From: Nocardioidaceae bacterium
GTDB lineage: Bacteria > Actinomycetota > Actinomycetes > Propionibacteriales > Nocardioidaceae
Direction: 5' to 3'
NCBI GenBank assembly: GCA_018672315.1
Contig: CP076053.1
Span: 2,529,827 to 2,593,826 of the forward strand
Length of the DNA: 64,000 nucleotides
The notes beneath the pieces are model-generated. The model worked only from the letters and a program-made list of their open reading frames with translations, made no database searches and was not told the DNA's origin. This document shows positions 1-64,000 of the stretch, in pieces. The position numbers and the translations under genes were made by a program. Numbering within the stretch: position 1 is the first letter of the stretch; each line of letters opens with the position of its first letter.

Positions 1-520
1 TGGCGGTCGCGTCGACGTACAGCAGCGCCCCGGCCTCGGCGCAGATGCTGCCGAGGCCCGCGAGGGGCTGGCACATCGTGGTCGAGGTGTCGCCCTGCAC
101 CGTGGCGACCAGGCGCGGCTCGACCGATGCGACCGCGTCGCGCAGCAGGTCCTCGGGCACGACCTCGCCCCACGGCACCTCGACCGTGTGCACCTCGGCG
201 CGGCAACGCTCGGCGATCTCGACGAGCAGGTGGCCGAAGCGGCCGAAGACCGGCACGAGCACCCGGTCGCCGGGCTCGAGCAGGCTCACCAGCGCGGCCT
301 CGATGCCGGCGCGTGACGTGCCGTCGACGAGGAACGTGTGCTCGTTGGCGGTGCGGAACACCTGCCGGTAGAGCTCCATGGTCTCGTTCATCGCCGTGGT
401 CATGGCGGGGTCGTACTGCCCGACCAGCTGCGCCGACATCGCCCGCAGCACCCGCGGGTCGGCCGTGATGGGGCCGGGGCCCATCAGCAGCCGCGGCGGG
501 GGGTCGATCGGCTGGATCAC
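1..520 (-). CDS. pucG: (S)-ureidoglycine--glyoxylate aminotransferase, 3' end cut off
   Basis: A class V PLP-dependent aminotransferase of the PucG/AGXT type. The family moves the amino group of ureidoglycine to glyoxylate, giving oxalurate and glycine. The first 173 residues are visible. They begin with the family signature PPRLLMGPGPI and continue with VDGTSRAGIEAALVSLLEPG and a QGDTST segment; the lysine that binds PLP lies beyond the window edge. The GTG start overlaps the stop of the allantoinase gene (GTGA), which implies translational coupling in the purine operon. The enzyme could be a general alanine/serine-glyoxylate aminotransferase, but the neighbours favour the ureidoglycine role. 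Confidence 0.85.
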   Translation of the reverse strand, partial: MIQPIDPPPRLLMGPGPITADPRVLRAMSAQLVGQYDPAMTTAMNETMELYRQVFRTANEHTFLVDGTSRAGIEAALVSLLEPGDRVLVPVFGRFGHLLVEIAERCRAEVHTVEVPWGEVVPEDLLRDAVASVEPRLVATVQGDTSTTMCQPLAGLGSICAEAGALLYVDATA

Positions 521-1899
521 GGGGACTCCTCGGGTCGGGTGAGCTGGAGGCCGGTGCGCGGCTCGTCGGACGGCCCGGTCCGGCCCGACGCGATGCGGCG
601 GCCACGGAGCACGGTGTCGGTGACCCGACCGGAGAGCCGACGGCCGTCGTACGCGGAGATCGGGTGGCGGTGCGCGAGCGCGGCGGCGTCGACGGTGGTC
701 GAGGCGGCAGGGTCCAGCACCAGCAGGTCGGCGTCGCCGCCGACGGCGAGTCGTCCCTTGGCGGAGAGGCCGACGAGGTCGGCGGTGGCGGTCGACATCC
801 AGCGGCTGACCGACTCGATCCCGATGCCGCGTCGGGTGGCCTCGTCGGCGACGGCGAGGAACGCCACCTGCAGCCCGGCGATGCCGCCCCAGGCCTGCAT
901 GAGGTCCCCGCCGCCGCTGGTCTTCGCTGCGACGTCGGCGGGGGAGTGGTCGGAGACGACCATGTCGATGACCCCGGCGAGCAGCGCGTCCCACAGCGCG
1001 TCGCGGTTGCCCTCGTCGCGGATGGGCGGACAGCACTTGTACGCCGCGTCGCCGTCGGGGATGTGCTCGGCGGCGAGGCACAGGTAGTGCGGGCACGTCT
1101 CGACCGTCACCGGCAGGCCCTCGGCCCGGGCGTCGGCGAGCAGGTCGAGCGCGCGGGCGCTGGACAGGTGCAGCACGTGCACCCGGCACCCGGTCTCCCG
1201 CGCGCCGTCGAGCACCTGCCTGATCGCGGCCAGCTCGGCCTCGTCGGGACGCGAGGCGAGGAAGTCGGCGTACGCGCGGCTCGGTGCCGTCGGGGCGGCC
1301 TCGAGCACGGCGGCGTCCTCGGCGTGCACGACCACCAGGCCGTCGAAGGAGCTGACCTCGCGCAGCGCCGCGGTGAAGCCGGCGGGGTCGAGCGGGGGGA
1401 ACTCCTCGACCCCGGAGGGGCTGAGGAAGCACTTGAACCCCAGCACACCCTCGTCCCACAGGGGTCGCAGGTCGGCGAGGTTGCCCGGCACGGCGCCGCC
1501 CCAGAAGCCGACGTCGACGGCCAACTGGCCCGCCGCGGCCTGCTGCTTGGCCCGCAGTCCCGCGACGGTGGTCGTCGGCGGGACCGAGTTCAGCGGCATG
1601 TCGACGAGCGTCGTCACGCCACCGAGCGCGGCCGCCCGGGTGGCGGTGGCGAAGCCCTCCCAGTGCGTACGCCCCGGCTCGTTGACGTGGACGTGGCTGT
1701 CCACGACGCCCGGCAGCACGACCGCGGAGTCGGGCACGCGGAGCAGGCCGGCCCCGTCCTCCGCGTCGTCCGCGCCCGGCACGATCGAGGTGACGACCCC
1801 GTCGGCCCAGCGCAGCGCGGCGGGGCCGAGCACCCCGTCGACGAGCACCTGCTGCGCGACGAGCCCGGTGTGCTCGTCCACGACGCTCCCGTCGGCCAC
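517..1899 (-). CDS. allB: Allantoinase
   Basis: Cyclic amidohydrolase that opens the hydantoin ring of allantoin to allantoate. The HxH metal pair is in DSHVHVNEPG (about residue 70), a GFKCFLSPSG segment carries the probable carboxylated lysine, later histidines are in VVHAED and VLHLSS, and the catalytic aspartate is in VVSDHSP. The length of 460 residues is normal. An in-frame ATG at 1956 exists but would run 19 codons back into uricase. The GTG at 1899, just after the uricase stop, is chosen; GTG 1881, preceded by GGGAG, is a real alternative. It sits mid-operon between uricase and pucG. Confidence 0.93.
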   Translation of the reverse strand: MADGSVVDEHTGLVAQQVLVDGVLGPAALRWADGVVTSIVPGADDAEDGAGLLRVPDSAVVLPGVVDSHVHVNEPGRTHWEGFATATRAAALGGVTTLVDMPLNSVPPTTTVAGLRAKQQAAAGQLAVDVGFWGGAVPGNLADLRPLWDEGVLGFKCFLSPSGVEEFPPLDPAGFTAALREVSSFDGLVVVHAEDAAVLEAAPTAPSRAYADFLASRPDEAELAAIRQVLDGARETGCRVHVLHLSSARALDLLADARAEGLPVTVETCPHYLCLAAEHIPDGDAAYKCCPPIRDEGNRDALWDALLAGVIDMVVSDHSPADVAAKTSGGGDLMQAWGGIAGLQVAFLAVADEATRRGIGIESVSRWMSTATADLVGLSAKGRLAVGGDADLLVLDPAASTTVDAAALAHRHPISAYDGRRLSGRVTDTVLRGRRIASGRTGPSDEPRTGLQLTRPEESP

Positions 1900-1900
1900 C

Positions 1901-2857
1901 TCAGCAGAACCCCGTGACGCTGGCCCAGACCGCGGGCCCCTCGACGGTGTCCTCACGGCGCACCGCGGCCTCGATCAGGCCGTACGGACGGTCGGCGGCG
2001 TGGAAGACCTCGCCGGGGTTGTCCAGGTCGTACGCCGAGAGGTCGACCAGGAAGTGGTGGTTGTTGGGGCACGACAACCGGATCTCGGTGATCTCCGGGT
2101 GTGCCTCGAGCACGGCCCGGCCCATCGCGAAGACCGTCTGCTGCAGCGCCAGCGAGTGCACCTCGGCGAAGCGTGCGAGGAGCAGGTCGCGCACCTCGGC
2201 GTACGTCGCGTCGTAGTCCGCGGGCTCCCGGCCCGGCGTGTAGCGCCACCAGGCCGTGACGTCGGTGGCGAGGACGCGGTCGTCGGTCTCGGCGAGGCTG
2301 GTGTAGCGGTCGCGGGGGAACCCGCTGAACTCCGACCCGGTCGACTTCAGCACCGTCAGGTCGGCGACGCCGGCCAGCACGTGCACCGCATCCCCGTCGC
2401 GGTGCACCAGCGCGGTGCGGGTCTCCCGACCCCCCCGCACGAACGCGTGGTCGTGAGGTGCCGCGTCGTCGCCGGAGCCGGTCACGATGCGGTCCCAGGT
2501 GTACTGCTCGGCGCTCCACCGCCCCCCGGTGACGTGGTCGAAGGTGCCGACGAAGTGGTCGGCCAGCGTGAGCAGGAACTGCTCGGGAGTGCTGACGCCG
2601 TGCTGCCGGGCGAAGGCGAAGACCGTGTTCTTCTGGGTGTCGGTGGCGATGACGCCGGAGTTGTCGCCGTCGGTGTGGGCGGCGGCGAAGTCGCCTCGCA
2701 GGAGGCTCGTGACCGACAGGTCGTGGAGCACGTGGTGCCGGGGCTCGCCCGGACGCTGCGGGTAGCCCTCGCGGTCGACGCGGACGAGCCGCACCTCGGC
2801 CTTGCCGAACTGGTTGTCGCCGAGCACGATGCCGCTGCGTGGTGGGGAGTCGCTCAT
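1901..2857 (-). CDS. pucL: Urate oxidase (uricase), cofactor-free
   Basis: Oxidises urate with O2 to 5-hydroxyisourate and H2O2 without metal or cofactor. The 318 residues contain both T-fold halves. The catalytic lysine lies in FGKAEVR (about residue 19), the threonine in ATDTQKNTVFAFA (about 72), and the urate-binding signature in LKSTGSEFSGF. SCPNNHHF near the C-terminus supplies the conserved histidine. The B. subtilis PucL N-terminal OHCU decarboxylase domain is absent; here that activity is a separate gene two positions upstream. The gap to the hydroxyisourate hydrolase gene is a single base, so these are co-transcribed. Confidence 0.96.
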   Translation of the reverse strand: MSDSPPRSGIVLGDNQFGKAEVRLVRVDREGYPQRPGEPRHHVLHDLSVTSLLRGDFAAAHTDGDNSGVIATDTQKNTVFAFARQHGVSTPEQFLLTLADHFVGTFDHVTGGRWSAEQYTWDRIVTGSGDDAAPHDHAFVRGGRETRTALVHRDGDAVHVLAGVADLTVLKSTGSEFSGFPRDRYTSLAETDDRVLATDVTAWWRYTPGREPADYDATYAEVRDLLLARFAEVHSLALQQTVFAMGRAVLEAHPEITEIRLSCPNNHHFLVDLSAYDLDNPGEVFHAADRPYGLIEAAVRREDTVEGPAVWASVTGFC

Positions 2858-2858
2858 C

Positions 2859-3176
2859 TCAGCTCCCCCGGTAGGTGGAGTAGCCGAACGGGGAGAGCAG
2901 CAGCGGCACGTGGTGGTGCGGTCGGTCGGCGGCCAGCGCCACGGCGACGTCGACGTACGGGTAGAAGGTCGAGGCCTCCCGCGAGGCCGACCACGCGCCG
3001 GTCGCGAAGCGCAGGACGACCGTGCCGGTGTGGTCGCCGTCGAAGCGGGCGCGTCCGTCGTCGTCGGTGACGGCGTCTGCGACCACGGAGCCGGCGTCGT
3101 CGCGCAGCGTGACCGTCATGCCCGCGGCCGGGGTGCCTGTCGCGGTGTCGAGCACGTGGGTGGACAGGGTGCTCAT
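2859..3176 (-). CDS. pucM: 5-hydroxyisourate hydrolase (transthyretin-like)
   Basis: Hydrolyses 5-hydroxyisourate to OHCU, the second step of urate breakdown. The 105 residues are the normal length. The family features are the N-terminal STHVLDTATGTPA, with a catalytic histidine, a central arginine in the VLRFATG region, the HHH segment followed by VPLLLSPFGYSTY, and the diagnostic C-terminal YRGS tetrapeptide. Its ATG overlaps the stop of the OHCU decarboxylase gene (ATGA), so translation is probably coupled and the two activities are made together. Confidence 0.96.
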   Translation of the reverse strand: MSTLSTHVLDTATGTPAAGMTVTLRDDAGSVVADAVTDDDGRARFDGDHTGTVVLRFATGAWSASREASTFYPYVDVAVALAADRPHHHVPLLLSPFGYSTYRGS

Positions 3177-3730
3177 GCGCGCACCTCGGCCCGGTCATCC
3201 GTGGACCGCGCCTCGCCGGTCCCGCCTGCCCCGTCGCCGTCGTCGAGCAGGGCGGCGAGACGCAGCAGCGCGATCTGGGCGAGCTGCCCGACCGCGACCG
3301 CGACCTCGGTGGCGTCGTCGTGCTGCAACCGCTGCTCGAGCAGGGCCAGCATCTCCTCGGCGTCGCGCCCGGCGGCGCGGACGAGGTAGATGCGCCCGAA
3401 GCGTTCCTCGTAGCGGGCGTTGCCCTCGGCCAGGCGGACCCGCACGTCCGCGTCGTCGCCGACGCCTGCCTGCTCACGCGCGCTCGCGTCGGCGGAGGCG
3501 CCGTCGCCGGCATGCCGCTCGCCGATGCGGGGGTGGTCGGCGAGCGCGGCGTCGAGGTCGCGCTCGGTCCACGTCGTCGCCAGCTGGGCCGCGTGGGTCA
3601 GCAGGACGTCGCGGTCGGCGTACGGCCGGTCCTGCACCAGCCGGTCGACCCAGCGGTCGACGTCGGCGCACGACCGGAAGGCCGCGTCCGCCTCCGCCGA
3701 CGGGCAGGTGTTGAGCTGCTGCAGCTGCAC
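3173..3730 (-). CDS. uraD: OHCU decarboxylase
   Basis: 2-oxo-4-hydroxy-4-carboxy-5-ureidoimidazoline decarboxylase, which makes (S)-allantoin. All-helical protein of 185 residues. Family marks are LNTCPSAEADAAFRSC near the start, DHPRIGE with the catalytic histidine and glutamate, and EERFGRIYLVRAAGRDAEEM. The GTG at 3730 is preferred because GAGGACGGGA lies just before it and because the family begins at this point. The frame stays open upstream to 5131, but that extension is an out-of-frame shadow of the amidase. The last codons overlap the pucM start. Confidence 0.93.
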   Translation of the reverse strand: MQLQQLNTCPSAEADAAFRSCADVDRWVDRLVQDRPYADRDVLLTHAAQLATTWTERDLDAALADHPRIGERHAGDGASADASAREQAGVGDDADVRVRLAEGNARYEERFGRIYLVRAAGRDAEEMLALLEQRLQHDDATEVAVAVGQLAQIALLRLAALLDDGDGAGGTGEARSTDDRAEVRA

Positions 3731-3852
3731 GGTGGTCCCGTCCTCCTCGCACGACGCCGGGTCTCGCCCGGCGCGGGTCCGGGGGGCCGGACCTCGTGCG
3801 GTGAACGTAGGGCGCGTTCGTTTCAGCGCGAGGAACGCGCGTTTCTGGCCGG

Positions 3853-5420
3853 TTACGGCCTGCGGTCGTCCACGGACGCCCGGCTCGCGGTGGCGTCGTC
3901 GGACGCGGCGAACCGCAGCAGCGCGCGATCGCGCCCCGGTGCCGCGACCAGGCAGACCCCCGCGGGCAGGCCGTCGCGGGTCGTGGTCGGCACGCTCCGC
4001 GCGGGCGCGCCGACGAGTCCGGCCAGACAGGTCAGACGCATGGTCGCCTCGCGTGCGGCACCCGCCCCGGTCGGGGTCGGCGCGACCGACGCGGCGGAGG
4101 GGAGGACCAGCACCCGGTCGCCGATCAGGTCCATGATGCGGTCGCGTGCGGTCTGCACCACCTCGTACGCGGCGGTCGCCGACGCCTCGTCGACGCCGCG
4201 GGCGGTCTCGAACCGGCCGCGGACGTCCGGGCCGAGGGTGTCGAGCCGTCCCTCGAGCCGGGCGCCGTGGGCCTGCCACGCCTCGTACGCTTGCCAGGTG
4301 CGGAACGCGTCGAGCCACGCCGGCAGCTGCGCGGCGCCCGCCCAGGTCTCGGGGTGCACGTCGCGGTCGCGTGCCCAGGCGAGGACGGCGTCGGCGACGT
4401 CGGGTTCGGCCAGTGCCGTCAGGTCGCCGAGGAGCACGAGGTCGCCCTGCTCGATCGGCGCGGCCTCGGCTCCGGCGGTCGGCGGCGGCAGCAGCACGTC
4501 GCCGACAGAGCGCAGCAGGGCCGCCGACCGGGTCAGCCAACCGACCGTGTCGAAGCTCGGGGCGAGGGGCAGCAGGCCGCTGCGGTCCACCCTGCCGTGG
4601 CTGGTGCGCAGGCCGTGGAGGCCCTGGTAGGCGGCGGGGACGCGGACCGAGCCGCCGGTGTCGGTGCCGAGCCCGATCGTGGCGTGGCCGAGGGACACGG
4701 CGCTCGCCGAGCCCGAGGAGGAGCCGCCGGGCACGCGTCCGGGGGCACGCGGGTTGGGCGGGGTGCCGTGGTGGTGGTTGCTGCCGGCGAGGGAGTACGC
4801 CAGCTCGTCGGTGCGCGCGATGCCGCGCACGTCGGCGCCGGCGGCCAGCAGGCGTGCGACCGCGCCGGCGTGCGCGGTCTCGGGGGCGGCCTCGGCGAGC
4901 CAGGTCGAGTTGCCGGCACCGACGGGGTGACCGGCGACGGCGTACAGGTCCTTCACCGCGACCGTCTCCCCGTGCAGCGGACCGGCCCCGGAGCCGGCGA
5001 CGAGGGGGTCGCCGACGACCCGCCAGACGCGGGTGTCGAGGGCGGGCGCGGGCACCGCGACGTGCGCGGCGGTGACCTGCCAGCCGTCCGGGCCGCGCTG
5101 CCAGAGCTGGGTCTGCTGGCCGCGCCCCCACGGAGCGGCTCGGTGACGGCCACGACCAGCGCGTGGTCGTCGTCGACGACCTGCACGTGGGTGGCCGCGA
5201 TGCGCCGCGGGGGCGCGCCTCCGCGGCTCGCGCGGAAGGCGCTGATCGCGTCGTGCCCGACGAGCAGCCCGTCGGCGTCGCCGCGCAGGGTCGAGCCGCC
5301 CGCGGCGAAGAGGCGGTCCAGCTCAGCGGTGTCGTTGCTCATCAGCGCGGCCTCGTACGCGGCGAAGGCGGCCATGAGACCTTCGGGCAGGTCGCCGGGC
5401 TGGCCGCTGCTCACACTCAT
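3853..5420 (-). pseudogene. AtzH-like/amidase fusion (HpxZ-HpxY type), interrupted by one frameshift
   Basis: Two adjacent open frames together encode one recognisable protein. From 5420 an AtzH-like (DUF3225, SnoaL/NTF2-fold) domain runs through FAAYEAALMSNDTAELDRLF to VVAVTEPLRGG. The frame then breaks at a five-G run (5125-5129). The other frame continues the same domain as RGQQTQLWQR and then a complete amidase-signature enzyme: VAVKDLY (lysine), GGSSSGSAS (cis-serine), TDTGGSVRVPAA (nucleophile). One missing G explains the break. In Klebsiella-type hpx operons, HpxZ (AtzH-like) and HpxY (AtzE-like amidase) belong to oxalurate catabolism, which fits pucG here. The internal GTG at 5055 could still yield an amidase alone. 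Assembly error is possible. Confidence 0.8.
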
Positions 5421-5428
5421 CACGGGGC

Positions 5429-6526
5429 TCACCAGGCGCTCGGCAGGTGGGCGAAGTCGGCCTTGCGGATGCGTGCGTGCACGCCCTTGACGACGTCGAC
5501 CACCTGGGAGATGTCGAAGTCGGTCGCGGCGGAGAGGTAGGCGTACGCCATTGCCGGGTGCATCCCGTGCCGCGCGACGAGCAGTGAGACCGCCGCGCGG
5601 ACGCACTGCTGCACGGCGACGTCGAGGTCCTCGTCGAGGCCGGTCGGCACGAGGTGCTCGCGGGTCTCGGCCAGGGGACCGACCAGTTCGCCGAACCGAG
5701 CCACGGCCTCCTCGCGAGGCACGACGTCGAGGTGCACGTCGACCCGCAGCGACGCCTCCACCGCGGTGAGCGCGACCTCGCCGTCGCCCTGCGCGAAGTG
5801 CGGGTCACCGACGTAGAACAAGGCGTCGGGCACGAGCACCGGGAGATAGAGCGTCGCGCCCGTCGTCAGCAGGCGGATGTCGAGGTTGCCGCCGTGCGGC
5901 CCGGGCGGGGTGGAGTGAGGGCGCACGGCACCCGGCACGGCCACGCCGAGGATGCCGGGGAACGGGGCGGCGGGGAAGCGTACGACGGGGTCGTCGGGCC
6001 CGACGGGTCCGGGCTGCAGACCCATGCTGATGGTCTGCCCGTCGTCGTCGTTGAGGGCGGCGAAGGCGCTGAAGAGAGGCAGGCCGTCGGCGGGGAACTC
6101 CCCGGGCAGCGCGCCCTTGGTGTGGCGGTTGGAGACCACGCCGTACGGCACCCGCGGCCGCGTGTCGGTGAGGGTGACGGCCAGCAGGTCGCCGGGTCGG
6201 GCCCCGGTGACGGCGACCGGACGCGAGACCACGTGCGGGCCGTCGGCCGCCTGGGTGTGCGGGTGGTCGGACGCGGCGAGCGCGACGGCGTCGTCGAGCA
6301 CCGGCACGTCGTAGGGGGCGAAGAAGGCCCGTGGGTCGCGTCCTTGGTCCTCGAGGATGCCCTCGTGGCTGAGCGTGTCGATGCTCAGGTCGGTGCCCGG
6401 GTCGACACGCAGCACCGGGTCGTCGGCGGCGCAGGGGAGGCGTCCCCAGAGCACCTCGTCGGGGGTGCTCGGCAGGTACGTGCCGGACACGGGTCCGGTG
6501 CCCGTCTCGAGGGTCGGGAGCGTCAT
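5429..6526 (-). CDS. Acetamidase/formamidase family protein
   Basis: Member of the FmdA/AmdA family, which hydrolyses short amides to acid and ammonia. The 365 residues are near the usual length. Conserved parts are the SIDTLSHEGI segment near residue 50, RPGDLLAVTL, the HGGNLDIRLL block with a likely metal-binding histidine, and the GDPHFAQGDGEVALTAVE core. It ends only 8 bases before the AtzH-amidase frame, so it is in the purine operon, and would most simply release ammonia from a small amide late in ureide breakdown. The exact substrate cannot be read from sequence. Confidence 0.85.
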   Translation of the reverse strand: MTLPTLETGTGPVSGTYLPSTPDEVLWGRLPCAADDPVLRVDPGTDLSIDTLSHEGILEDQGRDPRAFFAPYDVPVLDDAVALAASDHPHTQAADGPHVVSRPVAVTGARPGDLLAVTLTDTRPRVPYGVVSNRHTKGALPGEFPADGLPLFSAFAALNDDDGQTISMGLQPGPVGPDDPVVRFPAAPFPGILGVAVPGAVRPHSTPPGPHGGNLDIRLLTTGATLYLPVLVPDALFYVGDPHFAQGDGEVALTAVEASLRVDVHLDVVPREEAVARFGELVGPLAETREHLVPTGLDEDLDVAVQQCVRAAVSLLVARHGMHPAMAYAYLSAATDFDISQVVDVVKGVHARIRKADFAHLPSAW

Positions 6527-6573
6527 GCCGGGAGGCTAGGGCCGTCGTGTGACGACGGTGTGTCGGCGACCCG

Positions 6574-6909
6574 CTACCGATCCAGCGGTTGGGTGGCGCG
6601 CACCCAGGCCGGGTCGAGGGGGGCGTACACGTGGGGAAACGCCTCGCCACCCGGCACGGGCTCCCAGCGCACCTCGGCCCCGTCGCGCGCGAGATCGTCG
6701 GGGTCGAGGTGCAGCAGCACCAGCGGCTCGTCGACGTCGGCGTAGAAGCGCTCGAGGACCCCGTCGACCTGGTCGGGCTCGGCGCAGTGCACGAAGCCGA
6801 CCTCGGCGTACGTCGCGCCGCGCGTCGACCAGGGGTAGGTGCCGGTGCGCTGGGCCTCCGCCCAGTCCGAGGCGTACGCGACGTGCAGCAGGGGCGGGCG
6901 CTCAGACAT
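6574..6909 (-). CDS. DUF952 family protein
   Basis: Small soluble protein of 111 residues that matches the DUF952 pattern: LLHVAYASDWAEAQRTG at the start, a central GFVHCAEPDQVDGV with the conserved histidine, LVLLHLDPDDL, and a C-terminal FPHVYAPLD. The family is structurally related to ADP-ribosyl-binding or transferase-like folds in some database annotations, but its role is unknown. Its ATG lies inside the end of the amine oxidase gene (8 base overlap), so the two are co-transcribed. Whether it belongs functionally to the purine genes downstream is unclear. Confidence 0.85.
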   Translation of the reverse strand: MSERPPLLHVAYASDWAEAQRTGTYPWSTRGATYAEVGFVHCAEPDQVDGVLERFYADVDEPLVLLHLDPDDLARDGAEVRWEPVPGGEAFPHVYAPLDPAWVRATQPLDR

Positions 6910-8290
6910 CGCTCGTCAGTCTGCTCGACACCTCGGCCGCCGTCGCGCGGCCCGACCTCACGGCGCCCTCCATGTAGCCGGTCCACTCCGTCGCGTACTC
7001 CGACCCCGCCCAGTGGATCCGCCCGACCGGCTCGCGGAGCACCGGCCCGTAGCCCGTCCACGTGCCCGGCGTGAAGTGCGCGCCGTAGCAGCCACGCGTG
7101 AACTCCTCCGCGCCCCAGTCACGCTGGACGTACGCCACCGGGTTTGCGGCCCGCGGGCCGACGAAGCGGGCGAAGGCGTCCAGCACGCTCTGCCGTCGTG
7201 CGCCGGCCGGCAGGCGCTGCCAGATGCGGGCGTCGGTCGCCTCGATGAACCCCATCAGCACGCCGGGGGATCCGGGCGCGGGCCGACCGTCCGGTCCGTC
7301 CGGCGGGGAGACGTCGAAGGTGACCTTGACCGGTCCGCGGTCGCTGACTGCCTGGCCGTTGAGTCCGTCGTCGCGCCAGAACGGTGTCTCGTACGCCGCG
7401 AAGCACTTCGCCACCGCACCGGCCGGCGTGCGCTGGGTCAGCTGGTCGCGTGCTGCCGGCAGCGGAGGATCGACGACGAGCCGGGAGGACAGCACCAGGG
7501 GCATCGCGACGACCACCCTCCCGGCGGTCAGCGTCGCCCCGCCCCGCGTCGTGACCCGCACACCGATGTCGTCGTGCGCGATCGAGGCGACCGGGGTGGA
7601 GAGGCGTACGTCGAGCCCCTGCGCCAACCCGTGCGAGACCCGGTCGGACCCGCCGACGACCCGCGCCTCCTGCGCCCCCCGCTCGACCGAGAGCAGCGTC
7701 TCGAGGTCGGCGTTGGCGCGGGTGTACATCAACGCGTGCAGCAGCGAGAAGTCGCTCGCGTCGGCGGAGTAGATCGCCTCTGCCGCCACCCGGAAGTAGG
7801 TGCGTCCGGTCTCGGTCAGCAGGTTGCGGCGGATCCACGACTCCCACGTCTGCCCGTCGAGCACCGTCGCGTCGGGGTGCTCCCACGGCCGTGTCGCGTC
7901 GACGGTGCGCGCCAGCCGCTCGAAGCGCAGCAGCCCCTGGGCGAGGTCGGCGAGCACGAACGGGTTGAGCGGCGGCACGGCCCCCCGACGTGGCGACATC
8001 CGCTTCTGCTTCCCGCCGAGCTCGACGAGCAGGTCGCCGGTGTTGTGCGTCGGGAACGTCTCGAGGCCGAGCTCCTCGACCAGGGCGTACATCGCGGTGT
8101 GGCCGTGCCCGAGCCAGGTGCCACCGACCTCGACCGGTGCGCCGGCGAGGTCGAGTGTCTGCGTGCGCCCGCCGACGCGGTCGCGGGCCTCGAGCACGAC
8201 CACCGACCGTCCGGCGGCGACGAGTGCCCGGGCTGCGCTGAGGCCCGCGAGGCCCGCTCCCACCACGATGACGTCGGCGTCCACGCTCAT
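6902..8290 (-). CDS. Flavin monoamine oxidase family protein
   Basis: FAD-dependent amine oxidase (MAO/putrescine oxidase type) of 462 residues. The Rossmann FAD motif VIVVGAGLAGLSAARAL is at the N-terminus, followed by VLEARDRVGGRT and GGTWLGHGHTAMY; the C-terminal FAD and substrate region is WAGSEYATEWTGYMEGAVRSG in part. RGCYGAHF near the end corresponds to the place where mammalian MAO carries its flavin-linked cysteine, so covalent FAD is possible. ATG 8290 is preferred over an in-frame start at 8308 because GAGGG lies at proper distance. Substrate is unknown; putrescine or an aromatic amine are candidates. Confidence 0.9.
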   Translation of the reverse strand: MSVDADVIVVGAGLAGLSAARALVAAGRSVVVLEARDRVGGRTQTLDLAGAPVEVGGTWLGHGHTAMYALVEELGLETFPTHNTGDLLVELGGKQKRMSPRRGAVPPLNPFVLADLAQGLLRFERLARTVDATRPWEHPDATVLDGQTWESWIRRNLLTETGRTYFRVAAEAIYSADASDFSLLHALMYTRANADLETLLSVERGAQEARVVGGSDRVSHGLAQGLDVRLSTPVASIAHDDIGVRVTTRGGATLTAGRVVVAMPLVLSSRLVVDPPLPAARDQLTQRTPAGAVAKCFAAYETPFWRDDGLNGQAVSDRGPVKVTFDVSPPDGPDGRPAPGSPGVLMGFIEATDARIWQRLPAGARRQSVLDAFARFVGPRAANPVAYVQRDWGAEEFTRGCYGAHFTPGTWTGYGPVLREPVGRIHWAGSEYATEWTGYMEGAVRSGRATAAEVSSRLTSDV

Positions 8291-8409
8291 CGGCCGACCC
8301 TCGCACACATCGCTGTCCGATGAACGTGCACAACTGCGGTCGCGACGGCGAGGAGCTGCTCGCGGTGAGGTTGTGCCCGTTCGTCGGAGAGGTCCTCTAG
8401 CCTCCGCAG

Positions 8410-9762
8410 ATGCGCAAGTTCGTGCTCATCGCCGTCGGCCTGCTCGTGGTGGTCCTGGTGGGGGGCTACTGGTACGCCCGCCCGCTGCTGCTCACCGGCA
8501 CCGGGTACGCCGCGCACAACGCCTGCGCGCTGCAGTTCCTCGCCGACCGGGACGACCCGGAGCGCGACCTGCCCGACAACCCGCTGATCCCGGTGCTGCG
8601 CACCAGCGTCGACGAGACCGGCGCGACCGCCAGCGTCCTCGGGGTTCTCGCGGGTCAGCGTGCGACCTACACCGACGGGCTCGGCTGCACCCTCGGTGAG
8701 GAGGACGAGCTCGACCTGCCTGCCGCCGCGGAGGTCGTGGAGGGCAACCCGTTCCGCACCGCGACGGCGAGCGTGCCGTCCGACGAGGTCGACGTGGCGC
8801 TCGGTCGCGCGTTCGGCGACGACCTCTCCGACGCGGCGGCGCAGGAACTCGGCACCCGCGCGGTGCTGGTGCTGCAGGGCGGCGAGCTGGTCGCCGAGCG
8901 CTACGGCGACGGGTACGACGAGAGCACCCCGCAACTCGGCTGGTCGCTGACGAAGAGCCTCACCAACCTGCTGACCGGTCGCCTGGTGCTCGCCGATCAG
9001 GTGCGCGAGGACTCCGCCGGCCTCAGCGACTCCTGGACCGGAGGGGACCGCCGCGCCGACATCACGATCCGCCAGCTCGAGCAGATGACCTCGGGGCTGC
9101 GGTGGGACGAGACGTACAGCCTCGGCACCCCGATCACCCGCATGCTCTACCTCGAGGACGACATGGCCGACTACGTGTCCCGGCAGGGCGACGAGTTCGC
9201 GCCGGGCACCCACCTGGAGTACTCCTCGGGCAGCACCACCTTCCTGTGCCGTGCCCTGGCCGACGCGACCGGCCGGACCGGCTCCGCGGCCGCCACGCTG
9301 ATGACTGAGGAGCTCTTCGCGCCGCTGGGCACCGCCTCGATGCTCGTCGAGCCCGACGGGGCCGGCACCCCGGTGTGCTCCTCCTACGGCTGGGGTGTCC
9401 CGCGGGACTGGATCGCCTTCGGTCAGCTCGCTCTCGACGACGGGGTCTGGCAGGGCACCCGGCTGCTGCCCGAGGGCTGGGTCGAGTCGTCCACCACCGC
9501 CGTGGAGCTGGCGGACCCGGCCGAGAACGAGGACCCCGGGTACGCCGCCGGCTGGTGGGCCAACGAGCGTCCCGACGGCACGCTGGTGCACGAGGAGCTG
9601 CCGGTCGACACGTTCTTCGGGCTCGGTCACGACGGCCAGTGGCTGGTCGTCGTCCCCAGCGAGGAGCTCGTGGTGCTGCGCATGGGCTTCAGCCCGACGC
9701 CGGGCGACGAGGGTGTGCCGCGGCTGACCGCGGACCTGATCGAGGCGTACGCCGCCGACTGA
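8410..9762 (+). CDS. Membrane-anchored serine hydrolase of the class C beta-lactamase fold
   Basis: 450 residues. An N-terminal hydrophobic segment (about residues 4-22) acts as a signal anchor, placing the enzyme outside the membrane. The active site shows the SxxK motif in WSLTKS (about residue 180), the YxS/N-type motif in LEYSSGSTTF, and a C-terminal GHDGQW in place of KTG. This is the arrangement of esterase- and DD-peptidase-like class C proteins rather than of true beta-lactamases. It stands alone between divergent and convergent neighbours; the substrate is not predictable. Confidence 0.85.
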   Translation: MRKFVLIAVGLLVVVLVGGYWYARPLLLTGTGYAAHNACALQFLADRDDPERDLPDNPLIPVLRTSVDETGATASVLGVLAGQRATYTDGLGCTLGEEDELDLPAAAEVVEGNPFRTATASVPSDEVDVALGRAFGDDLSDAAAQELGTRAVLVLQGGELVAERYGDGYDESTPQLGWSLTKSLTNLLTGRLVLADQVREDSAGLSDSWTGGDRRADITIRQLEQMTSGLRWDETYSLGTPITRMLYLEDDMADYVSRQGDEFAPGTHLEYSSGSTTFLCRALADATGRTGSAAATLMTEELFAPLGTASMLVEPDGAGTPVCSSYGWGVPRDWIAFGQLALDDGVWQGTRLLPEGWVESSTTAVELADPAENEDPGYAAGWWANERPDGTLVHEELPVDTFFGLGHDGQWLVVVPSEELVVLRMGFSPTPGDEGVPRLTADLIEAYAAD

Positions 9763-9772
9763 GGCGCCTCCC

Positions 9773-10975
9773 TCAGCCGAGCAGGCGGACCTCGACGCTG
9801 GGCATGTGCTTGTCCCACCAGTGGTCGTAGCGGGCGTACGGAGCGGGCTCGCGCTCGGCGAGCAGGGGCAGCAGAGCGGTCGCCTCGGCCTCGAGCCCGT
9901 CCCAGTCGGCGGTGGCGATCGGGATGAGGGCGTGGGCCTCGATCCGGTGTCGGTCACCGTGAGGGGTGACGCGCCAGACGCCGGCGACGGAGCCGTCGAC
10001 GAGGAGCGAGGGCAGCACGTCGCCGTTGCGGCGCACGACGGCGGCCTTGATCGCGGGCGGCAGGGTGCGCGAGCGATCGGCGCTGCCCAGCAACGCGTCG
10101 TCCCACATGCCCAGCAACCGCGGGGGAGCCGGCGTCCCCGGGTCGGGTCGCCGGGCGAGCGCGGTGTCGGCCAGGTCGAGGAAGCGACCGCGTACGCCCT
10201 CGACGGCGACCTCGGTCAGCTCGTCGCCGAGCCGGGCGACGGCTGCGGTGACCGGCGCGCGGCGCATCACGGTGAACTGCGCGATGTCAGCGACCGTGGC
10301 CGGGCCGAAGGCGGCGAGGTAGCGGCGTACGAGCTGCTCCTCGGCCCGGTGCTGCCCGTCGAGGTCGTCGGCGTCGACCATCGGGTGGCCGGTCGCGCGG
10401 AAGGCGGGCTTCTGCCCGAAGCTCCACGGCCCGCCGGTCGGGGTGTGTGCCACGGGCAGCAGGTACCGCATCGCCCACCACACGCTGGGGGTCGGGTGCT
10501 GCCCGAAGCGGGACTGGGTCCAGGCGTCCATCTGCTCGTTCGTGCGGGGTTCGTGCAGCTCGGCGAGGAACTCCGGGGCAGCGGCCAGGGCCTCGTCGCG
10601 GGCGACGCCGCCGTCGGCGAAGCGCGCGTCGCCGAGGCGGTCGCGCAGCAGCGGCCGCATGGCGGTGGTGAGGGTGGGCAGGTCCTCAGCGGTGACCGTC
10701 TGCAGCGTCAGCCGCATCAGGGAGGCCTTGACCAGACGACCGTCCGCGTACGCCACGTCCAGCTCCGGCCACACCCCCGGCCGCCCCCCCGCCGAGAGGT
10801 CACTTCTCGCGAGCCTGTTCCACAGTGCCAGGTACGCCGACGGCGCCGATTGCGACTGCACCGCCAGCAACGAGCGCACCGCAGGGACGACGTCGAGGTC
10901 GCTGCGCTCGAGCAGCAGTTGACGTGCGAGCAGGGCACGGTTCCAGCCGCGCGCGGTCAACGTCTCCGAAGGCAC
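9773..10975 (-). CDS. Winged-helix DNA-binding domain protein (AlkZ/YcaQ-like)
   Basis: 400 residues of the HTH_42 family, which includes the interstrand-crosslink DNA glycosylases AlkZ and YcaQ. Visible parts include ARQLLLERSDLDVVPAV, LLAVQSQSAPSAYLALWNRL (the QxQ segment typical of the family) and FGPATVADIAQFTVM (winged-helix part). A DNA repair or DNA-binding role is probable but not certain, because many actinobacterial paralogues are uncharacterised. It converges with the serine hydrolase gene, leaving 10 bases between the stops. Confidence 0.8.
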   Translation of the reverse strand: MPSETLTARGWNRALLARQLLLERSDLDVVPAVRSLLAVQSQSAPSAYLALWNRLARSDLSAGGRPGVWPELDVAYADGRLVKASLMRLTLQTVTAEDLPTLTTAMRPLLRDRLGDARFADGGVARDEALAAAPEFLAELHEPRTNEQMDAWTQSRFGQHPTPSVWWAMRYLLPVAHTPTGGPWSFGQKPAFRATGHPMVDADDLDGQHRAEEQLVRRYLAAFGPATVADIAQFTVMRRAPVTAAVARLGDELTEVAVEGVRGRFLDLADTALARRPDPGTPAPPRLLGMWDDALLGSADRSRTLPPAIKAAVVRRNGDVLPSLLVDGSVAGVWRVTPHGDRHRIEAHALIPIATADWDGLEAEATALLPLLAEREPAPYARYDHWWDKHMPSVEVRLLG

Positions 10976-11047
10976 GGGCTCAGCAGATCACGCGGCGCCG
11001 ACAACCGTCGGCGGTGCGCCCTGGCGCGGGTGTCTAGGGTCGCGTGC

Positions 11048-11674
11048 GTGACCCCGGACGCGCAGACGATCGGCCTGACGATCCTCGACATCGTCGGTGT
11101 CTTCACGTTCGCTTTGGCCGGTGGGCTGGCAGGCGTACGCAAGGGCTTCGACATCTTCGGCGTCCTCGTGCTCGCCGGCGCGTGCGGGCTCGGCGGGGGC
11201 GTGCTGCGCGACCTGCTCATCGGGGCGGTCCCGCCGGTCGGCATCAGCGACTGGACGCTGATCCTCTCGGCGCTGCTGGCCGGCATGGTGGCGTTCCTGC
11301 TGCCCGGCGGCGTGGAGCGGAGCCGTCGGCCGCTGCTCGTCGTGGACGCGTTCGGGCTGGGGTCGTTCGCGATCGCCGGCACGCTGAAGGGACTGCAGTT
11401 CGGCGTGCCGGTGCACACGGCGATCATCGTCGGCACGCTGACCGGGGTGGGTGGCGGACTCATCCGCGACCTGCTCACCGACCAGGTGCCTGCGCTGCTG
11501 GCCGACCGCGACCTCTACGCCGTGCCCGCGCTGGTCGGCAGCGCCACCTTCGCGACGCTGTACTCCCTGGATGTGCAAGGGCCCGTCGTCGCGATCGGGG
11601 CGGCGATCCTCATCACCGGCTTCCGGCTCATCGCGCTGCGGCGCCGCTGGCAGATCCCGGTGTCCCGCGGCTGA
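11048..11674 (+). CDS. Trimeric intracellular cation channel (TRIC/UPF0126) family protein
   Basis: Integral membrane protein of 208 residues with about seven hydrophobic segments arranged as two repeats. Each repeat carries the glycine-rich hinge GGGxxRDLL (GLGGGVLRDLL near residue 55 and GVGGGLIRDLL near 140) diagnostic of bacterial TRIC channels, which conduct potassium. The GTG at 11048 starts the conserved region at its first transmembrane helix; the frame is open far upstream but antisense to the winged-helix gene there. A lipoprotein gene follows 20 bases downstream. Confidence 0.9.
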   Translation: MTPDAQTIGLTILDIVGVFTFALAGGLAGVRKGFDIFGVLVLAGACGLGGGVLRDLLIGAVPPVGISDWTLILSALLAGMVAFLLPGGVERSRRPLLVVDAFGLGSFAIAGTLKGLQFGVPVHTAIIVGTLTGVGGGLIRDLLTDQVPALLADRDLYAVPALVGSATFATLYSLDVQGPVVAIGAAILITGFRLIALRRRWQIPVSRG

Positions 11675-11694
11675 GAAGCGGGCACCGTCTGATC

Positions 11695-12120
11695 ATGCGT
11701 CGTCGTCTCGCCGTGCCGGTCGCCTGCCTGGCGCTCGCCCTCACCGGATGCGGCGGCGAGCAGACGCCCGGGGTGAACGGTGCGCCGGAGGACGCCTCGC
11801 CGTCGCAGGGCCAGGCGTACCCGGAGGTCCGATCGATTGAGCTGACCCCGGCCGGGCAGGGCACCTACGACGTCGCGGTGACCATCAGCTCGCCGTACGA
11901 CAGCCCCGAGCGGTACGCGGACGGCTGGCGGGTGATGGACCAGGACGGTGAGGTCCTCGGCGTCCACGAGCTCACCCACGACCACGCCGACGAGCAGCCC
12001 TTCACCCGCACGCAGTACGCCCTGGAGATCCCCGCCGACGTCGACGAGGTGACCGTCGAGGGTCGCGACCTCCGGAACGGTTTCGGGGGCGGGACCCGCA
12101 CGGTCGACGTGCCCGACTGA
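11695..12120 (+). CDS. Small lipoprotein of unknown function
   Basis: 141 residues. A basic N-terminus (MRRR) is followed by a hydrophobic stretch and the lipobox LTGC, predicting diacylglycerol modification and anchoring on the outer face of the membrane. The mature part has a predicted beta-sandwich region (VRSIELTPAGQGTYDVAVTI) that includes SSPYDSPERYADGWRV and many charged residues. No known family is recognised. It follows the TRIC channel closely and may share its transcript. Confidence 0.75.
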   Translation: MRRRLAVPVACLALALTGCGGEQTPGVNGAPEDASPSQGQAYPEVRSIELTPAGQGTYDVAVTISSPYDSPERYADGWRVMDQDGEVLGVHELTHDHADEQPFTRTQYALEIPADVDEVTVEGRDLRNGFGGGTRTVDVPD

Positions 12121-12141
12121 CCCGGCCCCGATCAGCCCCGA

Positions 12142-13200
12142 TCAGCCCTGGGCGGGCAGCCGGATCGGCGCCGGGATCGCCCCGACCGGGAGGTCCGCGC
12201 CCTCGATGATCGGGCTGAGTCCGCCGTCCGGCACACGGATGTCGACCGGCTGCTCACCCTGCACCCCGCAGGTCAGCAGGTAGAAGTCGGAGAAGTCGTA
12301 GCACCGGGGCACGTTCTGGAACTGCTCGCTCGGCGGCAGGTCCAGGCTCACGATGCTGGAGTTCTGCGTCGACCCGTCGGCCGGGTTCAGCTGGGTCACC
12401 TCGAGCAGCGGTGCGTTGTTGCGCCCGGGCCGACCGTCGATCGCGGGCTGGATGACGGCGATCTGCTGCTCGTCGCCGGCGATCTCGGTCAGCGAGACCG
12501 TCGCGACCTGCTCGCTCCAGGCGGCCTGCCCCGGCTCGTCGTAGCGCTCGACGAAGAACACGGGCCGGTCGCCTTCCTCGCGCAGCTGCATCCAGGCGCC
12601 GTCGACCAGTCGGCCGTGGCCGATGACCTGGGCGGCGTCACCGTCCGGTGCCTCGGCGAGGGTGGTGGGCTCGCCGCCGCCGAGCGGCTGGGCGACGACC
12701 TGACCGGCGTCGCCGTCCGAGGAGCCGTCGAGGCGTACGAGCACCGCGACCGGCTGCCCGTCGACGTACCCGGCCTCGAGCAGTCTGCTGCCGTCGCTGC
12801 CCTCGAGGTCGGCCACCTCGCCGTCCTGCCACACGCGCACCGGGCCGTCCACGGCGAAGCGGCCGCGGGCGGCGTCCTGGAAGACCACGACCGAGCCCAC
12901 GCCGTACGCGTCCGCGGCGCCGGTGTCGCTGATCGATTCGGTCGAGCCGTCCTCGAGGACGCGTACGACGCCGTCGCCGGAGTGCAGGACGTAGCCCGCC
13001 GTGCCGTCGGCGGCCGCCTCCTCGGCGGCCTCACCAGAGCTTCCCGAGGTGCCGGAGCCGTCGGACGCCGAGGTGCCGTCGGAGGAGGCGTCGTCGCCGG
13101 AGGTGCAGGCGCCGAGCGACCCGCCGAGGGCCAGTACGGCCAGCGGTGCGACGACGAGGTGACGAAGACGGGTGGAACGGGGGAGGGTGCGTCCGAGCAT
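12142..13200 (-). CDS. Secreted lipoprotein with beta-propeller-like repeats
   Basis: 352 residues. A signal peptide with the lipobox LGAC (about residue 29-32) is followed by a low-complexity Ser/Asp/Gly linker and then repeated YV/VV-rich strands with tryptophan (YVLHSGDGVVRVLEDG, VFQDAARGRF, VWQDGEVADLEG) that look like blades of a propeller. Cysteines in CYDFSDFYLLTCG could form a disulfide. No enzyme motif is visible. ATG 13200 is chosen because it begins the signal peptide; the frame is open upstream but antisense to the next gene. Confidence 0.72.
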   Translation of the reverse strand: MLGRTLPRSTRLRHLVVAPLAVLALGGSLGACTSGDDASSDGTSASDGSGTSGSSGEAAEEAAADGTAGYVLHSGDGVVRVLEDGSTESISDTGAADAYGVGSVVVFQDAARGRFAVDGPVRVWQDGEVADLEGSDGSRLLEAGYVDGQPVAVLVRLDGSSDGDAGQVVAQPLGGGEPTTLAEAPDGDAAQVIGHGRLVDGAWMQLREEGDRPVFFVERYDEPGQAAWSEQVATVSLTEIAGDEQQIAVIQPAIDGRPGRNNAPLLEVTQLNPADGSTQNSSIVSLDLPPSEQFQNVPRCYDFSDFYLLTCGVQGEQPVDIRVPDGGLSPIIEGADLPVGAIPAPIRLPAQG

Positions 13201-13287
13201 GCGGCCACCGTACGAGGTCGCAGCCGGGACGGCCCAGGTGGTGGGCCCCACTGTCACGCACGCGTTTGCGCTGCTAAGCAGTGCCTC

Positions 13288-14511
13288 ATGGGCGCGCAAT
13301 CCGATTGGACCGACGACGACTCGACTCGGCAGTCGTGGCGCCGGCGCGGGGTTGCACCGGGCGTCGTCTCGCTCGGTGAGCGCGCGTCGGCGGACACGTG
13401 GTCGGCGCCGACGGGCCAGCTGGCCGCGCAGGCGAGATCGGCGCTCGAGCACTGGTCGGGCACCGAGCTGCAAGACATCGTGGACCTGCTCCGCGAGTCC
13501 CTCCACGTCGACGTCGCCTCGGTCAGCGTGCTCGACGACGACGCGTTCAACTACCTGGTGTGCTCGGGTCTCGGCCCGTTCGCCAACCCGCGGGACCAGG
13601 CGCTGTGCGACCTCGTGCTCGACGTGGACGGGTTCGTGGAGATCCCCGACCTCTCCCGCGACGACCGCACGAAGAACTACGCCGTCGTCGACGGACGCCG
13701 CATGGCGCTTCGCTACTTCGGGTCCTGTCCGCTGCGGGTCGGCGGGGCGCTCGTCGGGCGGGTCTGCCTCTTCGACCACGAGCCGCGCACGATGGACGCC
13801 GAGGGCCGCAAGCTGCTCGAGGTGCTCGCTCGTGCCGCCTCGACGGCGGTCGACGCCCGCGTCCGCCGCGACCAGCACCGTGCCGCGGCACCGCCACCGG
13901 GCGCCTCCATGATCGTGCTGCGCGCGACGTTGGAGGTGCTCGACACGATCCTGTGGAGCGAGCAGGTCGGGGAGTTCGCGCACGGTCTCGTCGGTCGGGC
14001 CCTGGCCATGTCCGAGCAGCTCGCCCACGGGCTGGAGAGCTCGGCAGTGGCGGTCGAGCCGCCCGGACCGGTCGACCTCGACGGCGTGATGCGGGAGGTG
14101 CGTACGGACCTCGCCGGGCTGATCGCCCAGACCGGCGGCTCCGTGACGTGGTCGGGCATGGGGGCCGCCGGTGAGATCGGAGGTGCGCGGGCCGAGCTCT
14201 ACAGCGTGCTGCTCAACCTCGTCGCCCAAGGGCTGGCCCATGACCACGGCGAGGAATCGCCGCAGATCTCGGTCATGGGGGAGGAGGGTCGCGACGGCTT
14301 CACGGTGCGCGTCCGTGACTCCGGGTCGGGCAACCCCGGGGTCGACAGTGCGCGGGTCGCTCAGATCTTCGAGGAGTTCAACGACTTCGACGCCGGCGCG
14401 ACGGGCCTGGCGACCGTGGCTCGCACCGTCGAGGCGCACGGGGGTCTCATCGGCGTGGAGAGCGGGGCCGAGGGAGGCACGGAGGTCTGGTTCACCATCG
14501 GCGACGGGTGA
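13288..14511 (+). CDS. GAF domain protein with a C-terminal histidine-kinase-type ATPase domain
   Basis: 407 residues, cytoplasmic. A GAF domain covers about residues 60-195 (ending in VLARAASTAVDAR), followed by a helical linker and an HATPase_c module at about 270-407 with an N-box-like ELYSVLLNLV, a G1-like VRVRDSGSG and GLATVARTVEAHGG. A classical phosphoacceptor histidine helix (DHp) is not evident, and no response regulator lies nearby. It may be a phosphotransfer-deficient sensor, an anti-sigma-like kinase, or a partner of a distant regulator. Confidence 0.78.
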   Translation: MGAQSDWTDDDSTRQSWRRRGVAPGVVSLGERASADTWSAPTGQLAAQARSALEHWSGTELQDIVDLLRESLHVDVASVSVLDDDAFNYLVCSGLGPFANPRDQALCDLVLDVDGFVEIPDLSRDDRTKNYAVVDGRRMALRYFGSCPLRVGGALVGRVCLFDHEPRTMDAEGRKLLEVLARAASTAVDARVRRDQHRAAAPPPGASMIVLRATLEVLDTILWSEQVGEFAHGLVGRALAMSEQLAHGLESSAVAVEPPGPVDLDGVMREVRTDLAGLIAQTGGSVTWSGMGAAGEIGGARAELYSVLLNLVAQGLAHDHGEESPQISVMGEEGRDGFTVRVRDSGSGNPGVDSARVAQIFEEFNDFDAGATGLATVARTVEAHGGLIGVESGAEGGTEVWFTIGDG

Positions 14512-14526
14512 GTCGTCGACCCCGTT

Positions 14527-14542
14527 TCGAACATGTGTTCGA
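14527..14542. promoter_or_regulatory. LexA/SOS box, perfect palindrome
   Basis: TCGAACATGTGTTCGA is a perfect match to the actinobacterial LexA operator TCGAAC-N4-GTTCGA. It lies 33 bases before the ATG at 14575 and 16 bases after the preceding stop. A second perfect box occurs at 33516-33531. Confidence 0.88.
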
Positions 14543-14574
14543 ACTGTGTGGCAAGGTTGACCCATGGTGGGGTC

Positions 14575-14889
14575 ATGGCAGGCGGCATGAACAAGCGAGG
14601 CAGCACGGGGCTGCCGATGGCGGAGCGCGTACGCCTCGGGCGCGACCCGGCGTCGACGCCGGCGTCACCACCCCCGACGCCGGCCTGCCCTGCCCGCCAC
14701 TGCTGGGTGCTCGACGCCGCCGACCACACGGGTGAGAAGCGCGCCGGGCTGCTGCTCGAGTGGCGCCGCGGGGCGGACGGCTGGGAGGGGCAGGTCGTCT
14801 ACCTCGTCCGCCGCGAGGGCCGCGGCTGGCTGGCGACCGTCGAGTGGTTCCCGGACTCCGCGCTGCAGGTCGCCGTCATCGACCCCTGA
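14575..14889 (+). CDS. Probable LexA-regulated small conserved protein
   Basis: 104 residues with no signal peptide. After a Pro/Ala-rich N-terminus comes a compact beta-rich core: HCWVLDAADHTGEKRAGLLL, then EWRRGADGWEGQVVYLV, and GWLATVEWFPDSALQV. I do not recognise a named family; small proteins of this look occur next to SOS mutasome genes (imuA/imuB/dnaE2) in actinobacteria, but none of those genes is here (recollection, not checked). ATG 14575 follows GGTGGGG; an earlier in-frame ATG (14533) would lie inside the LexA box. The perfect box upstream predicts DNA-damage induction. Confidence 0.72.
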   Translation: MAGGMNKRGSTGLPMAERVRLGRDPASTPASPPPTPACPARHCWVLDAADHTGEKRAGLLLEWRRGADGWEGQVVYLVRREGRGWLATVEWFPDSALQVAVIDP

Positions 14890-14898
14890 TCTCGCTCG

Positions 14899-15006
14899 GG
14901 TGGTCGAGGCGCGAGCCGATAGGCGAGCCGCTGCGGTGGTCGAGGTGGGAGCCGATAGGCGAGCCGCTCCGGTGGTCGAGGTGCGACCCGATAGGCGAGC
15001 CGCGAG
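14899..15006. repeat. Three tandem 36 bp repeats
   Basis: Units at 14899-14934, 14935-14970 and 14971-15006 share GGTGGTCGAGG at their start and CCGATAGGCGAGCCGC at their end, with a few substitutions. The unit is related to the dispersed GGTGGT(C/T)GAGG repeats at 15981, 17810 and 33149. The array begins 9 bases after a stop codon and fills the space between two convergent genes. Confidence 0.92.
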
Positions 15007-15008
15007 AC

Positions 15009-15248
15009 CTACCGACCCCTGATCGCGCAGACCTGCTTGGTCTGCATCAGTCCCAGCGTCCAGCAGGTCGGGCATCCGCGCCACAGCACGAGGGCGGGGA
15101 GGGCGACGATCCAGATGCCGGCCCCGTACGCAGGCGTCAGGGCCAGCGCGAGCACGACCAGCGCGAGCCCCGCGATGCCTCGCGCCCAGTGCACCCGCAC
15201 CGACCGGCTCGCGAACATCGTGTCGCTGGTGCTCGTCTCGCCACTCAT
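15009..15248 (-). CDS. Small membrane protein, DUF2892/YgaP-like
   Basis: 79 residues. A basic segment (SVRVHWARGIAG) leads into two hydrophobic helices (GLALVVLALALT and GIWIVALPALVLW) and then RGCPTCWTLGL with a CxxC pair. The layout resembles the YgaP-type transmembrane domain (DUF2892), where the helices pack as a dimer. Whether the CPTC pair binds a metal or is redox-active is unknown. The stop lies 2 bases from the tandem repeat array. Confidence 0.68.
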   Translation of the reverse strand: MSGETSTSDTMFASRSVRVHWARGIAGLALVVLALALTPAYGAGIWIVALPALVLWRGCPTCWTLGLMQTKQVCAIRGR

Positions 15249-15317
15249 GCCTTCAACCTCTCACCGCGGCCCAGCTGGCAGATCTCCACGTGCAGAATCG
15301 CCCTGTTATCGTGGTAG

Positions 15318-15325
15318 TGATATCA
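15318..15325. promoter_or_regulatory. Candidate operator of the toxin-antitoxin pair
   Basis: TGATATCA is a perfect 8 bp palindrome placed just before AAAGGAG, the ribosome binding site of the antitoxin. FitA/VapB-type antitoxins usually bind palindromes in this position with their toxin. The match is short, so this is inference from position. Confidence 0.45.
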
Positions 15326-15336
15326 AAGGAGTCGCC

Positions 15337-15564
15337 GTGGAGCAGATCCTTATCCGCAACCTCCCTGTCGGGACGAAGGCGGCGCTGCGCAAGCGCGCCG
15401 CACGAAATCACCGATCGCTGGAGGCCGAAGCACGCCATGCCCTCGCTGAGGCGCTGAGCGACGAACCTGCCACGATCGTCGACCTGCTGGGCACCGATGA
15501 GGGCGCGGACATCGACTTCGAGCCGGAGCGGCTGGGGCTGACGGCTCGATCAGCGCACCTGTGA
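15337..15564 (+). CDS. FitA-like ribbon-helix-helix antitoxin
   Basis: 75 residues. The N-terminal [19 protein letters not shown] followed by [17 protein letters not shown] is the ribbon-helix-helix fold of FitA/VapB antitoxins, which binds its own promoter. The C-terminal [20 protein letters not shown] tail is the expected toxin-neutralising part. GTG 15337 follows AAAGGAG at normal distance. The stop overlaps the toxin start (GTGA), the usual coupling in such pairs. Confidence 0.9.
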
Positions 15565-15986
15565 GGTATCTGCTCGACACCAACGTGGTCTCCGCGCTCA
15601 GAGTGCGCGGTCGTCATCCGGCGGTGGAGGGTTGGGCGGTGTCGGTGCCGCTCGAGGCTCAGTTCGTCTCGGCTTTCACCGTCGCCGAGATCGAGCGTGG
15701 CGTGGTCGCCAAGGAACGCGTCGACGCCAGCCAGGGGCTGGTGCTACGACGGTGGTTGGAAGCCAACGTCCTGCCTGCGTTCGCGGGGCGTGTGCTGCCG
15801 TTCGATCTGGCGGCCGCACGGATCCTGGCCGGCTACCGGGGCTCTGAGCACGCACCGTTCGACGACGCCCTCATCGCCGCGGTGGCCCAGGCCGCCGGCA
15901 TGGCGGTGGTGACACGGAACGTGCGGTACGTCGAGCCGCTCGGGGTGCCCGTCCTCGACCCGTGGACGGATCACCCCGACGGTTGA
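15561..15986 (+). CDS. FitB/VapC-like PIN-domain toxin
   Basis: 141-residue PIN-domain ribonuclease. The acidic metal-binding residues are in [11 protein letters not shown] (aspartate near residue 6), TVAEIERGV (glutamate near 42), PFDDALIAA (near 107) and [10 protein letters not shown] near the end. Family members cut tRNA or other RNA when the antitoxin is degraded. All acidic residues appear intact, so it should be active. Its stop codon is supplied by a dispersed repeat that begins at 15981. Confidence 0.92.
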
Positions 15987-16019
15987 GGAGGCCGAGCCGC
16001 TGGGCGAGGTCGTCTCGAC
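15981..16019. repeat. Dispersed GGTTGAGG repeat at a gene end
   Basis: A degenerate member of the repeat family, opening with GGTTGAGGAG and closing with GTCTCGAC, an imperfect complement of its start. The TGA within GGTTGAGG is the toxin gene's stop codon. Relatives lie at 14899, 17810 and 33149. Confidence 0.7.
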
Positions 16020-16042
16020 ATCATCCGCGCCCTGCGGGAGCA

Positions 16043-16885
16043 TCAGTCCAGTTGCTTGACGATCGCCGCCATGTCCTCCCGGCCGAGCCCGGCGTCGACG
16101 GCATCGGCGTGCAGCTGCGCGATGGCCTCGAGCACGGGCAGGTCCTGACCGGCGTCCTTCGCGGCCTGGTGCAGCAGCCGGGCGTCCTTGCCGGCGTGCT
16201 CGAGGGGGAACTGCGGGTCGAAGCTGCCGCCGACCATCAGCTTCCCCTTGCCCTGCACGACGGGAGAGTTCAGCGGGCCGCCGTCGAGCACCTCGAGCAA
16301 CTGCTCCGGGTCGAGTCCGAGGGCGGTGGCGCCGCGTACGCCCTCGGCGACGGCGGCGACCTGGTGCACGAGCACGCCGTTGACCAACAGCTTCATGCGG
16401 GACCCGGCGCCGGCGTCCTCGCCGAGCCAGTGGGTCTGCTTGCCGACGGCGTCGAAGACGGCGTCGGCGGTCTCGCGTACGTCGGTCGGGCCCGAGGCGA
16501 GCACGGTCAGCTCACCCTGCTCGGCGGGTGCCTTGGTGCCGGCGACGGGCGCGTCGACGAAGGGGATGTCGGCGTCCGCGGCGGCCTCGGCGAGTCGCGA
16601 GACCTCCTCGCCGACGGTCGACATCTGCAGCCACACCGCGCCCTTCGCGGCGCCGAGCACGTCGGGGTTCATCACCTCGAGGACGGTGTCGGCGTCGACG
16701 AGCATGGTGACGACGGCGTCGCGTCCGGCGACGGCGCCCGAGGCGCTGTCGGCGACGGTGGTGCCCTTGATGCCCTCGGCCTTGTCACGGGTCCGGTTCC
16801 ACACCACGGTGTCGTGGCCTGCGGCGGCGATGTTGGCGGCCATCGCGCGGCCCATGATCCCGGTTCCCAGCACTGCGACGCGCAT
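16043..16885 (-). CDS. NAD(P)-dependent beta-hydroxyacid dehydrogenase family protein
   Basis: 280 residues related to 3-hydroxyisobutyrate dehydrogenase, GLYR1 and succinic semialdehyde reductase. The Rossmann motif VAVLGTGIMGRAMAANI opens the protein, followed by VVWNRTRDKAEG (the arginine suggests NADP preference). The substrate motif DAPVAGTKAPAEQG is present, and the catalytic lysine is in GSRMKLLVNG. The C-terminal helical domain contains FPLEHAGKDARLL. It stands alone, so the physiological substrate is uncertain. Confidence 0.9.
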   Translation of the reverse strand: MRVAVLGTGIMGRAMAANIAAAGHDTVVWNRTRDKAEGIKGTTVADSASGAVAGRDAVVTMLVDADTVLEVMNPDVLGAAKGAVWLQMSTVGEEVSRLAEAAADADIPFVDAPVAGTKAPAEQGELTVLASGPTDVRETADAVFDAVGKQTHWLGEDAGAGSRMKLLVNGVLVHQVAAVAEGVRGATALGLDPEQLLEVLDGGPLNSPVVQGKGKLMVGGSFDPQFPLEHAGKDARLLHQAAKDAGQDLPVLEAIAQLHADAVDAGLGREDMAAIVKQLD

Positions 16886-16942
16886 CTGCGCTCCTAACGA
16901 TCGAGGTTGTCTGCGACAACCCCTACCCGGGAGGTCGGGGTG

Positions 16943-17779
16943 TTAGCGCGCGTCCTTCGGCACCATCGCGAGCTGCCGTGCCTGGGCGACGAGCGTGCCG
17001 GCGGAGTCCCAGACCTCGGCGTCCTCCTCGAAGAGTCCGCCGGTCATGAAGCGGGTGGCGTGGCGTACGTGGAGGTGGCCCGGCGCGGGCTTGGCGCGCA
17101 CGTGCACGGTGAGCTCGACGGTCGGCGCCCACCCGGGGATGCCGAGGTCGAAGGTGGTGGGCACGAGGGCGTCGGCGGCGAGCAGCAGCGAGACCGCGTC
17201 CCAGTCGCGGCCGTCGGCGAGCGCGATCTGGGCCTGCAGCATGCCCTGTCCCGACGGCTTGCCGACGGCCCAGCCGATGCACGCGGGGTCGAAGCGCAGG
17301 TCGAGCCGGTGGGTCAGCGGCGGCTGCTCCGGTCCGCCGTCGGGAGCGGACTCGCGACCGAAGCAGTCCTCCGGCGACGGGATCGCCGGCTGCTCGCCGG
17401 CCAGGTGGGTCTCACCGGTCCACAGGTCGAGGTCGGTGTAGGTGGCGAGCACCCGCACCTTCTCGGTGCCGTCCTGGGACAAGGTCGCCGAGGCGACACT
17501 CGTACGCCCCCCGCGCCGGTGCACGTCGATGGTGATGTCGCACGGACCGTCGGTGCCCGGGGCGAGGTAGACGGCCGAGACCGAGAGCGGGTCAGGGTGC
17601 CTGTCGCCGAACAGGTCGGACAGGGCGGCGCCGATCACCGAGAGCACCGCTCCGCCGTTCACGGCGGCGCCGATGGACCAGGCGTCGCCGAGGGCACCTA
17701 CGTACGTCGCGCGCTCACCGCCCTCGCCTGTCGCACCGTCGGTGCGTCGGACGCGGGTCAGGTCGTCGTACTCGCTCAC
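16943..17779 (-). CDS. Acyl-CoA thioesterase family protein (TesB-like double hotdog)
   Basis: 278 residues with two hotdog halves. The N-terminal half contains WSIGAAVNGGAVLSVIGAAL and DPLSVSAVYLAPG; the second half has HRLDLRFDP, RDWDAVSLLLAADALVPTTF and VELTVHVRAKPAPG. This matches the actinobacterial thioesterase family (4HBT_3) rather than a characterised TesB. GTG 17779 (VSEYDD) is selected because homology begins there; the frame is open further upstream without similarity. The substrate is probably an acyl-CoA. Confidence 0.85.
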   Translation of the reverse strand: MSEYDDLTRVRRTDGATGEGGERATYVGALGDAWSIGAAVNGGAVLSVIGAALSDLFGDRHPDPLSVSAVYLAPGTDGPCDITIDVHRRGGRTSVASATLSQDGTEKVRVLATYTDLDLWTGETHLAGEQPAIPSPEDCFGRESAPDGGPEQPPLTHRLDLRFDPACIGWAVGKPSGQGMLQAQIALADGRDWDAVSLLLAADALVPTTFDLGIPGWAPTVELTVHVRAKPAPGHLHVRHATRFMTGGLFEEDAEVWDSAGTLVAQARQLAMVPKDAR

Positions 17780-17809
17780 CGCCGCAGTCTCCCGCACTGC
17801 GTCCCGAGC

Positions 17810-17885
17810 GGTTGAGGAGGTCGCCGCTAGGCGGCCGTCTGCTCGGTGGTTGAGGAGTTCGCCGCTAGGCGGCCGTCTCGAAACC
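17810..17885. repeat. Two 38 bp copies of a dispersed palindromic repeat
   Basis: Copies start at 17810 and 17848. Both read GGTTGAGGAG then TCGCCGCTAGGCGGCCGTCT; the second is completed by CGAAACC, so its outer ends (GGTGGTT and AACCACC) pair and GCCGC-TAG-GCGGC forms an inner hairpin. The second copy encodes the last residues and the stop of the minus-strand regulator gene ending at 17865. Confidence 0.9.
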
Positions 17886-19478
17886 ACCCGGTGTGATCGC
17901 CGGCCCGAGCTCCAGCCACCAGCGAGCATGACCCGCCAGGGGATCACCGGCGCTCTGCGCGACGGTCATCAGACACGGCGACCCCGTCATGCCCGCGGCG
18001 AAGAGCGCTGCTCGTCGCAGGGTCTCCGACGTCGTCGCCAGCGCAGCGCTGATCGCCGGCGTGATGGTCTCGCCGTCGGCGCCGCAGCTGCCGAGGGCGT
18101 ACAGGAGTCGTACGCGGAGGTCCTCAACCGTGTCCTCCCGCAACGACCGCTCCTGCATGAGAGCGACGTGCTCCGTGGTGGCGAGGGCGCTCATCGCGCT
18201 GGCGGCCTGGGCGGCGATGACGGGCTCCGGGTGCTCGAGCAGGCCGGCGAACTCGTCCGCGACGGCGGTCCTGTACGGGCTGGCGGCCAGCAGGATCGCA
18301 GCGCGTCGCCGACGGGCCTGGTGGCCGTGGAACAGCGCCTCGCGGACGAGGCGGTGGAGCATCTCGTCCGGTTCCACCGCTCGGTTCTGCGCTGTGGCGT
18401 CCTGGATGCGGGGCACGCAGTCCTCGAGAACGCTGAGCACGCGGGAGCGGGGCAGCACCTGGCCGTGACGCAGCACCGCCTCGAGTCGTCGCCTCTGGTC
18501 GCCGGCTGCCGCGGCGGCGCGCAGGCGGTCCAATGCCTTCGGCGGCATCCGGGCGATGACGTCGGTGATCTCGACGTGCGCGTCGGGCGCCCCGCCGAGA
18601 CGCGCGTGCATGAGTCTCTCGAGGTCACCGGTGATCTCGGGCTCGAGGTGACCGCGAGCCAGCGCGGCGGCGGCCGCCCAGCCGGCGCCGTAGCGGATTG
18701 GGTCGGACCCCTGCGCCAGCATCTTCAGGATGAGGCGCTGCGCCTTGCGGTGCTTGACCTCTCCGAGCAGCGTCAACGCGGGGGCGACCGACTGGGCGTG
18801 GGGATCGGTGAGGAAACGACCGATCGCCCTGAGTCCGGCACGCCGTCCGCGTGGCGTCGCGAGAAGCACGCGCATCGCCTCGTAGCGGGCGGTGAACTCG
18901 TGCTGGGTCGCTCGTACGGTCTCGCGCAGCAGCTCGTCGGTCAGGTCGGCCCACAGCTGCGGCGGGAGATAGACCGATTCGTACGTCGCGAGCGTCTCGG
19001 CCAGGCGCAGCCACGCACCACCGTCGAGGCCGCCTTCCGCGCGGGCCGAGAAGATTTCGTCGAGGGTGTCGTCGGCCGCCGGCCCGTCGACGACAGGGTT
19101 CTCCCGAGTCGCAGGCTCGAGCGACGCTGCGTGACAGATCAGGTGCCCCTGGGGCAGACCGCACAGCTCCTCGTACGCTGCCACCGCCGTCCGCGGCACG
19201 GGCAGGCCACCGGACTCCCAGCGCGAGAGGCGCGCCTGGTCGCAGGTCACTCCGACGTCGCGCAAGGCAGAACCGAAAGCTCGCCGCGAGCTGATCGGTG
19301 GGGGAGCGGCGTACACGCGGCAGGCCGCGAGAAGCCATCCGAACCGCGTGCGCTCCCCACCGTCGGTGGCCGTGATGGGGGTGGGGTCGTCAGGAAATCT
19401 GAACGGTCGACCTCGGCCGCGGTTCGGCGGCGCCGTAGACGCCAGGGGCTGCCGGGGGTCCGAGTTCGACCAGTTCAC
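17865..19478 (-). CDS. XRE-type regulator with long alpha-helical repeat region (R1)
   Basis: 537 residues, cytoplasmic, no named family recognised. After a short Pro/Arg-rich N-terminus (RGRGRPFRFPDD) comes GERTRFGWLLAACRVY and a helix-turn-helix of XRE type ending in DQARLSRWESG (about residues 45-95). The remaining 400 residues are Ala/Leu-rich helical pairs like HEAT repeats, with the block PDEMLHRLVREALFHGH near residue 390. R2 (23339-24919) shares all of these. GTG 19478 is preferred since GGGAG lies 5 bases upstream; TTG 19535 is possible. It is divergent from P1, which it probably controls. Its C-terminus and stop lie in a dispersed repeat. Confidence 0.82.
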   Translation of the reverse strand: MNWSNSDPRQPLASTAPPNRGRGRPFRFPDDPTPITATDGGERTRFGWLLAACRVYAAPPPISSRRAFGSALRDVGVTCDQARLSRWESGGLPVPRTAVAAYEELCGLPQGHLICHAASLEPATRENPVVDGPAADDTLDEIFSARAEGGLDGGAWLRLAETLATYESVYLPPQLWADLTDELLRETVRATQHEFTARYEAMRVLLATPRGRRAGLRAIGRFLTDPHAQSVAPALTLLGEVKHRKAQRLILKMLAQGSDPIRYGAGWAAAAALARGHLEPEITGDLERLMHARLGGAPDAHVEITDVIARMPPKALDRLRAAAAAGDQRRRLEAVLRHGQVLPRSRVLSVLEDCVPRIQDATAQNRAVEPDEMLHRLVREALFHGHQARRRRAAILLAASPYRTAVADEFAGLLEHPEPVIAAQAASAMSALATTEHVALMQERSLREDTVEDLRVRLLYALGSCGADGETITPAISAALATTSETLRRAALFAAGMTGSPCLMTVAQSAGDPLAGHARWWLELGPAITPGGFETAA

Positions 19479-19737
19479 GAGGGCTCCCGAGCGCCGAGGA
19501 TTGCTTGCGTACGAGCCGGGCAAGACACGGTTCAAGCCCTGGCGTACTTATTTGTTTCACAGGTCCGTCTTGGCATGCAACTACTGCCGGTATCCGCCGT
19601 GCCGCCCCTAGCGTCGAGCGCGGTCCGCAGGCCTTGCCGTCTGCGGACCCTCCTGGGGCGATGTTGAACCTGCCCCGGGGGATCAGCTCCGCGGGGGAAG
19701 GCCCCGTGGAGAGGACTCCACGAAAGGGAAATCCTCC
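19479..19737. promoter_or_regulatory. Divergent promoter region between R1 and P1
   Basis: 259 bases with no gene. It holds ATTTGTTTC (19550-19558) and TTGGCATGCAACT (19570-19582), both echoed in the R2-P2 region, so they may be promoter or operator elements. A hairpin with a 9 bp stem (19622-19649) and a 6 bp hairpin (19706-19721) fall in the likely 5' leader of P1. The second ends at the CGAAAGGG ribosome binding segment. No convincing -10/-35 pair was fixed. Confidence 0.5.
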
Positions 19738-22700
19738 ATGGCAAGCAGCGGCATCAAGCGGGGACTGGCCTCAACGGCCGTCGCCGCACTCGCAGTCTCC
19801 GGCTTCCAGGGCGCTTCGTACGCCCAGCCGGCAGCCGGCAACGACGGCTTCTACACCGCCAACCAGATCGCACTGCTGTCGCAGAGCGAGGGTGTGGCCT
19901 CGACCCAGGGCGACGAGACGGTCCGCCTCGAGGCGGGCGCCGGCGCCGGGACCTCGTCGGTGACGTTCCAGTACAACACCGGCAACCCGGACGTCTGGGT
20001 CGACATCGCGACCGTCGCCGAGCGCAACGACAACGGCTTCTTCTCCTTTGAGTGGGACCCGTCGCTGCCGAACGGCACCACCGTCGACCTGCGGGTCATC
20101 CGCACCGGCACGAACGCCGCTGGTCAGACCCTCGTGGCGAACAACCCGGCCGGCAACGTGCTCCTCACCGGTGACCAGCCGACGGTCGACATCACCGATG
20201 GTGAGAACCTCTCGTACTTTCTCAGCGGCGGTGGCAACTTCGTCGTCTCTCTGAGCGGCACCTCCAGCGCCGACGCCGGCTCCGCTGTCGTGGTCACCTC
20301 GCCGGTCCCCGGCGTCTCGGTCGCGTCCAACAACGGCAACGTCACCGTCGACGAGGACGGCACCTGGTCCGGTTCGTTCACCGTGTCGGGTTACAACCGC
20401 GCCGGCACGCCCGACCAGATCGCGTTCGTCGCGACGCTGGGCGACAACACCGACGACGACGTCGAGGCGTTTGAGCTTCAGCAGGGCACCCTCAGCATCG
20501 CAGCAGTGGCGGCTGACAACGACTTCGACAGCCAGAACGTCTCCGCCGGTGGCACCTACGACGTGACGATCACCGTCACCGACGGCACCAACCCGGTCGC
20601 TGGCATCCAGGTCGACTCGCAGAACACCGGCTCCACTGGTGTCACCAACGAGGCCGGTCAGGTGACTCTGCAGCAGCGCGACGCCACGACCGACCGCTAC
20701 TTCACGGACCTCAACGGCAACGACGCTTTCGATAGCGCGACCGAGGTGCGTACCGACGAGGTCACGACCCCAGCGGGCGACGCCCCCGAGACCGACTCGC
20801 TCGAGGCGACTTCCGACGATGGTGCCGCCTTCGACTTCGACGAGTACAACGGCAACTTCGTCTCCGGCAACGGCGACAACACCAGCACGGACGAGGGCTC
20901 GGAGTCCGAACTCACGGTCCAGATCCTCGATCAGAACGGTCAGCCCACGTCGCCGCAGGGGGACCAGGAGCTGCACTACCGCTGGAACTTCACCCCGGCG
21001 GACGGTGGCGAGACAGTTCAGTACCCGGCTGAGGACGCGGACCCGGACTACTACGTCAACGAGGACGACGACAACGGTCAGTACGAGGTCGGTCTCCCGC
21101 AGATCGACGGTGACGCCGACGGCACGTACGTGTTGAGCGCGGCCCTGACCGGCGACACCATCAACGGCACGGGCAACAACCCGGAGTCGGGTTTCATCGA
21201 CTACACCAACGTGTTGACGGTTGAGGCGGGCGAGTCCACCCTCGAGATCAACCCCGGCGGCGGCGAGAACGGTGAGGTCGAGGCCGACGCTGGCGACTCG
21301 CAGGCATTCACCGCGACGCTGGCGCTCGAGTCCGGCACGGAGCTGCCGAACCGCGACATCGACGTGACCTACGAGCAGGGCAATGAGTTCGCCCCGGGTG
21401 ACGGCACGGCCGACTCCGGCCTCGTGCAGGGCAACAACCTGGTCCAGTCGTTGAGCCTGACAACGGACGAGTCCGGGGTGGTGTCTTTTACCGCCCGCGA
21501 CCCCCAGACGGCCGACGCAGACGACCAGGGCGCCGAGCTCGACAACATGATCACCGCCGCCACGGCCGACACCGACGAGTCGGACATCAACCCCGACGGT
21601 GACGGCGACGAGACCAGCAACGCCGACGAGTCGGACGAGGTCGAGCTCGACTTCACGTCCGACAACTCGGTCAGCAACCTCGGCCTGAACGACCCTGACG
21701 ACGGCGCGGCAGCCGGTGAGATCGTGACCTACACCGCCACGGTGAACACCACCGCCGGCAACCCGGTCGCCGACGGCACCGAGGTCACCTTCACCACCGA
21801 CCAGGGCTACTTCACCGAGGACACCACGGTTGACGGCGAGGAGGGTGAGTACGACTCCGAGGGTCAGACCATCACGGTCGAGACCGTGAACGGCGTCGCC
21901 ACTGCCTACCTCACCATCGGGCAGAACGACGGCTTCAACGATGACGGTCTCGTCGACGCCGATGTGACGGCCACCAGCGCCGGGTCCTCGGACTCCGACG
22001 ACTACCAGTTCGACAGCAGCGACCCGCTCAACGGGTCGGCCGTCGAGCTGGTCCGCTCGGCGGACCAGGACTCGGACAACGAGAACGGCGCCCAGGCGAC
22101 GTTCGACACGGTCGCGTTTGAGGTCATCGCGCGTGACCAGTTCGGCAACCCGGTCGGCGGCGCCGAGGTCGACATCGACGCCACAGGCAACGTCTCGGTC
22201 GACACCGACGACGACACGCCTGCTGCCGGAGAGGTGCCTGCGCAGGAGAACGGCACGGTCATCACGGACTTCGTCGACGACGAGGACGTCGTCATCGACG
22301 CCAACGCCGCCGAGGACATCACCTCGACGGTTACGGCGACGTGGAACTACAGCGAGGCCGGCGAGGACGACAACACCGACTTCACCGACACCGCCACGGC
22401 CGAGTTCTACGCGATCGACTACGACAACGGCGTCTACACGCTCACCAACAACGCGGGTGACGACAACACGGTCGAGCCGGGCACCCCGGTCGTGGAGACC
22501 TTCACGGCCGTCGACCAGTTCGGCGAGAACATCGAGAACGTGTTCGTGCAGTTCTTCCGCACGGGTCCGGACACCCAGCAGGACGGTGGTCAGGTCGCTC
22601 AGGGCCAGACCGGTCCCGACGGCGCGATCTCGTACACGTTCATCGGCACCACGGAGGGCCAGGCGACTGTGTCCACCGTCGGTTACGAGGACGACGCCAC

Positions 22701-23073
22701 CGGCGCGCCGATCGATGGTGCGACGCTGACCGACACCGTCACGTTCGGTGAGGACGAGGAGGTGAACCCCGGCTTCGACCCGAACCGTCGCCCCGAGCTG
22801 TCGCTCCGCGGTCGCAACAACGGCGGCAAGGCTGACCGTCTGTTCATCAAGGGCTCGAACTACTCCCGCGGTGGCACGATCAACCTGTTCAAGACGGGTC
22901 TGAAGAACCGTCCTCGGGTGTTCGTCGGTCAGAAGACCTCGAACCGCTTCGGCAATGTGCGGTTCCGGGTGGCGGACAACAACCGCAAGCGGTTCACCCA
23001 GTACCGGGCCTTCATCCGCCCGGACGAGGGCAACTACCGCCGTGCGGCGTCGAACCGTCGTCAGGTCCGTTGA
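19738..23073 (+). CDS. Giant secreted multi-module beta-sandwich protein (P1), S-layer- or adhesin-like
   Basis: 1111 residues. Signal peptide 1-29 (cleavage after ASYA), then about eight Ig/Big-1-like modules to residue 1015, for example GGTYDVTITVTDGTNPVAGI and GEIVTYTATVNTTAGNPVADG. A module with AFDFDEYNGN (about 350-500) and one with ALESGTELPNRDIDVTY (about 500-640) recur in P2, P3 and P5. The ectodomain is strongly acidic, has no cysteine, and has no lysine from residue 8 to 1030. The last 95 residues are the opposite, with 26 Lys/Arg and 5 Asp/Glu, and contain FGNVRFRVAD; the protein ends RRQVR. No LPXTG or transmembrane anchor. P2 is a full-length paralogue. Surface-layer protein or adhesin is inferred. 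Confidence 0.82.
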   Translation: MASSGIKRGLASTAVAALAVSGFQGASYAQPAAGNDGFYTANQIALLSQSEGVASTQGDETVRLEAGAGAGTSSVTFQYNTGNPDVWVDIATVAERNDNGFFSFEWDPSLPNGTTVDLRVIRTGTNAAGQTLVANNPAGNVLLTGDQPTVDITDGENLSYFLSGGGNFVVSLSGTSSADAGSAVVVTSPVPGVSVASNNGNVTVDEDGTWSGSFTVSGYNRAGTPDQIAFVATLGDNTDDDVEAFELQQGTLSIAAVAADNDFDSQNVSAGGTYDVTITVTDGTNPVAGIQVDSQNTGSTGVTNEAGQVTLQQRDATTDRYFTDLNGNDAFDSATEVRTDEVTTPAGDAPETDSLEATSDDGAAFDFDEYNGNFVSGNGDNTSTDEGSESELTVQILDQNGQPTSPQGDQELHYRWNFTPADGGETVQYPAEDADPDYYVNEDDDNGQYEVGLPQIDGDADGTYVLSAALTGDTINGTGNNPESGFIDYTNVLTVEAGESTLEINPGGGENGEVEADAGDSQAFTATLALESGTELPNRDIDVTYEQGNEFAPGDGTADSGLVQGNNLVQSLSLTTDESGVVSFTARDPQTADADDQGAELDNMITAATADTDESDINPDGDGDETSNADESDEVELDFTSDNSVSNLGLNDPDDGAAAGEIVTYTATVNTTAGNPVADGTEVTFTTDQGYFTEDTTVDGEEGEYDSEGQTITVETVNGVATAYLTIGQNDGFNDDGLVDADVTATSAGSSDSDDYQFDSSDPLNGSAVELVRSADQDSDNENGAQATFDTVAFEVIARDQFGNPVGGAEVDIDATGNVSVDTDDDTPAAGEVPAQENGTVITDFVDDEDVVIDANAAEDITSTVTATWNYSEAGEDDNTDFTDTATAEFYAIDYDNGVYTLTNNAGDDNTVEPGTPVVETFTAVDQFGENIENVFVQFFRTGPDTQQDGGQVAQGQTGPDGAISYTFIGTTEGQATVSTVGYEDDATGAPIDGATLTDTVTFGEDEEVNPGFDPNRRPELSLRGRNNGGKADRLFIKGSNYSRGGTINLFKTGLKNRPRVFVGQKTSNRFGNVRFRVADNNRKRFTQYRAFIRPDEGNYRRAASNRRQVR

Positions 23074-23087
23074 TCTGAGGGCTGCGC

Positions 23088-23152
23088 GGTCAGCTTCGCG
23101 CTGACCATCCGTCCCAGAGGTGGGGCGGCCCCCGGTTCCGGCCGGGGGCCGC
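23088..23152 (+). terminator. Two hairpins behind P1, second a strong terminator
   Basis: The first hairpin pairs GGTCAGC (23088-23094) with GCTGACC (23100-23106). The second has a perfect 11 bp GC stem (23125-23135 with 23142-23152) and a TTCCGG loop, but no T-tract. Both recur behind P2. The first keeps its stem there while its loop differs. The second may also stop R2 transcription from the other strand. Confidence 0.78.
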
Positions 23153-23270
23153 TTCGCCCACCTGGGTCGGCTCCAGTTCCTTGACGGGGGCTGGACCTGC
23201 TCAAACTGGGTCCACGATCGCGGCCCGGGGCACCTCGCGACGCCGCTGCCGTGAGGAGTCCCGGGTCGCT
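23101..23270. repeat. 170 bp direct repeat, copy 1
   Basis: Identical at every base to 28541-28710. It includes the terminator stem and about 110 further bases without an evident gene. With copy 2 it brackets the 5.4 kb R2-P2 unit. Confidence 0.97.
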
Positions 23271-23338
23271 CCCGTGTTCCTGCACTCGCCCCGGGTGCCT
23301 CCCATTGACGAGGCATCCGGGGTTCGTGCTGTCTGGAC

Positions 23339-24919
23339 TCAGCGTTGCTCGAAGATTCCCGCGCCGGAGACTTGCCACCATCCCGCTTGCGCTCGGTGCG
23401 GGCCAGGCGTGTGCGCCAGTTTGCTCAATACGGAGGAGCCGTTCATGCCGGCCGCGTACATGCCGGCGCTCTGCGTACGTCCTGAGGACGACTGGATGCT
23501 CTCTGAGGTGAGTACCTCGTCCACTCCGACGCCGCAGCGCACGACAGCGCGAAGCGCGAGAGCGCGTACGCGGCCGTGGCTCCACGTGTCCACGAGGGCG
23601 ACCAGCCGTTGGCTCTGCTCGGGCCCCGCCCACCAGCACAACGCGCTGAGGAGTCGCTCGTCCACGTCCTCGCCGTACTCGCCGAGACAGCTTAGGGCGG
23701 CCTCGGCCAAGGCGTTGCGGTACGACGACGACATGACCGTGGTCATTGCCAGATAGCGGCGCTCGGCGTGCCCGTGGAACAGCGACTCACGGACGAGTCG
23801 GTGCAGCATCTCGTCGGGTTGGATCCCGCCCTCAACGGGTGCCATGGACGACAGCGTGTGCGAGACGAGCGGCTCGACGACCTCGAGTGAACGGGCCGCA
23901 GGGACTTCTTCGCCCGTACGCTTCACCGCCATGATGCGCTCTCGCTCGGGCCTATTGCGCTGGTCGAAGAATCGTTGGCCGGGGAGCGCGGAGAGACGCG
24001 CGGCCACATCGACGAGGGCGCGGGCCTTCGATGCCTGACCGTCCAGCGCCGCAACACGTCGTTCGATCATCATGCGCGTCTCGGCGCAGAGCGAGGGCGA
24101 GCTCAGTGTGTGCGCGAGAGCCCAAGCGGCGCCGTCGCGCCGGTTGTGGTCCTCAGAGGTGAGCATTCGCAGGGCTACGGCGCTCGCGTGTGCGTGCTCG
24201 GTGTGGGCGAGGATAGAGACGACCTCTGGTGTCACCGGCGAGGCCCACGAGCTGACGACGTTCTCGAGAGCATCAAGCACGGCAAACGTCGTCGGTCGAT
24301 GTCCTGCGAGCATCTTCAGCGCAGCTCGTCGCGCGACGAACTCGCTCCCGGTGGATCGCATGAGCTCGTCGGTCAGCCGTCCGGTGAGTCGTTCACGCTC
24401 GACGGGGGAGAGATAAAGACCAGGCATGCGGGTGAGCAGGTCAGCAAGCCGGAGCCACTCGAGTCCAGTGATGACGGTCCAGCTGCCACTCAGCTTGTCG
24501 AAGCGGGCGTCGAGGTCGGCGCGCGCTTCGTCAGAGTCTTGGGCGCCGTGGGTGTCGGGCATTACCGCGGAGAGCGCGTACGCGGCCGGCACCAGGGGGT
24601 CGGTGGCGCGGTCTGCGAGTGACGCGTACGCCTCAAGCACCCGCACGTTCGGCGCCGCCGACCCGGATTCCCACCGACTCAGACGAGCTTGGTCGGACGC
24701 GATGCCGATGGAGCGCAGGTGCTCGGAGAGGTCGACGCGGCGCGCGAGATGCGCCGGAAAGGCGTAGAGACGGGTCGTCGCCAGCAACCAGCCGAAGCGG
24801 GTCTGCTCGCCCCCGCGAGTCGCTGTCAGCGGCGTCTGGTCGCTGGGGAGGGAGAACGGTCTGCCCCGCGGGGGCTTTGGACGTTGGGACGGATCCGCGT
24901 CAGCGCTGCCGACACCCAC
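23339..24919 (-). CDS. XRE-type regulator with long alpha-helical repeat region (R2)
   Basis: 526 residues, paralogue of R1 over its whole length. Shared blocks are RGRPF, TRFGWLLATTRLYAFPA, DQARLSRWESG (helix-turn-helix, about residues 38-90), PDEMLHRLVRESLFHGH (about 400) and MYAAGMNGS near the C-terminus. Between them the sequence is clearly diverged, so the duplication is not recent. GTG 24919 is well placed, 8 bases after a perfect AGGAGG. It is divergent from P2 and convergent with P1. The helical part may sense a wall or envelope signal or bind a ligand; this is inference, since no sensor family is recognised. Confidence 0.85.
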   Translation of the reverse strand: MGVGSADADPSQRPKPPRGRPFSLPSDQTPLTATRGGEQTRFGWLLATTRLYAFPAHLARRVDLSEHLRSIGIASDQARLSRWESGSAAPNVRVLEAYASLADRATDPLVPAAYALSAVMPDTHGAQDSDEARADLDARFDKLSGSWTVITGLEWLRLADLLTRMPGLYLSPVERERLTGRLTDELMRSTGSEFVARRAALKMLAGHRPTTFAVLDALENVVSSWASPVTPEVVSILAHTEHAHASAVALRMLTSEDHNRRDGAAWALAHTLSSPSLCAETRMMIERRVAALDGQASKARALVDVAARLSALPGQRFFDQRNRPERERIMAVKRTGEEVPAARSLEVVEPLVSHTLSSMAPVEGGIQPDEMLHRLVRESLFHGHAERRYLAMTTVMSSSYRNALAEAALSCLGEYGEDVDERLLSALCWWAGPEQSQRLVALVDTWSHGRVRALALRAVVRCGVGVDEVLTSESIQSSSGRTQSAGMYAAGMNGSSVLSKLAHTPGPHRAQAGWWQVSGAGIFEQR

Positions 24920-25175
24920 TCGCCGTACCTCCTGCTAACCGCCGCCCGAGTCGACGGCTGGGATCCCGAAACTGCTGAAGTCTGGCGGTTGCAAACGCAA
25001 ACATCCAAGCGATTTGTATCTTGACATTCGATTGTGCAACTCGGGCGCAACGCGTGTCTCCCGTACCTACGGTCGCGAATGGTCGACGCCTAGCCTGCGC
25101 CGACCCCGGTCCTCTCGGGACCGGACCAACCCCGGTGGGACACACCCGCCGGGAGGACCGAAAGGGAAATCCTTC
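24920..25175. promoter_or_regulatory. Divergent promoter region between R2 and P2
   Basis: 256 bases with no gene. TTGCAAACGCAA (an inverted TTGC/GCAA pair), ATTTGTATC (25012-25020), TTGACAT (25021-25027) and TGCAACT (25035-25041) cluster upstream; the last three have counterparts before P1. A hairpin at 25106-25124 (7 bp stem CCGGTCC/GGACCGG) lies in the likely leader. From 25159 the sequence CGAAAGGGAAATCCT is identical to that before P1. Confidence 0.5.
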
Positions 25176-28100
25176 ATGGCAAGCAGCGGCATCAAGCGGG
25201 GACTGGCCAGCACGGCCGTCGCCGCTCTCGCAGTTACCGGCGCACCCATGCTCGCGGGCGTGGCCAACGCCGTCCACGAGACCAAGGTGATCAGCCAGTA
25301 CACCGGCCTCGCCTCCATCAAGAACGATGGTCAGAACACGACGATCCGTCTCGAGGCGGACAGTGCAGCGCAGGCCGGCACTACGACGCGGTTCGAGTAC
25401 CGCATCGCGGCAGCCGCGGGAGCAACCGAGAACCCGTGGCAGACCATTGCCACCGTGGACCGGAACGACGACGGCTTCTTCTCCTTCGAGTGGGCGACCA
25501 CCCTGGTCGGCGTGACCGTCGACCTTCGCGCCGTCGGCATCAGCCCCACCGGTGTCGAGGACCCGAACGCGGAGGTCCGCGAGGACGTCCAGATCGTCGG
25601 ACAGGGCCAGGCCGCTGAGTCGGTCAACCTGAACGAGGCCTCGCAGGCTGGTGTCTTCCAGCAGCCGAACTACGACACCACGGAGAACGGCTTCAACGTC
25701 ATTGTCTCCGGCACCACGTCGGCCACCGGCGGCGACGTGACCGTGTCGCGATACACCGACACCACGTCCACCGGCGAGCCCACCCGTCCCACCGGCGTGC
25801 AGACGGGTGAGCAGGACTTCGCGGTCACGGCCGCTGATGGCGCCACCACCGGAACCTTCAAGGGCGTGTACGACCTCCGTGAGGGCGACGCGCCCTACAA
25901 CTTCGCCGCCCAGGACCCCGACTTCGTTGCCCTCGGCGCCGAGCGCGACTCCGACGACGTGGAGGGCTACACCCTCTACCAGCAGACCATCACCACCGTG
26001 ACCGCCACGGCCAACCGCACCAACGTGCCGATCGGTCAGACCGCGAACGTCACGGTCACCGTGACCGACCAGAACGGCAACCCGATCGCTGGCGCCGAGG
26101 TGCTCGACAGTGGCGCCAACGGGACCACGACCTCGAAGTTCACCAACGCCGACGGCCAGGTGACCTACACGCAGGGCAACGGCACCGAGTTCTACTACGC
26201 GAACGCGACGGACTCGGACCCCTTCGAGGCGACCCGCGGCGACGTGCGCTCGGACAACGTGACCGTCAGCGAGTTCCAGCAGGCCCCGAGCTCGCTGCAG
26301 TTCGTGTCCTCCGACGGCTCGGCCTTCGACTTCGACGAGAACCAGGCCGACGACCTGTACGTGCAGGTCAAGGACCAGAACGGCAACAACCTCAACACCG
26401 ATAGCCAGACGGTCGACTACTACTACGAGTTCACGCCTTTCAGCGCGACCTCGACCACCCGGCGCTTCCCGACCACGGGCACCTTCACGGCCATGGAGAC
26501 CGACAGCGGTCGTTACAACTTGGCCCTGCCGCCCGGTGCCGAGTCCGGCACCTACCGGGTCTTCGCGGACCTTAACGAGCGGCCCGTCACGGGTGGCCAG
26601 GGCATCGCGAACAGTCAGGTCGGCAGCTTCAAGGCCGGTCAGGCGACGCTGTCGTACGACCAGAGCGCACCCGTGCAGTCCACCGCGGGCGGCGAGACCA
26701 CCGTCTCCGGTGAGCTCTCGCTCGAGGACGGCACCGGGTTGCCGGCACGCGGTGTCCAGCTCGACTACGCCGAGGATGCCTCCACCGGTGGCACCGACGC
26801 GCAGAGCGCCGCGTTCAACCAGCCCAACAACGCCGCCGGGCAGCCTCAGGCCGACGCGCGCAGCATCGACCTCACCACCGACGGCAACGGCACCTTCTCC
26901 GCCGTCCTCGACGACCCGGCCGCTCCGGCGAACACCGCCGCCGCGGACGAGACCGGAACGGTCACTGCGTCGACCGAGGACCGCATCACCACCACGACGG
27001 GCAACGAGCCCGACGGTGACCCGAACGCTGCGGACCGGACCCTCCAGGTGCAGTTCCTCGCCAACGGCACCACCCCCGCCACGGTGGTGATCAGCGGCGG
27101 CGATGCCGATGACGAGGTGGCTGGCGAGCTGGAGACCTACACGGTGACCGTGCGCTCCGCCAACGACCCGGCCACTGCGGCGGACGAGTCGCGCCTCCTG
27201 TCCAACCAGCAGGTAACCCTGACCACCACCGACGGGTACTTCACCGACGGTGTGCCGCAGGGTGCCGCGGGCGACGACACCGGTGTGTTCGACAACGACG
27301 GCCAGACCAAGACCGTGACCACCAACGGTGCCGGTCAGGCGACGTTCTCGATCGCGATCGGTCGCGATGAGGGCTTTGACGACGACGGTCAGGTGGACGC
27401 GACGATCACCGCGACGTCCGGCAGCGCGTCTGACACCCAGGCACAGGGCTTCACGTCTGAGAACCCGATTAACGCAGGCGAGATCACCCTCGAGTTCGAC
27501 GACAGCACCTCGGACTCGAGCAACCTGCCGCAGGCTCAGCAGGGTGACCAGGTGAACTTCCTGGTGAAGACCTTCGACCAGTTCGGCAACCGCGTCGGTG
27601 GCGAGCCGTTCTCGATCACGAGCAACAACCCGGACTCAGACGCTTTCGAGCGGACCGGGACGACGGACTACGACGAGCGCTTCGACGCGACCCTCGACTC
27701 GACCTCCGGTGAGGACGAGACGGTCACCGTCAGCTGGACCAACGACCGCAGCACGCTGGCGGCCGATGGAGGGGACGCCGGCACGGCGCCGGACACTCAG
27801 TACCGCAATGCCGAGGAGACGGTGACCGACGCTCTGACGGTCAACTTCTACGCGATCGACTACGCCAACAGCACCTTCACGCTGGAGAACAACACCGGCG
27901 ATCAGGCGACTGTCGGTGAGACGGTTACTGAGACGTACACTGCTCTCGACCAGACCGGTGAGCCGATCGACGACCTGTACGTCGAGTTCTTCCGCAACGG
28001 TCCGGGCAACTCGGAGGACCGTGGCAACGGTGACTTCGATGGCTTCACTGGTGCCGACGGCCAGATCTCGTACGTGTTCACCGGCCAGGCCGCTGGCGAT

Positions 28101-28514
28101 GCGACCGTGACGGCGATCGGCCGGAGCGGACGCAGCATCGACTTCAACGGTGAGGGTGACCCGGGCACGGTCCAGCCGGCATCCCAGGTCAGCGACACGG
28201 TGACCTTCGGTGCCGGTGGCGGTGTCCAGGACCCGACGATCACGCTGAAGGGCCGCAACAACGGCGCCAAGGCGGACCGTCTCCTGGTTCAGGGCCCGCG
28301 CTACACGGCCGGCGGCACGGTCCGTCTCTTCAAGACGGGTCTCAAGAACCGGCCGCGTCAGCTCGTCGCGGTGAAGCAGTCCAACCAGTTCGGCAACGTG
28401 CGCTTCCGCGTGGCCGACCGCAACCGCAAGAAGTTCACCCAGTACCGCGCCTTCCTGGCGCCGTCCGCTGGTGAGTACAACCGCGCGGTGTCGAACCGTC
28501 GTCAGGTCCGCTGA
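25176..28514 (+). CDS. Giant secreted multi-module beta-sandwich protein (P2), paralogue of P1
   Basis: 1112 residues, one more than P1. The first 19 residues of the signal peptide are identical to P1; the next part ends in GVANA. Module order matches P1: GFFSFEW N-terminal domain, Big-1-like GQTANVTVTVTDQNGNPIAG, the AFDFDENQAD module, LSLEDGTGLPARGVQLDY, further Big-1-like domains, and a basic C-terminal domain with LFKTGLKNRPRQ and FGNVRFRVADRN that ends RRQVR. There is no cysteine. The body is diverged in sequence while the ends are nearly the same, as expected for cassette-like exchange or strong constraint at the ends. An in-frame start upstream (25014) is rejected because the duplicated SD and signal peptide begin here. 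Confidence 0.82.
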   Translation: MASSGIKRGLASTAVAALAVTGAPMLAGVANAVHETKVISQYTGLASIKNDGQNTTIRLEADSAAQAGTTTRFEYRIAAAAGATENPWQTIATVDRNDDGFFSFEWATTLVGVTVDLRAVGISPTGVEDPNAEVREDVQIVGQGQAAESVNLNEASQAGVFQQPNYDTTENGFNVIVSGTTSATGGDVTVSRYTDTTSTGEPTRPTGVQTGEQDFAVTAADGATTGTFKGVYDLREGDAPYNFAAQDPDFVALGAERDSDDVEGYTLYQQTITTVTATANRTNVPIGQTANVTVTVTDQNGNPIAGAEVLDSGANGTTTSKFTNADGQVTYTQGNGTEFYYANATDSDPFEATRGDVRSDNVTVSEFQQAPSSLQFVSSDGSAFDFDENQADDLYVQVKDQNGNNLNTDSQTVDYYYEFTPFSATSTTRRFPTTGTFTAMETDSGRYNLALPPGAESGTYRVFADLNERPVTGGQGIANSQVGSFKAGQATLSYDQSAPVQSTAGGETTVSGELSLEDGTGLPARGVQLDYAEDASTGGTDAQSAAFNQPNNAAGQPQADARSIDLTTDGNGTFSAVLDDPAAPANTAAADETGTVTASTEDRITTTTGNEPDGDPNAADRTLQVQFLANGTTPATVVISGGDADDEVAGELETYTVTVRSANDPATAADESRLLSNQQVTLTTTDGYFTDGVPQGAAGDDTGVFDNDGQTKTVTTNGAGQATFSIAIGRDEGFDDDGQVDATITATSGSASDTQAQGFTSENPINAGEITLEFDDSTSDSSNLPQAQQGDQVNFLVKTFDQFGNRVGGEPFSITSNNPDSDAFERTGTTDYDERFDATLDSTSGEDETVTVSWTNDRSTLAADGGDAGTAPDTQYRNAEETVTDALTVNFYAIDYANSTFTLENNTGDQATVGETVTETYTALDQTGEPIDDLYVEFFRNGPGNSEDRGNGDFDGFTGADGQISYVFTGQAAGDATVTAIGRSGRSIDFNGEGDPGTVQPASQVSDTVTFGAGGGVQDPTITLKGRNNGAKADRLLVQGPRYTAGGTVRLFKTGLKNRPRQLVAVKQSNQFGNVRFRVADRNRKKFTQYRAFLAPSAGEYNRAVSNRRQVR

Positions 28515-28528
28515 CCTGACGGCTGCGC

Positions 28529-28592
28529 GGTCAGCGTGAGCTGACCATCCGTCCCAGAGGTGGGGCGGCCCCCGGTTCCGGCCGGGGGCCGC
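28529..28592 (+). terminator. Two hairpins behind P2
   Basis: GGTCAGC (28529-28535) pairs with GCTGACC (28540-28546) around a GTGA loop; behind P1 the same stem has a TTCGC loop. The second stem (28565-28575 with 28582-28592) is the same 11 bp GC hairpin as behind P1. Confidence 0.78.
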
Positions 28593-28710
28593 TTCGCCCA
28601 CCTGGGTCGGCTCCAGTTCCTTGACGGGGGCTGGACCTGCTCAAACTGGGTCCACGATCGCGGCCCGGGGCACCTCGCGACGCCGCTGCCGTGAGGAGTC
28701 CCGGGTCGCT
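28541..28710. repeat. 170 bp direct repeat, copy 2
   Basis: Identical at every base to 23101-23270. It fills nearly half of the only gene-free stretch above 300 bases (28515-28880). Confidence 0.97.
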
Positions 28711-28727
28711 TCCCGTGTCCCACCCAC

Positions 28728-28776
28728 AAGGCCCGGACGCCTCGTCGCTCTCCCGAGCGACAGGCGTCCGGGCCTT
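28728..28776 (+). terminator. Long bulged hairpin terminator
   Basis: AAGGCCCGGACGCCT pairs with AGGCGTCCGGGCCTT, and an inner GTCGCTC/GAGCGAC pair extends the stem to 22 bp with one bulged C and a TCCC loop. It separates the P2 transcript from P3. Confidence 0.8.
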
Positions 28777-28801
28777 CTGGCGTACGCACCAAGGAGGTTC
28801 A

Positions 28802-28846
28802 ATGCCGACGGAACCTCGCGCCCCGCGTACGACGTCTTCCCGATAA
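28802..28846 (+). CDS. Possible 14-residue leader peptide
   Basis: ATG 28802 follows a perfect AAGGAGG by 4 bases and opens MPTEPRAPRTTSSR, stopping at TAA 28846, 34 bases before P3. The strong ribosome binding site is the only reason to list it; the peptide has no recognisable attenuator pattern. It could be a translated leader that controls P3-P5. Confidence 0.35.
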   Translation: MPTEPRAPRTTSSR

Positions 28847-28880
28847 CGCCCACGAAGGGCAGCAAGTCGAGAGGACCCCC

Positions 28881-30128
28881 ATGCCCCGTCGTACGCCCCG
28901 CTTGGTCGCTGCGCTGTCCGCCGCCGCCCTCGTGACCTCACCGCTGTCCTTGACGGCCACCGCCGAGACGTCGGACGACTTCGACCTCTTGCTGTCGTCG
29001 CGCGACGCAGCCGCGTTCGACTTCGCGGAGTACGACGGGCCCGGTTCGTACGACACCTCCGTCGCGGTCGTGAGCCGCAGCGGACGGGGGTTCTCCGATG
29101 AGCGCGCGCCTGACGGGGCCGAGGTCCGCTACTACTGGACCATCAACCCGTTCGACCCCTCGGCCGAAGAGATACGGGTGCCAGACACCGAGGGCTCCTT
29201 CGAGGTCAACGACGACCCCCGATACACCGGCGACGGCGACGCACTCGGCGGTGACATCTTCGACGTGCCGTTCCCGGCACAGCAGGCCGTACCTGGTGTC
29301 CACACCCTCCACGCCACCCTCGTCACGCCCGCTAATGAAGCCGAGACGGCGGCGCAACCGCCGTACGCCGCCATCGACAGCGTCACTGCCGGCAACGCCG
29401 CGCTGACGCTCGACCAGGACGAGCTGGTCGCCGACCTCGAGGAGGTCGTCCGCATCAGCGGCACGCTCGCCCTCGAGGACGGCACCACCCTGCCGCGTCG
29501 ATTCATCAGCCTCGACTACACGCCCGCGACCGACCGTGGCGCCAGGTCCGCGACCTTCCTGCCGTACTCGTACGCGACCCGCCCCCTGCGAGCGCGCACG
29601 AGCACCGGTCGCGTGACCGATCGCGACGGCATCTTCGAGGCCTACCTCGCCGGGAACGAAAGGACGCCGTGCGAGTCCACCGCGGTGGCTGAGTCGGGCA
29701 CCCTGTCCGTCGCTGCCGAGCAGATCCCGGTCGACAGCCCATTCCTCCGGGGCGACCTGCCATGGTCCACGGTGCAGGGGGACTTGTACGCCCCGGGCGA
29801 CCCCGTTCCCACACAGTTTGGCCAGGCCTCGGACGACCCGCCCGCCCCCGTGCACCCCTTGTTGTCGCTACGCGGGCGAAGCAACGGCGCCCAGGACGAC
29901 TTCATGCTCGCCAAGGGCGGTCGCCTCATCGCGGGTGAGGTCGTCCGTCTCTACCGCACGGGACTCGGCCGGGGCCGCCAGCTTGTCGGCCGGGACCGCG
30001 CCGGTTACCGCGGCAACGTCGGATTCACGGTGCCGGACCGCAACGGCCGACGACCCGCCACGTACCGCGCCGTGATGCACGCCGGCGCGGCGTGCACTGT
30101 CCCCTCGAACCGTCAGCGCATCCGATGA
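28881..30128 (+). CDS. Secreted reduced paralogue of P1/P2 (P3)
   Basis: 415 residues. Signal peptide 1 to about 28 (ending ATA). It keeps three modules of P1/P2 in the same order: AAAFDFAEYDG with YYWTINPFDP (about 40-165), ALTLDQDEL with TLALEDGTTLPRRFISLDY (about 170-290), and the C-terminal domain from LLSLRGRSNGAQ to SNRQRIR. All Big-1-like modules between them are missing. The C-terminal domain is less conserved than in P1/P2 and holds a cysteine (AACTVPS). P4 starts on its stop codon (ATGA). Function is unknown; probably wall- or surface-associated. Confidence 0.78.
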   Translation: MPRRTPRLVAALSAAALVTSPLSLTATAETSDDFDLLLSSRDAAAFDFAEYDGPGSYDTSVAVVSRSGRGFSDERAPDGAEVRYYWTINPFDPSAEEIRVPDTEGSFEVNDDPRYTGDGDALGGDIFDVPFPAQQAVPGVHTLHATLVTPANEAETAAQPPYAAIDSVTAGNAALTLDQDELVADLEEVVRISGTLALEDGTTLPRRFISLDYTPATDRGARSATFLPYSYATRPLRARTSTGRVTDRDGIFEAYLAGNERTPCESTAVAESGTLSVAAEQIPVDSPFLRGDLPWSTVQGDLYAPGDPVPTQFGQASDDPPAPVHPLLSLRGRSNGAQDDFMLAKGGRLIAGEVVRLYRTGLGRGRQLVGRDRAGYRGNVGFTVPDRNGRRPATYRAVMHAGAACTVPSNRQRIR

Positions 30129-30493
30129 GGGCGCGCATCGCAACAGCCATCGCCACGGTCGGACTCGTCACCAGCGCATCGGGAGCGTACGCCCTCTCGC
30201 CGTTGCCAACGCCCTACCTGCAGCTGCGGGCAGAGCACAACGGCGCGCGCGCTGACGTCCTCGTTGTGAAAGCACCCCGCTACACCGCGGGCGGCACCAT
30301 CGACCTGTTCCGCACGGCTTCGCCCGGCAAACTGCGCTGGCTGATGGACACCAAGACGTCCAACAAGCACGGCGACGTGCGCTTCCGCGTCAAGGACCGG
30401 AACGGCGCCGAGGCCACCGAGTACCGCGTCGTCCTCCGCGCCGCCGAGGGGGACTACCCACGCTCGGTCTCGAACAAGAGGCGGGTCCGATGA
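30125..30493 (+). CDS. Secreted minimal paralogue: signal peptide plus C-terminal domain (P4)
   Basis: 122 residues. The signal peptide (about 1-24, ending AYA) is followed almost directly by the basic C-terminal domain: LQLRAEHNGARADVLVVKAP, RYTAGGTIDLFRT, TSNKHGDVRFRVKDRNG, and the end SNKRRVR. Nothing else is present, which shows that this domain is a stand-alone folding unit. ATG overlaps the stop of P3. It could compete with or cap the anchoring sites of P1/P2 (inference). Confidence 0.82.
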   Translation: MRARIATAIATVGLVTSASGAYALSPLPTPYLQLRAEHNGARADVLVVKAPRYTAGGTIDLFRTASPGKLRWLMDTKTSNKHGDVRFRVKDRNGAEATEYRVVLRAAEGDYPRSVSNKRRVR

Positions 30494-30512
30494 CTCTCGC
30501 GCTCGAGGTGTG

Positions 30513-31811
30513 ATGAGGGTGGTCCGCGTACGCACCAGGCAACGCTGCGCCGCCGTCGTCGGGGGTCTCGCGCTGGTGTTCGTGCCCGTGGCGGCGTACG
30601 CGCTCGAGACCGAGACCGAAAGCGATACGGCGCCCCGCCTCCTCGATGCGCACTCCGAGGACGGTCTCGCCTTCGACGTCGACGAGTACACCGGCGACAG
30701 CGCGCGCAGCGAGATCACCGTGACCGTCACCGACCTCGCCGGGCAACCCGTCCCCGTCGGCGCGGAGGAGGAGCTGCGGACGTACTGGACCGTCGACCCC
30801 TTCGACGACATCGCCCAGAGCCCTCGCCCGCCGGCTCGCTCCGGCCCCGTGGTCACACACCAGACGGTGCGCGACGTCTCCACGATCGACGTGATCCCAC
30901 CGATCGGAGCACGCGTCAGCGGCGTCTACCGGCTCCACGCCGGCCTCGTCCCGAAGGGCGTACGGGAGGTCGGCCCCGACGCGTACGACGAGGTCCTCGA
31001 GCTCACCATCGGCGAGGCCTCGCTGACGCTCGACCAGTCGCCCCTGGTCATCAGCGACCACAAGGCCGGTCATCCGCCGCCCGCCGCGCGCACCACCGCG
31101 AGCCCCGGCAGCGTCCGCGCCCGCCTCGCGCTCGAGGACGGCACCCCGCTGCCCGGCCGCGACATCGCCCTCAGCTACCGCGCCGACATCCCTGCCCCCT
31201 CGGGGCCGACCGAGGACGCCGGCCGAGCCCCCGATGCGGCCCTCAGCCTGCTCGTCGACCAGTACGACGACCCGACCCCCGGCACCGGCTCCCGCCTGGT
31301 CACCCGCACCACGGGCCCACACGGTCGCATCGCCGCGGACCTCGTCCTCCCAAGCGACACCACGGACCGGCTCGAGACCGGCATCGTCACCCTCGTCGTG
31401 GCCAACGACGACCGCGACGGGGCAGCCCCCGACGGCAACCTCCGTGCACGGTCGCAGCACGTGCACGTCGAGATGTCGTACGGCCGCGACTGCTGCTACC
31501 GCCCACGGCTGGTGGCCCACGACGACCGGGGCAGCGACCACCTCAGCGTCGTGGCCCTTCCACCGCGGGTCGACGGCGGTCGCGTCGAGTTCTCGCGCCG
31601 CGCGCAGGGCGAGCGGGGTGCCTTCCAGCTGGTCGAGCGACGCGCCGTCCGGGAGTCGACGGCCGACATGGGAAAGGCGACGGCCGAGCACAGCCGCACC
31701 GTCCGGTTCCGCGTGAGCGACCGCGACGAGGAGGCGCGTACGGGCTACCGCGTCGTGCTCTTCACCGCGGACGGCGCCATCGACCGCGTCTGGCGTGCAC
31801 GCATCCGCTGA
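30513..31811 (+). CDS. Secreted reduced paralogue (P5)
   Basis: 432 residues. Signal peptide to about residue 30 (ending AYA). It has the same three-module plan as P3: GLAFDVDEYTGD with TYWTVDPFDD, ASLTLDQSPLV with RLALEDGTPLPGRDIALSY, and a diverged C-terminal domain with TVRFRVSDRD, TGYRVVLF and the end RARIR. ATG 30513 is chosen, 8 bases after GAGG; a GTG directly before it (30510) is equivalent. It closes the P3-P4-P5 operon. Confidence 0.76.
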   Translation: MRVVRVRTRQRCAAVVGGLALVFVPVAAYALETETESDTAPRLLDAHSEDGLAFDVDEYTGDSARSEITVTVTDLAGQPVPVGAEEELRTYWTVDPFDDIAQSPRPPARSGPVVTHQTVRDVSTIDVIPPIGARVSGVYRLHAGLVPKGVREVGPDAYDEVLELTIGEASLTLDQSPLVISDHKAGHPPPAARTTASPGSVRARLALEDGTPLPGRDIALSYRADIPAPSGPTEDAGRAPDAALSLLVDQYDDPTPGTGSRLVTRTTGPHGRIAADLVLPSDTTDRLETGIVTLVVANDDRDGAAPDGNLRARSQHVHVEMSYGRDCCYRPRLVAHDDRGSDHLSVVALPPRVDGGRVEFSRRAQGERGAFQLVERRAVRESTADMGKATAEHSRTVRFRVSDRDEEARTGYRVVLFTADGAIDRVWRARIR

Positions 31812-31858
31812 GCCGGAGCCGCCGCGATACCGAGGCCACCGAGTCGTACGGTGAGCCC

Positions 31859-32758
31859 ATGGTCCCACCCGCCGAGCTGCGCGTACGCCCCCTGAGCCCG
31901 GAGGAGTACGCCCTCTGGCACGCCGGTCGCGGCGACGCCCTCGACCTCCCCGCGCGGCCCGGCACCACCGAGGTCGGGGTGCTCGTGTACGCCCGCACCG
32001 GCCCCGTCGCCAACGCCCTGGTGCGCGCCGAGCCCGGCGTACGCCTCACCGCCGAGATCCGCGCACTCGACGTCACCGACGATGCCCTCGCCACCACGGT
32101 CGTCGAGGCGGTCGTGCAGAACTTCACGCGCGGCGGCTACACCCACTTCCGCGCCTGGGCGGGGGAGTCCGCCCTCGCGACGTTCACCACCGCCGGGTTC
32201 GACGTCGTCGGCCGCGACCTGACCCTCGACCTGAGTGGCGACGCCGTCGGTCCCCGGACGCCCAAGGGGCGCTCCCGCTTCTCCCGCAAGCCGTCCGGCG
32301 ACGCGCTCGAGGTGGCCGAGGCGGGGGAGAAGGACGCCGCGTCGTTCCTGGCCTGGTTGACCTCCGCTCGTACGCTCGCCGCGATGCCGCGCACGCCGAA
32401 CCGTGCCGCCCTCCGCGCGATGCGCAGCAGCTCCGGACAGCACTTCCTCACCCTCCGCGAGGGTGATGGCGTCGTCGCCGACGTCTGGGTCAGTGAGGTC
32501 GAGGCCGCGGGGGAGAGCGGCGTGACCGTCCGCGGGGGCGTGCTCCACGCGCTCCGGCTGCGTGGTGGGTTCGACACCTCCGCGCTCGACGGCGTCGACG
32601 CGGCGCTGCGGTCCTGGGCTCGGGACCGCGGCTTCGTACGCCTCGATGCCCACGTGCCCGGCACCGCCGACCAGACCCTCGTCGAGCACGCCCTGGCGCG
32701 AGGCTTCCGCGACGCCGGCACGCAGCTCGAGCGCACCGTCGAGGACCCGGACTCATGA
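31859..32758 (+). CDS. GNAT-like N-acetyltransferase family protein
   Basis: 299 residues with what looks like two acetyltransferase-fold halves. The first half has VRPLSPEEYALWHAG at the N-terminus and FRAWAGESALATFTTAGFDVVGRD. The second half contains VSEVEAAGESGVTVRGGVLHAL and GFVRLDAHVPGTADQTLVEHAL with a C-terminal ARGFRDAGTQLERTV typical of GNAT enzymes. Substrate unknown. Its stop overlaps the start of the Nudix gene (ATGA). Confidence 0.75.
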   Translation: MVPPAELRVRPLSPEEYALWHAGRGDALDLPARPGTTEVGVLVYARTGPVANALVRAEPGVRLTAEIRALDVTDDALATTVVEAVVQNFTRGGYTHFRAWAGESALATFTTAGFDVVGRDLTLDLSGDAVGPRTPKGRSRFSRKPSGDALEVAEAGEKDAASFLAWLTSARTLAAMPRTPNRAALRAMRSSSGQHFLTLREGDGVVADVWVSEVEAAGESGVTVRGGVLHALRLRGGFDTSALDGVDAALRSWARDRGFVRLDAHVPGTADQTLVEHALARGFRDAGTQLERTVEDPDS

Positions 32759-33195
32759 AGGGCACGCCCCGACTCGTCGTGGGCGCCGCCATCGTCCACG
32801 GCGACGGAGACGACAGGCAGGTGCTGGCGGCCCAGCGCACGGACCCGCCCGAGGTCGCCGGGCGCTGGGAGTTCCCCGGCGGCAAGGTCGAGCCCGACGA
32901 GAGCCCGGAGGACGCGGTGGTGCGCGAACTCGCGGAGGAGCTGGACGTGCAGGCCGAGGTGCTGGAGTGGCTGGACGGGGAGGTCCCCGTCAAGGCCGGC
33001 CTGGTGCTGCGCGTCGCGCTCGTACGCCTCGTCTCCGGGGTCCCGGCGCCCCACGAGCACTCAGCGGTGCAGTGGGTGGCAGCCGGACAGCTGCGAGAGG
33101 TCGATTGGCTCGACTCCGACCTGCCCTTCGTCGACCAGTTAGCTACTCGGTGGTCGAGGAGCGAGGCGCCAGCCGAGCCGCGAGACCCCGCATGA
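32755..33195 (+). CDS. Nudix hydrolase, MutT-like
   Basis: 146 residues. The Nudix box reads GGKVEPDESPEDAVVRELAE followed by ELDV, with all glutamates in place; WEFPGGK just before it is typical of 8-oxo-dGTP or nucleotide-pool enzymes. It should act in the cytoplasm on nucleoside diphosphate derivatives. The C-terminal tail TRWSRSEAPAEPRDPA is encoded by a dispersed repeat (33149-33188) and is unlikely to be part of the fold. Both ends overlap neighbours by ATGA. Confidence 0.88.
   Translation: MKGTPRLVVGAAIVHGDGDDRQVLAAQRTDPPEVAGRWEFPGGKVEPDESPEDAVVRELAEELDVQAEVLEWLDGEVPVKAGLVLRVALVRLVSGVPAPHEHSAVQWVAAGQLREVDWLDSDLPFVDQLATRWSRSEAPAEPRDPA
33149..33188. repeat. Dispersed GGTGGTCGAGG repeat inside a gene end
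   Basis: Reads GGTGGTCGAGGAGCGAGG and closes with GCCGCGAGACCCC. It lies in the last codons of the Nudix gene and so lengthens that protein by about 15 residues. Same family as 14899, 15981 and 17810. Confidence 0.85.
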
Positions 33196-33476
33196 CCGCC
33201 CGCGCGATCTTCGGCGAGGAGGACGACGCCCTCGCCGTCGCCCGTCGCCTGCGTGCCGACGGCTTCGAGGCGACCGCGGCGCGCGAGCCGTTCGCGGGGG
33301 AGGACGACGACGAGGACCACGCCTGGGCCGTACGCACCGACGCGCCCGAGGCCGCCCTGGACCTCCTGTGCGAGGAGTACGACGGCTGGCTCGACGCCGA
33401 ACCGCCCCCGCACTCGAGGCCCCCGTTGGACCTGCCGGCTGCGCCGAGGCGTCACCACCGACCGCCGCGCGAGTGA
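33192..33476 (+). CDS. Small conserved-looking hypothetical protein
   Basis: 94 residues, no signal peptide. The core ARAIFGEEDDALAVARRLRA, a central acidic GEDDDEDHAWAV and ALDLLCEEYDGWLD suggest a small alpha/beta domain, perhaps SPOR- or ACT-like in shape, followed by a Pro/Arg-rich tail. No named family is recognised. ATG overlaps the Nudix stop, so it is the third gene of the operon. Confidence 0.7.
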   Translation: MTARAIFGEEDDALAVARRLRADGFEATAAREPFAGEDDDEDHAWAVRTDAPEAALDLLCEEYDGWLDAEPPPHSRPPLDLPAAPRRHHRPPRE

Positions 33477-33515
33477 GCACGGCCTCGTCCACAGGCACGC
33501 GTGTCCGACATGCAT

Positions 33516-33531
33516 TCGAACGCATGTTCGA
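33516..33531. promoter_or_regulatory. LexA/SOS box, perfect palindrome
   Basis: TCGAACGCATGTTCGA matches TCGAAC-N4-GTTCGA perfectly and ends 13 bases before the HNH nuclease start. It is the second perfect box in the window. Confidence 0.9.
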
Positions 33532-33544
33532 TTAGCATGCAGGC

Positions 33545-34837
33545 ATGACCTCGCTCCTGGACCCCGCCCCGATCGTTGGGCGGTCGCGTGTGCGGGGTCC
33601 GCGGGAGACGGTCAGTTCGGTTCATGACGCGCTCGACGCTGCGGGTCCGGTCGAGGGGCTCTCGTCGCGGGAGTGTGATGCGTTGATCGCTGAGGTCGCT
33701 CGGGCGCGGGCGCGGTTGCAGGCGTACGAGCTGCGGCTGGTCGCCGCGGCCGCGAAGACGACCGTGGCCTCTGATGCGGGGGTGCGTACCACCAGTGACT
33801 GGCTGGCTGCTCGCACCCGCACCACCGGGGCAGCCGCTGCCCGCACCGTGGGTCTGGCCGCCGACCTCGACCAGCGGCTCCCCGCCACCAGTCAGGCCCT
33901 GGACGCCGGGCTGGTCTCCCGCGAGCACGCCGCGGTGATCGCGCACGCCACCGCCCAGCTCCCCACCGGACTGTCCGCCCAGGACAGGGCCACCGTCGAG
34001 CAGCGGCTCGTCGAGCGCAGCCGCACCCTGGACCCGACCCAGCTGCGGCGCCACGCCCGCCGGGTCCTCGAGGTCGTCGAACCCGACCCCGCCGTGGTCG
34101 ATGCGCACGAGGACGCGCAGCTCGTCGATGAGGAGTCCCGCGCCCTGGCCAAGGCCCGGTTGACGCTGCACGACAACGCTGATGGCACTGTGACCGGACA
34201 CTTCACCGTCCCCCACCTGGCCGGATCGGTGCTGCGCAAGATCCTGGCCGCGATGACCGCACCCCGCCGCGCCGCGCTGGGAGCATCACACGCGCAGGGC
34301 GGTCAGAGCATCGATCGGGACTGGGCGCACGAGCGGGGTGTCGCGTTCGCGGCCCTCCTCGAGCACCTGCCCACCGACCGGCTCTCGGGCAAGACCGCGA
34401 CGACCCTCGTGGTCACGATGGACCACACCACGCTCGCGGGGGCGGTGAAGGCGGCCGGGATCGACACCGGTGAGCGGCTCTCTGCCGCGACCACCCGGCG
34501 GCTCGCGTGCAGCTCCGGGCTCGTGCCCGTCGTGCTCGGTGGGGAGTCCCAACCGCTGGACCTCGGCAGGCAACGTCGCCTGTTCTCCGAGGCCCAACGC
34601 CTCGCGGGAGCGACCCGGCACACCACCTGCGCCGCGACCGGGTGCCAGACCCCCTACGCCTGGACCGAGCTGCACCACGCCAGACCCTGGTCCCACGGCG
34701 GCGCCACCGATCTGGACGACATGGTCCCGTTGTGCGCGTTCCACCACCGCCGCATCCACGACGGCGGCTACCAGCACCGACGACAACCCGACGGGTCCAT
34801 CGTCTTCACTCGCGCTCACGCAGCGAGCGCCCCCTGA
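33545..34837 (+). CDS. DUF222/HNH endonuclease (13E12-repeat family)
   Basis: 430 residues. The N-terminal two-thirds is the helical DUF222 domain (from GLSSRECDALIAEVARARA to about residue 330). The C-terminal HNH nuclease reads CAATGCQTPYAWTELHHARP, then WSHGGATDLDDMVPLC and FHHRRIHDGG, with metal-binding histidines and zinc cysteines intact. The family is multicopy in actinobacteria and often called 13E12; 13E12 genes in mycobacteria are LexA targets, and a perfect LexA box sits here as well. It may act in DNA processing after damage, or be a selfish nuclease; neither is shown. Confidence 0.92.
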   Translation: MTSLLDPAPIVGRSRVRGPRETVSSVHDALDAAGPVEGLSSRECDALIAEVARARARLQAYELRLVAAAAKTTVASDAGVRTTSDWLAARTRTTGAAAARTVGLAADLDQRLPATSQALDAGLVSREHAAVIAHATAQLPTGLSAQDRATVEQRLVERSRTLDPTQLRRHARRVLEVVEPDPAVVDAHEDAQLVDEESRALAKARLTLHDNADGTVTGHFTVPHLAGSVLRKILAAMTAPRRAALGASHAQGGQSIDRDWAHERGVAFAALLEHLPTDRLSGKTATTLVVTMDHTTLAGAVKAAGIDTGERLSAATTRRLACSSGLVPVVLGGESQPLDLGRQRRLFSEAQRLAGATRHTTCAATGCQTPYAWTELHHARPWSHGGATDLDDMVPLCAFHHRRIHDGGYQHRRQPDGSIVFTRAHAASAP

Positions 34838-34851
34838 CTAGGCTCGCGCGC

Positions 34852-35799
34852 ATGAGCGACCTGCCCGACCGACGCCTGCTGCTGGTGCACGCACACCCCG
34901 ATGACGAGACCATCGGCCAGGGCGTCACGATGGCGAAGTACGTCCGCGACGGCGCCCACGTCACCCTCGTCACCTGCACCGGGGGAGAGGAGGGCGAGAT
35001 CCTCGTGCCCGAGCTCGAGCACCTCGCCTCCGACCGCGAGGACCGCCTCGCCGAGCACCGACGCATCGAGCTCGCCGAGGCGATGCGCATCCTCGGCGTC
35101 ACCGACCACCGCTTCCTCGGCGGCTTCGGCGCCTACCGCGACTCCGGCATGGTCTGGCACGACGAGGGCCACGCCGTGGCCGGCGAGCACATCCACCCCG
35201 GTGCGTTCTGGGGCGCCGACCTCACGGCGGCGGCGAACGACCTCGTCGAGGTGATCCGCGAGGTCCGTCCCCAGGTGCTGGTCTGCTACGACGAGTTCGG
35301 CGGCTACGGCCACCCCGACCACATCCAGGCCCACCGCGTCGCGATGTACGCCGCCCAGCTCGCCGCCGTCCCCTCCTACCGCCGCGAGCTCGGCGAGGCC
35401 TGGGACATTCCCAAGATCTACTGGGGGGCCATGCCCGAGTCGCGCATGCGCGCCGGGCTGCGCGCCATCCGCGCCGCCGGCGACACCACCTCCTTCGAGG
35501 GCCTCGACCCCGACGGACCGCTGCCGCGCTTCATCACCCCCGACGCCGACGTCACCACCGTCGTCGCCGACGAGACCCTGGTCGACACCAAGCTCGCCGC
35601 GCTGCGCGCCCACGCCACCCAGGTCACCACCGACGGGCCGTTCTTCGCCCTCTCCGACAACTCCGGGCAGCAGGCGTGGGCGGCGGAGTACTTCCGCATC
35701 GTCAAGGGCGAGGCCGTTCCCGACCCCGAGGGCGGCGACGACCCCGATGTCGACGGTCAGCTCGAGACCGACCTGTTCGCCGGCCTCACGGCCGACTGA
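34852..35799 (+). CDS. mshB: Mycothiol biosynthesis deacetylase
   Basis: Removes the acetyl group from GlcNAc-inositol, the second committed step in mycothiol synthesis. 315 residues of the LmbE/PIG-L fold. The zinc site is formed by AHPDDE near residue 14 and GHPDHIQAH near 155. TCTGGEEGEI and FGAYRDSGM are typical of MshB rather than of the mycothiol-conjugate amidase Mca. The DUF6113 gene directly downstream is its usual neighbour. Confidence 0.94.
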   Translation: MSDLPDRRLLLVHAHPDDETIGQGVTMAKYVRDGAHVTLVTCTGGEEGEILVPELEHLASDREDRLAEHRRIELAEAMRILGVTDHRFLGGFGAYRDSGMVWHDEGHAVAGEHIHPGAFWGADLTAAANDLVEVIREVRPQVLVCYDEFGGYGHPDHIQAHRVAMYAAQLAAVPSYRRELGEAWDIPKIYWGAMPESRMRAGLRAIRAAGDTTSFEGLDPDGPLPRFITPDADVTTVVADETLVDTKLAALRAHATQVTTDGPFFALSDNSGQQAWAAEYFRIVKGEAVPDPEGGDDPDVDGQLETDLFAGLTAD

Positions 35800-35800
35800 G

Positions 35801-36184
35801 GTGGCTCCCGGCGTACGCGGCGCACGCGACGTACGCGGCGTCGCCGGCTCCGTGGCCGGTCCTGCTGCCGGACTGACCTGCGGTGTCGTCGCCGGCGTCG
35901 CGAGCGTGGCGCTCTACGCGTACGACTGGGGCCTCGCCCTGGTCGCCGTCACCTGCACGACCGCGCTGCTGCTGACACCGCCGGGACGGGTACGCGGGGC
36001 CGCAGCTGTCGGCTGGACGCTCGCGGTGCTGCTCGCCGCCCGCGGCGGCCCCGGTGGCGACATCGTGGTCACCCAGGACGTCCGCAGCGTCTTCCTCGCG
36101 CTGGTGGGCCTGATTCTCCTCGTCGTCGCCGCGGCCACGTGGCCACGGAATCAGCCCGACCGGGCTCTATCCTCGTCGCCGTGA
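35801..36184 (+). CDS. DUF6113 family membrane protein
   Basis: 127 residues with about four hydrophobic segments (GLTCGVVAGVASVALYAY, LALVAVTCTTALLL, GWTLAVLLAA, FLALVGLILLVVAAAT). The family is small, actinobacterial and found after mshB; its function is unknown. GTG 35801 is 1 base past the mshB stop. Its stop overlaps the VanW-like start (GTGA). Confidence 0.85.
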   Translation: MAPGVRGARDVRGVAGSVAGPAAGLTCGVVAGVASVALYAYDWGLALVAVTCTTALLLTPPGRVRGAAAVGWTLAVLLAARGGPGGDIVVTQDVRSVFLALVGLILLVVAAATWPRNQPDRALSSSP

Positions 36185-37983
36185 ATGCCACCGGTCCCGA
36201 CGACGAGCACGCCGCCGACGACCGACCCGACGAGCGGAGCCGAGGCGTCGGTGGCGACGACTTCGGCGACCCGGCCAGTGGGCCCGAGCGCAGCGGCGCC
36301 GGCGCGGCCCTCGCAGTACTGGTCGCCGTCGTCCTGGTCGCCGGGGCCGGCTACGTGTGGGCGGTGCTCAACGCCGGGGACCGCATCGCCCCCGGCACCA
36401 CCGTCGCCGGCGTCGACGTCGGCGGGGTCCAGCCCGCGGCCGCCGAGCTGACGCTGCGCAACGGACTCGCGACCCGCGCGAGCGAGGACGTCGAGCTCAC
36501 CGTGGCCGGCGCGCAGGTGCTCCGGTCGCCGTCGTCGCTCGGACTGTCGGTGGACTACGCCGCGACCGTCGACCAGGCCGCCGGCGGATCGCGCTGGCTG
36601 CCGGCCAACCTGTGGGACTTCTACACCGGCGGCACCAGTCTCGACGCCGTCGTCGACGTCGACCGCGCGACGCTGCTGCCGTTCCTCGACGACGTCGTCG
36701 CAGACGCCGAGCAGGCGCCCGTCGAGGGCGAGGTCCTCATCAGCGGCGCCGACTACGAGGTCGTCGAGCCCGTCGAGGGCACCCGGCTCGACCGTGTCCA
36801 GGCCGTCGCGACCCTGCGGTCGCAGTGGCTCGACGCCGACGTCGTGGAGCTGCCGCTGGAGCCCGCGCTGCCCGACATCGACGCCGACGACGTACGCCGC
36901 GCCGTCACCCAGATCGCCGAGCCGGTCGTCTCCGGGCCCGTGCGGCTGCGGGTGGGGCAGGACGTCGTACGCCTCGCCCCCCGCGACTACACCGACCTCG
37001 TCTCGCTGACGCCGGTGCAGGGCCGGCTCGAGCTCGCCGTCAACGAGGAGCGCCTGCCGCTGCGGGTGTCCCTCGCGCTCAGCCAGGCCGACCTGCTGGA
37101 CGCCGGACGCGACGCCCAGCTGGACGTCGTCGACGGACGCGTCGAGATCGAGCCCGCCGTCGTCGGCCAGCGGGTCGTCACCGAGCCGCTGGTCCTGCGC
37201 TTCCGGCAGGCCACCTTGGCCGCCGACGTCGCCGACCGCGTCCTCCGGGTGCCGCTGCAACGGCGGCGACCCGAGCTGACCACCGCCGCCGCCGAGCAGC
37301 TCGAGATCACCGAGCAGCTCGCCGAGGTGCAGATCCCGTACGCGAGCGCCCCCTTCCGCGACACCAACCTCGCGCGCGGCGCCGAGGAGCTCGACGGCAC
37401 GCTCATCGAGGCGGGGGAGTCGCTGTCGTTCAACGAGACGATCGGCCCCCCGACGCCCGAGCGCGGCTTCGTCGAGGGCGTCCGCTACGACGACGGTCAG
37501 ACGTACGCCGGGGTCGGTGCCGGGCTCTCCCGCCTGGCCAGCGCGCTCGCCAGCGCCGCCTGGCAGTCCGCCCTGGACCTGCAGGAGCGCAGCCCGATGC
37601 CATGGCACCCCGAGGAGTACCCGATCGGCGTCGACGCCGCCGTCCAGTTCGGCGTCACCGACCTCGTCGTCGCCAACCCCTCCCCGTACGGCGTCCTCGT
37701 CACCGCGGAGGTCGCCGAGGGTGGGAACCGGGCGGTGACCGTGTCCCTGTGGTCGACGACCTGGCGCGAGGTGCGTACGTCGCTCTCGGCCTTCACCGAC
37801 CAGGAGTCCCCGGCGAGCGAGTTCGTGTCCACCGAGGGCTGTGTCGGCGTCGCGGGTCAGCCGGGCTTCGACGTCACCGCCACCCGGACGCTCCTGCGAC
37901 CCGGCGGCGGCGCGCAGGTGCGCACCGACGACCTGGAGGCGTCCTACCGGCCCCTGCCGAACATCGTCTGCGTCAACCCCTGA
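36181..37983 (+). CDS. VanW family protein with peptidoglycan-binding-like domains
   Basis: 600 residues. A cytoplasmic acidic N-terminus is followed by one membrane helix (about 38-62, AALAVLVAVVLVAGAGYVW), so most of the protein is outside. AGVDVGGVQPAAAELTLRNG starts the first of two PG_binding_4-like modules. The VanW domain (about 390-600) has LNGT-like ELDGTLIEAGESLSFN, IGPPTPERGF, and HPEEYPIGVDAAV. VanW-like proteins are linked to cell-wall metabolism, but the reaction is unknown. GTG 36181 gives the GTGA overlap with DUF6113. Confidence 0.9.
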   Translation: MNATGPDDEHAADDRPDERSRGVGGDDFGDPASGPERSGAGAALAVLVAVVLVAGAGYVWAVLNAGDRIAPGTTVAGVDVGGVQPAAAELTLRNGLATRASEDVELTVAGAQVLRSPSSLGLSVDYAATVDQAAGGSRWLPANLWDFYTGGTSLDAVVDVDRATLLPFLDDVVADAEQAPVEGEVLISGADYEVVEPVEGTRLDRVQAVATLRSQWLDADVVELPLEPALPDIDADDVRRAVTQIAEPVVSGPVRLRVGQDVVRLAPRDYTDLVSLTPVQGRLELAVNEERLPLRVSLALSQADLLDAGRDAQLDVVDGRVEIEPAVVGQRVVTEPLVLRFRQATLAADVADRVLRVPLQRRRPELTTAAAEQLEITEQLAEVQIPYASAPFRDTNLARGAEELDGTLIEAGESLSFNETIGPPTPERGFVEGVRYDDGQTYAGVGAGLSRLASALASAAWQSALDLQERSPMPWHPEEYPIGVDAAVQFGVTDLVVANPSPYGVLVTAEVAEGGNRAVTVSLWSTTWREVRTSLSAFTDQESPASEFVSTEGCVGVAGQPGFDVTATRTLLRPGGGAQVRTDDLEASYRPLPNIVCVNP

Positions 37984-38005
37984 CCGGGGAAACCTGCCGG
38001 ATGAA

Positions 38006-38033
38006 CTGGGCGAACGTTCGCGAACTGTCCCAG
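38006..38033. promoter_or_regulatory. Nested palindrome upstream of the metalloprotease
   Basis: GCGAACGTTCGC (38010-38021) is a perfect 12 bp palindrome, flanked by an outer CTGGG/CCCAG pair. It lies 20-47 bases before the GTG start at 38053. It may be an operator; it is not a LexA box because the four spacer bases are missing. Confidence 0.4.
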
Positions 38034-38052
38034 CGAGCCCTACGCTTGGCTG

Positions 38053-39798
38053 GTGCGAGCCACCCGTGACCGTCGTCCCCGTCTGCTCGCCCGGGCCGTC
38101 CCGGCCCTGACCTTCGTGGCGGCGCTGACCGTCCAGGGCCTCGCGGTCACCGCCCAGGCCGAGGAGCCGGCACCGGCGCCGACCGGGACGCCGGCCGGGA
38201 CACCGGCCGGGACGCCGGACCGCCCCGCCGAACCGGGTGCGGAGATGGGGCAGGAGCAGCGCTCGGAGCAGGCGGAGGAGACCCTGGAGGAAGTCCAGGC
38301 GATCCTGTCCGGGCAGGGCGAGCCCGCCGCGACGGGTGGGACGCCGGCCGACCCGGGGACGCTCCCACCGGGTCGCCTCGCGGAGGCAGCGGAGCCCGAG
38401 GCGCACCTCTCCCTCGCCCTGCGCGACCTCGGCATGCAGCTCGACGACCTCGGGCCCGCCGACAGGCGCGAGGCACGACGCATCCTGGCGCGACCGACGA
38501 GCTCGTACCAGGGCGACTACATCTCCTACCTGGCGGGCGCGGAGCTGAAGACCTCGTGCGGGCCGCAGGTGTGCGTGCACTGGGTCGACGAAGCGCCTGC
38601 CCGTGGTCGCGACGACACCCCGCCGCGGGCCGACACCGACGGCGACGGCGTCCCAGACCAGGTGCAGCTGACGCTCCGCACCTTCGAGAACGTCCGCAAG
38701 CGCACCGTGGCGATGGGCTACCGTCCGCCGCTCGTCGACGACGTGGACGTCGCCGACCCCGACGCCCGCGGCCGTTTCGACGTCTACCTCGCCGACCTCG
38801 GCTCGCTGCGCCCGTTCCCGCTGTTCGGCTACTGCGCCTGGGAGTCCAAGGCCGGGTACGACTACGCCGGTGCCGGCTACTGCGTCGTCGACAACGACTT
38901 CTCCGCGCGCCAGTTCAAGGCGCCGCCGCGCAAGAGCCTGCGCGAGACCATCGCCCACGAGTTCTTCCACGCCGTGCAGTTCGCCTACGACGCCGTCGAG
39001 GACCTGTGGTTCATGGAGTCCACGGCCACCTGGATCGAGGACGAGCTCTACGACCGCGCCAACGGCAACCGCAACTACCTCGACGAGTCCCAGCTCGCCT
39101 TCCCGAACCTGCCGATCGACGACCCGCTCGGCCGCTACGGCAACTGGGTGTTCATGCGCTGGCTCAGCGAGCGCTTCGGCCCCTCGATCGTGCTGCAGGC
39201 CTGGCGTCAGGCCGACTCGGTCGCCGGACCCGACAAGTGGGGTCTGCAGGCCATCGACACCGCGCTGCGCGCCCGGGGCACGACGCTCGCGGCGCAGCTC
39301 CCCCGCTACGCGGTCGACCTGAGGTTCGCCAAGCGCACCTTCGAGGAGGGCGGCGAGAGCAAGCTGTGGCGGCCGGCGTCGGCCGGTCAGCGCATCGGAC
39401 TGAGCCGGCAGGCGCCGGTCAGCCAGGTCCAGCGTCTCGTGGTGCGTCAGACCGGGTCGCAGTCCCTGGTCGTGCCGACCCGGGACGCCACCAGCGGCAT
39501 GCGTCGCCTCGTCGTCGCGGTCAAGACGCCGGCGAGGGCCCGGGGCGTACGCGTGAAGCTGGTGCAGGTGCGCAGCAACGGCAAGCGCGTCGTCCGTCCC
39601 GTCAAGGTCGACAAGCGGGGCTCCGGCACCGCGCGCATCGGGTTCGTGCGCAGCAACGTCGACCGCGTGCTGGTGCTCGCCACCGCCACCAGCTACAGGA
39701 TGGTGTGCTGGCAGCGGCCCCCCACGGGGTTCTCCTGCGACGGCGCCCGTGTCGACGACAACCTGCCGGTCGCGGTGCAGGTGGCCGGCCGGCGCTAG
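38053..39798 (+). CDS. Secreted putative metalloprotease (MXAN_6640-like)
   Basis: 581 residues. A signal peptide (about 1-36, ending AQA) is followed by a Pro/Thr/Gly/Ala-rich spacer. The catalytic part has DTDGDGVPDQVQ (calcium-binding-like), YCVVDNDF and the zinc motif HEFFHAVQFAYD near residue 305, with a downstream glutamate in FMESTATWIEDELYD. This is the pattern of MXAN_6640-type putative metalloproteases. The C-terminal 160 residues are beta-rich and may bind substrate or wall. Start GTG 38053. Confidence 0.88.
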   Translation: MRATRDRRPRLLARAVPALTFVAALTVQGLAVTAQAEEPAPAPTGTPAGTPAGTPDRPAEPGAEMGQEQRSEQAEETLEEVQAILSGQGEPAATGGTPADPGTLPPGRLAEAAEPEAHLSLALRDLGMQLDDLGPADRREARRILARPTSSYQGDYISYLAGAELKTSCGPQVCVHWVDEAPARGRDDTPPRADTDGDGVPDQVQLTLRTFENVRKRTVAMGYRPPLVDDVDVADPDARGRFDVYLADLGSLRPFPLFGYCAWESKAGYDYAGAGYCVVDNDFSARQFKAPPRKSLRETIAHEFFHAVQFAYDAVEDLWFMESTATWIEDELYDRANGNRNYLDESQLAFPNLPIDDPLGRYGNWVFMRWLSERFGPSIVLQAWRQADSVAGPDKWGLQAIDTALRARGTTLAAQLPRYAVDLRFAKRTFEEGGESKLWRPASAGQRIGLSRQAPVSQVQRLVVRQTGSQSLVVPTRDATSGMRRLVVAVKTPARARGVRVKLVQVRSNGKRVVRPVKVDKRGSGTARIGFVRSNVDRVLVLATATSYRMVCWQRPPTGFSCDGARVDDNLPVAVQVAGRR

Positions 39799-39856
39799 AC
39801 CCGAGCAGCAGACCCGAGCAGCAGACCCGAGCAGCAGGCCCGAGCAGCAGGCCCGA
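39799..39856. repeat. 13 bp tandem repeat, about 4.4 copies
   Basis: Copies of ACCCGAGCAGCAG, the last ones starting with G, run from directly after the metalloprotease stop to 2 bases before the end of the convergent kinase gene. It occupies the whole intergenic space. Confidence 0.9.
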
Positions 39857-39858
39857 CC

Positions 39859-41079
39859 TCAGCGGTCGAGCACCAGCTCCAGCGAGCTGATCAGGCAGCG
39901 CTGCGCGACCGTCGGAGCCAAGGACCTGCGCGTCGCCGCCGTCAGTCGGCTGACCATCACCGCGACCTCGATCTGCCCGGCGAGCGCGTCGGACCCGATC
40001 GTCTCCCGCAGCGTCCGCCGCAGCGCCGCGCGGGCGACGGCGTAGATCGGGGCGTCGTCCCACCCGTCGCGCAGCAGCTCGTACGACGCCTCGTCCGACC
40101 ACCGGTAGCGACCCTGGGCGTGCTCGGTCAGCGACACGGCCGCGAGCAGGTGGTCGAAGCCGACGATCCCGTCGTCACGGGCGTACTCCCAGTCCACCAG
40201 CCCCGTGACCCGTCCGGGGCCGGGCCCGTCGCAGTCCACGGTGACGTTCTGCGCGGAGACGTCGCGGTGCTCGAGCACCTGCACGTCCAGGGCCTTCAGG
40301 TCGCGGCGCACCGCCTCCAGACGGCGTACGGTGCGCGCCTCGAGCGGCATCGTGCCCAGCGGGTCGAACACCGCGTCGAGCGCCGCCGCGGGGTTGCCGG
40401 GCCGCGCGGTGCCGAGGGCGAGCAGCCGGAGCTTGTCGTGCAGGTCCTCGATCGTCGCCACGGTGGTCGCGGGCCAGGTGAGGCCGTCGCGGTCCCCGTC
40501 GATCCACAGCGGCAGCCCGGCCAGACCCTCCTGCACCAGCCAGGAGCCCAACCGCCCCAGCTGCCGCGGGGCGATGCCCAGGGACGCCGCGCGCTCCTGC
40601 GCGTCCGCCTCGGCGCGCCGTCCCGAGGACCGGGCCGAGGTCAGCACGAGGCTCGGGTGCAGGTCGTCCTGCCGGAAGACGAAGACCGTCCGGCCGCCAC
40701 TGCGCGAGACCGCGAGCAGCGACGCCTCCTCCAGCGACGGCGCGCGGCGCCCCGGCAGCCCCTTGACGCTGAAGTCCGCCCAGGCGTCGACCAGGTCCCG
40801 GCGTAGCGCGTCGAGCTCCTCGTCGGTCGAGGTCGGCAGGCGTCGCAATACGGCGGCTGCGAGATCGGTCGGCAGCGGCGACCGCGACACCCGCGCGCGC
40901 AGGCGGGGCGCTCGCGTGGCCGCGGCGGGCATCCCGTGGTTCAGCGCCCGCCGCAGCTGCGTCGCGTGGAAGTCGGCAGGGCCCGGCCACCGGGTGTCGA
41001 GCACCGCGGTGCGCGGGCTGGTGAGCCGGACGTAGCGGCCGGCGTCCGCCGTGCGACGGCCGGGCCACGGTCGAGTCAT
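39859..41079 (-). CDS. Aminoglycoside phosphotransferase-like small-molecule kinase
   Basis: 406 residues. Kinase-like fold with the catalytic loop LEHRDVSAQNVTVD (HxDxxxxN, near residue 267) and the metal-binding LVDWEYARDDGI, as in APH/choline-kinase enzymes. The N-terminal region is Arg-rich and diverged, and the nucleotide-binding lobe is recognisable only as TVFVFRQDD and LVLTSARSS. It lies 39 bases downstream of the flippase gene on the same strand. With that context, phosphorylation of a sugar or lipid-linked intermediate is more likely than antibiotic resistance. Confidence 0.75.
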   Translation of the reverse strand: MTRPWPGRRTADAGRYVRLTSPRTAVLDTRWPGPADFHATQLRRALNHGMPAAATRAPRLRARVSRSPLPTDLAAAVLRRLPTSTDEELDALRRDLVDAWADFSVKGLPGRRAPSLEEASLLAVSRSGGRTVFVFRQDDLHPSLVLTSARSSGRRAEADAQERAASLGIAPRQLGRLGSWLVQEGLAGLPLWIDGDRDGLTWPATTVATIEDLHDKLRLLALGTARPGNPAAALDAVFDPLGTMPLEARTVRRLEAVRRDLKALDVQVLEHRDVSAQNVTVDCDGPGPGRVTGLVDWEYARDDGIVGFDHLLAAVSLTEHAQGRYRWSDEASYELLRDGWDDAPIYAVARAALRRTLRETIGSDALAGQIEVAVMVSRLTAATRRSLAPTVAQRCLISSLELVLDR

Positions 41080-41118
41080 CCCTCGACCGTAGCCAGGTGC
41101 AACGACCGTGTGGTCATC

Positions 41119-42597
41119 TCACGGCGTTGCGCTGCTCACGCCCGGAGGCTCGCGCCGTGTCAGCAGGGACCGCACCACGTCGAGCTGCTCGGGCGCGAAG
41201 AAGCGGGCGAGCACCGCCCAGACCACGACGTAGACCGGACCGCCGACCAGCAGCTCCGCGAGCACGGGCAGGCTCAGCGCCCACAGCACCCCCACCAGCG
41301 CCACCGAGGCGGCCGCGGGCACGATCAGGGGCCGCACCAACGGCAGCTCCACCCCGGCGCGACGCAGGGCGTACACCGAGACGCCGGCCTGCACGACGTA
41401 CGCGATCACCGTCGCGACGCCGGCGCCCACACCGCCGAAGGGCGGGATGAGGGCGAGGTTGAGCGCGACGTTGGTCACCGTGGCCGCGACCGAGCTGATG
41501 AACAGGGCGCGTCCGTCGTACGCCGCGACCAGCAGTGCGTTGCAGAAGAACGCGACGGCGTAGAACAGTGCCGCGGGCGCCAGCCAGAAGAGGATCTCGG
41601 CGCCGCGCTCGGCGTACTTGGCGCCAAAGAGCAGGTCGATCAGTCCCTGTCCCTCGAAGACCGCCACCGCGATGAAGGGCAGGTACACGAAGCCGCCGAT
41701 GGCCATGGCGTGGCGGAACGCGTAGCTCCACTTCCACTTCTCCGGTGACCTGCTGACCACGGGGAAGATCGCCTGGTTGATGGCGAAGGCGACGAAGAGC
41801 GTGGTCTCGAGCAGTCGGTAGGCCACGGAGTAGACACCGACCGCACCGTCGCCCTTGAAGACCTCCAGCAGCACCGCGTCGAGACGGAACAGCAGCATCA
41901 GGACCAGTGCGGAGAGACCGAGCATCGCCGTCTGGCGTGCCGCGACGTGCAGGTCCGAGCGGTCCAGCGAGCCGAAGTCCGAGCGCACCCCCAGGCGACG
42001 CACCGCGACCACGTGGGCCAGCCACCCCAGCACCGTGCCGGCGAGGAATCCGGCCCCGACCCCGACGATGCCGTAGCCGAGCAGGGCGCCGAGCAGCACG
42101 CCGACGGCGGTGACGATGCGCTGACCGACCAGCGCAGCCGACGTGCTCGCAGGCCTCTCGAGGGCCACCGACACCGACCGGGCGGTCTTGCTCCACAGCT
42201 CCGGGAAGCCCGCGAGCAGGAAGAGCAGGACGCAGATCCAGCTCTCGGTCGTGGGCCGGGTGAAGGAGAGCGCCACCGCGGTCAGGGCGAAGATCGGCAC
42301 CGCGACGGCCGTCTTCCACACCGTCGCCGCGGCGTACGCGCGGGGCAGGTCACGGGGGTCGGCCGCACCGCGGCGCACGACGTTCTCGTCGAAGCCCCAC
42401 TGCGGCAGCGCGGAGACGATGAGCATGACCGCGAGGGCGTAGCTGATCGCGCCGAAGTCGTCCTGGCTGACCACGCGTGCCACGACGACGGTCCACGCGA
42501 GGGTCGCGATCTTGCCGAGCACCTCGGCGAAGGCACGCACCACCACGTTCACGGCCGTACGCCGGGTCGTCTCACCGACCTCGGCGCGCTCACTCAC
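41119..42597 (-). CDS. Wzx-like polysaccharide flippase
   Basis: 492 residues with about 14 hydrophobic segments of the MOP/RfbX type. Early family features are VVVRAFAEVLGKIATLAWTV and DDFGAISYALAVMLIV; a mid-protein charged pair lies in RLDAVLLEVF. It should move lipid-linked oligosaccharide across the membrane. It forms an operon with the kinase-like gene behind it. No glycosyltransferases lie next to it, although a glycosyltransferase and two sulfotransferase-like genes are 20 kb away. Confidence 0.9.
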   Translation of the reverse strand: MSERAEVGETTRRTAVNVVVRAFAEVLGKIATLAWTVVVARVVSQDDFGAISYALAVMLIVSALPQWGFDENVVRRGAADPRDLPRAYAAATVWKTAVAVPIFALTAVALSFTRPTTESWICVLLFLLAGFPELWSKTARSVSVALERPASTSAALVGQRIVTAVGVLLGALLGYGIVGVGAGFLAGTVLGWLAHVVAVRRLGVRSDFGSLDRSDLHVAARQTAMLGLSALVLMLLFRLDAVLLEVFKGDGAVGVYSVAYRLLETTLFVAFAINQAIFPVVSRSPEKWKWSYAFRHAMAIGGFVYLPFIAVAVFEGQGLIDLLFGAKYAERGAEILFWLAPAALFYAVAFFCNALLVAAYDGRALFISSVAATVTNVALNLALIPPFGGVGAGVATVIAYVVQAGVSVYALRRAGVELPLVRPLIVPAAASVALVGVLWALSLPVLAELLVGGPVYVVVWAVLARFFAPEQLDVVRSLLTRREPPGVSSATP

Positions 42598-42656
42598 GAC
42601 GATGACGAACCCTTCACGAGGCGATGCGGACCAAGGAGCCCGTCACGGTCTGGGGA

Positions 42657-42675
42657 CGGGCACGCACGGTGCCCG
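42657..42675 (-). terminator. Weak hairpin after the GNAT gene
   Basis: CGGGCAC pairs with GTGCCCG around a 5-base loop in the 180 bp gap between two minus-strand genes. It has no T-tract. Nothing else was seen in that gap. Confidence 0.35.
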
Positions 42676-42777
42676 GACACCGCTCCGGCAATGATGCCCT
42701 CTGCGTGAGGTCGACAAGGAGCATCCGGCGATTCCCCGCGGTCGACACATCGTGTGACAGCCCCGCCCACGCCCGGA

Positions 42778-43758
42778 TCAGGCGGGCGAGGTGAGGTAGA
42801 TCGCGCGGTGGTGGCACACGAGACCGGCCGAGGCGTACAGGCTGCGGGCGGCGTCGCTGTCACCGAGCACGTGCAGCCACAGGGTGCGGGCGCCGGACTC
42901 GGCGACCGCGTCGAGCAGCGAGACCAGCACGGCGCGCGAGAGCCCCTGACGTCGGGCTCGCGTGGTCGTGGTGAGACCGAGCAGACCGACGGTCTCGGGG
43001 CCCGCGGGGTCCACGACGACCCGGCCCGACGCGAGCGAGGGGTAGGCGGACCCTTCGGGCGCCGCGACCTCGGCGGACCAGCCGCGCACGGCTTCGTCGA
43101 CGGGGTCCACGGTGCGGGCGAGGGCGACCTCGGTCGACGGCCGCGGGGGCGACGCCGCGCGCAGCAGGCGCAGGGCCCGCGAGACCGACCCCACCCACGT
43201 CTCGGTCGGGGACTCGCGCCGCGCCGGCGTCCAGCCGGCGTCCGCGAAGGCGACCGCGGCGGGGGAGTCCTCGACCACGCTCGCCCAGGGGTGTCGCCCG
43301 CGGGCCGCGTACCACCGCTCGACCTCGGCGACCGCGTCCCCGAGGGGGATCCCGGGATCGCCGACGGCGAGAGCGGACGTGCGCCGGGCGACGCGACGCC
43401 GGTCGCGGGTGTGGGGGTCCTCGTCCTCGTCGTCGCGCAGCAGCCACGCGCCCAGCGGCTCACGCGTACGCGCCGGGAACGACCGTGCCGCGGCGTGCTG
43501 CAGCGCGACCGCGTCGAGCCGCAGGCGCGTCGAGGGGCGGGGCGGCACCGGCTTGCCGGAGACCACCAGCGCGACGGGCACCCGATGCGCGACTCCGCTC
43601 TCGCTGCGTACGACCGCTGCCTGCTCGTCCCAGGCCTCCAGGACCCCCAGCACGTCGGTGAAAGCCGGCCCTCCAGTGGGTCCGACCTCGCCGGGCACCA
43701 GGCGGCGGAGCACGACGCGCTGTCCCACGATGTGGGGACCGAGACCGTGGGCGAGCAC
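42778..43758 (-). CDS. GNAT family N-acetyltransferase (Rv0428c/cg3035-like)
   Basis: 326 residues. An N-terminal SH3-like part (VGQRVVLRRLVPGE, TDVLGVLEAWDEQAAVVRSE) is followed by a central acetyltransferase-like half and a C-terminal GNAT domain with LGLTTTTRARRQGLSRAVLV (acetyl-CoA loop) and LWLHVLGDSDAARSLYASAG. That arrangement is the actinobacterial cg3035/Rv0428c type. Substrate unknown. GTG start. Divergent from fdxA. Confidence 0.85.
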   Translation of the reverse strand: MLAHGLGPHIVGQRVVLRRLVPGEVGPTGGPAFTDVLGVLEAWDEQAAVVRSESGVAHRVPVALVVSGKPVPPRPSTRLRLDAVALQHAAARSFPARTREPLGAWLLRDDEDEDPHTRDRRRVARRTSALAVGDPGIPLGDAVAEVERWYAARGRHPWASVVEDSPAAVAFADAGWTPARRESPTETWVGSVSRALRLLRAASPPRPSTEVALARTVDPVDEAVRGWSAEVAAPEGSAYPSLASGRVVVDPAGPETVGLLGLTTTTRARRQGLSRAVLVSLLDAVAESGARTLWLHVLGDSDAARSLYASAGLVCHHRAIYLTSPA

Positions 43759-43812
43759 GCACGGATACTAGGCTCAGCCCCAGGAGCGGCAGCTGCCGTG
43801 CCGCACGCCTTC

Positions 43813-43838
43813 GAGCCCTCTGAGGACTCCGAGGGCTC
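43813..43838 (+). promoter_or_regulatory. Leader hairpin before fdxA
   Basis: GAGCCCTC (43813-43820) pairs perfectly with GAGGGCTC (43831-43838); a GAGGAGG ribosome binding site follows at about 43851. It is a candidate mRNA-stabilising or attenuating leader structure. Confidence 0.4.
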
Positions 43839-43862
43839 AGCCAGCCCAGCGAGGAGGACCCG

Positions 43863-44186
43863 GTGACCTACGTCATCGCCCAGCCCTGTGTCGACGTCAA
43901 GGACCGCGCCTGTGTCGACGAGTGCCCCGTCGACTGCATCTACGAGGGCAAGCGGATGCTCTACATCCACCCCGACGAGTGCGTCGACTGCGGTGCCTGC
44001 GAGCCGGTCTGCCCGGTCGAGGCCATCTACTACGAGGACGACACCCCCGGCGAGTGGGCGGAGTACTACGAGGCCAACGTGAAGTTCTTCGACGACCTCG
44101 GCTCGCCCGGCGGCGCGGCGAAGATGGGTGAGATCGACAAGGACCACCCGATCATCGCGGCCCTGCCTCCGCAGAACCAGGACTGA
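43863..44186 (+). CDS. fdxA: 7Fe (3Fe-4S/4Fe-4S) ferredoxin
   Basis: 107 residues. The clusters are carried by CVDVKDRACVDECPVDCIY and CVDCGACEPVCPVEAIYYED, the pattern of actinobacterial FdxA. It is a low-potential electron carrier in the cytoplasm. GTG 43863 follows GAGGAGGACCC. The gene next to it is dapC, a pairing that is common in actinobacteria. Confidence 0.96.
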   Translation: MTYVIAQPCVDVKDRACVDECPVDCIYEGKRMLYIHPDECVDCGACEPVCPVEAIYYEDDTPGEWAEYYEANVKFFDDLGSPGGAAKMGEIDKDHPIIAALPPQNQD

Positions 44187-44193
44187 CCTCCCG

Positions 44194-45342
44194 GTGAGCG
44201 CCCGCGCGCTCCCGGGCGTCGAGAAGACGGTCTCCGGGCGTCTGCCCGACTTCCCCTGGGACCACCTCACGGCGTACGCCGAGCGCGCCCGGGCGCACCC
44301 CGACGGCATCGTCGACCTCTCGGTCGGCACGCCGGTCGACCCGACCCCGCAGATCGTGCAGGGGGCGCTCCGGGCGTCCGCGGACACTCCCGGCTACCCG
44401 GTCACCGTCGGCAACGCCGAGACGCGTCAGGCTGCCATCGACTGGATGGGCCGCACGCTCGGAGTGACCGAGGTCGGCCTCGACGCGGTCATCCCGGTGA
44501 TCGGGTCCAAGGAGCTCATCGCCTCGCTCGCCGGCCACCTCGGGCTGGGGGCCGGCGACACGGTCGCCTATCCAGCCCTGGCCTACCCGACGTACGAGGT
44601 CGGGGCGGTGCTCGCCGGCTGCGACGCCGTCGCGGTCGACGCGACGACCGAGCAGGGGCGTACGCGCCTGGAGCAGCTGCCCGATGGACCGCCGCGCCTG
44701 CTGTGGCTCAACAGCCCCGCGAACCCGACCGGACGGGTCCTCGACGCCGCCACGCTGCGCGAGGTGCTCACCTGGTGCCGCGCCCACGGGGTGCTGCTGG
44801 TCTCCGACGAGTGCTACGTCGAGCTCGGCTGGGACGCCGAGCCGGTCTCGGTGCTGCACCCCGACGTCTGTGGCGGGTCCCTCGAGGGCGTGCTGGCGGT
44901 GCACTCGCTGTCGAAACGGTCCAACCTCGCCGGCTACCGGTGTGCGTTCGTCGCGGGCGACCCCCGGGTGGTCGGCGAGCTGCTCGCGGTCCGCAAGAAC
45001 CTCGGACTGCAGCTCCCCGAGCCGCAGCAGCGGGCGATGGTCGCGGCGCTGGGCGACGACCTGCACGTCGCCGAGCAGCGCGAGGTGTACGCGGCACGCC
45101 GCGCCCAGCTGCGCGACGCCTTCACCGGCGCCGGCTTCGGCCTCGACCACTCCGAGGGAGCGCTCTACCTGTGGGCGACCCGCGGCGAGGACTGCTGGAC
45201 CACGGTGCGCGACCTCGCCGAGCAGGGCATCCTCGTGGCCCCGGGGTCGTTCTACGGCGAGGCGGGCGCCGAGCACGTACGCATCGCCTTCACCGCCACC
45301 GACGAGCGCGTCGCCGCCGCCGCCGAACGCCTCCGCGCCTGA
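44194..45342 (+). CDS. dapC: Succinyldiaminopimelate transaminase
   Basis: 382 residues, fold-type I aminotransferase of lysine/diaminopimelate synthesis. Family marks are DLSVGTPVDPTP near the N-terminus, LLWLNSPANPTG (about 170), VSDECYVELGW and the PLP lysine in VHSLSKRSNLAGYR (about 240). The arginine that binds the carboxylate is in VRIAFTATD near the end. The GTG start lies 7 bases after the fdxA stop. With dapD and dapE within 8 kb, the succinylase branch is nearly complete here. Confidence 0.93.
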   Translation: MSARALPGVEKTVSGRLPDFPWDHLTAYAERARAHPDGIVDLSVGTPVDPTPQIVQGALRASADTPGYPVTVGNAETRQAAIDWMGRTLGVTEVGLDAVIPVIGSKELIASLAGHLGLGAGDTVAYPALAYPTYEVGAVLAGCDAVAVDATTEQGRTRLEQLPDGPPRLLWLNSPANPTGRVLDAATLREVLTWCRAHGVLLVSDECYVELGWDAEPVSVLHPDVCGGSLEGVLAVHSLSKRSNLAGYRCAFVAGDPRVVGELLAVRKNLGLQLPEPQQRAMVAALGDDLHVAEQREVYAARRAQLRDAFTGAGFGLDHSEGALYLWATRGEDCWTTVRDLAEQGILVAPGSFYGEAGAEHVRIAFTATDERVAAAAERLRA

Positions 45343-45354
45343 GGGAGCCGCCGG

Positions 45355-45927
45355 TCAGGGCCTCGGTCGCTCCAGGCCGAGCAGCTGCAGCAGCGAGGTC
45401 GACAGGCCGTGCACGACCCCCTCGCGCGGTCCGTCGTCGAGGGCGGCGGTGAGGCACAGGGCCCTGATGGCTGCGGCCAGCCACGCGTCGGGCACGGGGG
45501 AGTCGTGGTGGCCCGAGGCCCGCAGGTCGGCCAGGAGGCGCGCGAGGGGTTCGTCGCTGACGGCGTCGCGTGCGACGTTCGCGAGGCGCTCGGAGACCAG
45601 GGAGATCAACGCGTGCCGCGCGCGAGCGCGGTCGACCACTGCGGTCGCAAACGCCACGACGCTCTCGGCGAGAGGGCGTCGGTCGAGCTCGGCCATGCCC
45701 TCGAGGAGCTCGGGCACGAAGGTGGCGGCCTCGCGGGTGATCAGCGCGTCGATCACCGCGTCGCGGTCGGCGAAGTGACGGTAGACCGTCTGCCGCGCGA
45801 GTCCGGACCGCTCGGCGAGACCGTGCATCGTGAGGTCGCGCTCGCTCTCCCAGACCGCGGCGGCGGTGTCGAGGATGTGCTCGCGGTTGTGCCGTGAGTC
45901 GGCGCGACCGGTCTGCGCGTCCCTCAT
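45355..45927 (-). CDS. TetR-type transcriptional regulator
   Basis: 190 residues. The N-terminal helix-turn-helix reads REHILDTAAAVWESERDLTM, then GLAERSGLARQTVYRHFADR with DAVIDALI; the C-terminal helical part is the ligand domain. It is divergent from the GMC oxidoreductase gene, and two GACA-N2-TGTC palindromes lie in the 108 bp between them, so it most likely represses both that gene and itself. ATG 45927 is chosen; the frame is open upstream but antisense. Confidence 0.92.
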   Translation of the reverse strand: MRDAQTGRADSRHNREHILDTAAAVWESERDLTMHGLAERSGLARQTVYRHFADRDAVIDALITREAATFVPELLEGMAELDRRPLAESVVAFATAVVDRARARHALISLVSERLANVARDAVSDEPLARLLADLRASGHHDSPVPDAWLAAAIRALCLTAALDDGPREGVVHGLSTSLLQLLGLERPRP

Positions 45928-45955
45928 GGCGGCAGGATAGGTCGTCTCGAAATGT

Positions 45956-45965
45956 GACATCTGTC
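45956..45965. promoter_or_regulatory. Candidate TetR operator 1
   Basis: GACATCTGTC, a GACA-N2-TGTC palindrome within GAAATGTGACATCTGTC. It sits 29 bases before the TetR start and matches operator 2 in 14 of 17 surrounding bases. Confidence 0.6.
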
Positions 45966-46007
45966 GCGGAACGCGTGACCGTAAGCGCTCGCGCATCGTA
46001 GAAGTGT

Positions 46008-46017
46008 GACAGTTGTC
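46008..46017. promoter_or_regulatory. Candidate TetR operator 2
   Basis: GACAGTTGTC within GAAGTGTGACAGTTGTC, 19 bases before the ATG of the GMC oxidoreductase. The distance between the two palindromes is 52 bases, about five helical turns. Confidence 0.6.
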
Positions 46018-46035
46018 CACTTTCAAGGAGTCCGT

Positions 46036-47649
46036 ATGACGCTCGACCGTCGCTCGTTCCTCGGAACATCTGCCGCCACCGGTGCTGCCGTGGCCCTCTC
46101 CGGGGTCGCCGGCGCCGCGACCCCGGCGGCCGCAGCGACCCGTACACCCGTACGCCGGCTCGAGCGTCGCGCCGTCATCATCGGCTCCGGCTTCGGCGGC
46201 GGCGTCGTCGCGCTCCGGCTGGCGCAGGCCGGGGTCGACAACCTCGTGCTCGAGCGCGGACGCTGGTGGCGCCCGGCGCCGAACTCCGACACCTTCCCGA
46301 CGATCAAGACCCTCGACGAGCGTGCGCTGTGGCGGGGCTCCGACCTCACCCAGCCGTTCCCGACCGCCCTCTTCGGCGACTTCAGCGCCGCGAGCCTCAA
46401 CCCGTACGTCGGGCTCATCGACGCCCACGTCGGCACCGGCATGACCGCGTTGTGCGCCGCCGGTGTCGGCGGCGGCTCGCTGATCTACCAGGGCATGAGC
46501 CTGCAGCCGAACCGTGAGGTCTTCGAGAGCATCTTCCCGGCCGGTGTCGACTACACCGAGATGAACCGGCGCCACTACCGTCGCGCCGGCCGGGTGCTGC
46601 ACATCCAGACCGCGCCCGACGAGCTCATCGCCAGTGAGAACTACAAGGCGCCTCGCGCCTTCCGGCGCCGCGCGCGTGAGGCCGGCTACCGGGTCGAGAA
46701 GACCCCGATGCCCATCGACTGGGACTTCTCGCTCGCCGAGCTGCGCGGGGAGATGAAGCCGGCGTACACCACGGGCGACACCGGCCTCGGGGTCAACAAC
46801 GGCGGCAAGTTCAGCGTCGACAAGACCTACATCGCCAAGGCGATGCGTACGGGGCGCACCACCGTGTGGGCCCAGCACGAGGTCGTCGACATCGAGCAGG
46901 ACCGGCGCGGCCGCTACCTCGTGCACGTGCACAAGACCGACCGGCGCGGGCGCGTGCTGGCCCGCAAGGTCATCCGTACGCCCACGCTGGTCATGGGCGC
47001 CGGGTCGATGGGCACGACCAAGATGCTCACCCGCGCCAAGGCGTTGGGTGCCATCCGTGGCCTGCCGGACGAGATCGGCGAGGGCTGGGGCAGCAACGGC
47101 GACCGCATCTACGTGTGGGAGTCGCTGACCGAGGACTTCGGGCGCTTCCAGGGCGGCCCGGTCATCTACGACTCCAAGGACTGGAAGGACGCCCGCACCG
47201 CCAACACCGTCATCCAGGCCTCGCTGCCACCCCTGCCCCTGGAGCTGCAACGACTCAACGCCACCATCCTCGTCGGCTTCGGGGTCAGCCCCGACCGTGG
47301 CCGCTGGGTCTACGACCCGCTGGGCGACGAGGCGCGCCTGCTGTGGAACCCGCTCAACGACCTGCGGTCCTTCGGGGCGATCCACGAGCGCGTGCTCCGC
47401 ATCAGCGGCGGCACCGTGCTCGACACCAACGCCGCGGTCAACACCACCTGGCACGGTCTCGGCGGAGCGGTGATGGGGGAGGCCTGCGACCTCGACGGCC
47501 GGGTCAACGGCATGCGCGGGCTGTACGTGCTCGACGGCGCCCTGATCCCCGGCTCCACGGGGGCGTGCAACCCCTCGCTGACCATCGCGGCCGTCGCCGA
47601 GCGTGCCATGGACCGCATCGTGAAGCGCGACGTGGGACGCGTCATCTGA
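46036..47649 (+). CDS. Exported GMC oxidoreductase, cholesterol oxidase-like
   Basis: 537 residues. A Tat-type signal (LDRRSFLGTSAATG) is followed by the FAD motif VIIGSGFGGGVVALRLAQAG. The flavin loop GVGGGSLIYQGM and the C-terminal WHGLGGAVMGEACD plus GACNPSLTIAAVAER match the active-site histidine and asparagine regions of class I cholesterol oxidases. It is expected to oxidise a 3-hydroxysteroid or a related bulky alcohol outside the membrane. ATG 46036 follows AAGGAG. Regulated by the divergent TetR protein. Confidence 0.88.
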   Translation: MTLDRRSFLGTSAATGAAVALSGVAGAATPAAAATRTPVRRLERRAVIIGSGFGGGVVALRLAQAGVDNLVLERGRWWRPAPNSDTFPTIKTLDERALWRGSDLTQPFPTALFGDFSAASLNPYVGLIDAHVGTGMTALCAAGVGGGSLIYQGMSLQPNREVFESIFPAGVDYTEMNRRHYRRAGRVLHIQTAPDELIASENYKAPRAFRRRAREAGYRVEKTPMPIDWDFSLAELRGEMKPAYTTGDTGLGVNNGGKFSVDKTYIAKAMRTGRTTVWAQHEVVDIEQDRRGRYLVHVHKTDRRGRVLARKVIRTPTLVMGAGSMGTTKMLTRAKALGAIRGLPDEIGEGWGSNGDRIYVWESLTEDFGRFQGGPVIYDSKDWKDARTANTVIQASLPPLPLELQRLNATILVGFGVSPDRGRWVYDPLGDEARLLWNPLNDLRSFGAIHERVLRISGGTVLDTNAAVNTTWHGLGGAVMGEACDLDGRVNGMRGLYVLDGALIPGSTGACNPSLTIAAVAERAMDRIVKRDVGRVI

Positions 47650-47676
47650 CGCGGCAGCTCACTCCCCGCCCCCGGG

Positions 47677-47752
47677 GCATGTAACCCCATGTTGTGGCGG
47701 CTCCGCGCGGCCCCGGGGCCGCGCGGAGCGACCACAACATGGGGTTACATGC
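47677..47752. repeat. 76 bp near-perfect palindrome
   Basis: Two 38-base arms meet with no loop; 36 of 38 positions pair. The outer half reads GCATGTAACCCCATGTTGTG and the inner half is GC-only around GGCCCCGGGGCC. It lies between convergent genes and could be a bidirectional terminator, though its length and precision exceed what that needs. Confidence 0.93.
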
Positions 47753-47769
47753 GCGTACGGACGGCGCGA

Positions 47770-48726
47770 TCAGTCGACGACGTCGACGTGCACGTGGTCG
47801 CGGTGCAGCAGGATGTCGCGGTCCCCGGGCCGTAAGCTCGACACCTCGTAGTCGCGCCACCCCGAGCCCGAGCGCGCGGCGGTCCAGATGCGCTCGTCGA
47901 AGATGACCGTCTCGACCTTCAGCCGCTCGGCGTGAGCGACGAGGTACTGCGCGACCGCCCAGCCCTCCCGGTTCAGCGCCTCGTCGCCGACGGGCCGGAA
48001 GAAGATGTCGACCGCACGACCCTCGTAGTGGGCCGAGCCCGGGATGTGTCCCGTCGACACCCCGCCGGGCGCGAAGCCGCCGAGCGGCAGCTCACCGAAG
48101 GTGCGGGTCACGTCACGGCGTACGCGTGCCGCCGCCGGGGTCAGCCCGGCCGGGTTGAGACGGTCGGAGAGGTCCTCCTCGAAGGCGCGCCGCACGGTGC
48201 AGCTGAAGCGGGCGGGGGAGTAGCCGGTCAGCGCCGAGGCCAGCACCCGGGAGTCCTCCTCGTGCTGGCCGTACGCGTCGGGGAACGCCGAGCGCTGCAC
48301 CTCCTGCGCGGCGACCGTGATCTCGAGGTCGGTGTAGCCCGGCACCTGCTCGAGCGCGTCGTAGAAGGCGTTGATCGCGTAGCGGGGCCGCTGCACCTGC
48401 GCCTCGGTGCCCCACCCCTGCGACGGACGCTGCTGGAACATCCCCAGGGAGTCGCGGTCGCCGTAGTCGAGGTTGCGCCACTTGCTCTCCTGGCGCGCCG
48501 TGGCGATGGCGATCGTCACGGCCCGCGCCGGCAGGTCCCGCTCGACCCCGATCGCGGCGATCAGGGCGACGTTCTCGGCCTGCTCGGTGTCGAGCTCGAC
48601 GGTGCGGCCGCCCACCGTGGCCTCGCAGCGGGCGGGGTCGGGCAGGGGGCCCACGCCGTAGAAGATCGACAGACCGATCCCGGCGAAGACCACGGCTGCG
48701 ACGACCAGCCCGACGAGGGTCCGCAC
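47770..48726 (-). CDS. Membrane-anchored protein with lysozyme-like and ARB_07466-like C-terminal domains
   Basis: 318 residues. N-terminal membrane helix (about 3-24). The middle has ATARQESKWRNLDYGDRDSL and GMFQQRPSQGWGT, resembling the active-site helix and core of transglycosylase-like proteins. The C-terminal part contains GSAHYEGRAVDIFF and ends HRDHVHVDVV, the histidine pattern of the ARB_07466-like domain also seen in D-Ala-D-Ala peptidase folds. A wall-lytic or wall-binding role is plausible. It starts 7 bases after the dapD stop, so it may be co-transcribed. Confidence 0.8.
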   Translation of the reverse strand: MRTLVGLVVAAVVFAGIGLSIFYGVGPLPDPARCEATVGGRTVELDTEQAENVALIAAIGVERDLPARAVTIAIATARQESKWRNLDYGDRDSLGMFQQRPSQGWGTEAQVQRPRYAINAFYDALEQVPGYTDLEITVAAQEVQRSAFPDAYGQHEEDSRVLASALTGYSPARFSCTVRRAFEEDLSDRLNPAGLTPAAARVRRDVTRTFGELPLGGFAPGGVSTGHIPGSAHYEGRAVDIFFRPVGDEALNREGWAVAQYLVAHAERLKVETVIFDERIWTAARSGSGWRDYEVSSLRPGDRDILLHRDHVHVDVVD

Positions 48727-48733
48727 GGGGTGG

Positions 48734-49768
48734 TCAGTTCGCGTGGAGCGCGGCGTTCAGCTCCACACCGGTGCCCTGCCGGGCGACGGCCTCGACCGCG
48801 CCGGTCGAGGAGTTGCGGCGGAACAGCAGCCCCGGGACGCCGGAGAGCTCGGCGGCCTTCACGGTCTCGCCGTCGCGGTCGGTCCCGACGAGCAGCACCT
48901 TCGTGCCGGCCGTGACGTAGCAGCCGGCCTCGACCGCGCAGTCGTCGCCCAGCGAGATGCCGATGCCGGCGTTGGCGCCCAGCAGGCACCGCTCGCCGAT
49001 GGAGATCACCTGCTTGCCGCCACCGGACAGCGTGCCCATGATCGAGGCCCCGCCACCGACGTCGGACCCGTCGCCGACGACGACTCCGGCGCTGATGCGT
49101 CCCTCGATCATCGAGGACCCCAGGGTGCCGGCGTTGAAGTTGCAGAACCCCTCGTGCATCACCGTGGTGCCCTCGGCCAGGTAGGCCCCGAGGCGTACGC
49201 GGTCGGCGTCGGCGACGCGTACGCCCGAGGGCACGACGTAGTCGACCATGCGCGGGAACTTGTCCACGCCGTAGACGGTGACGTGGTGCCCCGCAGCCAC
49301 GAGCCGCAGCCGCGTCATCTCGAAGCCCGGCACGGCGCACGGCCCGAGGTTGGTCCACACGACGTTGGACAGCAGGCCGAACAGACCTTCCATCGACGTG
49401 CCGTGCGGCGCCACGAGCCGGTGGCTGAGCAGGTGCAGCCGCAGCCAGGCCTGGGTGGTGAGCTCGGGGGCGGCGGCCAGGTCGTCGTCGGTGACGGTGA
49501 CGACCTCGCGGCGTACGCCCCGCAGCTCGGCCAGCGCGCTCACGCGGGGGTCCTCGACCAGGGCGGTCAGCTCCGCCGGGGCCGTCGCGTCGGCCACGGT
49601 GTCGGCCGGCGCGGGACCCAGGGCCGGGGCGGGGAACCAGACGTCGAGGACGGTGCCGTCCGCGCTGGTGCCGTCGGCGACGACGGTGGCCACACCGTGG
49701 CCCCAGGCGGAGGTGGCGGGCGCCGGACGTGCGGTCGCGGGATCGGTCGAGGAGGTCTGTGCGGTCAC
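48734..49768 (-). CDS. dapD: Tetrahydrodipicolinate N-succinyltransferase (actinobacterial type)
   Basis: 344 residues. Adds succinyl from succinyl-CoA in diaminopimelate synthesis. Family marks are [18 protein letters not shown], then a left-handed beta-helix with hexapeptide repeats ([36 protein letters not shown]). This is the longer actinobacterial form, not the 270-residue proteobacterial one. GTG 49768. Divergent from the VOC-dapE genes. Confidence 0.95.
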
Positions 49769-49835
49769 GGGCCCAGCCTACGGAGGGCCGAGAGGGCCCT
49801 GACCGGGGCGCTTCCTTGCCCTAGTCTCGTCGTCC

Positions 49836-50540
49836 ATGAGCTCGACAGGCGAAGGTATGGCCCGCTGGAAGAACCTCGTGATGGACACGGCCATCGACGA
49901 GACGACACTCGGCAGCTTCTGGGCGGCGGCCCTCGGCGACGGGGTGCTGAGCGACAACATGGTCGACGGGGCGCCCGACGTGCAGGTGCCGCCGGGTGAG
50001 GTGACACCGCTGGGCATCCGGATGCTCCCGATCGGTGAGCACCCCGCGACCCGCAACCACGTGCACCTCGACATCTTCACCGACTCCGTGGAGTCGTTGC
50101 TCGAGCTGGGCGCCAGCCCGCACGAGTCCGGCGAGATGCCCGAGGGGCTGCCGTGGACGGTGATGCGCGACCCCGAGGGCGGGGAGTTCTGCGCCTTCGT
50201 CCGGGAGCCCGCCCCGCGGTACCGCCTCCACGCCGTGGTCGTCGACAGCACGGACCCCGAGCGCGCGGCCCGCTGGTGGGGCGAGGTCTTCGGCGTCGAG
50301 CCGCTGGACCACGAGGACCACTGGACACTGGCGGGCGTCCACCCCGTCGAGCAGGTGACCATCGACTTCGTGAAGGTGCCCGAGCTGGCCGCGGCCAAGG
50401 GGCGGCTCCGCTTCGACGTGTACGGCGACGTCGACGCCCTGCTCGCCCACGGGGCCACCGAGGCGCGCGCCGAGTCCGGCACCCACGTGCTCGCCGACCC
50501 CGACGGCCACCACTTCGGCGTCCACCTCGAGTCCCACTGA
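49836..50540 (+). CDS. VOC superfamily protein with two glyoxalase-like domains
   Basis: 234 residues built from two VOC-fold repeats (VMDTAIDETTLGSFWAAALG in the first, VVVDSTDPERAARWWGEVFG in the second). Histidines in HVHLDIFT and GHHFGVHL and acidic residues are in metal-binding positions, but the catalytic type is unclear. A 1-base gap separates it from dapE. It is annotated as VOC protein only. Confidence 0.85.
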   Translation: MSSTGEGMARWKNLVMDTAIDETTLGSFWAAALGDGVLSDNMVDGAPDVQVPPGEVTPLGIRMLPIGEHPATRNHVHLDIFTDSVESLLELGASPHESGEMPEGLPWTVMRDPEGGEFCAFVREPAPRYRLHAVVVDSTDPERAARWWGEVFGVEPLDHEDHWTLAGVHPVEQVTIDFVKVPELAAAKGRLRFDVYGDVDALLAHGATEARAESGTHVLADPDGHHFGVHLESH

Positions 50541-50541
50541 C

Positions 50542-51612
50542 GTGGGGGCCGCACTCGACCTGACCACCGACGTCGTCTCGCTCACGGCCGCGCTGGTCGA
50601 CGTCTTCTCCGAGTCCGGCCAGGAGGCCGAGCTCGCCGACGCCGTCGAGGCCGCGTTGCGCGCTCTGCCGCACCTCGAGGTCACCCGCCTGGGGCACAAC
50701 GTCGTCGCGCGCACGGACCTCGGCCGGGCCGAGCGCGTGGTGATCGCCGGGCACCTCGACACGGTGCCGGCTCACGACAACTTCCCCTCGCGGCTGGACG
50801 AGGCCGCCGGGCTGCTGCACGGCCTCGGGTCCTGCGACATGAAGGGCGGCGTCGCGGTCGCGCTGCGCATGGCCGCGACCGTGCCGGAGCCGGTGCGCGA
50901 CGTGACGTACGTGTTCTACGAGGCCGAGGAGGTCGAGGAAGAGCGCAACGGCCTGCGACGCCTCGCCGAGACCGCCCCGGAGCTGCTCGTCGGCGACTTC
51001 GCGATCCTCATGGAGCCCTCCGACGCGCGCGTCGAGGCCGGGTGCCAGGGCACCCTGCGCGTCGAGGTCACGACCGCCGGTGAGCGCGCCCACTCGGCCC
51101 GCTCGTGGATGGGGGCCAACGCCATCCACGCCGCAGCGCCGATCCTTGCGCTGCTGGCCGCGTACGAGCCGCGCCGCCCGGTCATCGACGGGCTGGAGTA
51201 CCGCGAGGGCCTCAACGCCGTCCGGGTCTCCGGCGGGGTCGCCGGCAACGTCGTGCCGGACTCCTGCACGGTCACGGTGAACTACCGCTTCGCCCCCGAC
51301 CGGTCGACCGAGGAGGCGCTCGCGCACGTGCACGAGCTGTTCGCGGCGTACGACGTGGTGTGCACCGACCTGGCCCCCGGTGCGCTGCCGGGCCTGACCC
51401 GCCCGGCCGCGGCGGCGTTCATCGAGGCGGTCGGCGGCGACGTGGGCCCGAAGTTCGGGTGGACCGACGTCTCCCGCTTCACCGGTCTGGGCGTGCCGGC
51501 GGTGAACTACGGCCCCGGTGACCCGCTGCTGGCCCACAAGCAGGACGAGCACGTGCCGCTGGCACAGCTGCGCCACGTCGAGCAGCGGCTGCGTACGTGG
51601 CTCGAGGGGTGA
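50542..51612 (+). CDS. dapE: Succinyl-diaminopimelate desuccinylase
   Basis: 356 residues, M20 metallohydrolase. The first zinc ligand is in IAGHLDTVPAHDN, the bridging aspartate in GSCDMKGGVAVAL, and the general-base glutamates in FYEAEEVEEERNGL; ILMEPSDARVEAGCQG and the dimerisation domain with AHSARSWMGANA follow. The last histidine is in AHKQDEHVPL. This is the actinobacterial DapE. GTG start directly after the VOC gene. Confidence 0.93.
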   Translation: MGAALDLTTDVVSLTAALVDVFSESGQEAELADAVEAALRALPHLEVTRLGHNVVARTDLGRAERVVIAGHLDTVPAHDNFPSRLDEAAGLLHGLGSCDMKGGVAVALRMAATVPEPVRDVTYVFYEAEEVEEERNGLRRLAETAPELLVGDFAILMEPSDARVEAGCQGTLRVEVTTAGERAHSARSWMGANAIHAAAPILALLAAYEPRRPVIDGLEYREGLNAVRVSGGVAGNVVPDSCTVTVNYRFAPDRSTEEALAHVHELFAAYDVVCTDLAPGALPGLTRPAAAAFIEAVGGDVGPKFGWTDVSRFTGLGVPAVNYGPGDPLLAHKQDEHVPLAQLRHVEQRLRTWLEG

Positions 51613-51647
51613 CGGCCACACCGCGCGGCGTCTGACAGGATCTCGGC

Positions 51648-52424
51648 GTGCCGGAACCCACCACGCAGGCCGACAGCCCCACCGAGGAGCAGCGGGACGA
51701 CCGCGTCCACAGCCGCGGACCGGTGCAGTACCGCCGCAAGCAGCGACAGGGCACCACCACCGACCAGCACCTCCTGGACTCCCACCAGGACAGCGACTGG
51801 GTCCACACCGACCCGTGGCGGGTGCTGCGGATCCAGTCCGAGTTCGTCGAGGGCTTCGGCGCTCTCGCCGAGCTCGGTCCCGCGATCGCGGTCTTCGGCT
51901 CGGCGCGCACCGGCACCGACCACCCCGCGTACGCCCAGGGCGTCGAGCTCGGTCGCCGGCTGGCCGAGGCCGGCTTCGCCGTCGTCACCGGCGGCGGCCC
52001 CGGAGCCATGGAGGCCGCCAACAAGGGCGCGTGCGGCGCCGACGGCGTGAGCGTCGGGCTCGGCATCGAGCTGCCCCACGAACAGGGCCTCAACGACTGG
52101 GTCGACCTCGGCATCAACTTCCGCTACTTCTTCGCCCGCAAGACGATGTTCGTGAAGTACACCCAGGGCTTCGTCGTGCTCCCCGGCGGCTTCGGCACCC
52201 TCGACGAGCTCTTCGAGGCGCTCACCCTCACCCAGACCGGCAAGGTCACCTCCTTCCCGATCGTGCTGCTCGGTACGGACTACTGGGGAGGCCTCGTGGA
52301 CTGGCTGCGCGACACCATGCTCGCCGCCGGGGCGATCAACGCCGCGGACCTCGACCTGATCCATGTCACCGACAGCGTCGACGAGGCCATCGAGCACATG
52401 GTCGCCGGCCGGCGTCAGGACTGA
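51648..52424 (+). CDS. LOG family protein (TIGR00730)
   Basis: 258 residues. The LOG motifs are GGGPGAMEAANKGA and PGGFGTLDELFEAL. Characterised members release free cytokinin bases from the riboside monophosphates; bacterial members act on AMP-like nucleotides and their role varies. The N-terminal 60 residues (QYRRKQRQGTTTDQHLLDSH) are the extended form common in actinobacteria. GTG 51648. dapE lies 35 bases upstream. Confidence 0.9.
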   Translation: MPEPTTQADSPTEEQRDDRVHSRGPVQYRRKQRQGTTTDQHLLDSHQDSDWVHTDPWRVLRIQSEFVEGFGALAELGPAIAVFGSARTGTDHPAYAQGVELGRRLAEAGFAVVTGGGPGAMEAANKGACGADGVSVGLGIELPHEQGLNDWVDLGINFRYFFARKTMFVKYTQGFVVLPGGFGTLDELFEALTLTQTGKVTSFPIVLLGTDYWGGLVDWLRDTMLAAGAINAADLDLIHVTDSVDEAIEHMVAGRRQD

Positions 52425-52449
52425 GACCAGGGCGGAGGTCAGGTTTCCC

Positions 52450-52548
52450 GTGGAGCTCTTCTTCGCCCTGCTGGCCCTCGTCGTGGTCGCCGTTGGCGTC
52501 TGGGTGGCCCGAGGCGGCGGCGACCGCTTGCAGCCGCCGCGGCGATGA
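52450..52548 (+). CDS. Small single-pass membrane protein, 32 residues
   Basis: The peptide VELFFALLALVVVAVGVWVA is a complete hydrophobic helix followed by RGGGDRLQPPRR. It resembles the N-terminus of actinobacterial DivIVA-like membrane proteins found near LOG genes, but the rest of such a protein is missing, so it may be a remnant or a real small protein. GTG start with AGGTTT upstream, which is weak. Confidence 0.4.
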   Translation: MELFFALLALVVVAVGVWVARGGGDRLQPPRR

Positions 52549-52585
52549 GGCCCACGGGCGGGGGCGCACGCGGGATGATGCGCGG

Positions 52586-53359
52586 GTGACCCGCCCCTCC
52601 TCCCGTGCTCTCGCCGCGGCCGCGGGTGCGCTGCTGCTCACCGCGACCGGTCCGGGGGTTCCGGGAAGCACAGCCGTCGCGCCGCTGTCCCAGAGGTCGG
52701 CCGACCGGCTGCCCGACGCCGGACGGGTCGAGATCGGCCGCAGCGTCCAGGACCGTCCGATCCACGCGTGGCGCGTCGGCGACGCGGGCGCTCGACGCAC
52801 CGTGGTGCTCGTCGCGACGCTGCACGGCGACGAGCCGGCGCCCCGCCGCATCCTCCGGCGGCTGCGACAGGGACCGGAGGTCTCGGGTGTGGACCTGTGG
52901 GTCGTGCCGGTCGCCAACCCCGACGGTCTGGCCGCCCGCACGCGCCAGAACGCCCGCGGCGTCGACCTCAACCGCAACTTCCGGGAGAGCTGGGCTCCCG
53001 GGGCCCGCGACGAGAAGTACCCGGGTCATCGGGCGGCGTCGGAGCCCGAGACCCGCGCGCTGGCGCGCTTCCTGGCCCGCGTCGACCCCGATCGGGTCCT
53101 CAGCTACCACCAGCCGCTGCTCGGTGTGGACACCTACGAGCAGAAGCGCCCCGCCTTCACCCGACGGGTCGCGACCGCACTGGGTCTGCCGCTGCGGTCC
53201 TTCGACTGCCGCGGCGGCTGCCACGGCACCTTGACGCAGTGGTTCAACGCCCGACGCGACGGCACGGCCCTGACCGTGGAGTACGGTCGCGGGCTGACCA
53301 GGGCGGGCGTACGCCGTGGCGTCGCCGGCGTCCTCGAGGCGATCGGTGCGCGGCGCTGA
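52586..53359 (+). CDS. Secreted M14 (zinc carboxypeptidase) family protein
   Basis: 257 residues. A signal peptide (about 1-30) is followed by the M14 core: LVATLHGDEPAPRRIL (zinc His and Glu), VPVANPDGLAARTRQNARGV then DLNRNFRESW, LSYHQPLLGVD (third zinc histidine) and LTVEYGRGL (catalytic glutamate). All catalytic residues are in place. The family often trims peptidoglycan stem peptides; substrate unproven. GTG 52586. Confidence 0.9.
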   Translation: MTRPSSRALAAAAGALLLTATGPGVPGSTAVAPLSQRSADRLPDAGRVEIGRSVQDRPIHAWRVGDAGARRTVVLVATLHGDEPAPRRILRRLRQGPEVSGVDLWVVPVANPDGLAARTRQNARGVDLNRNFRESWAPGARDEKYPGHRAASEPETRALARFLARVDPDRVLSYHQPLLGVDTYEQKRPAFTRRVATALGLPLRSFDCRGGCHGTLTQWFNARRDGTALTVEYGRGLTRAGVRRGVAGVLEAIGARR

Positions 53360-53379
53360 CCCGCTCGGACGCCCACAAC

Positions 53380-53408
53380 TTCACGAGGGCACGCCGAAGT
53401 GGGATAAT
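53380..53408 (+). promoter_or_regulatory. Sigma-A-type promoter of the DUF3117 gene
   Basis: TTCACG (53380-53385) and GATAAT (53403-53408) are separated by exactly 17 bases. It lies 57 bases upstream of the start of the DUF3117 gene. It is the clearest promoter seen in the window. Confidence 0.72.
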
Positions 53409-53464
53409 GGTGGGCGCGTCCGCGACTTGCGGCGCACACGACCCACCTGAAAAGAGGTACAGGC

Positions 53465-53632
53465 ATGGCGGCCATGAAGCCGCGGACCGGTGACGGTCCG
53501 CTCGAGGTCACCAAGGAGGGTCGCGGCCTGGTCATGCGCGTCCCGCTCGAGGGTGGCGGACGACTCGTGGTCGAGCTGAACGCCGACGAGGCGGGCGACC
53601 TGCGCACCGCGCTCGAGGGCGTACTGTCCTGA
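53465..53632 (+). CDS. DUF3117 family small protein
   Basis: 55 residues, short but typical for the family: MAAMKPRTGDGPLEVTKEGR, then LVMRVPLEGGGRLVVELN and a short helix DEAGDLRTALEGVL. It is widespread and strongly conserved in actinobacteria, with unknown function. GAGGTACAGGC precedes the ATG. It has its own promoter upstream and its own terminator downstream. Confidence 0.95.
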   Translation: MAAMKPRTGDGPLEVTKEGRGLVMRVPLEGGGRLVVELNADEAGDLRTALEGVLS

Positions 53633-53641
53633 CGCTCCTGA

Positions 53642-53678
53642 CGACGGGGGCCGACCCAGCAGGGGTCGGCCCCCGTCG
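53642..53678 (+). terminator. Strong hairpin terminator
   Basis: A perfect 16 bp stem (53642-53657 with 53663-53678) and an AGCAG loop, 9 bases after the DUF3117 stop. There is no T-tract, as usual in such genomes. Confidence 0.85.
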
Positions 53679-53732
53679 CACGTCCGGACTCGTCCGGCAG
53701 GGCCCGTCCGCGGCTTGAGTAGGGTCGCAGCC

Positions 53733-55361
53733 ATGCTCATGCCGCACCAGGTCGAACCGCCCACGATCGCGTTGAGCGCGCTCGACCCGCACGAGGTCGC
53801 AGAGGCCGAGATCATCGCGCTCGCCGTCGCACCGCGGCCCGACACGTCGGGCAGTACCCCGGAGGCCCCGCTCATCGGTCCCGGCGCCGAGCAGTTGCTG
53901 GACCGTCTCGACGACGCGGGCGTCGATCTCTTCGCCTGGCTCGAGCACGCCGGGTGCGCCGGCGCCGCCGGCCAGGTCGCCGAGGTGCCCGCGGTGGCCC
54001 TGGGCGACCTGACCGCCCTCGGCCACCCCGGCCTCACGCGGCTCCTGCTCGTCGGGGTCGGCGCCGAGACGTCCACGGACCTGCGGCGTGCTGGGGCGGC
54101 CCTGGCGCGGCGTACGCGGGACTGCGGCAGCGTGGTCACCACGCTCGCGGCCGGCTGCGACGACGCGCTGCTCGGTGCCCTGGTCGAGGGGCTGGTGCTC
54201 GGCTCCTTCGTCTTCCACATGAAGTCCGGCAAGGCGCCGCACACCCCGGTGGCACAGGTGGTGCTGGCCGCCGTGCCCGACGCCGAGGACCGCGGTGCAG
54301 CGCTCACCCGCGCCTGTGCCGTCGCGGGCGCCGCCTGGCTCTCCCGCACCCTCGCGCTGGTGCCCAGCAACATCAAGAACCCCGCCTGGTTGGCCGCTCA
54401 GGCCGAGCGGGTCGCGGAGTCCAGCGGCCTCGAGATCGAGGTGTACGACGAGCACGCGCTCGCCGCGCAGGGCTTCGGCGGCATCGTCGGCGTCGGCCAG
54501 GGGTCGGCGACCCCGCCGCGGCTGGTGAGGTTGGCGTACGACCCGCCCGGGGCGACGCGTTCGACCCCGCACGTGGTGCTGGTCGGCAAGGGCATCACCT
54601 TCGACACCGGTGGCCTGTCGATCAAGTCCTCCGACGGCATGAGCACGATGAAGCGCGACATGACCGGTGGCGGCGTGGTGCTGGCGACGATGGGTGCTCT
54701 CGCCGAGGTCGGCTGCCCCGTCCGCGTGACCGGGCTCATCGCTGCCGCGGAGAACGCCGTCGGGGAGAGCTCGATCCGCCCGGGCGACGTGCTGCGTCAC
54801 CACGGCGGGCGCACCAGCGAGGTCACCAACACCGACGCCGAGGGTCGCCTGGTCATGGCGGACGCGCTGGCCTACGCCGCGGCCGAGCTCGAGCCGACCG
54901 TGCTCGTCGACGTCGCCACCCTGACCGGTGCGGTGAAGCTCGCCCTGGGACTGCGCACCGGTGGCCTGTTCGCCACCGACGACGCGCTCGCCGGCCACCT
55001 CCTCGACGCCGGTGCGGCCGGCGGCGAGCCGCTGTGGCGGATGCCGCTGATCGAGGACTACGAGCCCCTGCTCGACTCCGAGGTCGCCGACGCCGACAAC
55101 GCCCCCGGCGGCGCCGGCGCCATCACCGCGGCGCTGTTCCTGCGGCACTTCACCGGGGGTCTCCCGTGGGCGCACCTCGACGTCGCCTCGGTCGGCGACT
55201 CCCCGGTCGACGTGGGCGAGTGGAGCCTCGGGGCCACGGGCTTCGGGTCACGGGTGCTGCTGCACTGGCTGGGCTCCGCGGAGCCCGTCGCGGGCGTACG
55301 CGGCCGCGACGGAGGCAGGGACGCGGGGCGCTTCGGCTGGCTGCGGGCCCTGGCTCGCTGA
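53733..55361 (+). CDS. pepA: Leucyl aminopeptidase (M17)
   Basis: 542 residues. Two-metal aminopeptidase of the cytoplasm. The C-terminal catalytic domain contains VGKGITFDTGGLSIK (lysine and aspartate), KRDMTGGGVVLATM and the family signature NTDAEGRLVMADALAY. The N-terminal macro-like domain is present (residues 1-180). ATG 53733 is chosen over an earlier in-frame start at 53715 because the homologous part begins after it. The C-terminal Arg/Gly tail is longer than usual. Confidence 0.93.
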   Translation: MLMPHQVEPPTIALSALDPHEVAEAEIIALAVAPRPDTSGSTPEAPLIGPGAEQLLDRLDDAGVDLFAWLEHAGCAGAAGQVAEVPAVALGDLTALGHPGLTRLLLVGVGAETSTDLRRAGAALARRTRDCGSVVTTLAAGCDDALLGALVEGLVLGSFVFHMKSGKAPHTPVAQVVLAAVPDAEDRGAALTRACAVAGAAWLSRTLALVPSNIKNPAWLAAQAERVAESSGLEIEVYDEHALAAQGFGGIVGVGQGSATPPRLVRLAYDPPGATRSTPHVVLVGKGITFDTGGLSIKSSDGMSTMKRDMTGGGVVLATMGALAEVGCPVRVTGLIAAAENAVGESSIRPGDVLRHHGGRTSEVTNTDAEGRLVMADALAYAAAELEPTVLVDVATLTGAVKLALGLRTGGLFATDDALAGHLLDAGAAGGEPLWRMPLIEDYEPLLDSEVADADNAPGGAGAITAALFLRHFTGGLPWAHLDVASVGDSPVDVGEWSLGATGFGSRVLLHWLGSAEPVAGVRGRDGGRDAGRFGWLRALAR

Positions 55362-55463
55362 GCCCTGACCGGGACCGATGACTCTGGCGCGACGCGCCGG
55401 TCCGTACGACCATGACCCGAGCGGCCCCGTCCGAGGGCCAGGTCACGGACCCGAGGAGTGCCC

Positions 55464-55883
55464 ATGAGCGCCGAGCTCGTTCCCTACCTGATGTTCTCCG
55501 GCGACGCGCGCGCCGCCCTGGAGCTGTACCACGCGACCTTCGGCGGCGAGGTCGAGGTGATGACGTTCGCCGACATGGGGGGCATGGGGCTGCCCGAGGA
55601 CCAGCACGACCTGATCATGCACGCCTCGCTCAGCGCGCCGGGCGTGCACGTGTTCGTCAGCGACACGCCCGAGTCGATGGGGGAGGCCCACGCCAACGGG
55701 TCGATGGCGCTCGCCGGCAGCGACACGACGACGCTGCGGGGCTGGTGGGACGCTCTCGCCGAGGGCGGCACCGTCGACGTGCCGCTGGAGAAGGCGCCCT
55801 GGGGTGACCTCTACGGGCAGGTCAAGGACCGCTTCGGCGTCGACTGGATGTTCAACGTCGCGGACGACACCGCGACGGGATGA
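55464..55883 (+). CDS. VOC/PhnB-like protein
   Basis: 139 residues. LVPYLMFSGDARAALELYHA and VMTFADMG with a late GQVKDRFGVDWMFNV are the pattern of PhnB/YciA-type VOC proteins (glyoxalase fold). Catalytic function is unknown. GAGGAG lies 6 bases before ATG 55464; a GTG two codons upstream is less likely. Confidence 0.9.
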   Translation: MSAELVPYLMFSGDARAALELYHATFGGEVEVMTFADMGGMGLPEDQHDLIMHASLSAPGVHVFVSDTPESMGEAHANGSMALAGSDTTTLRGWWDALAEGGTVDVPLEKAPWGDLYGQVKDRFGVDWMFNVADDTATG

Positions 55884-55898
55884 GCGTCGGTCCTCGGA

Positions 55899-56540
55899 TC
55901 AGCTCTGCTCGCGCTTCTTCGCGACCAGCAGTCCGTCGCCGACCGGCAGCAGGACGGTGAGGAGGTCCTCGGAGGAGCGGACCTCCTTGCCGAGCTCGCG
56001 CACGGCGACGGTCTCCTCGTCACGCTGCGCGGGGTCGGCCACCTTGTCGTGCCACAGCGCGTTGTCGAAGACCACGACGCCACCGGGACGCAGCAGTCGG
56101 AGGGCCTCGTCGAGGTAGTCGGGGTACTCCCGCTTGTCGCCGTCGACGAAGACCAGGTCGTACGCCGCGTCGGTCAGCCGCGGGACCACCTGCAACGCGT
56201 CGCCGGGGATGGTGCGCGCCCGCCCGCTGCCGAAGCCGGCCTCGCCGAAGGTGAGCTTCGCGAGCCGCTGGTGCTCGACCTCGGTGTCGATGGTCGTGAG
56301 CACCCCGTCGGGGCGCATGCCGCGCAGCAGCCAGGTGCCGGAGACCCCGGTGCCGGTGCCGATCTCCACGACGGTGCGGGCCTCGACGAGCGAGGCGAGC
56401 ATGCGCAGCGCGGCGCCGGTGCCGGTGGAGACCGGCGAGCACCCGACCTCGGCAGCCCGCGCCCGCGCCTTGGCCAGCACCTCGTCCTCGCCGACGAAGT
56501 CCTCGGCGTAGCTCTGGCTGGCGGGCTTGAGACCGGAGAT
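55899..56540 (-). CDS. O-methyltransferase (Rv1220c-like), apparent ATC start
   Basis: SAM-dependent O-methyltransferase of family 3. Marks are VVEIGTGTGVSGTWLLRGM (SAM loop), TTIDTEVEHQRLA, LVFVDGDKREYPDYL and VVFDNALWHDKVADP. Family similarity includes KPASQSYAEDFVGEDEV, which lies upstream of the first standard start (GTG 56480). No ATG, GTG or TTG covers it, but ATC at 56540 is preceded by a perfect GAGGAG with a 6-base spacer, so it is chosen, giving 213 residues. As in mycobacteria it is divergent from sigE. The shorter form from 56480 would lack the N-terminal helix. Confidence 0.85.
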   Translation of the reverse strand: MSGLKPASQSYAEDFVGEDEVLAKARARAAEVGCSPVSTGTGAALRMLASLVEARTVVEIGTGTGVSGTWLLRGMRPDGVLTTIDTEVEHQRLAKLTFGEAGFGSGRARTIPGDALQVVPRLTDAAYDLVFVDGDKREYPDYLDEALRLLRPGGVVVFDNALWHDKVADPAQRDEETVAVRELGKEVRSSEDLLTVLLPVGDGLLVAKKREQS

Positions 56541-56704
56541 GGCGGGCTCCTCGATCGGCGGGGTGTCGGGGCGACGGTCCCTGCCGCGCAGGGAGTCCTC
56601 GGCGCGGACTCTACCGCCAGGACGCGCCCGCTCCCCAGAGGCTCATCGGCTCTCGACAGCCCTCTCTCAGGGTGGTCTCACCTGCGGGCCCTAGCGTCGG
56701 GTGC

Positions 56705-57271
56705 ATGGAGCCGGACTGGGACGCGCTGGTGCGTCGACACGCCGACACGGTGCACCGGGTGGCGCTGCGCCTGACCGGTGACCGGGAGGAGGCGGCAGAC
56801 CTCACGCAGGACACCTTCGTGCGGGCCTTCACCGCCTGGGACCGCTTCGCCCCCGAGCACGAGGGCGCCGAGGCCGCGTGGCTGCGACGCATCGCCACCA
56901 ATCTCTTCCTCGACGGCGCCCGGCGCCGCGCCCGCATCCGCTTCGACGCGCTGCTGCCCGACCGGGCCGACCGCGTCGAGGAACCGGCCGGCGCCGCCGA
57001 CCTGCCGCTGCACGAGCGCACCCTGGAAGCGGACGTGCTCGCGGCTCTGCACGCACTGAGCCCCCCGTTCCGGGCCGCGGTGGTGCTCTGCGACATCGAG
57101 GGCGTCAGCCACGACGAGGCGGCGGAGACGCTCGGGGTGCGCGTCGGCACGGTGCGTACGCGCCTGCACCGCGCCCGTGGTCAGTTGCGCGACGCGCTGG
57201 CGCACCGTCGCACGCCGACGCGGCGACGGTGGGCGGCCCCGCTCGCGATGCCGATGCCGGGCCTGACCTGA
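56705..57271 (+). CDS. sigE: ECF RNA polymerase sigma factor, SigE-like
   Basis: 188 residues. Region 2 includes VRRHADTVHRVALRLTGD, then LTQDTFVRAFTAWDRF; region 4 includes VLCDIEGVSHDEAAETLGVR and GTVRTRLHRARGQL. Position between the O-methyltransferase and tatB genes matches sigE of mycobacteria, an envelope-stress factor. The anti-sigma gene rseA and the htrA protease gene, which normally follow sigE, are absent; tatB follows in the opposite direction. The promoter region (164 bp) shows no obvious self-regulated ECF promoter. Confidence 0.88.
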   Translation: MEPDWDALVRRHADTVHRVALRLTGDREEAADLTQDTFVRAFTAWDRFAPEHEGAEAAWLRRIATNLFLDGARRRARIRFDALLPDRADRVEEPAGAADLPLHERTLEADVLAALHALSPPFRAAVVLCDIEGVSHDEAAETLGVRVGTVRTRLHRARGQLRDALAHRRTPTRRRWAAPLAMPMPGLT

Positions 57272-57319
57272 TCGATCCCCGAGCGCGGCGCCGGGAACCC
57301 GGTCGCGTGCTCGTGGGGC

Positions 57320-57652
57320 TCAGGTCGCCTCGTCGTCGTACGGCGGCCGCTGCCCCGCCTTGAGCGGCCGCATACCGCGCGGCAGCGCCTCGGTGTCGCG
57401 GTCGACGCCCTCCCAGGCGCCGCTGAGCTGCTTGCGCACGACCTTGCGGGGGTCGAGGTCCTCGAACTCGAAGTCCGCGAAGTCGGGGCCCAGCTCGTTG
57501 CGGAGCTCGTCACGGGCGCTGTCGGAGAACTCCTTGACCCGGCGCAGCGTGCGCCCCGCCGTGCGCGCGAACTCCGGCAGCCGGTCGGGCCCGAAGACGA
57601 CGAGCCCCACCACGAGCAGCACCACGAACTCGCTGAACCCGACTCCCAGCAC
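57320..57652 (-). CDS. tatB: Sec-independent protein translocase subunit TatB
   Basis: 110 residues. One N-terminal membrane helix (FSEFVVLLVVGLVVFGPDRL, with the FGP hinge) and an amphipathic helix LPEFARTAGRTLRRVKEFSD, then an acidic tail. It works with TatA and TatC to export folded proteins such as the GMC oxidase here. In mycobacteria tatB is on the sigE strand; here it is convergent with sigE. Confidence 0.93.
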   Translation of the reverse strand: MLGVGFSEFVVLLVVGLVVFGPDRLPEFARTAGRTLRRVKEFSDSARDELRNELGPDFADFEFEDLDPRKVVRKQLSGAWEGVDRDTEALPRGMRPLKAGQRPPYDDEAT

Positions 57653-57722
57653 GAGGTGAACCTACTCCCGGAGCCCGCGTGGCGCGATCACGTGGGCGAC
57701 CAGGTGGCTCATGAGCGGGCGA

Positions 57723-58874
57723 TCAACGGGCGGTCGGCGTGAGACCGAGCTGCATGCCGGCCAGGCCGCGACCGCGGCCGGCGAGCCCCGAGGCGGTCTG
57801 GGTCAGCACGCGCGCGGCCGGCGAGTCGGGGTCGGCCACGACGACCGGCTTGCCGCGGTCGCCACCGGCTCGCAGCTCGAGCTCGAGCGGCACCCTCGCC
57901 AACACGGGCACGTCGTAGCCGAAGCGCTCGGCCAGCGTGGCCGCCACGCGGTCGCCACCGCCGGAGCCGAAGACCTCGATCGGGTGCTCGGGGCCGCAGT
58001 GCGGGCACGGCAGGTAGGACATGTTCTCCACGACGCCGATGACGCGCTGGTGCATCATCGAGGCCATCGTGCCGGCGCGCTCGGCGACCTCGGCGGCGGC
58101 CTCCTGCGGGGTCGTCACCACGACCACCTCGGAGCTCGGCAGGTGCTGCCCGAGGCTGATCGCGATGTCGCCGGTGCCCGGGGGCAGGTCGAGGAGCAGC
58201 ACGTCGAGGTCGCCCCAGTAGACGTCGGCGAGCATCTGCTTCAGCGCACGGTCGAGCATCGGGCCACGCCAGGCGACGACCTGGTCGCGGCGCGGCTTGA
58301 GCATGCCGATGCTGATCACCGAGGGGCCGAGCTCGGTCGGCACCGGCATGATGAGGTCGTCGACCTGCGTGGGCCGCGTGTCCGCCACACCCAGCATCGC
58401 GGGGATGGAGTGGCCGTAGATGTCGGCGTCGACGATGCCGACCTTGAGGCCCTGCTTGGCCATCGCGACCGCGAGATTGACCGTCACCGAGGACTTGCCC
58501 ACGCCGCCCTTGCCCGAGGCGATCGCGATGGTGCGGGTGAGGTTGCCCGGCTTGCCGAAGGGCACCTCGCGCTCCTGCACGCCGCCGTTGAGGACGGTCT
58601 TGAGCTCCTCGCGCTGCTCGGGGGTCATCACCCCGAGCGTGACCTCCACCCGGCTGATGCCGGGCACCTTGCCGACGGCCTCGGTGGTGTCGCGGGTGAT
58701 GGTGTCCTTCAGCGGACAGCCGGAGACGGTCAGCAGCACCGTGATGGCGGCGACGCCGTCGGCGTCGACCTCCACGGAGTCGACCATGCCGAGCTCGGTG
58801 ATGGGGCGACGGATCTCGGGGTCGTTGACGGTGGCCAGTGCGGCGTTCACCTGGTCGATCACGGGGGAGGACAT
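57723..58874 (-). CDS. mrp: Mrp/NBP35 family Fe-S cluster carrier ATPase
   Basis: 383 residues. An N-terminal MIP18/DUF59 domain (about 1-95, with VSGCPLKDTI) is followed by the deviant Walker A SGKGGVGKSSVTVNLA, VDADIYGHSIP, LDLPPGTGDIA and the cluster-binding pair YLPCPHCG near residue 275. It assembles or carries 4Fe-4S clusters in the cytoplasm. Its position near sigE and tatB is as in mycobacteria. Confidence 0.94.
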   Translation of the reverse strand: MSSPVIDQVNAALATVNDPEIRRPITELGMVDSVEVDADGVAAITVLLTVSGCPLKDTITRDTTEAVGKVPGISRVEVTLGVMTPEQREELKTVLNGGVQEREVPFGKPGNLTRTIAIASGKGGVGKSSVTVNLAVAMAKQGLKVGIVDADIYGHSIPAMLGVADTRPTQVDDLIMPVPTELGPSVISIGMLKPRRDQVVAWRGPMLDRALKQMLADVYWGDLDVLLLDLPPGTGDIAISLGQHLPSSEVVVVTTPQEAAAEVAERAGTMASMMHQRVIGVVENMSYLPCPHCGPEHPIEVFGSGGGDRVAATLAERFGYDVPVLARVPLELELRAGGDRGKPVVVADPDSPAARVLTQTASGLAGRGRGLAGMQLGLTPTAR

Positions 58875-58891
58875 GCCTCCAGGCTACGGGT

Positions 58892-59503
58892 TCAGCGTGA
58901 CCCGTCCGAGCCGGGAGCGGCGTCGTCCGCGTCACTCGTCGTCGAGGCGCCCCCCTCGTCCTGGGACGGGGTCGGCAGCCGCTCCTCGAGGTCGGAGAGC
59001 AGCGACCGCATCTCCGAGCGCATGTAGTCGCGGGTGGCGACCTCCCCGAGCGCCATGCGCAGCGAGGCGACCTCGCGGGCGAGGAACTCCATGTCGGCGT
59101 GGGCGCGCGCGTCGGCCTGCCGGTCCTGCTCGGCCTGCACGCGATCGCGCTGCTCCTGGCGGTTCTGGGCCAGCAGGATCAGCGGCGCGGCGTAGGAGGC
59201 CTGCAGGCTCAGCACCAGGGTCAGGAAGATGAACGCGTACGGGTCGAACCGCAGCGGCTCGGGCGCCAGCGTGTTCCACAGCAGCCACGCGGCGACCAGC
59301 GCGGTCATGTAGAGCAGGAACGTCGCCGTGCCCATGAAGCGCGCGAAGCGCTCGGCGAAGGTGCCGAAGGAGTCCGGGTCGAACGTGGGACGCGGCAGCC
59401 GGCGCGAGACGTCGCGCGGGGTGTCGAGCTTGGCCTTGCCGTCGCCGCCGCCGAGCCGGGTGCGCGCGAGCCGCGACTCGCGCTCAGCCACGGCTCGGTC
59501 CAC
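58892..59503 (-). CDS. DUF1003 family membrane protein
   Basis: 203 residues. The family core is FAERFARFMGTATFLLYMTA followed by ALVAAWLLWNTL, then FDPYAFIFLTLVLSLQASYA: two membrane helices, followed by an amphipathic DRVQAEQDRQADARAHADME coil. Function unknown. Start GTG 59503 lies 20 bases inside the end of the MgtE-N/CBS gene, so the two are translated together and may act as a pair, for example in divalent-cation sensing (inference). Confidence 0.9.
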   Translation of the reverse strand: MDRAVAERESRLARTRLGGGDGKAKLDTPRDVSRRLPRPTFDPDSFGTFAERFARFMGTATFLLYMTALVAAWLLWNTLAPEPLRFDPYAFIFLTLVLSLQASYAAPLILLAQNRQEQRDRVQAEQDRQADARAHADMEFLAREVASLRMALGEVATRDYMRSEMRSLLSDLEERLPTPSQDEGGASTTSDADDAAPGSDGSR

Positions 59504-60833
59504 CCGCGAGGTCGGGCACCGACGAGGAGGCCGCAGCGCGCCGCCGGCTCGCCGCCGCGCTCAGCCGGTTGCCCGGCGCGCCCCGGTCGCGCCAGTTGCG
59601 GGGCAGCATGTGGTCGAGCAGGTCGTCGACGGTGACCACCCCGAGCAGCCGCTGGTCGGCGTCGACGACCGGGCAGGCCACCAGGTTGTACGCCGCCATG
59701 TGCGCCGCGACCTCCTCCAGCCCGGCCTCGGGGCGGATGGGGTCGGTGCCGGAGTCGATGCAGCCCGCGACGAGCGTGGACGGTGGCTCGCGCAGCAGCT
59801 TCTGGATGTGGGCGAGTCCGACGTAGCGACCGGTGGGCGGCTCGTACGGCGAGCGGCAGACGTAGACCAGGGCACCGAGGCTGGGGGTGAGGTCGGGGTT
59901 GCGCACGTGCGCGAGCGCCTCGGCGACCGTGGCGTCGGGCGGCAGGATCACCGGCTCCGGGGTCATCATCCCGCCCGCGGTGAGGTCGTCGTAGCTCATC
60001 AGACGCTTGACGTCCTCGGCGTCCTCGGGCTCCATCAGCTCCAGCAGGGTCGCGGCCACCTCGGGCGGGAGGTCGGCGATGAGATCGGCGGCGTCGTCGG
60101 CGCTCATCTCCTCGAGCACGTCGGCCGCGCGCTCGGAGTCGAGACTGCCGACGATGGAGACCTGGTCCTCGTCGGGGAGCTCCTCGAGCAGGTCGGCCAG
60201 CAGCTCGTCGTCGAGCACCGCGACGACCTGCCCGCGCCGGTCGGCGGGCAGCTCGCGCAGCACCTGGGCGGCGTCGGCGGGCTTCATCTCCGACAGGCTC
60301 GCCACCAGTCGTTCCGCCCCCTGCTGGGGCTGCAGGGTCTCGAAGCCCTCGACGTCGCGCCAGTCCACGACGTGGGTCTGCCCACGCCGTCCGAAGCGCT
60401 TGGCCCCCTGGGTCAGCGCCACCTTGGTGATCACCCAGTCGCGGTTGCGGGCCTGCTCCATGCCGAGGTCGTAGACGGTGCCCGTGATCGGCGGCTCGTC
60501 GCTGTCACGCTCGGGGTCCCGGACGCTCACGTGGCGGTCGAGCATCTGGCCGATGGCGAGCGTCTCGGCCGAGCGCTGCGCGAAGCGCCGCATGTTCACC
60601 AGGCCCGTGGTGAGCACCTGACCGGACTCCAGTCCCGTGACCCGCGTCATCGGCACGAAGATCGACCGTCGGCCGAAGACCTCGACCACCAGTCCCACGA
60701 CGCGCGGCTGCTGCACGCCGTGGCGGAGGAAGACGACGGCGTCGCGGACCTTGCCGACCTGGTCGCCGTTGGGGTCGAAGACGGGCAGGCCGGCCAGCCG
60801 GGCGACGAAGACGCGGTGGGGGCTGGTGCTCAC
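59484..60833 (-). CDS. Soluble MgtE N-domain and CBS protein with PRC-barrel N-terminus
   Basis: 449 residues with no transmembrane segment. A PRC-barrel-like part (ARLAGLPVFDPNGDQVGKVR) leads, repeated later by GTVYDLGMEQARNRDWVITK. Then comes the MgtE N-terminal superhelix (DAAQVLRELPADRRGQVVAV, EEMSADDAADLIADLPPEVA) and two CBS domains (GGMMTPEPVILPPDATVAEA; VVDADQRLLGVVTVDDLLDH). These are the Mg-sensing parts of MgtE without the channel. Confidence 0.9.
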   Translation of the reverse strand: MSTSPHRVFVARLAGLPVFDPNGDQVGKVRDAVVFLRHGVQQPRVVGLVVEVFGRRSIFVPMTRVTGLESGQVLTTGLVNMRRFAQRSAETLAIGQMLDRHVSVRDPERDSDEPPITGTVYDLGMEQARNRDWVITKVALTQGAKRFGRRGQTHVVDWRDVEGFETLQPQQGAERLVASLSEMKPADAAQVLRELPADRRGQVVAVLDDELLADLLEELPDEDQVSIVGSLDSERAADVLEEMSADDAADLIADLPPEVAATLLELMEPEDAEDVKRLMSYDDLTAGGMMTPEPVILPPDATVAEALAHVRNPDLTPSLGALVYVCRSPYEPPTGRYVGLAHIQKLLREPPSTLVAGCIDSGTDPIRPEAGLEEVAAHMAAYNLVACPVVDADQRLLGVVTVDDLLDHMLPRNWRDRGAPGNRLSAAASRRRAAASSSVPDLAGGPSRG

Positions 60834-60883
60834 ACCCGCGAGGCTACTCGTCGCGAGCGCGGACGCCGGTAGGGTCCGCCACC

Positions 60884-62017
60884 ATGAGCGCGGCTCCCGT
60901 CTACATGCACATCGGCATGCCGAAGACCGGCACGAGCCTGCTCCAGGGCCTGCTGGCGGCCAACGGCCGCGCCCTCCGCCGGGCCGGCGTGGCGACGCCC
61001 GGACCCTTCCTGCTGCACCACCGCGCGGCCTCCGAGCTCAACGAGATCAAGGGGCCACGCGAGGACGCCGTGCCCCAGGGCAAGTGGGAGGAGGTGCTCG
61101 CCCAGATCCGCGCCGCCGACGGGCCGGCCTTCTTCTCCAACGAGCGCTACTCGCGGCTGCGCCGCGACCCCGCCGACCGCGTCGTGGCCGACGTCGCCGC
61201 CCTCGACCGTGAGCTGCACGTCGTCATCAGCGTGCGTGACCTCGTCGCCGCGGAGTACTCCCGGTGGCAGGAGGACATCAAGAACGGCAACACGTTGACC
61301 TTCTACGACGCCGCCGAGAAGGCCGTCGCCGACCGCGAGTGGCTGCGCACCAAGCAGCGCGTACGCCACACCTTCGGCGTCTGGTCCGAGCGGCTTCCGG
61401 CCGACCGCATCCACATCGTCACCGTGCCGCCCTCGGGCACGCCGCGGGACGTGCTACCCGGACGGTTCGCCGAGGTCGTCGGGGTGGACCCGGCCGTGCT
61501 CACGAAGAACCCGCCCGAGCGCATGAACGCCTCCCTGGACCCGGTCGGCACCGAGCTCGTCCGCCGCCTCAACGGCATGGACGAGGGCATGGACGTCTTC
61601 ACCCAGCGGGCCGAGATCAAGCTCTTCCTCGGCTCGGGCGGTGCGCTCAGCCGCGACACCACGGTGCAGGCGCCGAGCCCCTGGGGCGCCTACTTCGACG
61701 CCTGCCGCGAGGAGTCGCGGTGGCTCGGCGACTTCATCGCCGAGCAGGGCTTCGCGGTGCACGGCGACCTCGCCGACCTCGAGGTCGTCGAGCGCCGCGA
61801 GCAGGCTCCCGAGCCGGTCAGCGAGGCCCAGGTGCTCGCCAAGGCGCTGGAGGCGGTGACGCTGCTCGCCCGCCGATCCCACGAGCGACAGCAGCAGATC
61901 GAGCAGGGTGCGACGGCAGCCGCCGAGGACACCGGCGTCGACCGCGGTGCGCGCATGCCCCGGCGGGTGGCTCAGGCCGTACGCCGCGAGGTCCTCCGCT
62001 ACCGCGGCCGGAGCTGA
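60884..62017 (+). CDS. Sulfotransferase-like P-loop protein
   Basis: 377 residues. It opens with YMHIGMPKTGTSLLQGLLA, the 5'-phosphosulfate loop of sulfotransferases, and has VISVRDLVAAEYSRWQED, a 3'-phosphate-like segment. The C-terminal 60 residues are a charged helix (LLARRSHERQQQIEQG). The protein should move sulfate from PAPS to a carbohydrate or lipid. It is followed 3 bases later by a paralogue-like gene. The divergent MgtE-like gene lies 50 bases upstream. Confidence 0.8.
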   Translation: MSAAPVYMHIGMPKTGTSLLQGLLAANGRALRRAGVATPGPFLLHHRAASELNEIKGPREDAVPQGKWEEVLAQIRAADGPAFFSNERYSRLRRDPADRVVADVAALDRELHVVISVRDLVAAEYSRWQEDIKNGNTLTFYDAAEKAVADREWLRTKQRVRHTFGVWSERLPADRIHIVTVPPSGTPRDVLPGRFAEVVGVDPAVLTKNPPERMNASLDPVGTELVRRLNGMDEGMDVFTQRAEIKLFLGSGGALSRDTTVQAPSPWGAYFDACREESRWLGDFIAEQGFAVHGDLADLEVVERREQAPEPVSEAQVLAKALEAVTLLARRSHERQQQIEQGATAAAEDTGVDRGARMPRRVAQAVRREVLRYRGRS

Positions 62018-62020
62018 GAC

Positions 62021-63145
62021 GTGGCCTCCCGCGTCGTCCTGCACGTGGGGGCGCCCAAATCGGGCACCACCTACCTGCAGTCCATCCTCTTCGCCTCCGT
62101 CGACCGGCTGGCCGAGCACGGCGTGCTGGTGCCCGGCGAGGGGGTCGGCGACTACGCGCGTGCCGCGAGGGCGGTGCGCAACCGCACCCAGGGTCGGGGC
62201 CCGGCGATGCAGACGTGGCGGTCGATGCTCGCGCAGGTGCGCGACCACGACGGCACCGCCGTGCTCAGCGGCGAGTGGTTCTGCCTCACCCCGGCCGACC
62301 TCGTGCCCCGGATGCTCGACCAGCTCGCCGAGCTCGGCGGCGCCGAGGAGGTGCACGTCGTGCACACCACGCGGGCGCTGACCGCGGTGGTCCCGGCGGC
62401 GTGGCAGGAGACCGTGAAGCTGGGGGGCACCCAGGGTCTGGGGGAGTTCGCGGCCGGCCTTGAGGACGACGACGCCGACCGTTGGTCCTGGTGGGCGCTG
62501 CAGGCCGACCGGGTGCTGGCCCGCTGGTCCCCGCCCGTCCCGGCCGCGCGCGTGCACGTGGTGACCGTGCCGCCGACCCGTACGGATCCCCAGGCGCTGC
62601 TGCGACGCTTCGCCGCGGCCTGCGGGTTCGACCCGGCCTGGTGCGACACCGAGGTCGCGCAGCCCAACGAGTCGCTCGGTGTCGAGGCCGCCGAGCTGCT
62701 GCGCCGCCTGTCCCCGGCGCTGACCGAGCGCATCGACTTCGACGCCGCGCACTGGACGGACCGGTACCGCTGGCTGCGCCGCTACCTCGGCCACGAGCTG
62801 CTCGTGCCCGCCGCCGGGTCGCGCATCGCGGTCGACCCCGACACCGCCGCGGCGGTCGGCGCCCGCAGCCGCGCCATGGCGGACGCGCTGCACGCGAGCG
62901 GGTACGACGTCATCGGGTCGCTGGAGGACCTGCGTACGCCACCCCCGGAGGACGCGGGCGGCGTCACCGGTCGCCGTCATCCCGGTGAGGTCACCGACAC
63001 CGACCTGCTCGACCTGGCCGTGCCCCTGGTCGCGGACCTCCTGGCGCGACTGCGCAGCGAGGTGCTGGACGTCGAGGAGAGCACCGGCAGCTACCGCGAC
63101 CTGCCCGCGGGCGAGTCGGAGCTGGAGAGGCGGGAGAGCCGTTGA
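62021..63145 (+). CDS. Second sulfotransferase-like P-loop protein
   Basis: 374 residues. VVLHVGAPKSGTTYLQSILF is again the PAPS-binding loop; VVHTTRALTAVVPAAWQETV and VHVVTVPPTRTDPQALLRRF match the same positions in the upstream protein. Overall similarity between the two is moderate, so they may sulfate different sites of one product. GTG 62021. Its stop overlaps the TTG start of the glycosyltransferase. Confidence 0.8.
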   Translation: MASRVVLHVGAPKSGTTYLQSILFASVDRLAEHGVLVPGEGVGDYARAARAVRNRTQGRGPAMQTWRSMLAQVRDHDGTAVLSGEWFCLTPADLVPRMLDQLAELGGAEEVHVVHTTRALTAVVPAAWQETVKLGGTQGLGEFAAGLEDDDADRWSWWALQADRVLARWSPPVPAARVHVVTVPPTRTDPQALLRRFAAACGFDPAWCDTEVAQPNESLGVEAAELLRRLSPALTERIDFDAAHWTDRYRWLRRYLGHELLVPAAGSRIAVDPDTAAAVGARSRAMADALHASGYDVIGSLEDLRTPPPEDAGGVTGRRHPGEVTDTDLLDLAVPLVADLLARLRSEVLDVEESTGSYRDLPAGESELERRESR

Positions 63146-64000
63146 GCGAGCGCACGCACCACCGGGTGCCGACCAAGGTCGTCTTCCTGGTGCAGAACAT
63201 CTACGGCGGCGGGGGAGTGGCGCGGACCGTCATCGGTCTCGCGAACGCGCTCGCCGAGACCCACGAGGTGACCCTGCTCGGTCTCACCTCGGGCCGTCTC
63301 AAGCCGCAGTTCGACCTCGACCCACGGGTACAGGTCGAGTGGATCGCGGAGAGGCGCGACCGCGGTCGTCCCGGCGAGCGGCCCAAGGGCCGTCGCGGTG
63401 GCAAGCGGCTCGTCCGCCCGGCCGAGGACCCGAAGGCGCCGGGCTGGCAGCGGCGGCTCGACGCCCAGCCGACCGGTCTGATCGACCAGGTCGACCTCGA
63501 GCCGGAGATGAGCCGGCTCACCGACCTGCTGCTGGCGCGACGGCTCGCGACGCTGGGCCCGTGCATCCTGATCTCGACGCGGCCGACGCTCCACCGGGCC
63601 GCGGCCCGGTGGTCCCCGCCGTGGGTGGTGCGCATCGCGCAGGAGCACATGAACTACCTGACCCGCGCCGACAACGCCCCGGTCATCGGGGCCATCGACG
63701 CCGCGGCCGAACGGCTCGACGCCGTGGTCACGCTGACGACCCTGGACGAGGCGGACTTCGTACGCCGCTGGGCACGCACCAAGCGCGCCGGTGCCCGCGT
63801 GGTCACCATCCCCAACGCCTCGCCCTTCGCGATTGGTGAGCGTGCCCCGCTGGAGGCGCCCGTGGTGGTGACCGCGGGCCGCTTCGAGGCACGCAAGGGG
63901 TTCGACCGTGTCATCGACGGCTTCGCCCGTGCCGTCGCCGAGCGCCCCGAGCTGGCCGACTGGCAGCTCCACGTCTACGGCAAGGGCGAGATCGAGGACC
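63142..64000 (+). CDS. Glycosyltransferase family 4-like protein, 3' end cut off
   Basis: 286 residues visible. TTG 63142 overlaps the previous stop (TTGA), after GGGAGAGCC. TKVVFLVQNIYGGGGVARTV then IGLANALAETHEVTLL is the GT-B acceptor-side start, with Arg/Lys-rich RDRGRPGERPKGRRGGKRLV inserted after it. VVTIPNASPF and APVVVTAGRFEARKGFDRVI belong to the donor domain (GT4 type). The E(x)7E motif would lie past the window. It links the sulfotransferase genes to surface-glycan synthesis. Confidence 0.9.
   Translation, partial: MSERTHHRVPTKVVFLVQNIYGGGGVARTVIGLANALAETHEVTLLGLTSGRLKPQFDLDPRVQVEWIAERRDRGRPGERPKGRRGGKRLVRPAEDPKAPGWQRRLDAQPTGLIDQVDLEPEMSRLTDLLLARRLATLGPCILISTRPTLHRAAARWSPPWVVRIAQEHMNYLTRADNAPVIGAIDAAAERLDAVVTLTTLDEADFVRRWARTKRAGARVVTIPNASPFAIGERAPLEAPVVVTAGRFEARKGFDRVIDGFARAVAERPELADWQLHVYGKGEIED

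Follow-up and report, generated by a model that had tools for sequence, protein, structure and literature searches.

A probable variable secreted-protein locus with its own regulator, carried as two paralogous modules in a Nocardioidaceae bacterium

The body of a surface protein encoded in the Clostridioides difficile S-layer cassette (the slpA region) is exchanged by recombination between lineages (PMC7677006) while its flanks stay in place. Bacillus anthracis keeps two paralogous large secreted S-layer proteins, Sap and EA1, in one genome and can switch between them (PMC8056022). On the regulatory side, XRE-family proteins often act as autoregulatory dimers on palindromes (PMC12565409). Here we describe a locus of a Nocardioidaceae bacterium that is reminiscent of each of these systems without belonging to any of them. 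We consider it probable that this locus encodes a variable secreted protein, P, together with a private regulator, R, and that it is represented in this genome by two paralogous modules; its core, a dedicated regulator-operator-secreted-protein module with a replaceable body, is well supported. Nocardioides is a common soil genus, and it gains a candidate coat or adhesin locus; among open-licence papers we found none on a Nocardioides S-layer or on such a Nocardioides locus.

The genome is a single contig of 3.6 Mb, and we analysed a 64-kb stretch of it (the window) in which genes were called with a codon-usage-based caller (Table 1). Exactly two R genes are present in the genome. R1 and R2 are 35% identical and have in common the segments DQARLSRWESG and PDEMLHRLVRE(A/S)LFHGH, while P1 and P2 align from end to end with 43% identity and have their domains in the same order. 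The positions of these four genes, their twin R/P architecture, the two R motifs, and the lengths and equal module order of P1 and P2 had all been given in the initial annotation, and were borne out by the gene calls and alignments. The start of R1 is uncertain, as a TTG codon gives 556 residues and a GTG at 19478 gives 537. Directly 3' of P2, beyond the coordinates annotated initially, lie three further genes for secreted proteins (P3, mini P and P4) that have the C-terminal domain in common; the start of mini P overlaps the stop codon of P3 (ATGA).

Table 1. Features of the two R-P modules and their surroundings (window coordinates).
Feature	Coordinates	Strand	Remarks
Thioesterase-like gene	16943..17779	-	name assigned by eye, without a profile; found next to the module in most relatives
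R1	17865..19535	-	XRE-type HTH + HEAT/ARM-like solenoid regulator (gene call, Pfam, model)
Module 1 proposed operator	19552..19583		TTGTTTCA-N16-TGCAACTA; score 13/16; no other site this good in the window
P1 proposed -10 box	19609..19614	+	TAGCGT; distance from the operator exactly 25 nt
P1 5' UTR hairpin	19622..19649	+	perfect 9 bp, GGTCCGCAG...CTGCGGACC
P1	19738..23073	+	secreted, ~10 beta-sandwich (Ig-like, Big_1-type) domains, 1111 aa
P1 conserved leader DNA element	19744..19769	+	AGCAGCGGCATCAAGCGGGGACTGGC, in the signal-peptide codons
P1 3' flank	23076..23280	+	terminator-like hairpin at 23125-23152
R2	23339..24919	-	R1 paralogue, 526 aa
Module 2 proposed operator	25011..25042		GATTTGTA-N16-TGCAACTC; right half-site conserved, left half-site weak
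P2 proposed -10 box	25068..25073	+	TACGGT; distance from the right half-site exactly 25 nt
P2 5' UTR hairpin	25106..25124	+	perfect 7 bp, CCGGTCC...GGACCGG
P2	25176..28514	+	P1 paralogue, 1112 aa
P2 conserved leader DNA element	25182..25207	+	identical to that of P1
P2 3' flank	28517..28721	+	
P3	28881..30128	+	secreted, 415 aa; internal P module + shared C-terminal domain, without the conserved leader
mini P	30125..30493	+	signal peptide + C-terminal domain only, 122 aa
P4	30513..31811	+	secreted, 432 aa; internal P module + diverged C-terminal domain

The AlphaFold model of R1 (pLDDT 89.8) is helical throughout and comprises an N-terminal domain of DNA-binding type followed by a HEAT/ARM-like solenoid. 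The stretch of ~400 residues of helical repeats noted initially is thus real, and Pfam likewise reports HEAT_2 in R1, together with weak XRE-type HTH matches. The nearest structures are alphaRep and other HEAT/ARM chains. Across the family, HEAT_2 was found in 29 of 52 members, identifying an alpha-solenoid of HEAT repeats with paired helices, and 20 of the 52 gave HTH_31 or HTH_3 matches that did not reach the curated cut-off. The N-terminal domain is helical with an invariant W-E-x-G and a nearly invariant S-R, which identifies it as an XRE-type HTH. R therefore resembles XRE-family autoregulators in this domain and in a palindrome upstream of its own gene, but where those regulators have a small sensor domain it has the ~400-residue solenoid, which may serve as a sensor or as a protein-binding arm. 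Our search of open-licence papers returned none on XRE-HEAT regulators, and R is a regulator of an undescribed type.

We searched 342 Nocardioidaceae genomes with R and P profiles and retrieved the neighbourhoods, in which genes were predicted with the same codon-usage-based caller. Divergent R-P pairs occur 45 times, in 42 genomes of six genera, and in every pair the P partner is secreted and bears the near-invariant leader MNSSGIKRGLAxxAVSALAVxGLP. In a tree of 85 R-type proteins, all 43 full-length linked R proteins fall inside one group of 53. The other ten members of that group comprise two at contig edges, five with a leader gene that lies within a few kilobases of R but is not divergently adjacent, and three that are unlinked. 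None of the 32 R-type proteins outside the group is linked. The expectation that R homologues would always stand divergent from a secreted gene consequently failed for the wider XRE-HEAT family, which is mostly unlinked, but applied nearly without exception to one clade; there the pairing is genuine and conserved, and it comes with a palindromic site confined to the pair. In 395 genomes of the class outside the family, the P profile returned only distant Ig-like matches, and the three of these that we inspected lacked R beside P.

Most relatives carry a single R-P module, and the twins in genomes G212 and G213 arose separately. The initial annotation had taken the twin layout to mean two maintained alternatives; judging from the sequences, the R1/P1 and R2/P2 arrangement is probably, though not certainly, a duplication in this lineage, which here keeps what would be two bodies. 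We considered whether the grouping of R1 with R2 was a long-branch artefact and rejected this, as the grouping stays (97) under a mixture model. Placed in the tree alone, either protein falls near G032/G034/G122.

A dyad was built from the most enriched words in the 45 R-P intergenic regions. It takes the form of a palindrome, TTATTGCA-N15/16-TGCAACAA, followed after 24-26 nt by a TAnnnT -10 box, and lies mostly 132-161 nt from the P start. Dyad scores of at least 13/16 were obtained for 29/45 intergenic regions compared to 8/900 shuffles; part of this scoring used the set in which the motif had been discovered. The dyad is missing from most unlinked R homologues. Two results are independent of the discovery set. 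At no more than 2 mismatches, the site occurs exactly once per genome in 21/21 R-bearing genomes scanned, always at R-P, and is present in only 1 of 17 R-lacking genomes, which were picked mostly for carrying P-type genes; the reversed control never matches. Furthermore, in G215 (locus L160) a rearrangement has separated R from the leader gene, and each has its own dyad (8283-8314 and 14708-14739), lying 82 bp upstream in one case and 117 bp in the other. Not all linked loci have the site: a clear dyad of this form is absent at L142, L146, L155, L156 and L158.

These findings bear on the question of whether R and P are linked by position only, in which case the dyad would belong to another regulator or to R alone. 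The locus of the module is indeed conserved, the same thioesterase-like gene lying next to it and appearing from gene order to mark its fixed chromosomal place, and some loci without P (L153) keep the dyad at R. Yet in G215 the dyad accompanies both genes after their separation, and it is missing from 16/17 R-lacking genomes, even though these were mostly chosen for P-type genes. We regard a purely positional link as improbable and favour R as a dedicated regulator of P, with a predicted one-site regulon that is directly testable.

Under this regulatory reading, a dimer of R would bind the single palindromic operator of the R-P intergenic region through its N-terminal HTH. Counted from the presumed start site of P, this operator covers roughly -69 to -38; it borders the -35 region on the upstream side and is also near the R start. 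The dyad centre accordingly falls at about -53, a place usual for activators and not for steric repressors. This location suits activation of P, and the closeness of the operator to the R start suits autorepression of R, such that R would activate P and restrain its own synthesis from one site. The alternative is that R represses both P and itself until released by a signal, with P being a growth-phase or stress protein whose variability reflects ordinary fast evolution, such as exposed proteins undergo, without a special exchange route. The operator centre is of activator type and does not lie where a steric repressor would be expected, which argues against the regulatory half of this alternative; its evolutionary half is taken up below. 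In its favour, autoregulation by dimers bound to palindromes is frequent among XRE regulators (PMC12565409).

In module 2, the candidate operator scores 10, which alone is not above chance, and its conserved right half lies at 25035-25042. The recognition-helix segments of R1 and R2 are identical, and their sites have the right half TGCAACT in common; on these sequence grounds, cross-talk between module 1 and module 2 is likely. The initial annotation had proposed alternative coats, each with its own switch. The conserved pairing, the private site and the adhesin- or S-layer-like character of P are in keeping with part of that proposal, but the common recognition helix and TGCAACT half-site render separate switches doubtful. 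A further recurrent word, AGTAAAGA / TCTTTAC, is found near or inside the dyad in the intergenic regions of L133-L139, L143-L148, L151 and L155-L158, and is possibly the site of a second factor.

The 5' UTRs are on average more structured than shuffles (mean z -1.55), with modest covariation. A single consensus RNA structure for all 45 UTRs was weak, the hairpins differing between subclades, and a search of Rfam with the window stretch and six relatives gave no match to a known RNA family.

The model of P1 (pLDDT 79.9) is a string of ~10 beta-sandwich domains after a signal peptide. Of the profiles matched by the P family, Big_1 is the most frequent: it occurs in tandem and matches 30 of the 33 members, with a best E of 4e-18; P1 and P2 themselves are below the curated Big_1 cut-off. 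R-linked P proteins are acidic, mostly with a pI of 4.1-4.7, and almost always cysteine-free, a composition that is usual for surface-layer and adhesin-like proteins and proves neither. Codon bias gave no clear sign of very high expression of P. As modelled, P looks like an adhesin or an S-layer-type chain of Ig domains. The signal peptide would export it, and P is probably located at the cell surface, which it would form or decorate.

It could instead be a released factor, such as a trap resembling Ig-chain or macroglobulin proteins, or a competition protein. Foldseek searches with P1 listed alpha-2-macroglobulin and complement Ig chains, as such a factor would lead one to expect, but after realignment the top structures were invasin and intimin (invasin 1cwv, Z 12.8). 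Consistent with release, Pfam scans and a sequence check found no LPXTG, SLH, CWB2 or other known wall-binding domain and no PS2-type hydrophobic C-terminal stretch in P, and R-linked P proteins have no second membrane segment. On the other hand, a basic C-terminal domain is common to P1, P2, P3 and mini P, as expected of an attachment module, with mini P consisting of that domain only, and P bodies vary as exposed surface structures do. We judge a released factor to be a possible but doubtful reading and retain a surface location as the more probable fate of P. A second body type is encoded by the R-linked leader genes of L155, L156, L158 and L169, whose products are ~870-906 aa long and end in Ala/Asp/Gln-rich coiled-coil-like repeats.

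P is similar to adhesins of the invasin/intimin (Big_1) type in its tandem Big_1-like beta-sandwich domains and in its best realigned structures. In contrast to those adhesins, its host is Gram-positive, an outer-membrane barrel is lacking, and it ends in a C-terminal domain other than invasin's lectin-like tip. Since P1 consists of a signal peptide and then beta-sandwich domains, with neither barrel nor tip, we did not class P as an invasin. The likeness to Sap/EA1 is that two paralogous large secreted proteins are kept in one genome, but no SLH anchor was found in P, and each P has its own divergent XRE-HEAT regulator. As in the C. difficile cassette, relationships among bodies are incongruent with those of the flanking genes and homology boundaries are sharp. 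In contrast to that cassette, the R-P exchange is between species and not within one, no sequence kinship was seen, and the R-P locus, known from sequence, does not imply a crystalline layer. To our knowledge, a dedicated adjacent HTH-solenoid regulator is not part of the C. difficile system. Because neither a known domain for wall anchoring nor a C-terminal hydrophobic stretch was found in P, we assigned the R-P locus to neither the C. difficile cassette nor Sap/EA1.

Replacement of the P body between species is a more striking feature of this locus than the twin layout. In sister species with R proteins 83-94% identical, conservation extends over the promoter, the 5' UTR and the codons of the signal peptide, yet the mature P is in some cases unrelated. 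Loci L151 and L156, for example, have 88% identical R proteins and 87% identical DNA from the intergenic region through P codon 30, past which only short scattered matches are found until identity returns to 80% over the last 200 bp compared. One of these P proteins is a 1071-residue Ig chain, and the other has 866 residues with a coiled-coil-like end. Identity breaks at the same codon in L125/L130. In a set of 19 non-independent sister pairs, codons 1-30 are 93% identical in ungapped DNA comparison, and the two windows that follow give 48% and 39%, an immediate fall to chance-like values. A body frequently has its best match elsewhere than in the R-nearest relative: the R proteins of L131 and L134 are 91% identical, yet their bodies rank 36th and 11th for each other, and L151, whose R-nearest relative is L156, has a body 68% identical to the L144 body.

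Some sister pairs do diverge gradually, as ordinary fast evolution would have it (L147/L157: R 84%, body 77-80%). The non-homologous bodies of L151/L156, and bodies that are nearer to distant relatives than to sisters, instead point to replacement by recombination or import and not to fast drift alone. Together with the position of the operator, this leads us to view a repressed growth-phase or stress protein evolving in the ordinary way as somewhat unlikely. We favour a model in which the promoter, structured 5' UTR and signal-peptide codons would act as a fixed expression cassette, downstream of which the mature body is swapped from lineage to lineage, with recombination through the conserved leader and the 3' region as the probable route. 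Such replacement would be as expected for an exposed protein facing phages, predators or competitors. Should phages or predators use the P body as a receptor, the locus could account for differences in host range in Nocardioides; it represents an example of leader-anchored secreted-protein replacement outside pathogens.

Within this genome, the edges of the two modules carry a related footprint. P1 and P2 are 92% identical over 83 bp around the start and 97% over the 205-bp 3' flank, far above the genes, with divergence in between, and the flank has no other copy in the genome. This pattern suggests recent conversion or exchange between the P1 and P2 copies at their edges. The genome likewise has the 26-nt leader element nowhere but at P1 and P2; we checked this element as a candidate second operator, and it is non-palindromic. 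In R-adjacent P genes, Arg8 is encoded by CGG in 39/44, and GGC is avoided at Gly9 (6/45 versus 67% expected), with p-values that ignore kinship. The constancy of AGC-AGC in the leader is partly explained by the serine codon barrier. Leader DNA and 5' UTR features may serve message stability, translation or body exchange. As for an invertible or site-specific switch, no recombinase-like gene was seen by eye in the locus, and its inverted repeats are weak and probably due to chance.

A bolder version of this model would make R-P a dedicated diversification device of the Nocardioidaceae, in which leader DNA and 3' flank serve as homology arms for exchanging P bodies among the modules already present and DNA arriving from outside, and the regulator with its HEAT solenoid senses the envelope state, perhaps P itself or phage attack, and so sets which body is made. 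We offer it as speculation and think it rather unlikely.

Several minor observations were made alongside. Other XRE-HEAT clades (L009, L038-L061, L172-L179) occupy recurrent chromosomal places of their own, where the neighbours look like, for example, oligoribonuclease, FAD oxidoreductase and dehydrogenase-complex genes. In the window, a gene pair at 15337-15986 resembles, by eye, a FitA-type antitoxin and a PIN-domain toxin, and a 36-bp unit is present at 14893-15003 in three tandem copies that are 90-92% alike.

Follow-up and report, generated by a model that had tools for sequence, protein, structure and literature searches.

Five neighbouring secreted proteins of a Nocardioidaceae bacterium were found to end in a common domain of about 95 residues, hereafter the CTD, which recurs at or close to the C-terminus of diverse proteins across the family. 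Because of its strict terminal position and its portability, a sorting or anchoring role is our best bet for this domain; such a role fits both the position and the pattern of carriers, as far as sequences can tell. The sequence family, the C-terminal position, the basic charge, the diversity of carriers, the predicted fold and the independence from the two longest proteins of the locus are directly supported. That the CTD is a non-covalent cell-surface retention module, probably acting on an anionic wall polymer, we regard as having about an even chance of being true.

The locus lies in a window of 64,000 nucleotides (the whole stretch of DNA analysed) from a complete genome of 3.6 Mb. Open reading frames and their translations gave five secreted proteins, P1 to P5, all on the + strand and each starting with an ordinary signal peptide. 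Their make-up was read with profiles of the modules D1-D9 and of the CTD, built from 26 family members. P1 (19738..23073, 1111 aa) and P2 (25176..28514, 1112 aa) share one layout, a signal peptide followed by the nine beta-sandwich modules D1-D9 and the CTD (22786..23070 in P1 and 28227..28511 in P2), and form acidic strings of beta sandwiches of about 1,100 aa. D5 corresponds to the AFDFDEY module and D6 to the LALEDGT module; in P2 they are of the AFDFDE type (26262..26585) and the LSLEDGT type (26592..26978). P3 (28881..30128, 415 aa) consists of a signal peptide, D5 (28989..29321), D6 (29379..29720) and the CTD (29847..30125). P5 (30513..31811, 432 aa, with an alternative GTG start at 30510) has the same series, with D5 at 30618..30944, D6 at 31083..31370 and a diverged CTD at 31497..31808. 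P4 (30125..30493, 122 aa) is a signal peptide and the CTD (30209..30490) alone. P3, P4 and P5 are arranged like an operon: the ATG of P4 overlaps the P3 stop codon, and P5 starts 17-20 bases past P4. Other subsets were observed in other genomes, always with the CTD present: D7-D9 plus CTD (L146, L086), D1-D6 plus CTD (L052, L056) and D9 plus CTD (L144).

A preliminary description of this DNA had given the open reading frames and coordinates of P3, P4 and P5 correctly, and the module profiles bear out its reading of P3 and P5 as keeping D5, D6 and the CTD and of P4 as a CTD behind a signal peptide. Its statement that P3 and P5 lack all Big-1-like modules was too strict: D5 of P5 is weakly similar to Big_1 (E = 0.007, below the cut-off). 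It had also assigned a common terminal domain to all five proteins. This holds, and the last residues are RRQVR in P1 and P2, RQRIR in P3, KRRVR in P4 and ARIR in P5, with the refinement that the CTD of P5 is a remote copy, scoring 9.5-10 bits in the profile search and E = 7.6e-4 in profile comparison.

The CTDs of P1 and P2 are 67% identical and the other pairs within P1-P4 are 37-50% identical, so that, judged by identity, chance is excluded as the source of the likeness. Over the common modules, P3 is only 28-30% identical to P1 and P2, so P3 and P5 are paralogues that either are old or evolve fast, and not fresh truncations. Between P1 and P2, the remainder of the chain is 40% identical, and the share of identical codons is similar in the CTD (0.69) and elsewhere (0.60); this combination points to selection on the CTD and not to recent copying. 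No clear sign of recent gene conversion was seen in these codon shares. We do not claim a general homogenisation of CTDs within genomes either, as it was seen in some genomes (G000, G145 and G254) and reversed in others (G113 and G288).

We surveyed the family with several queries. A profile of the four window copies of the CTD gave 78 matching places, spread over 52 of 294 Nocardioidaceae genomes. The alignment of the same four copies was too narrow a query for the named genomes and gave no matches there, and the full-length alignment matched in them through the conserved signal peptide. The named relatives belong to Nocardioides, Aeromicrobium and Marmoricola, and P1/P2 orthologues occur, for example, in Nocardioides szechwanensis. 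Among all open reading frames of 40 loci, each of the 55 CTD matches ended within 16 residues of the stop codon, these offsets being the ends of local alignments. A 46-row profile then split the matches in two: those above 40 bits lay 0-6 residues from the stop, and those below 40 bits were generic Ig-like domains, mostly internal, with only seven of 33 within six residues of the stop. When distinct strong copies were pooled with those of the named loci, all 83 were within 0-6 residues of the stop codon, although these are not 83 independent events, since the loci were retrieved by the CTD search itself and the copies are related by descent. Carriers found later, mostly new, were also terminal, with one exception at 8 aa from the stop. 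The extreme C-terminal lock and the portability proposed at the outset are therefore strongly supported across the family, and the domain passed the profile search that had been suggested as a check, strong copies lying at the end and weak ones mostly inside.

The ends of proteins are usually poorly conserved, but the end of the CTD is unusually well conserved among the 83 strong copies. Of these, 80 have R or K as the final residue, compared with 22% R/K across the preceding 11 residues. Other positions, counted from the end, are also restricted: V, I or L at -2 in 70 copies, R or K at -3 in 54, N at -6 in 41 and S or T at -7 in 76. The terminal motif can be written as [S/T]-N-x-x-[R/K]-[V/I/L]-[R/K].

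With the 46-row profile at E<=1e-8, CTD carriers were found in 60 of 294 Nocardioidaceae genomes (about a fifth) and in six of 26 genera. No full-strength copy was found outside the family among 394 class-wide genomes, a set that includes family members, and no non-family match scored above 39 bits; the best of these matches (G697) left 20 residues between its end and the stop, and the second and third were internal. The supposed likeness to the tails of other secreted actinobacterial proteins is thus true of the fold and, in the sampled genomes, not of full-strength copies. No Pfam or NCBIfam family describing the CTD was among the matches listed for 39 members at E<=0.1 (the best 25 of 30 Pfam families). 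It is a real and well-defined domain, with an ordinary fold, and apparently undescribed in the resources searched.

The carriers are chemically unrelated. Besides many Big_1 chains, they include three secretory lipases (PF03583; L072, L173 and L174, in three genomes), two metallophosphoesterase/laminin-G proteins (L042 and L170, in two genomes), a GH97 glycosidase (L073), a Calx-beta protein (L171) and a CarboxypepD_reg/SdrD_B protein (L183). In one genome (G254), open frames of 1364 and 615 aa have CTDs that are 80% identical and are otherwise without detectable similarity; in another (G208), a phosphoesterase and a P1-type protein have a common CTD that is 61% identical. Three CTD proteins lie together in one genome (L171): one of 615 aa and one of 847 aa have 76% likeness across some 500 aa, and the third has nothing in common with them but the CTD (75-80%). 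In three genomes that are 98-100% complete (G236, G184 and G053), a lipase or a phosphoesterase is the sole CTD carrier, and the P1/P2-family profile matched nothing else. Since an enzyme is the only carrier there, the usefulness of the CTD is independent of a P1/P2 protein.

The 83 strong copies have a mean net charge of +13.7 (sd 5.2), compared with -8.1 for the 100 aa before the CTD. As the charge of single copies spans +1 to +27, a mechanism based on charge alone may not apply uniformly to them. Control generic Ig-like domains were also mildly basic (+7.8). The structure prediction of P4 that had been suggested earlier was run with AlphaFold and gave an all-beta, Ig-like sandwich for the CTD with a mean pLDDT of 90.6; P2 was modelled as beta sandwiches arranged in a string (pLDDT 80). 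The PDB structures nearest to the P4 CTD were generic Ig-type domains (best Z 10.8). These matches (Nir2, the N-terminal domain of the pectate lyase PelI, nanobodies and LAIR1) name no ligand and were not used to infer function. The whole-chain matches of P2 to alpha-2-macroglobulin and complement (TM about 0.15) were likewise set aside as mere strings of similar sandwiches. A sequence search of solved structures gave two weak matches below E 0.01, to 8qox (3.8e-05, 37 positions) and to surface protein R28 (0.0019).

According to the retention model, P1-P5 would be exported by Sec through their signal peptides, and the CTD would then hold them non-covalently on the envelope, with an anionic wall polymer as the most likely docking site. 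The part before the CTD, whether an acidic beta-sandwich stalk, a lipase, a phosphoesterase or a glycosidase, would be displayed outward. P3, P5 and P4 would be shorter members of one surface set, with P4 as the bare anchor. LytR-CpsA-Psr proteins usually attach wall glycopolymers, and the genome encodes three of them. In lactobacilli, cationic regions of S-layer proteins bind wall polymers (PMC2571106); this precedent and the three LytR-CpsA-Psr proteins speak for a polymer as the target. We counted against anchoring the wide range of net charge, the basic charge of the control domains and the PDB matches without ligand.

Known systems of surface attachment resemble the CTD in part. The WXL domain of lactobacilli and enterococci is C-terminal, about 120-190 aa long, binds the wall non-covalently and occurs in clustered genes (PMC5817068). 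Both domains end extracellular proteins encoded in clusters, but the CTD lacks the WXL motif and belongs to another phylum, and its wall binding is presumed where that of WXL is demonstrated. PF13731 was detected neither in P1-P5 nor among the Pfam matches listed for CTD members. In lactobacillus S-layer proteins, too, a variable body is followed by a basic C-terminal region that is conserved (PMC2571106), but we saw no sequence relation, and the CTD also occurs on enzymes and alone in P4. Bacterial Ig-like repeats such as Big_1 (PF02369) share the beta-sandwich fold and form much of the carriers' stalks; however, the CTD occurs once per protein, always in last place after the Big_1 modules, and did not match PF02369 above the cut-off. 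Sortases are present in the genome. Read directly, the protein ends are a folded domain with no hydrophobic tail, not a sortase-type ending with LPXTG-type motif, hydrophobic stretch and charged tail. SLH domains were absent from P1-P5 and from the whole genome, while the control matched in four genomes. WXL domains and the type IX CTDs considered below are the nearest functional parallels, not families that contain the CTD.

The strongly conserved last residue could also mean that the CTD is a sorting signal. A dedicated machine for export or attachment would recognise it and might cleave it, in the way the type IX secretion system (T9SS) handles type A CTDs. Those domains are seven-stranded Ig-like sandwiches that depend on their last 13 residues, which include conserved lysines (PMC10202324). 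The design is similar in its position at the extreme C-terminus, its basic final residues and its carriage by diverse secreted proteins and enzymes, but the likeness is an analogy. The CTD had no T9SS profile match (neither PF18962 nor TIGR04183 was among the matches listed at E<=0.1 for 39 members), and its host is monoderm; an asymmetric outer membrane that would have to be crossed is, to our knowledge, lacking in the actinobacteria of this family. The conserved neighbours (a thioesterase, a regulator and MshB) are not a secretion machine either. SprA_N gave no match in the genome, and none in the control. We consider such a sorting signal quite improbable. Similarly doubtful is a display pathway of the Nocardioidaceae's own, in which the [S/T]-N-x-x-[R/K]-[V/I/L]-[R/K]-COOH end would be recognised by a putative receptor, either a wall polymer or a protein machine; this monoderm equivalent of the type IX CTD would serve to coat cells in stalk proteins and hydrolases.

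An inert terminal Ig-like cap or stability domain without targeting role would agree with a fold that is the commonest beta sandwich and with the frequent decoration of secreted enzymes by Ig-like domains. However, a cap need not stay last nor keep its final residue, and the weak Ig-like matches seldom lay near the stop; P4 consists of nothing besides its signal peptide and this domain, and the P1/P2 comparison indicates selection on the CTD. We regard this as unlikely. The CTD might instead be a contact in an S-layer-like lattice, the basic CTD docking on the acidic body of the next subunit and P3-P5 serving as edge or filler subunits. In build, P1 and P2 do resemble known S-layer proteins; HPI, for example, has seven Ig-like domains (PMC12175726). 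A literature search for S-layers of Nocardioides or Nocardioidaceae found nothing relevant. The three enzyme-only genomes imply that forming contacts within a P1/P2 lattice cannot be the sole role of the CTD. Codon adaptation to ribosomal proteins was average for P1 and P2 (18th and 24th of 37 window genes) and among the lowest for P3 and P4 (33rd and 36th). Abundance at the level of an S-layer is thus unsupported, which does not prove low abundance, and a lattice contact seems to us rather improbable.

Our search of the available papers found no description of how proteins without sortase signals are retained on the surface of these actinobacteria. The CTD is an unusually clean candidate anchor, since it is small, single, terminal in every case, portable among unrelated enzymes and alone in P4. 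If anchoring is true, a likely location is obtained for many 'hypothetical' Nocardioides proteins and for some lipases, phosphoesterases and glycosidases, and the CTD could be used as a surface-display tag.

The genes for P1 and P2 each have a divergent HTH and HEAT-repeat regulator on the - strand (17865..19535 beside P1, a neighbour kept across the family, and its paralogue 23339..24919 beside P2); the two regulators are 34% identical. Regulator and surface gene adjoin in 23 of 40 family loci, often with MshB close by, and the pairing is doubled again in L055, so the two look like a duplicating unit. About 20 loci keep, in the neighbourhood of the surface-protein genes, the open reading frame that lies here at 34897-35799 and that we take to be an MshB-like deacetylase. 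The signal peptides begin with M-N/A-SSGIKRGLA (19738-19800 in P1, 25176-25240 in P2; also L076-L102), a start that is near-invariant across the family, far beyond the needs of a signal peptide; a DNA pattern built on this start alone retrieved 28 relatives. In the protein at 38005-39798, which is not a CTD carrier, an Ig-like domain was weakly matched (17.8 bits) at an internal position, 54 residues before the end.
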